Shown here piece by piece: positions 1 to 21,208 of a stretch of DNA of 21,208 nt. Numbering within the stretch: the stretch's first letter is position 1; each line of letters opens with the position of its first letter. Made by a program: the position numbers and the translations under genes. This stretch comes from a virus: positions 1 through 21,208 of IMG/VR virus record IMGVR_UViG_3300012936_002987; one strand, 5' to 3'. The notes beneath the pieces are model-generated. The model had not been told where the DNA came from. It saw only the letters and a program-made list of their open reading frames with translations, and ran no database searches.

Positions 1-1
1 A

Positions 2-325
2 AAACAAGCTGGTAAAATGTATGCCACTACCGATGTGATGCCTCGACCAAAGCAAACCGCGTTGGGTACGAAAAAGGAGATCAAAGAGTGGACAGAAAAC
101 ATTCCGGATCTTGACGATGTCTTTCAAATGAAGTCTTATGAACAACTCGAGAATATCATCAATGCATGGTTGAACGGAGATGACGTAGATGACAAGGAAG
201 ATGATGTGATCGCAACTTCTACAGTGAAAACAAACACATCGAAGACAAGTAAATCTAAAGAAGCAGAATCATTCGATAAGATTGACGATGCATTCGCAGA
301 TCTTGGTGGCGACCTTCCATTCTAA
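2..325 (+). CDS. Single-stranded DNA-binding protein, C-terminal part (5' end outside window)
   Basis: The frame is open to the left edge of the window, so this is the C-terminal part of a longer gene; the ATG at 17 is probably internal. The visible piece has a short helical region containing LDDVFQMKSYEQLENIINAWL, then a Lys/Ser/Thr-rich linker, then an acidic tail ending DDAFADLGGDLPF. A disordered linker with an acidic tip ending in D-x-P-F is the hallmark of bacterial-type SSB proteins, whose tip recruits other replication and repair proteins; T4 gp32 also has an acidic C-terminal tail. It lies directly upstream of a RecA-type recombinase and is followed by a strong terminator, which fits a highly expressed SSB transcribed separately. 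The OB fold itself is not visible, so the assignment rests on tail and context. Confidence 0.6.
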   Translation, partial: KQAGKMYATTDVMPRPKQTALGTKKEIKEWTENIPDLDDVFQMKSYEQLENIINAWLNGDDVDDKEDDVIATSTVKTNTSKTSKSKEAESFDKIDDAFADLGGDLPF

Positions 326-352
326 TCTTATAGATTGTTGGTCATTCCACGG

Positions 353-379
353 GGGAGAAACGTAAAGTTTCTCCCTTTT
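353..379 (+). terminator. Rho-independent terminator after the SSB-like gene
   Basis: A perfect 9-bp stem (GGGAGAAAC at 353-361 pairing with GTTTCTCCC at 367-375) has a 5-base loop and is followed by TTTT, C, TTTT. It separates the SSB-like gene from recA. Confidence 0.85.
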
Positions 380-382
380 CTT

Positions 383-412
383 TTGAACAATACGTTGGCT
401 ACCGAGTAAATT
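383..412 (+). promoter_or_regulatory. Possible promoter for recA
   Basis: TTGAAC (383-388) and TAAATT (407-412) are 18 bases apart, directly after the terminator at 353-379 and about 25 bases before the recA start. The -10 is poor; position after a terminator is the main support. Confidence 0.3.
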
Positions 413-437
413 ACTCACATAACCAAAGGAGGCTATA

Positions 438-1673
438 ATGGCTAAGAAAAAGAAAACAACAAAGACTAAAGCATCGTCAGGTACCGGTGACTTTACGAGT
501 TCATTGATTAGTGCCTTGAATAAAGAACATGGTTCTCGTGTAGCATATAATCTCGCAGTAGAAGATTCACCTACTCATGTCAATAGATGGATCAGTACAG
601 GTTCTGATCAGTTGGACTATATCGTAGCAGGTCGACCTAATGGAGGTTTGCCAGAAGGTCGAATTGTGGAGATCTTCGGCCCACCGTCTATTGGTAAATC
701 GCACATAGCGATTCAAGTATGTAAAGCTACACAAGAAAGCGGCGGGATCGTGGTGTACATCGATACTGAGAATGCAACGTCCGTAGAGAACCTTCAGCTA
801 CTCGGAGTCGATATAACCCAACGATTTGTTTATGTCGACACACACTGCACAGAAGAAGTGTTATCAATTGCTGAGAAGACCATACTTAGAGCGAAGGAAC
901 TTGATAAAGATGTTCCGATCACCATCATCTGGGATTCTGTGGCGGCAACTTCGCCCAAAGATGAACTCTTAGGTGATTACGATAAGATGACTATTGGCTT
1001 GAACGCTCGTGTTATTTCAAAAGGAATGAGAAAGATCACCGGCCTGATAGCGAATGAGAAAGTGCTTCTTATCTGCCTAAACCAAATACGAACAAAAATT
1101 GGAGTTATGTATGGAGATCCTACTACTACACCCGGAGGTAAGGCAATCCCTTTTCACTCATCTGTACGAATCAAACTGGACTCAGGCAAGCAAATCCTCG
1201 ATAAACAAGGATCGCCCGTTGGTATCAAGGTTATTGCGAAGACTATTAAGAATAAAGTAGCTGCGCCATTCCGACGATGTGAGTTTGAGATTCACTTCGG
1301 CAAGGGTATCGTAGAACACGAATATGTATTCGATCTACTTCGTAAGTACTGTGCTGATAATGGACCAATCGACTATGACAAAGATCTTGCAGTAGAACTG
1401 TCAGGAACTGGTGCGTGGAAGACGATATGCATTATCAAGAAAGACACAGGCGAAATTATCGAAGAGAAAAAGTTCTACAAACCTGAGTTCAACACAATTT
1501 TCAAAAGCCCTCAGTGGAACACTTATTGCATGAAAGTATTCAATACGTGCTACGCAGAATACATGGGGCGAGCATTGGAAGATGCAGCGGACATCAATCC
1601 TGAGTCATACGAAGAAGTAAGACAGATTGCTATGGACATGTCTGCACCAGATGATGCATTCACAGATTTGTAA
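438..1673 (+). CDS. recA: RecA/UvsX-type recombinase
   Basis: ATP-dependent strand-exchange protein that forms filaments on ssDNA, for recombination-dependent replication and double-strand break repair. Visible: a Lys-rich N-terminus (residues 2-11), Walker A GPPSIGKS (81-88), the segment VVYIDTEN (105-112) holding the catalytic Glu region, Walker B IIWD (163-166), and the RecA DNA-binding loop region NQIRTKIGVMYGDP (215-228) followed by the TTPGGKA loop. These loops look more like bacterial RecA than T4 UvsX. At 411 aa it is longer than a typical RecA (about 350 aa): roughly residues 310-400 form an extension with no RecA motif I recognise. The ATG is set by AAAGGAGG seven bases upstream. 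It has its own terminator and lies next to the SSB-like gene, its expected partner on ssDNA. Confidence 0.93.
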   Translation: MAKKKKTTKTKASSGTGDFTSSLISALNKEHGSRVAYNLAVEDSPTHVNRWISTGSDQLDYIVAGRPNGGLPEGRIVEIFGPPSIGKSHIAIQVCKATQESGGIVVYIDTENATSVENLQLLGVDITQRFVYVDTHCTEEVLSIAEKTILRAKELDKDVPITIIWDSVAATSPKDELLGDYDKMTIGLNARVISKGMRKITGLIANEKVLLICLNQIRTKIGVMYGDPTTTPGGKAIPFHSSVRIKLDSGKQILDKQGSPVGIKVIAKTIKNKVAAPFRRCEFEIHFGKGIVEHEYVFDLLRKYCADNGPIDYDKDLAVELSGTGAWKTICIIKKDTGEIIEEKKFYKPEFNTIFKSPQWNTYCMKVFNTCYAEYMGRALEDAADINPESYEEVRQIAMDMSAPDDAFTDL

Positions 1674-1703
1674 TCCTTTGGTTAGGAAAAGGTTGTAAAA
1701 CCT

Positions 1704-1744
1704 GAGGATACGATTGAGGTAAAAACTTTCGTATCCTCTTTTCA
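1704..1744 (+). terminator. Rho-independent terminator after recA
   Basis: A perfect 10-bp stem (GAGGATACGA at 1704-1713 with TCGTATCCTC at 1729-1738) has a 15-base loop and a following TTTTC tract. Confidence 0.75.
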
Positions 1745-1760
1745 TTTGTTGCCTTAATTG

Positions 1761-1766
1761 TATAAT
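1761..1766 (+). promoter_or_regulatory. Putative -10 box before the tagged protein at 1794
   Basis: A perfect TATAAT lies behind the recA terminator and 27 bases before the next start codon. No good -35 is seen at 16-18 bases upstream. Confidence 0.4.
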
Positions 1767-1793
1767 TAAGAACAACTAGGAAAGGAGAATATC

Positions 1794-2252
1794 ATGAGAA
1801 TCAGAATTAACCATCTTCGAGAAACAGTGAGAAGAATTATTCAAGAATCAGAATCAACTTCAGAGCGAATAGCCAGACAATTCTTTTCTAAGATGCAAGA
1901 GGAATGTGAAGAAAGAGGATTTGATTTCCGACCACATGTTGGACGAGCATCAGGCGCCAAGTGGTATAACGGATGTATTGCGAACACCCCAGAATTAGAA
2001 GGACATACTTTTGTATGTGATGGTGCAAATGAATATGGACTTGAATGTGTCGTATTTTTAAATCCGCAAAATCGGGTTTGCATCATGGTACCAAGCGAAT
2101 ACCCACCTCAGACACGAGAATATATTCTCTGTGAATGCGCAGGTGTATCCGATGCCGCCGCGTTTGCTGCAATGGGCCTGGATGATCCTAAGAGTTTGAA
2201 ATTAGCAAAAGGACCTGATTGTATCGAACTTTTTCTATTGAATCAAAATTAA
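1794..2252 (+). CDS. Small protein with basic amphipathic N-terminal tag, unknown function
   Basis: A 152-aa protein I do not recognise as a family. Residues 1-18 (MRIRINHLRETVRRIIQE) form a basic amphipathic helix of the kind shared with the proteins starting at 8459, 8844, 10050 and 11403. It is followed by Ser and an acidic/Ser-rich linker. I-Q-E|S at 16-19 fits the [LI]-x-E cleavage preference of T4-type prohead proteases (inference). The remainder, about 30-150, looks globular, with several Cys and alternating hydrophobic strands. The start is fixed by AAAGGAG. It has its own promoter-like element and terminator, so it is a single-gene transcription unit between recA and the exonuclease. 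No catalytic motif is apparent. This is the most divergent member of the tag group. Confidence 0.8.
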   Translation: MRIRINHLRETVRRIIQESESTSERIARQFFSKMQEECEERGFDFRPHVGRASGAKWYNGCIANTPELEGHTFVCDGANEYGLECVVFLNPQNRVCIMVPSEYPPQTREYILCECAGVSDAAAFAAMGLDDPKSLKLAKGPDCIELFLLNQN

Positions 2253-2262
2253 TTATTGCCAG

Positions 2263-2292
2263 TTGTAAATTAATAGGGTGCATTAGTACAAT
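2263..2292 (+). promoter_or_regulatory. Promoter of the TTGTAA family, nested in a terminator
   Basis: TTGTAA (2263-2268), 18 bases, TACAAT (2287-2292). It overlaps the hairpin 2272-2308; transcription starting near 2299 would lack the hairpin's left arm and so could read into the exonuclease gene. Confidence 0.4.
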
Positions 2293-2312
2293 ACTAGTGT
2301 ACCCTATTTTCA
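2272..2312 (+). terminator. Rho-independent terminator between the tagged gene and exonuclease
   Basis: A 17-bp stem (2272-2288 with 2292-2308) contains two G-U wobbles, a 3-base loop CAA and a T-rich tail TTTTC. Confidence 0.8.
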
Positions 2313-2333
2313 TTTTCACACACAGGAGTCTTT

Positions 2334-3305
2334 ATGACGACACGAGGTCCCGTACTACTCATCGATGCATACAACATATTCGCAAAGAATTATATTGTCA
2401 ATCCATCACTATCCTCCAATGGCGAACCAATCGGTGGTGCCACTGGCTTTATCAAATCACTTGGTGTTCTTGCCGATACACATCGACCATCCGAAATCAT
2501 TGTATGCTGGGAAGGCGGTGGAGCCAAACGAAGACGTGATCTCCTACCTACTTACAAAGCAGGTCGTAAACCACTTCGACTGAATCGATCAGAACTGTAT
2601 AAGAAAGATCTAGATTCGCCAGAGAACTTTATGTGGCAGGTTGCGTTAGCATGTCGCATGCTCGAGCAACTTCCTATCAAACAAATGTATGTGGATGATT
2701 GTGAGGCCGACGATCTTATTGGTTGGTTCTGTAGGCATCGACTGCGAGAAGATGAGAGATCAATTGTCATTTGTTCAGCAGATCAAGACATGCATCAACT
2801 CCTTCGACCAGGCGTTATTCAATACAATGCAAAGAAGACAATTACTCACGAAGATGTCGTAGCCAAGTATGGTATCACTCCAGAAAATTTTGTAACAGCT
2901 CGTGCATTTATCGGAGATAAATCGGATCGTATCAATGGCATCAAAGGCGTTGGTTTCAAAACTCTTGCACGCAAATTCCCGCAACTTGGTGAAGAGACAT
3001 TTGTTTCAATTGACGACATACTTACAGAATGCAAGTTAAGGAATAGTCAAAAGAAAATGAAATTATACGAATCGATCCTCGCCGAACCCGATACTGCCAA
3101 ACTCAACTGGCGTCTCATGTATCTCGACATCAGTAATCTCAGTGCAGAACATGTAAAGCAGCTGAATTACCGTTATGATAATGCACAGGTAGGCCGGAAT
3201 AAATTTCAGTTTATTAAGACAATGGTACAAGAAGGATTACACGTCCCTGGCCATATCAATGCTGACTTAGTCTGGCTTCGCTTATCATCAATAGAACAGG
3301 AGTAA
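2334..3305 (+). CDS. 5'-3' exonuclease / flap endonuclease (T4 RNase H / T5 D15 family)
   Basis: Metal-dependent nuclease expected to remove RNA primers and 5' flaps from lagging-strand fragments. Visible: LLIDAYNIF with D11 (first metal ligand), an arch/helical region with basic residues around 65-92 (KRRRDLLPTYKAGRK), DDCEADD (121-127) and SADQD (148-152), which carry the acidic cluster, and the helix-hairpin-helix region GDKSDRINGIKGVGFKT (194-210) that binds duplex DNA. All conserved acidic positions I can place are present, so it should be active. Its 323 aa is normal for phage members and there is no fused polymerase. The ATG follows CAGGAG. The stop codon overlaps the ribosome binding site of the helicase gene two bases later, so the two are translationally coupled. 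Confidence 0.92.
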   Translation: MTTRGPVLLIDAYNIFAKNYIVNPSLSSNGEPIGGATGFIKSLGVLADTHRPSEIIVCWEGGGAKRRRDLLPTYKAGRKPLRLNRSELYKKDLDSPENFMWQVALACRMLEQLPIKQMYVDDCEADDLIGWFCRHRLREDERSIVICSADQDMHQLLRPGVIQYNAKKTITHEDVVAKYGITPENFVTARAFIGDKSDRINGIKGVGFKTLARKFPQLGEETFVSIDDILTECKLRNSQKKMKLYESILAEPDTAKLNWRLMYLDISNLSAEHVKQLNYRYDNAQVGRNKFQFIKTMVQEGLHVPGHINADLVWLRLSSIEQE

Positions 3306-3307
3306 AA

Positions 3308-4699
3308 ATGTCAAACCTAGCAATCAAGGAGACTGGTCCCGCGTTGTTTCAACAATATGGGAAAGCTTTCCAAGAAAAGATCTTCCAAGGCCTCGCCATC
3401 GATAAAGATTGGGCACAACAGATGCATGAGGTGATGCGCCCTCATTATTTTGAACTTAAATACCTACAGTACCTGTGTGAAAAGTACTTCGAGTATTTCG
3501 ATAACTATCGATGCTTTCCTACAATGCAGCTTCTTATCCAAATGGTTGGATCTGAATTGACTGGCGAAGGAAGCGACGGCATTCTTAGAAATCAAATAGT
3601 GCAATTCATTCATCGCATGAGAGGCAATCCTCACCCGGAGGATCTACCTTACGTCAAAGACAAGGCGCTTGACTTTTGTAAACGTCAAGCATTCAAGGAT
3701 GCATTGACAACCGCAGTTGAATTAGTGCAAGGCGATAAATTCGAATCAGTCGTAGACTTGATGAAGAAAGCAGTATCTGTTGGCATGCCCCATTCTGTAG
3801 GTCACGACTTCTTCGAAGACATCGAAGCTCGTTTTCAAGAGATTCAAAGAATCACAACACCAACGGGTTTGGATTTCTTAGATGCAAAAGACATTCTTGA
3901 CGGTGGCCTCGGCCGAGGTGAACTCGGAGTTGTCGTTGCGCCTACAGGTTGTGGTAAATCACATTGGCTCGTACAAGTCGGTGCCGCCGCACTTAAGCAA
4001 GGAAGAACCGTAGTTCATTACACATTCGAGTTGAGTGAAGTTTTGGTCGGTAAACGATATGATGCGAATCTTACGAATATATCGGTTAATGATCTTATTG
4101 AAAATAAAGATCGAGTTAAAGATTTTTACGAAGATAACGAAATGGGTAATCTTATCATCAAGTACTACCCCACAAGGACAGCATCCGTGAATACAATTAG
4201 GAATCATCTGGAGAAATTAAAATTTCGAGGACACATTCCTTCTTTGGTCATTATTGACTATGCAGATGTTATGAGGTCTACAAAAGCGTATGAAGCGTTA
4301 AGGCATGAACTTATGTTAATCTATGAAGAGCTACGACAACTAGCAGGTGACTTCAACGTACCTGTTTGGACAGCTTCTCAATCAAACCGTGCAGGTGCCA
4401 ACGCAGATATGGTAGGTCTAGAAAATATGGGTGAGGCTTATGGAAAAGCTCAAGTAAGTGATTTCGTTCTTGGTCTCTCTCGGAAACCCGAAGAAAAAGA
4501 TAAAGGTTATGGAAGGTTATTTGTTGCAAAGAATCGATCCGGTCGTGATGGAATGCAGTTCCATGTGAAGATAGATACCGCAAGATCTAAGTTCGCAAAG
4601 ATGGACATGCAAGAAGTTGCAGACATGGATCCAAAGAATATTATGAAAAAGACTTGGAACCAAGTTCAAAAAGCAAAAAAGGAGTTAGACAATGAGTAA
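3308..4699 (+). CDS. Replicative DNA helicase (DnaB / T4 gp41 type)
   Basis: Hexameric 5'-3' helicase expected to unwind the fork ahead of the phage polymerase. The N-terminal helical region (about 1-165) is followed by a RecA-fold motor: Walker A APTGCGKS (211-218), the catalytic Glu in HYTFELS (E241), Walker B LVIIDY with D317, and the sensor-like Q358 in TASQSNRAG. An arginine-finger candidate lies in the KNRSGRDG stretch near residue 400. Its 463 aa is close to DnaB and gp41. The ATG is five bases after AGGAG, which overlaps the exonuclease stop. The 3' end overlaps the ribonucleotide reductase start by 8 bases. I see no separate primase motif, so a primase would have to lie outside this window or come from the host. 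Confidence 0.92.
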   Translation: MSNLAIKETGPALFQQYGKAFQEKIFQGLAIDKDWAQQMHEVMRPHYFELKYLQYLCEKYFEYFDNYRCFPTMQLLIQMVGSELTGEGSDGILRNQIVQFIHRMRGNPHPEDLPYVKDKALDFCKRQAFKDALTTAVELVQGDKFESVVDLMKKAVSVGMPHSVGHDFFEDIEARFQEIQRITTPTGLDFLDAKDILDGGLGRGELGVVVAPTGCGKSHWLVQVGAAALKQGRTVVHYTFELSEVLVGKRYDANLTNISVNDLIENKDRVKDFYEDNEMGNLIIKYYPTRTASVNTIRNHLEKLKFRGHIPSLVIIDYADVMRSTKAYEALRHELMLIYEELRQLAGDFNVPVWTASQSNRAGANADMVGLENMGEAYGKAQVSDFVLGLSRKPEEKDKGYGRLFVAKNRSGRDGMQFHVKIDTARSKFAKMDMQEVADMDPKNIMKKTWNQVQKAKKELDNE

Positions 4700-7166
4700 G
4701 TACACGTATGACGATGTGTTCGAGGCTTCTCTAGAGTATTTCGGTGGAGATTCTCTAGCAGCCTCTGTGTTTGCAGGAAAATATGCACTGCAAGATGAAG
4801 ATGGGAATTATCTGGAATTAACGCCAGATGACATGCACAAACGATTGGCTTCAGAGTTCGCCAGAATCGAAACCAAATACCCTAATTCAATGGACCGTCA
4901 AGAAATCTATAATTTGTTCAAAGATTTCAAATACGTTGTACCGCAAGGTTCGCCTATGTCAGGCATTGGCAACGAAGCAAAAATCCAGTCTATATCCAAT
5001 TGTTTTGTAATCGAAGCACCCGAAGACTCCTACGGTGGTATTTTGAAAACAGATCAAGAACAAGTCCAGATTATGAAGCGAAGAGGCGGCGTTGGGTTCG
5101 ATATTTCCACAATAAGACCAAAAGGCATGTCTACTTCCAATGCAGCTGGAACCACCGATGGTATCGAAGTTTTCATGGATAGATTTTCAAACTCATGTCG
5201 AGAGGTTGCGCAAGGCGGCCGCCGTGGCGCATTGATGCTTTCAGTATCTGTTCACCACCCTCAAGTGATGGAGTTTATCAAAATTAAAAGAGACCTAACA
5301 AAAGTGACAGGTGCAAACATATCTGTGCGAGTTTCCGATGAGTTCATGAATGCTGTAAAGAATAACGAACCATACGAACAAAGATGGCCTGTTGATTCAG
5401 CTAATCCTGAGATCAAGAATACTGCTGATGCTATCGAAGTTTGGAATGAGCTGATTGAAGGTGCGCATGCATCAGCTGAACCAGGTGTTCTTTTCTGGGA
5501 TACAGCTACACGAATGACACCGTCGGATGCGTATGCAGATCAGGGCTTTGGTTCTGTTTCAACAAACCCGTGTGGAGAGATTATTCTTTCTCCATACGAT
5601 TCATGTCGCCTTATGTTAATGAATCTTACATCTTTCGTAGAGAACGCATGGACTGATAAAGCTTCTTTTGATTGGGGCAAGTTCCGTATTATGTCTAGAA
5701 AGGCACAGCGATTAATGGACGACATGATCGACATTGAAATCGAACAGATCGATAAGATCCTTACAAAAATTGACAATGATCCAGAGACCGATGAGACTAA
5801 ATACTACGAACGCAATTTGTGGCACACGATAAGACAAGTGGCCGTCAATGGTAGAAGAACAGGATTAGGCGTCACAGGCCTTGGAGATGCGATTGCGATG
5901 CTAGGTCAAACCTATGGTGATAACGATTCAATCGAAACAGTTGAAGAGATCTATAAGTGGTTGTCACTTGCTTCCTACGAAGAGTCCATCCAACTTGCAA
6001 AGGAACGTGGAGCATTCCCAATCTTCGATGCATCAAAAGAAGAAGGGCATCCATTCATCAGTCGTGTTGTCAACGAACTAGTGGATCCTGTCCAAGCTGA
6101 CTATAGACAATACGGCCGACGCAACATTGCGAATACAACAACAGCGCCTGCTGGTTCAGTTTCTTGTCTGACCCAAACTACGTCAGGAATCGAACCTGCT
6201 TTCATGCTATATTATAAACGTCGTAAGAAAGTGCAAAATGGCGAAGAAGTGATGTTCGTAGATGATCTCGGTGACGAATGGACAGAGTTCAACGTGTACC
6301 ATCATAAGTTCAAAGAATGGATGGCTATGAATCACGTTTCCGACGAGGAAGTAGATACAGCTATCGAACACTCACCATATCATGGCGGTACTGCAAATGA
6401 AATCGACTGGCGCGCCAAAGTGAAACTTCAATCCGTTGCACAAAAGTGGATCTGTCATGCTATTTCGAACACAACGAACCTCCCCGCAGATATTGATGTT
6501 GAAACAGTGAAAGACATTTACATGCTTGGGTGGGAACTTGGCTGTAAAGGCGTAACTGTATATCGAGATGGTTCTCGTTCTGGAGTTCTCGTAGCGGCCG
6601 AAGAAAATAAAGAAGAAAAGTTTTCCGAAAGACACGCACCAAAAAGACCAGAAACATTAGCTTGCGACATATTTCATACCTCTGTAAAAGGCCAAAAATG
6701 GGTCGTGCTAGTCGGTCTTATGAATGGCAAGCCCTATGAAGTAATTGGTGGCGAAGCCGAGATGATCGAACTTCCAAGGAGAATAAAGAATGGCACCCTC
6801 ACTAAGAGAGCGTTCAAAACGACTAATTCAAAATATGATCTTTCTATGGGTGACGGCGATGATAAGCTTAACATTAAGGATGTCGTCAGCGTCTTTGCCA
6901 ATGCAAATTTTGCTGGCTACACTCGAACTATTAGTTTGGCTCTTCGTCATCGCGTGCCTGTCCAGTATCTTGTAGAACAGATGCAAAAAGACAAAGAGGC
7001 TGATCTGTTTTCGTTCTCTAAGGTGATTGCACGGTGTTTGAAGAATTATATCGTGGATGGTACAGAAGTTGACAAGACATGTACATCATGTGGAGCGGAA
7101 GGATCCCTTGTGTATCAAGAGGGATGTGTCACGTGTAAATCGTGTGGACATGGAAAATGCGGATAA
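4692..7166 (+). CDS. nrdJ: Adenosylcobalamin-dependent (class II) ribonucleotide reductase
   Basis: Reduces ribonucleotides to deoxyribonucleotides using vitamin B12 to generate the radical, so it works with or without oxygen and in a single polypeptide. Visible: active-site Cys in SISNCFV (C104), NPCGEI (292-297) with radical Cys C294 and E296, and the partner redox Cys C305 in DSCRLMLMNL. A TSCPD-type domain spans about 655-790. A C-terminal Cys cluster (C797, C800, C812, C815, C818, C823) matches the zinc/redox tail of long NrdJ enzymes. Its 824 aa is normal for long class II enzymes. The start is set by AAGGAG; the 8-base overlap with the helicase suggests coupled expression. A host able to take up or make B12 is implied. 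A terminator follows. Confidence 0.95.
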   Translation: MSKYTYDDVFEASLEYFGGDSLAASVFAGKYALQDEDGNYLELTPDDMHKRLASEFARIETKYPNSMDRQEIYNLFKDFKYVVPQGSPMSGIGNEAKIQSISNCFVIEAPEDSYGGILKTDQEQVQIMKRRGGVGFDISTIRPKGMSTSNAAGTTDGIEVFMDRFSNSCREVAQGGRRGALMLSVSVHHPQVMEFIKIKRDLTKVTGANISVRVSDEFMNAVKNNEPYEQRWPVDSANPEIKNTADAIEVWNELIEGAHASAEPGVLFWDTATRMTPSDAYADQGFGSVSTNPCGEIILSPYDSCRLMLMNLTSFVENAWTDKASFDWGKFRIMSRKAQRLMDDMIDIEIEQIDKILTKIDNDPETDETKYYERNLWHTIRQVAVNGRRTGLGVTGLGDAIAMLGQTYGDNDSIETVEEIYKWLSLASYEESIQLAKERGAFPIFDASKEEGHPFISRVVNELVDPVQADYRQYGRRNIANTTTAPAGSVSCLTQTTSGIEPAFMLYYKRRKKVQNGEEVMFVDDLGDEWTEFNVYHHKFKEWMAMNHVSDEEVDTAIEHSPYHGGTANEIDWRAKVKLQSVAQKWICHAISNTTNLPADIDVETVKDIYMLGWELGCKGVTVYRDGSRSGVLVAAEENKEEKFSERHAPKRPETLACDIFHTSVKGQKWVVLVGLMNGKPYEVIGGEAEMIELPRRIKNGTLTKRAFKTTNSKYDLSMGDGDDKLNIKDVVSVFANANFAGYTRTISLALRHRVPVQYLVEQMQKDKEADLFSFSKVIARCLKNYIVDGTEVDKTCTSCGAEGSLVYQEGCVTCKSCGHGKCG

Positions 7167-7195
7167 ACTGAAAAATAAATTATATTTTTACTCCT

Positions 7196-7225
7196 AACGG
7201 CGGCTCTTGCGAGTCGTCGTTTTTT
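7196..7225 (+). terminator. Rho-independent terminator after nrdJ
   Basis: An 11-bp stem with wobbles (AACGGCGGCTC at 7196-7206 with GAGTCGTCGTT at 7211-7221), loop TTGC, followed by a run of T. Confidence 0.85.
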
Positions 7226-7252
7226 GTAAAATCTACATAAATTGAGTATAGT
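7224..7252 (+). promoter_or_regulatory. Promoter of the TTGTAA family before clpP
   Basis: TTGTAA (7224-7229), 17 bases, TATAGT (7247-7252), with GAG just before the -10. The -35 overlaps the end of the nrdJ terminator. A 10-bp palindrome GTACTAGTAC (7251-7260) sits at the expected start point and could be an operator. Confidence 0.6.
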
Positions 7253-7297
7253 ACTAGTACAACACTACTACACAATAACTAACCAAAAGGAGCATAC

Positions 7298-7930
7298 ATG
7301 CATTGGACAACAAAAGTATCACCACTTATCAAGGACATCGAATTGAAACACTCTCCCGTTATGATTCGAGTAAACGATTTCACCGAGGAAGCTGCAGCTG
7401 ATTTTGCTGCAAAGATGGGAGTAGCTCAAAACACTGGACAACCTGTCATTCCCGTGATTATCGACTCGTATGGTGGTCAAGTTTATTCTTTGATGTCCAT
7501 GATTGCTGCAATTAAATCATCGAAAGTGCCTGTCGCAACTATCGTGGAAGGTAAGGCAATGTCATGCGGTGTTATTCTGGCTTCGTGTGGTGCGAAAGGA
7601 ATGAGATATATCTCTGAAGATGCAACACTAATGATCCACGATGTAAGTTCAGGAGCATTTGGCAAGAACTCCGAGATCCAAGCGAGTGCAGATGAAACAC
7701 GAAGATTGAATGATAAGATCTACGAGATTCTCGCACAAAACACAGGTAAACCGGCCAAGTGGTTTCACAAGAAGATCAACAAACGTGGTCGTGCTGATTG
7801 GTTTGTAGAACCATATCGAGCAATCGAGATTGGCATTAGCGACAAGATTGGAGTTCCTACCCTAGACATCAATGTGTCTGTTGATATAAAATTCGTAGAA
7901 CCCGATACAAAACAAGCACCTTCTGTATAA
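7298..7930 (+). CDS. clpP: ClpP-like serine protease
   Basis: Member of the ClpP/crotonase fold. Visible: oxyanion strand DSYGG (56-60), catalytic Ser89 in GKAMSCG, His114 in LMIHDVSSG, and Asp167 in RADWFV, spaced as in ClpP; so the full triad is present. Its 210 aa matches ClpP, with a normal handle region (about 120-160) and no fused capsid or portal domain. In many phages ClpP-like proteins serve as prohead maturation proteases, but here there are no head genes nearby and it sits behind nrdJ. With ClpS in the same window (14245), a role with a host ClpA/ClpX unfoldase is a reasonable alternative. The ATG is set by AAAGGAG. It has its own promoter; the Dps-like gene follows after 30 bases. 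Confidence 0.88.
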   Translation: MHWTTKVSPLIKDIELKHSPVMIRVNDFTEEAAADFAAKMGVAQNTGQPVIPVIIDSYGGQVYSLMSMIAAIKSSKVPVATIVEGKAMSCGVILASCGAKGMRYISEDATLMIHDVSSGAFGKNSEIQASADETRRLNDKIYEILAQNTGKPAKWFHKKINKRGRADWFVEPYRAIEIGISDKIGVPTLDINVSVDIKFVEPDTKQAPSV

Positions 7931-7960
7931 TTATGAAGGAGTTTATTTTGGAGAATGTCT

Positions 7961-8770
7961 ATGGAACACATATTCCGACAATGGATCGGCATGCATCGTG
8001 CGATCATCGCATGGTTTCATGCTGCACATCATGTCACAAAAGGAACCGGTTTCGGTGGTGATCACGTTAATTTATATGGCGAGATCTATACCACTTTAGA
8101 CGAAGATCTAGACGGCATCGTAGAAAAAGGAATAGGATTGACTGGTGATGAAACACTGGCCGATCCTGTTTCATCATTATCAATGGCGGCAGGTCTTCTT
8201 GCACAACAGCCTGCATCAGCGAATCAGGATGCAGAGACTATTGCGTGCAACGCCTTTGAGGTTATTAAATACTATGTCAAAGCGATCGAAGGTATTTACT
8301 CACAATTCGAAGCTTGTGGAATGTCTCTTGGGCTAGATGATCTGCTACAAGGCCTTGCGAATCAATACGAAACTTATGTTTATCTTCTACAGCAAAGAAG
8401 TAGAACGGTATCCTTGAATAAATCACCTATAGTCATGACTGTTATGGAGAACAAAAAGATGAAATTAACAAAACGACAATTAAAGAAAATCATTCGTGAA
8501 GAGTATTCACGTTTGAAAAGAAGAGGCCTTATTAAAGAATCAAACCAGAACAATCGCATGGCTGATTTGATTTTGGACGCTGTGGATGAAGGTATCGAAT
8601 TTGACGACGCGGTGTTTATGGCATTTGAAGGACAAGAGCTGCCTTTGCCTGACATACGAGCTTTGAGAGAAATACTGCAAGTCGTTGAAGAAAAGTGGGG
8701 CCGAAGAGTTACAATGTACGACATTGGTGGTGCAATCGACGATTTCCTCGCTGATTACCACACTTATTAA
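7961..8770 (+). CDS. Dps/ferritin-like domain joined in frame to a tagged domain
   Basis: Residues about 5-148 resemble Dps, the DNA-protecting mini-ferritin: a helix with H23, H35 twelve residues on, then D51 and E55 in LDEDLDGIVEKG, close to the spacing of the Dps ferroxidase ligands, and a final helix around LANQYETYVYLLQQR. A normal Dps would end here. Instead the frame stays open through a linker (SLNKSPIVMTVMENKK) into the tag MKLTKRQLKKIIREE (167-181) and a further acidic domain of about 85 aa. Either this is a true fusion or the Dps stop codon was lost; an internal start at 8459 is possible. I chose ATG 7961 because GGAG lies 7 bases upstream; ATG 7955 is only one base from it. Confidence 0.7.
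   Translation: MEHIFRQWIGMHRAIIAWFHAAHHVTKGTGFGGDHVNLYGEIYTTLDEDLDGIVEKGIGLTGDETLADPVSSLSMAAGLLAQQPASANQDAETIACNAFEVIKYYVKAIEGIYSQFEACGMSLGLDDLLQGLANQYETYVYLLQQRSRTVSLNKSPIVMTVMENKKMKLTKRQLKKIIREEYSRLKRRGLIKESNQNNRMADLILDAVDEGIEFDDAVFMAFEGQELPLPDIRALREILQVVEEKWGRRVTMYDIGGAIDDFLADYHTY
8459..8770 (+). CDS. Possible separate tagged protein from an internal start in the Dps-like frame
   Basis: ATG 8459 is preceded by GGAG at 8446-8449, nine bases away, and would give a 103-aa protein. Its first 15 residues, MKLTKRQLKKIIREE, differ from those of the protein at 10050 in only two positions (4 and 10). The other tagged proteins all carry the tag at their extreme N-terminus, which argues that this start is used, alone or as well as the fusion. 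Residues 25-27 (I-K-E) followed by S fit an [LI]-x-E cleavage site at the same position as in the 10050 protein. The rest, about 33-103, is acidic and predicted helical, with MADLILDAVDEGIEFDDA; no family recognised. Confidence 0.5.
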   Translation: MKLTKRQLKKIIREEYSRLKRRGLIKESNQNNRMADLILDAVDEGIEFDDAVFMAFEGQELPLPDIRALREILQVVEEKWGRRVTMYDIGGAIDDFLADYHTY

Positions 8771-8802
8771 GTGGACACATAATGAAGATAGCAGAGCCAA
8801 GC

Positions 8803-8832
8803 TTGAGAAAAATTATGTACTAATAGGATAAT
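8803..8832 (+). promoter_or_regulatory. Promoter before the tagged protein at 8844
   Basis: TTGAGA (8803-8808), 18 bases, GATAAT (8827-8832), in the 73-base gap after the Dps-like gene. The leader would be very short. Confidence 0.45.
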
Positions 8833-8843
8833 AGGAGTCCAAA

Positions 8844-9152
8844 ATGAATAAAAGACAATTACGAAAGACATTAAACCGTGTATTAACAGAAGCGGCGACA
8901 GGGCCACGATTAACTAGATTATTGACAAGGCTTAAAGCAGATGTTGATCAAGGAAAAGCCGTCAGAAACGAATGGTGTGAATTTTGGGTTAATTTTTGTG
9001 ACAATTGGTCAGATGAAGAAGGTATCCCAGAAGATTCATCTGACTGTTATCACTTGATCATGGAAGATCTTTTGAGCGCAGCTGACGCTTGGAAAAGAGA
9101 ACAAGAGTTTGCAGGATCCCTTTGGGATGTAGCTCAATGTCTAGGCATGTGA
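8844..9152 (+). CDS. Small tagged protein, unknown function
   Basis: A 102-aa protein. Residues 1-15 (MNKRQLRKTLNRVLT) are a shortened form of the basic amphipathic tag, containing the same K-R-Q-L-R-K core, followed by L-T-E|A at 14-17, which fits an [LI]-x-E cleavage site. A second basic helix follows (RLTRLLTRLKAD), then an acidic, Trp- and Cys-containing helical region (EWCEFWVNFCDNWSDEE) that I do not recognise. It starts after AGGAG with its own promoter and ends 4 bases before the amidase start, so the two are probably co-transcribed. Confidence 0.78.
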   Translation: MNKRQLRKTLNRVLTEAATGPRLTRLLTRLKADVDQGKAVRNEWCEFWVNFCDNWSDEEGIPEDSSDCYHLIMEDLLSAADAWKREQEFAGSLWDVAQCLGM

Positions 9153-9156
9153 TTAA

Positions 9157-10053
9157 ATGGCGGTAGATAAAGATTTCTATAACGAAGCAAGCGCATCGAA
9201 ATTAGGATGGGAACCCTCTTGGTTCATTCCCGGCCACAAACTGTTCGATCGTAAACTACAAAATGCGATTCGAGCGTTTCAACGTGAGTATCGATTGACT
9301 GCTGACGGAATGTGCGGACCTACAACTTATCGTAGGCTTGTCGCTAAGATGGAAGCAGAACATCCTTTCGTAGGACCCGAATGGAACCCAAATGATTCAG
9401 ATGTTCTTTGGTATAATGACCAACCCATTCGTATCGATTGGCCTGCGGACAAAGTACACACGTTCAAAGATGATGGTTTCCCGTATGCTATATCGAAAGG
9501 CCTCACACCGTATTCTAAGAAACGCACCATACGTTCTTTTGTGAACCATTGGGATGTGTGTTTGAATAGTGCATCATGTGCGAAGGTTCTTAAGAAACGA
9601 AACGTATCTGTTCACTTCTGTATTGACAATGATGGAACAATCATTCAGCTTCATGACATCAACGATGCTTGTTGGCATGCAGGAAATAGGAATGTCAATC
9701 ATTCGTCTGTAGGCGTAGAGATAAGTAATGCATACTATCCAAAGTATCAATCTTGGTATAAACGAAATGTGGGCAAAGAACGGCCAATTATGGAAGGTGC
9801 GTTGGCACAGAACAAAGAGCTCGATCCTTTCACTTGGTTCTACCCCGAACAAATCGAAGCTCTCAAAGCTTTGTGGAAAGCTATTCACGAAGGTTGTGGT
9901 GTTCCTCTCGAAGCACCATCTGAACAATGGGCATACGATAAGGTCGCAGCTTCAGGAAAGTTCAAAGGTTTTATGAATCATTTCCACTGCTCAAAGAAGA
10001 AGATCGACTGTGGCGGCCTAGATATACAGGAACTCTTAGGAGAAATCAAATGA
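9157..10053 (+). CDS. N-acetylmuramoyl-L-alanine amidase with N-terminal peptidoglycan-binding domain (endolysin type)
   Basis: Cell-wall hydrolase that cuts the amide bond between muramic acid and the stem peptide. Residues about 12-65 form a PG_binding_1 repeat (LQNAIRAFQREYRLTADGMCGP). The amidase_2 domain spans about 120-298: zinc ligand H131 in NHWDVC, the strand VHFCIDNDGTIIQLHDI (152-168), H174, VGVEISN (185-191), and a second zinc region NHFHCSKKKIDC (274-285) with His275/277 and C285. Key ligands are present. There is no signal peptide, so it would need a holin; the coiled-coil/membrane protein at 12566 is a weak candidate. The start lacks a strong ribosome binding site and is probably coupled to the upstream stop. 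The 3' end overlaps the next gene by 4 bases (ATGA). Confidence 0.88.
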   Translation: MAVDKDFYNEASASKLGWEPSWFIPGHKLFDRKLQNAIRAFQREYRLTADGMCGPTTYRRLVAKMEAEHPFVGPEWNPNDSDVLWYNDQPIRIDWPADKVHTFKDDGFPYAISKGLTPYSKKRTIRSFVNHWDVCLNSASCAKVLKKRNVSVHFCIDNDGTIIQLHDINDACWHAGNRNVNHSSVGVEISNAYYPKYQSWYKRNVGKERPIMEGALAQNKELDPFTWFYPEQIEALKALWKAIHEGCGVPLEAPSEQWAYDKVAASGKFKGFMNHFHCSKKKIDCGGLDIQELLGEIK

Positions 10054-10346
10054 AATTATCAAAAAGACAATTAAAAAGAATTATCAGAGAAGAATATGCT
10101 AAGTTGAATCAAAATAATTTACTTAGTGAAAACGTCTGTTACGACGAAGATGCTATCTGGGATTGTATCGAAGATGATGGTGAAGCGTACGCACCTCGGC
10201 ATGTTGCTGAAGAGTGGATGGATGGCCTTGCACCTCGAGATATGAGAAATATGACAATGGATACGAGAGTGACGATTATGCATGATGACCAAGGACAAGA
10301 ATGCGAATGTGTCAAAATAACAGATAGATCTTTCCGAAGGTTCTAG
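10050..10346 (+). CDS. Small tagged protein, unknown function
   Basis: A 98-aa protein that begins with the archetypal tag MKLSKRQLKRIIREEYAKL, followed by a polar linker and L-S-E|N at 25-28, a fitting [LI]-x-E site. The mature part (28-98) is acidic with an early Cys and Trp (VCYDEDAIWDCIEDD) and ends in a strand-rich segment with CECVKITDRSFRRF; no family recognised. The ATG overlaps the amidase stop by 4 bases and AGGAG lies within the amidase codons, so translation is coupled to the endolysin-type gene. Confidence 0.8.
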   Translation: MKLSKRQLKRIIREEYAKLNQNNLLSENVCYDEDAIWDCIEDDGEAYAPRHVAEEWMDGLAPRDMRNMTMDTRVTIMHDDQGQECECVKITDRSFRRF

Positions 10347-10377
10347 ATAACAAACTAATCAAACAATACATTCATAG

Positions 10378-10383
10378 TATAAT
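10378..10383 (+). promoter_or_regulatory. Putative -10 box before the adenine methyltransferase
   Basis: A perfect TATAAT lies in the 59-base gap, 22 bases before the start codon. No convincing -35 at 16-18 bases. Confidence 0.4.
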
Positions 10384-10405
10384 GTCTCCATAGCAGGAGA
10401 CTTAT

Positions 10406-11392
10406 ATGATTATTGATGTACCTGTATCTTTAGATACAAAGAAAATGGAAACGCCAAAGAAGCCACCGTTTAAGTATGCAGGCTCTAAAGCCCGAATGCT
10501 CAAGAAATATGAGTTATCGGGCTTTTTAGTGAATGAACCAAAAATGTTTGTCGACATGTTCGCAGGTTCTACCCAAGTTGCATACTGGATTAGACAACTA
10601 TATCCAGACCTGCCGATTGTGATTAACGATTTAAACGACGAATTAAACCAGTTGTACCGCGTAATGATGAATCACACAGTCGAGTATCAAAAGTGGGGAC
10701 GTAAGTTTCTACAACCATACCTTGAAATCACGCCTCCGCCGAAACCTCAGATCTCTCCGGAGCGTAAAGAATACTATTATGAGCTTCGGCAAAAGTATTG
10801 GGATCGTGATTTCCAAAATGAGGTTGAAGAAAGTGCATTGTTGATGTTTATGATGCGCATCAATTTCAATGGGTTCTGGGGTCAATCTAAAAAGTATCCC
10901 GGAAGATACGGAACATCTGCCGGTAATATGTGGTGGAAGAAACCGTGGTTCGATAAACTCGAAGTACAAGAACTAGATTTCATCGAGTTTTTGAAATCGT
11001 GTGTAATTACGAAAGAATCGTATGAAAATACAGCAAAATGGGTCGATAAAGGTGTATGGATGTACGCAGATCCACCTTACCGTCTATCAGCTGAAAATTA
11101 TCGAGCCGCTGGCGAGTTTGATGATACGTGCCAAGAGCAGCTATGCGACTTTATGAAAGACGTGCACCGACTTGGTGGCTACGGAGCTCTTTCAAACCGA
11201 GAACACCACGATGGAGGAAAGATTGGATGGAAGATGGCGCCGGCGGGTCGTCAATGGACGAATGGTGGATGGTTTGGCGATAAATTCGATGATAATTGGA
11301 CCATGCACATGTTTATGGGACATAAGTATACATCAGGGCGCAAAGATAAAGAAGGTTGCTTAGCGACGGAGATTTTAATTAAAAATTACTGA
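10406..11392 (+). CDS. dam: D12-class N6-adenine DNA methyltransferase (Dam family)
   Basis: Transfers methyl from S-adenosylmethionine to adenine N6, probably in a short palindrome such as GATC, though the target cannot be read from sequence. Visible: N-terminal FKYAGSKARM (22-31), the D12-class AdoMet-binding motif; VDMFAGSTQ (49-57, motif I); catalytic ADPPY (221-225, motif IV); and LSNRE (262-266). Its 328 aa is somewhat longer than E. coli Dam (278 aa). No restriction endonuclease is adjacent, so it is an orphan, for host-restriction evasion or marking replicated DNA. GATC is common in the window, so the phage has not purged the site. The start is set by CAGGAG. The tagged gene at 11403 begins 10 bases after the stop. 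Confidence 0.92.
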   Translation: MIIDVPVSLDTKKMETPKKPPFKYAGSKARMLKKYELSGFLVNEPKMFVDMFAGSTQVAYWIRQLYPDLPIVINDLNDELNQLYRVMMNHTVEYQKWGRKFLQPYLEITPPPKPQISPERKEYYYELRQKYWDRDFQNEVEESALLMFMMRINFNGFWGQSKKYPGRYGTSAGNMWWKKPWFDKLEVQELDFIEFLKSCVITKESYENTAKWVDKGVWMYADPPYRLSAENYRAAGEFDDTCQEQLCDFMKDVHRLGGYGALSNREHHDGGKIGWKMAPAGRQWTNGGWFGDKFDDNWTMHMFMGHKYTSGRKDKEGCLATEILIKNY

Positions 11393-11402
11393 GGTATATA
11401 CG

Positions 11403-11726
11403 ATGAGAATTAAAGAAAGCCAATTAAGACGAATAATTCGTAAAACAATTAAAGAAAGCTTGGATGAAATAACCCCAGAACAGCAAGATTTGCTAGACAA
11501 AGAAGTCAATATACTTGGATCGTATCAAAGGCGACTTGCACAGAACCCTAAGTCATACAGCGACAAAGAATTTTTGATGAATATTTATCACATTCTACAA
11601 GCATTGGTTGAAGGACAGTATACAGTGGATGACTTCCAAAGCTGGGTAGGTAAAAGATGGCCCAATTATACGATCCCAATGTATCAATATTTATTGGATA
11701 CAGTTTTTGAAGAAAAACCTTATTAG
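11403..11726 (+). CDS. Small tagged protein, unknown function
   Basis: A 107-aa protein starting MRIKESQLRRIIRKTIKE, the tag with a longer basic stretch, then S-L-D-E. I-K-E|S at 16-19 is a fitting [LI]-x-E site, at the same position as in the 1794 protein. The remainder is helical (ITPEQQDLLDKEVNILGSYQ, then NIYHILQALVEGQYTVDDFQ) with a Trp-rich segment near residue 80; no family recognised. GAGG eight bases upstream sets the start, and it follows the methyltransferase after 10 bases, so they are co-transcribed. Confidence 0.78.
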   Translation: MRIKESQLRRIIRKTIKESLDEITPEQQDLLDKEVNILGSYQRRLAQNPKSYSDKEFLMNIYHILQALVEGQYTVDDFQSWVGKRWPNYTIPMYQYLLDTVFEEKPY

Positions 11727-11731
11727 GCCTG

Positions 11732-11757
11732 TATAATTGACTTTCAGTGTGTATGAT
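11732..11757 (+). promoter_or_regulatory. Possible promoter region before thyX
   Basis: A perfect TATAAT (11732-11737) and a second -10-like TATGAT (11752-11757) lie in the 50-base gap. Their -35 partners are weak (TTGAAG at 11707-11712, 19 bases from the first). Confidence 0.35.
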
Positions 11758-11776
11758 ACTCTAAACAGGAGTAACA

Positions 11777-12487
11777 ATGGAAGAAGATAAAGGAATTGAA
11801 CTGTACGGTGACGGCATAGGCCATGTCGAATACGTAGAACATATGGGATCAGATCTTTCTATCGTAAATAGTGCGAGGGTGTCGTTTGGAAAACACAAAG
11901 ATGAACTCGACGCCAAAGATAAGAAGCTTATCAAGTATCTAATTAAACATAGGCATACTTCTACGTTAGAGCATTGCATCGTGACCTTTCGTTTTAAGGT
12001 ACCTCTGTTTATTCGTTCACAACATCACCGCCATCGTACTTGGAGCTACAATGAAATCTCAAGAAGATACACCGAAGAAAACCTACAATTCTACGAACCC
12101 AAAACCTTCCGTACCCAACATAAGTCTAACCGACAAGCTTCTAATGTTGATGAGCTCGATCCAATCATGGGTTACTTCGAAGATGGCGGACCCAATTATG
12201 CTAGCGCTGTGGTTAGAACTCATCATCGTCAGTCTGTTAGTCTATACAACGATTTGATGGACAAAGGCGTTTGCCGCGAACAAGCAAGAGGCGTTCTTCC
12301 ACAAAATCTTTATACCGAGTATTACGGGACAGTGAATCTCAATAATTTAATTAAGTTTATTGAACTAAGAACACACGATGGTGCACAATGGGAGATTCAA
12401 CAAGTTGCGAGAGGGTGTTTATCAATCGTAGAAAACCTTTGGCCAGTGGCAGTCTCATCGTATCGAGAAATACGAGGTTTATCTTAA
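11777..12487 (+). CDS. thyX: Flavin-dependent thymidylate synthase
   Basis: Makes dTMP from dUMP using methylene-tetrahydrofolate, FAD and NADPH. The ThyX signature RHRxxSxNExSxRY is complete at 85-98 (RHRTWSYNEISRRY). Other family features: HTSTLEHC (60-67), which includes a FAD/substrate-binding His, and the REQARGVLPQ stretch holding the dUMP-binding Arg region. Its 236 aa is typical, and nothing is missing. It supplies thymidine alongside the class II reductase at 4692. The start follows CAGGAG. The right-edge gene may be a second, unrelated synthase-type enzyme. Confidence 0.96.
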   Translation: MEEDKGIELYGDGIGHVEYVEHMGSDLSIVNSARVSFGKHKDELDAKDKKLIKYLIKHRHTSTLEHCIVTFRFKVPLFIRSQHHRHRTWSYNEISRRYTEENLQFYEPKTFRTQHKSNRQASNVDELDPIMGYFEDGGPNYASAVVRTHHRQSVSLYNDLMDKGVCREQARGVLPQNLYTEYYGTVNLNNLIKFIELRTHDGAQWEIQQVARGCLSIVENLWPVAVSSYREIRGLS

Positions 12488-12565
12488 AGTTTCACATACT
12501 TATTCAGTGAATGTTAATGTTAATTTAGAGTGGGTTCCAAAGCGCGCAATTTACGGAGACCTACG

Positions 12566-12892
12566 ATGACCGGTGACAACAATGGATGGGGCGAATACTC
12601 CCGATTAGTATTAAAAGAATTAGAAACTTTGGCAAAAGGAATAGAGGGATTGAAAGTCCAAATTGGAGATCTTAAATCAGAGATCGCAGAACTAAAAGCC
12701 AAAGAAGACAAAGTGAAAGAGCTATCTGCATGGAAAGATAGAATTGACGAAGTTGCTTCACCAACGCAACTTAAAGAGATGCAAGACATGGTGAAGAAAC
12801 ATGAGCTATTCAAAACAAAGGCCATCACGATGTTTGCAGTTGTGCAAATTATGATGGCAGGATTAATGGGAATTTTGAAGTTCTTTCTATAG
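12566..12892 (+). CDS. Coiled-coil protein with C-terminal membrane anchor
   Basis: A 108-aa protein. Residues about 13-75 are a heptad-rich charged coiled coil (LKVQIGDLKSEIAELKAKED), and about 84-108 form one hydrophobic segment ending at the C-terminus (MFAVVQIMMAGLMGILKFF). This architecture resembles phage XhlA-like proteins and some holin or spanin-related membrane proteins, but no diagnostic motif is present and the lysis link is inference from the amidase at 9157. I chose ATG 12566, with CGGAG 7 bases away, over an upstream GTG at 12530 that has no ribosome binding site. Confidence 0.65.
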   Translation: MTGDNNGWGEYSRLVLKELETLAKGIEGLKVQIGDLKSEIAELKAKEDKVKELSAWKDRIDEVASPTQLKEMQDMVKKHELFKTKAITMFAVVQIMMAGLMGILKFFL

Positions 12893-12946
12893 TGGCAACA
12901 TAATTAGATCATGTGAGAATTGCAGGTGACACCATAATTAAATATC

Positions 12947-12963
12947 GTCCTATGCGATAGGAC
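12947..12963 (+). other. Short hairpin in the 163-base gap before the glycosylase
   Basis: GTCCTAT (12947-12953), loop GCG, ATAGGAC (12957-12963): a perfect 7-bp stem without a T tract, so not a standard terminator. The rest of 12893-13055 holds the promoter at 13006-13034; I see no tRNA or ORF in it. Confidence 0.4.
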
Positions 12964-13005
12964 AACGCACCTCATCTGGCAGTTAGCAATCTCCCAACTT
13001 CTATT

Positions 13006-13034
13006 TTGTAAATCCTTCGAAACGTGAGTATATT
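13006..13034 (+). promoter_or_regulatory. Promoter of the TTGTAA family before the glycosylase
   Basis: TTGTAA (13006-13011), 17 bases, TATATT (13029-13034), again with GAG just before the -10. It would drive the run from the glycosylase through clpS to the terminator at 14895. Confidence 0.6.
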
Positions 13035-13055
13035 TATATAACACACGGAGGAAAT

Positions 13056-13862
13056 ATGCCAGAAGGCCCAGAAGTCAAACGCACAGCAGAAGGTCTCGCT
13101 CGAGCGATGACCAATAAAACAATCACAAATGTAGAGATCCTAACTGGACGATATACTAAGGAAGCTCCAACAGGTATTGATGATTTCAAAGCATCGTTGC
13201 CTATCAAAGTCATAGGAGCAGGTTGTCATGGGAAGTTTATCTTTGCTCTTTGTACGAACGAAACGTATCTTTGGTCGACACTTGGAATGACAGGGTATTG
13301 GAACTCCGAAGGAGGGAAATACGAAAGGATTCGATTGGACTTTAGTGATGGATCGAAAGTGTATTTCAATGATATGCGTAACTTTGGTACTCTAAAGTTT
13401 GTAAAAGGAAAACACGAGATGCTAAAGAAGTTGAAAACACTTGGGCCTGACATGCTTGCGCAGGACGTTCCAGTACATGTGTTCAAAGAAGCTCTCATGA
13501 AACGACCTGATTGGTCCATCGCGAAAGCATTGATGAAACAATCTCTCGTTTGCGGCGTAGGGAACTATATCAAGGCTGATTCATTGTGGTTGGCGAAAAT
13601 CTCACCAAAGAGAAAAGTAAAAGATATAAGTGATGTAGAGTTCGCCGATCTAAACGAAGCAATCAAAAGAGTAATGAGAACATCATACGAATCAGGTGGT
13701 GCAACGATCGCATCATATCAGTCGTTCGATGACCAACCCGGATCATACACGCAGAAGATGGTTGTCTACGGCCAGAAGCAAGATCCTGAAGGCAACGAAG
13801 TTATCAAAGAGAAGACAGATGATGGTCGATCAACGCACTGGGTGCCTGAGGTTCAAAAGTGA
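13056..13862 (+). CDS. Fpg/Nei-family DNA glycosylase with zincless finger
   Basis: Base-excision repair enzyme that removes oxidised bases and nicks the abasic site. N-terminus MPEGPEV gives catalytic P2 and E3; K60 in CHGKF and N170 in GVGNYI are the phosphate and DNA contacts of the family, within the H2TH region around 150-180. The C-terminal finger (237-267) has no Cys at all: VVYGQKQDPEGNEVI then DDGRSTHWVP, with R258 where zinc-finger members put their essential Arg. That is the zincless-finger form known from NEIL1, plant FPG and mimivirus Nei, unlike E. coli Fpg or Nei. Its 268 aa is normal. The start follows CGGAGG. The stop overlaps the next small gene by 4 bases. Confidence 0.93.
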   Translation: MPEGPEVKRTAEGLARAMTNKTITNVEILTGRYTKEAPTGIDDFKASLPIKVIGAGCHGKFIFALCTNETYLWSTLGMTGYWNSEGGKYERIRLDFSDGSKVYFNDMRNFGTLKFVKGKHEMLKKLKTLGPDMLAQDVPVHVFKEALMKRPDWSIAKALMKQSLVCGVGNYIKADSLWLAKISPKRKVKDISDVEFADLNEAIKRVMRTSYESGGATIASYQSFDDQPGSYTQKMVVYGQKQDPEGNEVIKEKTDDGRSTHWVPEVQK

Positions 13863-14014
13863 AAATAGGGTCTCGTGTAAGGCATGCACGATTAGGTGAA
13901 GGTACGATTTTGGCTTTTTGTAAGCATGGTGGAGTCCTGATAGATTATAGTGGCGACAAAGGTGTCTTGGTTCGAGTTTCTCATAGAGATACTCTGGAGG
14001 TAATTCATGAATAA
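13859..14014 (+). CDS. Orphan Tudor/SH3-like mini-protein (UvrD/PcrA C-terminal domain-like)
   Basis: A 51-aa ORF starting at GTG 13859, which overlaps the glycosylase stop (GTGA) and has GAGG seven bases upstream. The protein begins MKIGSRVRHARLGEGTILAF and continues as a small beta barrel (GVLIDYSGD, GVLVRVSH, DTLEVI). G-x-x-V-x-H-x-x-x-G-x-G-T is the pattern of the Tudor-like domain at the end of PcrA/UvrD helicases and of related nucleic-acid or polymerase-binding folds. Here it stands alone, translationally coupled to a repair glycosylase. Function unknown; binding to nucleic acid or RNA polymerase is inference. It ends 8 bases into the next gene. Confidence 0.7.
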   Translation: MKIGSRVRHARLGEGTILAFCKHGGVLIDYSGDKGVLVRVSHRDTLEVIHE

Positions 14015-14267
14015 AAGAGAAAGACAAGAATTAGAACACAAAATCGCATCTGTCGAAGAAACATTGCAACTTCTGAAACATCAGGAAAGTAATCTTCTAG
14101 AAGCTATGCGTCTACATCCTTACGACCATCACGATAAAAAAGTCAATCAATGGGTGAGAGAAATATTTATAGGATGCGATTATATCGTAAGACTAGAAGA
14201 ATCATTGAAATTATTAAAACAATCACTACCACCCCGGAGGAAACGTGGCGGAAAGAAAAAAGACTGA
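14007..14267 (+). CDS. Small coiled-coil protein, unknown function
   Basis: An 86-aa, highly charged, helical protein: residues 1-35 form a coiled coil (LEHKIASVEETLQLLKHQES), followed by a His-rich turn (HPYDHHDKK), a second helix (about 60-74), and a strongly basic tail PPRRKRGGKKKD that could bind nucleic acid. GGAGG lies 7 bases before ATG 14007. It overlaps the upstream Tudor-like gene by 8 bases and clpS by 23 bases; the basic tail is encoded by the same bases as the clpS start. Confidence 0.75.
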   Translation: MNKRERQELEHKIASVEETLQLLKHQESNLLEAMRLHPYDHHDKKVNQWVREIFIGCDYIVRLEESLKLLKQSLPPRRKRGGKKKD

Positions 14268-14586
14268 TAAGGATGGAGGATCAGGCGTAGATCTTCTCGA
14301 CAAAGAGAAAGCAAAGAATAAGGTGAAGCCTCCAAAGAAGTACAAAGTAGTATATCATAACGATGATTATACCCCTATGGAACTCGTAGTGATCTCGTTA
14401 GTTGCGATCTTTCATCGATCAAACGTAGATGCTTTTAATATTATGATGCATGTCCACGAGAAGGGCAAAGGCATCGCACAAGGCGGGCTGTCCAAAGAGA
14501 TAGCCGAAACAAAAACAAACCGTGTGGTACAATGGTTTAGAGAACAAGGTTACCCACTACTCGCAACATTCGAACCGGAGGAATAA
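14245..14586 (+). CDS. clpS: ClpS-like adaptor for N-degron proteolysis
   Basis: ClpS delivers proteins with destabilising N-terminal residues to ClpAP. Visible: a disordered charged N-terminal extension (1-28, the part that in ClpS enters the ClpA pore), then PPKKYKVVYHNDDYTPME (29-46), HNDD at 38-41 giving the N/D residues that hold the substrate amino group, hydrophobic-pocket M45, H71 in VHEKG matching E. coli H66, and IAETK (86-90) near the C-terminal strand ending LLATFEPEE. All binding-pocket residues I can place are kept, so substrate binding should work. Its 113 aa is close to E. coli ClpS (106). GTG 14245 is the start, with GGAGG four bases away. A phage ClpP-like protease is encoded at 7298. 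Confidence 0.93.
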   Translation: MAERKKTDKDGGSGVDLLDKEKAKNKVKPPKKYKVVYHNDDYTPMELVVISLVAIFHRSNVDAFNIMMHVHEKGKGIAQGGLSKEIAETKTNRVVQWFREQGYPLLATFEPEE

Positions 14587-14868
14587 ATGAGCGATAAAAC
14601 ATTCAAATTCGATGACTCAGTCATCTCGACAATAGCAAAGACATTACAGCTTGCACTTCTTACAGGGACTGACGTGGTCGATAATTTAAGACAAATTGAA
14701 GTCACAGAAAACGAAGACGGAAAGTTGGAAATCACTCAAGCTTATAATTCACATTTTGAACATTGGGTTGCAAAAATGCTTGAAGAAATTGAAGCTCATC
14801 AAAATAGTGAGAACTTTACGCAAGAAGAATTTGAGAACGAAGAAAAAGTTAAAGGTTTATTCGAATAG
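14587..14868 (+). CDS. Acidic protein, unknown function
   Basis: A 93-aa acidic protein that I do not recognise. Residues about 8-40 form helices with FDDSVISTIAKTLQLALLTG and a DVVDNLRQI turn; the C-terminal third is Glu-rich (EEIEAHQNSENFTQEEFENE). The ATG directly follows the clpS stop, with GGAGG at the end of clpS, so the two are coupled and likely made together. It is the last gene before the terminator at 14895. Confidence 0.78.
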   Translation: MSDKTFKFDDSVISTIAKTLQLALLTGTDVVDNLRQIEVTENEDGKLEITQAYNSHFEHWVAKMLEEIEAHQNSENFTQEEFENEEKVKGLFE

Positions 14869-14894
14869 ATCGATATACTGTCTTGTGTGTCAAA

Positions 14895-14918
14895 GGCCAG
14901 TTAATACTGGCCTTTTTT
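14895..14918 (+). terminator. Rho-independent terminator after the clpS cluster
   Basis: GGCCAG (14895-14900), loop TTAATA, CTGGCC (14907-14912), then six T. Clean and compact. Confidence 0.88.
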
Positions 14919-14955
14919 AGCATGTATGTACAAAATCTTTCTGAAATGAATTAAA

Positions 14956-14976
14956 TTAATAGTGTACCACTATTAA
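14956..14976 (+). promoter_or_regulatory. Inverted repeat in the leader of the 14989 gene
   Basis: TTAATAGTG, loop TAC, CACTATTAA: a perfect 9-bp stem ending one base before the CAGGAG ribosome binding site. There is no T tract, so it is more likely an operator or an RNA hairpin affecting translation than a terminator. Confidence 0.45.
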
Positions 14977-14988
14977 ACAGGAGTCAAG

Positions 14989-15300
14989 ATGACAGAATAC
15001 GAAAAATTGCTCGACAAGATGCATTTCACGATTGGTTCGACACTTATGGACAATGATTTTTGCCGTAAGGGTCTCGGAGGAATAGAGCCTCAACCAGAAT
15101 CCGAGATTCTACGATCAAATCGGAGAACGTATATGGAGCTTAAAGTAATGATGATGCGCTTGGAGCGAGCTTTGTATGGAGAAAAAAATTATGAGGAAGA
15201 TGAAACAGAAATTTCCAATCGGGACACTCGTCCAAGCAACAATACCAAGAGTCGGAGAGAAACCATACGTGCTTCTCGGGTTGGTGATTTCTCATGTTAA
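14989..15300 (+). CDS. Small protein, unknown function; C-terminal third possibly frameshifted
   Basis: As read, 103 aa. Residues 1-64 look like a genuine small helical protein (TEYEKLLDKMHFTIGSTLMD, then RRTYMELKVMMMRLERALYG). The tail from about residue 69 is low-complexity and overlaps the next gene out of frame for 110 bases. The change comes at a run of seven A (15182-15188). With eight A the frame would read ALYGEKKL and stop at the TGA at 15192-15194, forming the ATGA overlap that this phage uses elsewhere. So the tail is probably spurious (indel or homopolymer error) or the run is a slippery site. The start is set by CAGGAG. Confidence 0.65.
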   Translation: MTEYEKLLDKMHFTIGSTLMDNDFCRKGLGGIEPQPESEILRSNRRTYMELKVMMMRLERALYGEKNYEEDETEISNRDTRPSNNTKSRRETIRASRVGDFSC

Positions 15301-15442
15301 TTATACAGGCCTTACCGATAGTGAGGACAGGTGCGAAGTTTTCTTTGGTCCAAATCCCTGGATGCCTCACAAACACGTTGTCCCGTTACAGCCGGGTAGT
15401 CTTAAATCAGTTTCACGCGCATACACAAAGGAGGTTAGATGA
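15191..15442 (+). CDS. Small SH3-like basic protein, unknown function
   Basis: An 83-aa protein with a basic N-terminus (MRKMKQKFPIG) and a beta-rich core: GTLVQATIPRVG, KPYVLLGLVISHVNY, DRCEVFFGPNPW and HKHVVPLQPGSL. The alternating pattern suggests a small barrel, perhaps SH3-like, but no family is certain. I chose ATG 15191 with GGAG nine bases away; ATG 15176 in the same frame would add five residues. Its first 110 bases overlap the tail of the upstream ORF in another frame. The stop overlaps the next start (ATGA). Confidence 0.68.
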   Translation: MRKMKQKFPIGTLVQATIPRVGEKPYVLLGLVISHVNYTGLTDSEDRCEVFFGPNPWMPHKHVVPLQPGSLKSVSRAYTKEVR

Positions 15443-15693
15443 GTGAGTACTACATACCCGTTCCTCTCGGACAAGCCATAAAACAATACACAGACCAAGA
15501 GCTAATCGAAGTGATCTCGACGACAGAGTTTCGTCTAGAGAAAAACAAATACGATGTGAACGAAGCAGCTCTGGTATTATACGACACAGCCAAAACAGAA
15601 TGGTACGCTAGACACGGTGATAAGCCATGTCCACGAATCATCGCCCCACTAGAATTTATATTTGAAGGAGACATACATGCGGAAACGTTTTAA
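15439..15693 (+). CDS. Small protein, unknown function
   Basis: An 84-aa soluble protein: a helix (GQAIKQYTDQELIEVISTTE), a second helix (NKYDVNEAALVLYDTAKTEWYARHG, split at the middle) and a Pro-rich strand segment (CPRIIAPLEFIFEGD). I do not recognise it. AAGGAGG six bases before the ATG and a 4-base overlap with the upstream gene show tight coupling; its last 17 bases are shared with the start of the next small membrane protein. Confidence 0.75.
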   Translation: MSEYYIPVPLGQAIKQYTDQELIEVISTTEFRLEKNKYDVNEAALVLYDTAKTEWYARHGDKPCPRIIAPLEFIFEGDIHAETF

Positions 15694-15823
15694 GAACAGA
15701 ATCAAAGGAACAGTCAATGCTGTTGCGCTTGGGAGCGTATGCTGCCTCGCTATCTACGGGACACTTTTGCTTTGTACAGCCAAATCAATGTTGCGAATGC
15801 ATACTACTAGAGTTGACTTATAG
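15677..15823 (+). CDS. Small single-span membrane protein
   Basis: A 48-aa ORF with AAGGAG six bases before ATG 15677, overlapping the previous gene by 17 bases and followed after 8 bases by another membrane protein. The N-terminus is strongly basic (MRKRFKNRIKG), then one hydrophobic segment about 13-34 (AVALGSVCCLAIYGTLLLC), then a short polar tail, so probably inner membrane with the N-terminus in the cytoplasm. There is no lipobox-like ending that would make it a spanin. Function unknown. Confidence 0.65.
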   Translation: MRKRFKNRIKGTVNAVALGSVCCLAIYGTLLLCTAKSMLRMHTTRVDL

Positions 15824-15831
15824 GAGAACCA

Positions 15832-16149
15832 ATGAACAATTATGAATATAAAAGACACGTCGAAAGAAGCGAAGCATACAACAACATGAAGTGGTGGGGG
15901 ACTTTCGGTTTGATAGTGATGCTAGTTTCGTATATTTTTGCTTTTGCTGCATATCAGTCATCAGTGCCGAACGCCGCGATTCTAGCGAATTTTCCATTGT
16001 TTGCTGCAAGATTAATGTTTATGATCTGTTGCGGATATTATGCACAATCAAAAGGACGCTCAGAATTATGGGGTCTTTGGGTTCTTTTCTTTGGCATGCT
16101 CGGGTTTATTCCTGCTTGGTTTCTAAAAACGAAACCATTAAATGACTAA
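15832..16149 (+). CDS. Small membrane protein with three predicted spans
   Basis: A 105-aa protein. A charged N-terminus (1-18) is followed by hydrophobic segments at about 20-41, 48-70 and 78-98, then a basic end FLKTKPLND. The third segment, ELWGLWVLFFGMLGFIPAWF, is rich in Trp and Gly. The start follows AGGAG. The size and multiple spans would fit a holin or a superinfection/membrane modifier, but no specific family signature is seen. It is the last gene before the dnaE promoter. Confidence 0.75.
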   Translation: MNNYEYKRHVERSEAYNNMKWWGTFGLIVMLVSYIFAFAAYQSSVPNAAILANFPLFAARLMFMICCGYYAQSKGRSELWGLWVLFFGMLGFIPAWFLKTKPLND

Positions 16150-16150
16150 T

Positions 16151-16179
16151 TTGTAAAATAACTAAACACACAATACAAT
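16151..16179 (+). promoter_or_regulatory. Promoter of the TTGTAA family before dnaE
   Basis: TTGTAA (16151-16156), 17 bases, TACAAT (16174-16179), in the 53-base gap upstream of the polymerase gene. Same -35 as at 2263, 7224 and 13006. Confidence 0.6.
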
Positions 16180-16202
16180 ACTCAATGACCAAGGAGTAAT
16201 TT

Positions 16203-19200
16203 ATGAGTAGAACACCACAAAATTTCGTAGGACTTCACGCACACGACGGTTTCTCAACCTTCGATGGCTTGGACTATCCTCAAGATCATATCGACTTTGT
16301 AAGAGAGAACGGTATGAACGCATTGGCCATCACAAATCATGGCCACATGAACTCTTTCGCACATGCGTACCTTCACGTACAAAAACTAAACAAAGCAGGT
16401 GCGAACTTTAAGTTCATCCCAGGTTGTGAGATGTACGTCCATCCTGACCTACAAACATGGCAACTTCAATACGATCTTGCCAAAGCAACAAAGAAAGACG
16501 ACAAAGTCGAAGTGATGCGAATCAAATCTTTATTAACTAATCTTAACACGCCTCTTTCCGCCTCCATTGGCGAAGCTGTTGATGACGATGATGCAGGCCT
16601 TACCGTAGAGAACGAAGAGGAAACAAAGTCTGGTAAGTTTTACGATCCAATCAAACGACGCCATCACCTTGTTGTCCTCCCGACTACATCGACAGGTCTT
16701 CAAAGATTGTTTCACCTTGTCTCTCGTGGCTATAACGAAGGTTTCTATCGCTTTCCTCGTGTAGACTATAAGATGCTACGAGAAGCGGCCGAAGGTGGTC
16801 ACATCATCGTGTCCAGTGCATGTCTAGGTGGCCCGCTATCCTACGAAGTGTTTCGTCACTTCCAAGATAAAGGCTTCGATGACCTCGTTCCTGAATTATT
16901 GGATAATCCAGAAATCATGGAAAATGTGATGGAAAGCGTAGGGAACGGTTATCGTGACCTCGTCAATGCCGTAGGAGTCGATGGTGTTTTCTTAGAACTG
17001 CAATTCAATAAACTCAATGCACAACATCTCGTAAATCGTGCTCTTATCGAGTTTGCCAAACGCAACGGTCTAAACGATAAACTAATCGTAACATGTGATT
17101 CTCACTATTCACGTCCAGGCCACTGGAAAGAACGTGAGTTATACAAGAAGCTTGGTTGGCTTGGACATCAAAACTTTGATCCTTCGCAACTCCCGCAGTC
17201 AATCGAAGACCTCAAATGTGAGTTGTATCCAAAGAATGCAACACAGGTATGGGAATCATACAAAACTACCACTGTAAACTACGATTGGTACGACGATGAC
17301 ATCGTTTGTGACGCAATCGAAAGAACACATGAGATTGCATACGAAAGAATCGAAGACATTCATCCTGATACGAAGATGAAACTTCCATCGTACACAATTC
17401 CAAAAGGCAAGAGTGCGAACCAAGCGTTAATTGAAGCGGCCAAGAAAGGTCTCGTTGCCAAAGGTCTTCACACACAAGAAAAATATGTGACGCAACTTAA
17501 GCACGAATTGCGAATCATCTTCGAAAAAGAGTTTTCGGAATACTTCCTTACAACCAAGGCCATCATCGACCTTGCTAAGAAACACATGTTTGTTGGCCCA
17601 GGTCGTGGTTCTGGTGCAGGTTCTCTTGTGAACTATGTCCTTGGCATCACCGATGTAGACCCACTCAAATATGGCCTTCTATTCTCAAGGTTTATGGATC
17701 CTAATCGTTCCGACTATCCCGACATAGATACAGACATTGGTGACCGTGATAAGTTACTTCACCTTATGCGAGAACAATTTGGTAACGATAACATCGTGCC
17801 TATCTCAAACTATAATCGATTCCAACTTAAGTCGTTGGTGAAAGACATCTCTCGATTCTATGGCCTAGACTTCTCGTATGTGAATAAACACCTCGCACCT
17901 CTCGAATCAGATGTGAAGCAAGGTCTTCGTGCGAATGGCATCGAAACAAATGGTCCTGTCCAACCCACTCTCGAATGGGCGATGGAGTATTCACCATCGT
18001 TCCAACAACTTATCACTGAACATCCAGAGATTGCCGAACCTATCGGTGTTCTATTCAAACAGAACAAAGCACTTGGCCGGCATGCTGGTGGCGTGATTGT
18101 TTCAGAGAACATCGCAGAACGCATGCCTCTCATCAAAGCTCGTGGTGAATTACAGACTCCTTGGGTAGAAGGTGCATCTTACAAGCACCTCGAACACTTT
18201 GGATGGGTAAAGTTTGACTTGCTTGGCTTGGAAACTCTTCGTATCATCGAACGCACAATCGAACTTATTCTCAAAAGACACAAAGGTCGTAAGGAAGTGA
18301 CATTCGGAATGATTAAACATTGGTTCGATGAGAACATGGGTAATGACGTGATTGATTGGAATGATCAATCAGTCTACAAAGTCTACGAAGAAGGTCGATG
18401 GGCTGGTATCTTCCAATGTACCAACAATGGTGCACAACGAATGTTCCAACGAGCCAAACCTCAATCTATTCTTGACATTGCGGCTCTTACGTCAATCTAT
18501 CGCCCTGGTCCTCTCGCAATGGGTATCGATAGGAAGTACACCAAAGCGAAGGCAGATCCACAATCGATCACCTACGACCATCCTATTCTCGAGGAAATCT
18601 TATCGGAAACTTATGGTATGTTGGTATTCCAAGAACAAACGATGGCTATCGTAAATCGTCTTGGCCAAATACCCCTCGATGAATGCAATGCTATTCGTAA
18701 GATGATGAAGCCTCAACAATCCTCGGGTGATGCGAAGAAGAAAGCGAAAGCTCTCAAAGATCGTATTATGAAAGGTTTCAAAGCTAGTGGTCTTCGACAC
18801 GACCAAGCCGACAATCTTTATTCTAACATCATGAAGTTTACCGCCTATTCTTTCAATAAGTCTCATGCGGTTGCCTATGCGATGGATTCGTATTACTGTG
18901 CATGGTTGATGACATACTACGAAGAAGAGTGGTTGTGTGCATACCTCGAATCTATGGAAAAGAATGCCGACAAACGAAATAAAGCATTCTCCGAGGTGAA
19001 AGCGCTTGGCTATGAAATCGTTCCAATCGACATCAACTATGCTACAGATTCATGGGCTATCCTCGAAGGTAAGAAGTTTATGCCATCGTTTGCATCGTGC
19101 AAAGGCATTGGTCAGGCCGCTATCGATGAAATCATCAAGTTTCGCAATAGACTCAAAGATAAGAAGTTCACTACGATAGAATCACTTCTTTTTGATTCAC

Positions 19201-19805
19201 AAATGAACTGGAAAGTAAGTAAGTTCAACAAAAAAGCGATGGAATCGTTAATCCATATCAAAGCTTTCGAATCTATGAACATCGTAGGTCCCGGTAAGAC
19301 ATTCAATAACTACCATCACATGGAACAAGCTCTTATTCCGGGCTGGTCGAAATGGAAGAAGAAGCTTAAGTCAGATCCTTCTAAAGGATACAACGACATG
19401 CTCCTCTCTATCGCCGATACAGTCGATGCTCTTCCGTACAACCGAAAACAAATTATCGAGAACGAGATGAATCATCTTGGTTCCGTGAATATTGGAACAG
19501 TTATACCTCCTCGCTATGCTCGAGTATTCGAAGAGAAGAACTTCAAGCCTATAGACGAATATGAAGATCCTACAGATGCATACTGGTGGATTGTTGTGAA
19601 AGCCGTCAAGAAGAAAACCAAGACAGGCAAACACTATCTACGTCTACGAGTGATGGGGTCAAATGGCAAGCAAGAATGGATGAATTGTTGGGGCTGGAAT
19701 GGTGAAGAACAAGTGTCACCATACACCGTGTGTGTTGGTATCGTATCTTCCAATCACTACGGAAAATCAACAAAATGGTCAAAGATGCGTATCTTCTTAG
19801 GATGA
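16203..19805 (+). CDS. dnaE: DNA polymerase III alpha subunit (C-family replicative polymerase)
   Basis: Probable phage replicase, 1200 aa, close to bacterial DnaE (about 1160). N-terminal PHP domain (about 8-305): H12, H14, D21, H46, E76, H154/H155, C207, D299 and H301 seem to cover its metal-ligand set, so it may have its own 3'-5' proofreading activity, as in Thermus and mycobacterial DnaE. The PHP carries an acidic insertion (about 85-150). Palm: GPGRGSGAG (465-473), PDIDTD with catalytic D509 and D511, and third Asp D672 in KFDLLGLETL. Finger and helix-hairpin-helix regions follow, and a C-terminal OB-like segment (about 1120-1200). I see no epsilon or beta-clamp gene in the window. The start is set by AAGGAG with its own promoter. 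Confidence 0.96.
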   Translation: MSRTPQNFVGLHAHDGFSTFDGLDYPQDHIDFVRENGMNALAITNHGHMNSFAHAYLHVQKLNKAGANFKFIPGCEMYVHPDLQTWQLQYDLAKATKKDDKVEVMRIKSLLTNLNTPLSASIGEAVDDDDAGLTVENEEETKSGKFYDPIKRRHHLVVLPTTSTGLQRLFHLVSRGYNEGFYRFPRVDYKMLREAAEGGHIIVSSACLGGPLSYEVFRHFQDKGFDDLVPELLDNPEIMENVMESVGNGYRDLVNAVGVDGVFLELQFNKLNAQHLVNRALIEFAKRNGLNDKLIVTCDSHYSRPGHWKERELYKKLGWLGHQNFDPSQLPQSIEDLKCELYPKNATQVWESYKTTTVNYDWYDDDIVCDAIERTHEIAYERIEDIHPDTKMKLPSYTIPKGKSANQALIEAAKKGLVAKGLHTQEKYVTQLKHELRIIFEKEFSEYFLTTKAIIDLAKKHMFVGPGRGSGAGSLVNYVLGITDVDPLKYGLLFSRFMDPNRSDYPDIDTDIGDRDKLLHLMREQFGNDNIVPISNYNRFQLKSLVKDISRFYGLDFSYVNKHLAPLESDVKQGLRANGIETNGPVQPTLEWAMEYSPSFQQLITEHPEIAEPIGVLFKQNKALGRHAGGVIVSENIAERMPLIKARGELQTPWVEGASYKHLEHFGWVKFDLLGLETLRIIERTIELILKRHKGRKEVTFGMIKHWFDENMGNDVIDWNDQSVYKVYEEGRWAGIFQCTNNGAQRMFQRAKPQSILDIAALTSIYRPGPLAMGIDRKYTKAKADPQSITYDHPILEEILSETYGMLVFQEQTMAIVNRLGQIPLDECNAIRKMMKPQQSSGDAKKKAKALKDRIMKGFKASGLRHDQADNLYSNIMKFTAYSFNKSHAVAYAMDSYYCAWLMTYYEEEWLCAYLESMEKNADKRNKAFSEVKALGYEIVPIDINYATDSWAILEGKKFMPSFASCKGIGQAAIDEIIKFRNRLKDKKFTTIESLLFDSQMNWKVSKFNKKAMESLIHIKAFESMNIVGPGKTFNNYHHMEQALIPGWSKWKKKLKSDPSKGYNDMLLSIADTVDALPYNRKQIIENEMNHLGSVNIGTVIPPRYARVFEEKNFKPIDEYEDPTDAYWWIVVKAVKKKTKTGKHYLRLRVMGSNGKQEWMNCWGWNGEEQVSPYTVCVGIVSSNHYGKSTKWSKMRIFLG

Positions 19806-19808
19806 TCG

Positions 19809-19817
19809 TGGTATAAT
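19809..19817 (+). promoter_or_regulatory. Extended -10 promoter before the cytosine methyltransferase
   Basis: TGG followed by a perfect TATAAT (19812-19817) in the 31-base gap after dnaE. The leader would be only about 13-15 bases. No clear -35, as is usual for extended -10 promoters. Confidence 0.45.
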
Positions 19818-19836
19818 ACACAAAACAGGAGAGACT

Positions 19837-21033
19837 ATGTCCGAATTAAACGAGGCCAAATGGGCCACGATGGTTCCTCTTATCGGAGGATCCGCCTTCG
19901 GTTGCCACAAGGCAACTGGTACGAAACCCTTATACAACATGAGTTACACACCCTTTGCAGCGAACGAATCGTTCTTCTATCGGCATTGGAATGAGATACC
20001 CGTATTCCTTATCGATGAAGGCAATGATCCGAAAGAATCGTTTCCTGAGCAACTTGATTTCGTAAACTCGGTGTGCCCGTGTGCAGGTTTATCACAATTG
20101 TCCACTGCGAAATCAGGTTCAGATGCGAGAGCCGCGCAGAACAAGTGGATGTTCGAATCTGCCGAGTATGTGTTAGGTCATGTGAAACCACGAGTGTTCT
20201 GGGGTGAGAACGCACCTGCGTTGTTTACGAACTCTGGAAAAGATGTGCGAGAAGGACTTCGTGAAATTGGAAACAAACACGGATACTCATTCTCGCTATA
20301 CAAAACTAGTACATCTAAACACGGTGCGCCTCAACATCGAGATCGCACATTCTATTTCTTTTGGGATTCAGAATACGCACCAATCATGAACTGGTACGAT
20401 AGACACATGCCGGAACTCGAAGACTTCTTGGATCAAATACCACAAGGCACCTCAGGATTAGACGAATATATTTCGAACAAGGACCCTAATGATTCTTTGG
20501 TAAGAAGCTTTGTGCACCAGAAAACAATGCTCAGTCATGAACAATTCATCAAGTCTGAAGGGAATACGAAGAAACCGAAACATTCGTATTGGAGATGGTT
20601 AGAGAAACACGATGCTATGAATGAATGTCTCGATTGGATCGCAGATAAGTACAGTAAAGACGAAAAAGATTACAAACGACTTCTCAATGCAAAGACAAAA
20701 CTTGATTCTGGCAAGAACTATATGGTCCCAGGGCCGTTCTTCTTCGATAAGAAAGTGAATGCAATGGTCGGCCGGACAATTACGTCGACGTTACATCCAA
20801 CTGAAGAAAGGTATCTTTCTGTTCGAGAGGTGATGCACTTGATGGGTATGCCGCATGATTTTGAGTTCTCCCCATCTGAGCCGGGTGCAGCGTTGAACAT
20901 GCTAGCACAGAATGTACCTTCGTATACAGCAGCAGATATGACCACTGAAGTAATGAAGTATATTCGTGGTGATCTCGAATTGAGCGAACAATCATTCCTC
21001 ATGCAAAATAATTTCAAACAGAAATTAATTTGA
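19837..21033 (+). CDS. C5-cytosine DNA methyltransferase
   Basis: AdoMet-dependent methyltransferase acting on cytosine C5. Visible: an AdoMet-site-like start PLIGGSAFGCHKATG (14-28, motif I, unusual for the F-x-G-x-G form), catalytic Cys82 in CPCAGLS (80-86, a variant of motif IV P-P-C-Q-x-x-S), ENA (124-126, motif VI), GAPQHRDR (163-170, motif VIII Q-x-R-x-R), and LSVREVMHLMGMPHDF plus NVPSY (motifs IX and X) near residues 328-370. The middle (about 185-310) is the variable target-recognition region. It is 398 aa and appears intact. No cognate restriction enzyme is nearby, so it is an orphan. The start follows CAGGAG. Confidence 0.87.
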   Translation: MSELNEAKWATMVPLIGGSAFGCHKATGTKPLYNMSYTPFAANESFFYRHWNEIPVFLIDEGNDPKESFPEQLDFVNSVCPCAGLSQLSTAKSGSDARAAQNKWMFESAEYVLGHVKPRVFWGENAPALFTNSGKDVREGLREIGNKHGYSFSLYKTSTSKHGAPQHRDRTFYFFWDSEYAPIMNWYDRHMPELEDFLDQIPQGTSGLDEYISNKDPNDSLVRSFVHQKTMLSHEQFIKSEGNTKKPKHSYWRWLEKHDAMNECLDWIADKYSKDEKDYKRLLNAKTKLDSGKNYMVPGPFFFDKKVNAMVGRTITSTLHPTEERYLSVREVMHLMGMPHDFEFSPSEPGAALNMLAQNVPSYTAADMTTEVMKYIRGDLELSEQSFLMQNNFKQKLI

Positions 21034-21058
21034 AAATATTCCTTGGTCGGAGTATAAT
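21030..21058 (+). promoter_or_regulatory. Strong promoter nested in the terminator before the last gene
   Basis: TTGAAA (21030-21035), 17 bases, TATAAT (21053-21058), with GAG before the -10. The -10 overlaps the left arm of the terminator 21057-21085; a transcript starting near 21065 would lack most of that arm. Confidence 0.6.
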
Positions 21059-21085
21059 GCTAGTGGGTAACCGCTAGCATTTTTT
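21057..21085 (+). terminator. Rho-independent terminator after the cytosine methyltransferase
   Basis: A 10-bp stem with one wobble (ATGCTAGTGG at 21057-21066 with CCGCTAGCAT at 21071-21080), tetraloop GTAA, then a run of T. Confidence 0.88.
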
Positions 21086-21101
21086 CATTTATGGAGTACA
21101 C

Positions 21102-21208
21102 ATGGACACATTCAAAGATCTTAATTCCGCCTTTTGCGAATCACTTGCGAAACTTAAGCGCAAAGGCTCAAACGTATCATCCCGCGGATCGAACCAAAGA
21201 GAGATGTT
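21102..21208 (+). CDS. Probable thymidylate-synthase-superfamily enzyme, N-terminal part (3' end outside window)
   Basis: ATG 21102 has GGAG five bases upstream, and the frame stays open to the right edge (35 codons). The visible sequence starts MDTFKDLNSAFCESLAKL and continues with VSSRGSNQREM. An N-terminal helix followed by a V-x-S-R-G-x-x-x-x-E strand is how phage thymidylate synthases and the related dCMP/dUMP hydroxymethylases begin. The piece is too short to tell which, or to check the catalytic Cys. With ThyX already present, a base-modifying hydroxymethylase is a plausible alternative. Family call is moderate; substrate is open. Confidence 0.5.
   Translation, partial: MDTFKDLNSAFCESLAKLKRKGSNVSSRGSNQREM

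Follow-up and report, generated by a model that had tools for sequence, protein, structure and literature searches.

A candidate capsid-targeting leader on unrelated small proteins of marine T4-type jumbo phages

The internal proteins of phage T4 carry leaders of 10-19 residues that target them to the core, and gp21 cleaves after L/I-X-E; with D in place of the E before the cut, targeting in T4 persists and processing is blocked (PMC9026906). Among T-even phages, the internal proteins are highly diverse and the capsid-targeting sequence (CTS) alone is conserved (PMC3012670; PMC12373910); T4 Ip1, Ip2 and Ip3 act against three different type IV restriction enzymes, each blocking one (PMC12373910). 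The window studied here, the whole 21,208-nt stretch of DNA that was analysed, comes from uncultivated marine T4-type jumbo phages and contains five small proteins with a shared leader. Judged from its sequence, this tag is probably a portable capsid-targeting leader of a marine T4-type jumbo phage clade that would recruit proteins to the prohead core, be removed by a protease and deliver its cargoes as internal proteins.

The first-pass annotation had described five proteins that open with variants of one helix. Leader-type N-termini are present at all five starts that it named (1794, 8459, 8844, 10050 and 11403), although the order of its tag list did not match the order of its coordinates. 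The correct pairs, all on the plus strand, are 1794 with MRIRINHLRETVRRIIQE, 8459 with MKLTKRQLKKIIREEYSRLKRRGLIKE, 8844 with MNKRQLRKTLNRVLTE, 10050 with MKLSKRQLKRIIREEYAKLNQNNLLSE and 11403 with MRIKESQLRRIIRKTIKE. Leader 1 (1794..1847) is a divergent short form with a profile E of 0.37 and a predicted cut after E18 (I-Q-E↓S); a scan of 2.9 million IMG/VR contigs found, at the sensitivity used, no relatives of its cargo of 134 aa (1848..2252). Leader 2 (8459..8539), with a predicted cut after E27 (I-K-E↓S), precedes 76 aa (8540..8770) that had no relatives among the fetched contigs, and leader 3 (8844..8891), predicted to be cut after E16 (L-T-E↓A), precedes 86 aa (8892..9152). Leader 4 (10050..10130; predicted cut after E27, L-S-E↓N) heads a 71-aa cargo (10131..10346) with one relative, 84% identical, on contig L004/L025. 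Leader 5 (11403..11456; predicted cut after E18, I-K-E↓S, with an alternative site, L-D-E, at E22) heads an 89-aa cargo (11457..11726) with one full-length relative, 86% identical. In the window scan, the leaders at 1794 and 8844 reached a profile E of only ~0.4, and their membership therefore leans on graded intermediates in relatives. No T4-type head genes were found within the 21 kb window, which is itself a fragment.

The leader is a basic helix, 14-27 residues long, with [L/I/V]-x-E as its usual end. It is amphipathic, with a mean helical moment of 0.64; shuffling its residues lowers the value to 0.35, and untagged N-termini have 0.28. The net charge of the five window leaders is +4 to +5. 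At E<1e-3, a profile of the tag matched 179 of the 2,040 N-termini of the window and ten relatives. Among control segments, 1,516 internal and 1,516 C-terminal, it matched 7 and 0, respectively, and several of the seven represent a second, internal tag or a start placed wrongly. The reversed tag pattern had no matches across 20 contigs. Relatives of 200-289 kb each contained 21-38 tagged proteins. Such a profile search had been proposed in the first-pass annotation, and it returned what was anticipated there: dozens of carriers in a genome, their C-terminal parts unrelated.

The diversity of these C-terminal parts behind the common leader, also noted in that annotation, held across the larger set: 210 tagged proteins formed 163 cargo clusters, of which 138 had a single member, and within single genomes 38 of 38, 33 of 33 and 28 of 29 cargoes were distinct. 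The shortest cargoes have about 20 aa and the longest about 590, and the proteins behind one leader type include Dps-like, SOD-like and unknown ones. The first 15 residues of the five window proteins are similar, as would be expected of paralogues with a single fold that includes the helix; the number of clusters, the range of lengths and the mixture of proteins behind one leader type argue against this explanation, to which we give next to no weight. A Pfam match better than 1e-4 was obtained for 2 of 147 tagged proteins; among 100 untagged proteins of matched size, roughly one in four had such a match. When the tagged set was scanned with PADLOC and PHROGs, the matches were almost all weak and scattered, and no cargo could therefore be assigned to defence or counter-defence.

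Leaders and cargoes are exchanged in both directions. At fixed loci, near-identical phages carry one tag with differing cargoes and one cargo with differing tags; the leader of window 8844 also heads an unrelated cargo in L009 (8439-8657), and one cargo lies behind three different leaders (L003 7683, L009 10535, L005 8778). The cargo locus is hypervariable among close relatives. This two-way exchange and the unrelated cargoes strongly support the modular-leader logic proposed at first pass. Tagged genes lie in tandem arrays, with 12-26 adjacent pairs per genome when 1-5 are expected. Synonymous codon identity among the tags of one genome was 0.57-0.71, while codon usage predicts 0.37-0.50, indicating that part of the tag similarity reflects recent DNA copying beyond protein-level selection. 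Pure protein-level selection, with saturated tag codons, was rejected on this basis. The arrays and the excess codon identity would both fit a recombination hot spot or a translation-start cassette, that is, a duplicated 5' module that aids expression and has no role in targeting. However, the amino acids of the tag are conserved across diverged genomes and in phage LR756508 though the DNA letters vary, the length of the leader changes while its end motif is kept, and some tags lie inside or at the C-terminus of Dps-like proteins, where a start would be of little use. We therefore consider a start cassette or hot spot very improbable.

The leader at 8459 is one such case. It is not the start of an open reading frame but is internal to 7955-8770, in frame and downstream of a Dps/ferritin-like domain (7955..8458, plus strand), and GGAG precedes its ATG. 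A low-confidence model of 7955-8458 has four helices and a short crossing helix, a topology that fits Dps/ferritin; every listed match in the PDB was a Dps or ferritin, but the matches were weak (E 0.03-0.4), and the segment matched phrog_858 with an E of about 7e-4. The tag of the Dps-like protein is internal in the window, L004, L005 and L009, N-terminal in L065 and C-terminal in L003, with just seven residues beyond it; the protein of L006 has no tag. Across relatives, the Dps-like domain is thus paired with other leaders and cargoes, with none, or with an N-terminal leader. The first-pass annotation did not mention the Dps fusions, the cargo-swapping loci or the [L/I]-x-E end of the tag.

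This end is the best clue to the mechanism of the tag. Conservation of the tag stops abruptly at the glutamate of [L/I]-x-E: in IIxEE[KR] leaders E22, preceded by L-[LI]-x, shows 81% conservation and the background level is reached by residues 23-24, and IIxEE[YF] leaders have the same abrupt end at E27. The motif [LIVM]xE with P1 at 18-30 was present in 153 of 212 tagged proteins, compared to 62 +/- 6 (maximum 79 in 500) after shuffling, which controls for composition in an L- and E-rich helix that inflates part of the count. LR756508 (484 kb), from a separate lineage, has 14 diverged leaders, 12 with the terminal motif, and 6 of 2000 shuffles reached 12. A downstream [LIVM]xE was found in 98 of 110 leaders with E15 and in 21 of 50 without it (Fisher p=1e-9); in the latter, residue 15 is mostly A, S or T, generating I-x-E↓A/S/T at 14↓15. 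In about a quarter of the tagged proteins no [L/I]-x-E follows downstream, and the helix-internal I-x-E at residue 14 has to take its place, which is a looser test. Finally, the SOD-like orthologues of relatives G013 and G006 differ in their leaders, which are 23 and 29 aa long, and the strongly homologous part of the two proteins begins directly behind LKE↓S and IKE↓A.

These data bear on whether the leader is removed. An uncleaved localisation or interaction helix, directed to DNA, membrane, polymerase or a replication site and with the terminal E simply ending the helix, would account for the basic amphipathic character, since this moment and charge could suit nucleic acid or membrane. In addition, the low-confidence model of cargo 5 gives a helix alone, with the N-terminal helix 5-19 standing apart; the cargo structure models are too weak for reading folds. 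A general helix, however, requires no end motif, covariation or homology restart. Here, [L/I]-x-E closes leaders of several lengths, residue 15 covaries with the downstream motif, homology in the SOD pair resumes directly behind the E, and the same leader type occurs on head-module genes. An uncleaved helix is accordingly unlikely. The residue behind the predicted cut also speaks to a degradation signal read by the phage ClpP and ClpS of the window (7298-7930 and 14245-14586), both Pfam-confirmed in relative G013 and with ClpP adjoining the Dps-tag gene. ClpS targets have an N-terminal L, F, W or Y. Behind the predicted cut, S, A, Q or M dominate and 6 of 82 proteins have Y or W, and we rejected a ClpS/ClpP degron because of this mismatch. 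Moreover, 30 or more tags would doom about a tenth of the genome's genes, making this role barely credible.

The capsid-targeting reading can be compared with the head genes of tag-bearing phages. An S77 prohead protease (Peptidase_S77) was found in all 16 tag-bearing contigs of at least 136 kb and a gp23 capsid protein in all 11 tested, and counterparts of gp20, gp21, gp22-like and gp23 are present in relatives. S77 and gp23 are common among large marine phages, and their presence alone is therefore weak evidence. In the five genomes inspected, the capsid protein has a propeptide site, VLRE↓A, VLRE↓Q, LLRE↓A or VLKE↓A, which looks to lie at the position matching T4 gp23 FLTE↓A. In five genomes, a tag-like leader ending EIL-x-E is present on the first or second gene after the protease, and in G002 the capsid gene is followed directly by four tagged genes. 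The gp21-type motif at the tag end and the gp21/gp23 head in the large contigs tested strongly support the analogy with T4 capsid targeting drawn at first pass.

In the proposed mechanism, the leader helix would bind the prohead scaffolding core, so that tagged proteins would be incorporated into the growing head. A gp21-type (S77) phage protease would then cut behind the terminal E, and the mature cargo would be freed inside the head and remain with the DNA. Head targeting by the leader is likely, as is cleavage at [L/I]-x-E, and we infer that tagged proteins are present in virions. Less certainly, many cargoes would exit with the DNA at infection and act in early host takeover, counter-defence or DNA protection (Dps-like, SOD-like), which would explain rapid cargo turnover; ejection of cargoes as effectors has about an even chance of being correct. 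By analogy with T4 Ip1, Ip2 and Ip3, many tagged proteins may be counter-defence proteins. We suggest more tentatively, and at slightly less than even chance, an expandable form of delivery, in which one head-packaging label unrelated to that of T4 has spread by recombination onto 20-40 proteins per genome at N-terminal, internal and C-terminal positions, loading a fast-changing injected set; a Dps-like protein would belong to it, and probably a superoxide dismutase as well.

A literature search with the tag letters returned no paper, and a nucleotide search of the window against known phages gave no matches. In 50,697 phage records, tblastn of the tag detected LR756508 only. Bacterial and archaeal genomes contained seven tag stretches, and two of the contigs, when checked, resembled phage sequence that had been binned into MAGs. 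Microcystis phage Mel-JY01 has a related head module, yet no convincing tag was found in it. If the model is correct, the tag would be a second head-addressing signal for loading cargo into phage heads, unrelated in sequence to that of T4, and the pre-loaded protein set would far exceed that of T4. A 22-residue profile would then flag hundreds of head-borne phage proteins in any metagenome, a very large sequence-marked reservoir of candidate injected counter-defence proteins.

The same gp23 type (48-49% identical) occurs in Flavobacterium phage immuto and the uncultured phage LR756508, which have weaker forms of the leader; immuto is cultured but has a handful of leaders only, with weak ones on gp080, gp094 and gp114. 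SPN3US and phiKZ are giant phages too, and their heads contain dozens of internal proteins, some of which a prohead protease cleaves (PMC10052503). SPN3US differs in its motif, A-x-E, in its known substrates, which are nine head proteins only, and in its mostly long propeptides, and the parts of that account available to us do not mention a shared leader (PMC10052503). The closest parallel is T4. As here, the CTS of IPI, IPII and IPIII is a short N-terminal leader on unrelated small proteins with a gp21 site at its end, and the internal-protein cargo locus is a hot spot. T4 core proteins also share an N-terminal L/I-x-E↓A (gp67 LFAE↓A, gp22 LIAE↓A), although gp67 matched the tag profile only very weakly (E 0.51). 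The ipI, ipII and ipIII leaders (MKTYQEFIAE↓A) had no sequence similarity to the tag profile (E above 100), and we therefore class the tag as CTS-like in its working but outside the CTS sequence family. It is longer than the T4 CTS, basic and amphipathic, and it can be internal or C-terminal; an internal tag behind a Dps-like domain is an arrangement foreign to T4. Finally, a large genome has 21-38 carriers, whereas T4 has 3 and the number reported across related phages is at least 10; the leader described here serves about ten times more proteins than the T4 CTS.

No sequenced phage closely matched the 21 kb viral fragment at the nucleotide level; its nearest relatives are marine IMG/VR contigs, among them the 46.5 kb G013, whose exonuclease gene is 99% identical to that of the window. 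Translation revealed RecA-like, FEN-like exonuclease, DnaB-like, ribonucleotide reductase, ClpP, amidase, Dam-like, ThyX, glycosylase, ClpS and DnaE-like genes, and Pfam searches in G013 confirmed ClpP, ClpS, the amidase and the Dam-type methylase. Both the ClpP-like protease (7298-7930), which also scores in PHROGs as a phage head maturation protease, and the ClpS adaptor (14245-14586) are phage-borne. The five basic amphipathic leaders described in the first-pass annotation (starting at 1794, 8459, 8844, 10050 and 11403) are present in the window, while the order in which it listed the tags does not follow the coordinates.

Each of two stringent DNA patterns for the tag matched 37-38 IMG/VR stretches. 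Most of these were on contigs of up to 293 kb, and a contig often had several; the reversed pattern had no matches in 20 contigs. We retrieved ten relatives in full or almost in full, called their genes with a simple script and ran a 24-residue profile built from 158 leaders against all N-termini. At E<1e-3 (Z=1000, seed genomes included), the profile matched 179 of 2,040 N-termini, compared to 7 of 1,516 internal segments and none of 1,516 C-terminal ones. This search, proposed earlier as a check, yielded 21-38 tagged genes with unrelated cargoes per 200-289 kb contig, all contigs being uncultivated and possibly incomplete. Tagged genes were strongly clustered in these large contigs; G011, for instance, had 26 adjacent pairs against 5.1 expected and a maximum of 12 in 1000 shuffles. 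Some tagged proteins (G006 180207-180644, G001 52332-53003 and G002 172158-172835) have a second tag mid-protein and appear polyprotein-like.

Compared behind residue 29, 210 tagged proteins fell into 163 clusters, bearing out the claim that the C-terminal parts are unrelated; within a single genome, almost every cargo formed its own cluster. Only 2 of 147 tagged proteins had Pfam matches at E<1e-4, one to DUF5824 and one to a superoxide dismutase C-domain, whereas a size-matched set of 100 untagged proteins from the same genomes gave matches to 27 families. A ribosome modulation factor match among the tagged proteins lay at exactly 1e-4. The mature parts of the proteins starting at 1794, 8459 and 8844 had no homologues across the fetched contigs, and a scan of all IMG/VR found nothing for the first. 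The superoxide dismutase-like proteins of G013 (28372-29049) and G006 (248012-248710; PF02777, E 1e-20 and 3e-17, respectively) carry different tag-like leaders, and their homology begins directly after [L/I]KE. Tagged mini-proteins of 41-42 aa (G001 88431-88556, G006 211174-211302) share the conserved end PFG[TS]GM.QA...LIGHT.

Across the ClpP-to-ThyX region of relatives with similar core genes, tagged genes with differing cargoes occupy the Dps-amidase, amidase-Dam and Dam-ThyX gaps. The window protein at 8844 and that at 8439 in contig L009 have MNKRQLRKTL.RV..E in common and no other similarity; conversely, one cargo, up to 75% identical over its body, follows three different leaders (L003 7683, L009 10535 and L005 8778). 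The amidase-Dam locus of L006 holds a single 1229-aa ORF (7580-11269) that starts MIYSGHNIARNLLSE/SDS, in which a Pfam search found no convincing domain. In both G010 and G011, a homologue of window 12566-12892 occurs just downstream of the capsid gene.

In the window, ORF 7955-8770 joins a Dps-like domain in frame to the second leader. We assign the domain to Dps because of a weak PHROG match, a low-confidence four-helix model that includes the short crossing helix, and hits in the PDB, all of them Dps or ferritin at poor E-values. The domain reads into other leaders and cargoes in L004, L005 and L009, ends with a leader plus seven residues in L003, and stops without one in L006; the Dps-like protein of G011 (L065) has its leader at the N-terminus. 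GGAG precedes the start at 8459, and the fusion may be a single translated chain or may re-initiate there.

Leaders were aligned from the initiating M, and the end motif was not used for alignment. In ..IIxEE[KR] leaders, L19, L/I20 and E22 (81%) are conserved, and conservation then falls to 0.39 bits at residue 23 and 0.04 at 24. In ..IIxEE[YF] leaders, L24, I/L25 and E27 (81%) are conserved before the drop. In a third type, A, S or T often replaces E15 and conservation drops past residue 16. The end thus shifts with leader type (14-18, 22 or 27 residues), typically remaining [L/I/V]-x-E. The motif was counted in 153 tagged proteins against 62 +/- 6 in shuffled controls, a second, downstream motif was much rarer in leaders without E15 (p=1e-9), and S and A were enriched after the predicted cut. 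The pattern fits all five window leaders and 12 of 14 diverged leaders in LR756508, a 484 kb uncultured phage. The sequences show that the leader is portable, that its cargoes are swapped and that its end is set by a motif.

The gp21 protease of T4 cleaves after L/I-X-E (PMC9026906). A T4-like S77 prohead protease is encoded by 16 of 16 tag-bearing contigs of at least 136 kb, a count restricted to tag-bearing contigs, and the major capsid protein gp23 by all 11 tested. Gene order in the head module is portal, protease, small genes, acidic core, gp23. Inspected capsid proteins carry QVLRE/A, QLLRE/A, QVLKE/A or QVLRE/Q at a position that looks equivalent to FLTE/A of T4. In five genomes, a tag-like leader ending EIL[VST]E opens a gene that lies a short distance behind the protease, and four tagged genes directly follow the capsid gene in G002. 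By eye, a small basic bS21-like protein sits within the module immediately before the core gene (G011 33596-33820, G001 175728-175955, G006 42282-42503, G002 128337-128555); the head module of the Microcystis phage Mel-JY01 includes an annotated S21. NHDW01000006.1 (305,838 bp; S77 protease and 7 tags) and PBIO01000025.1 (101,404 bp), filed in Methylococcaceae and Halobacteriovorax MAGs, are jumbo-phage-like contigs.

In T4, the leader first directs proteins to the core and is then removed by cutting (PMC9026906). Because motif, protease, gene context and this precedent converge, we infer that the tagged proteins are targeted to the head and cleaved. T4 precedent and cargo turnover suggest that the cargoes could then be ejected and act in counter-defence. 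The T4 ipII and ipIII genes adjoin the lysozyme gene, and the third and fourth window leaders flank the amidase gene, a likeness that may be coincidental. T4 leaders have no sequence similarity to the tag, so the system would work like the T4 capsid-targeting sequence while lying outside its sequence family, and may represent either an independent invention or divergence beyond recognition.
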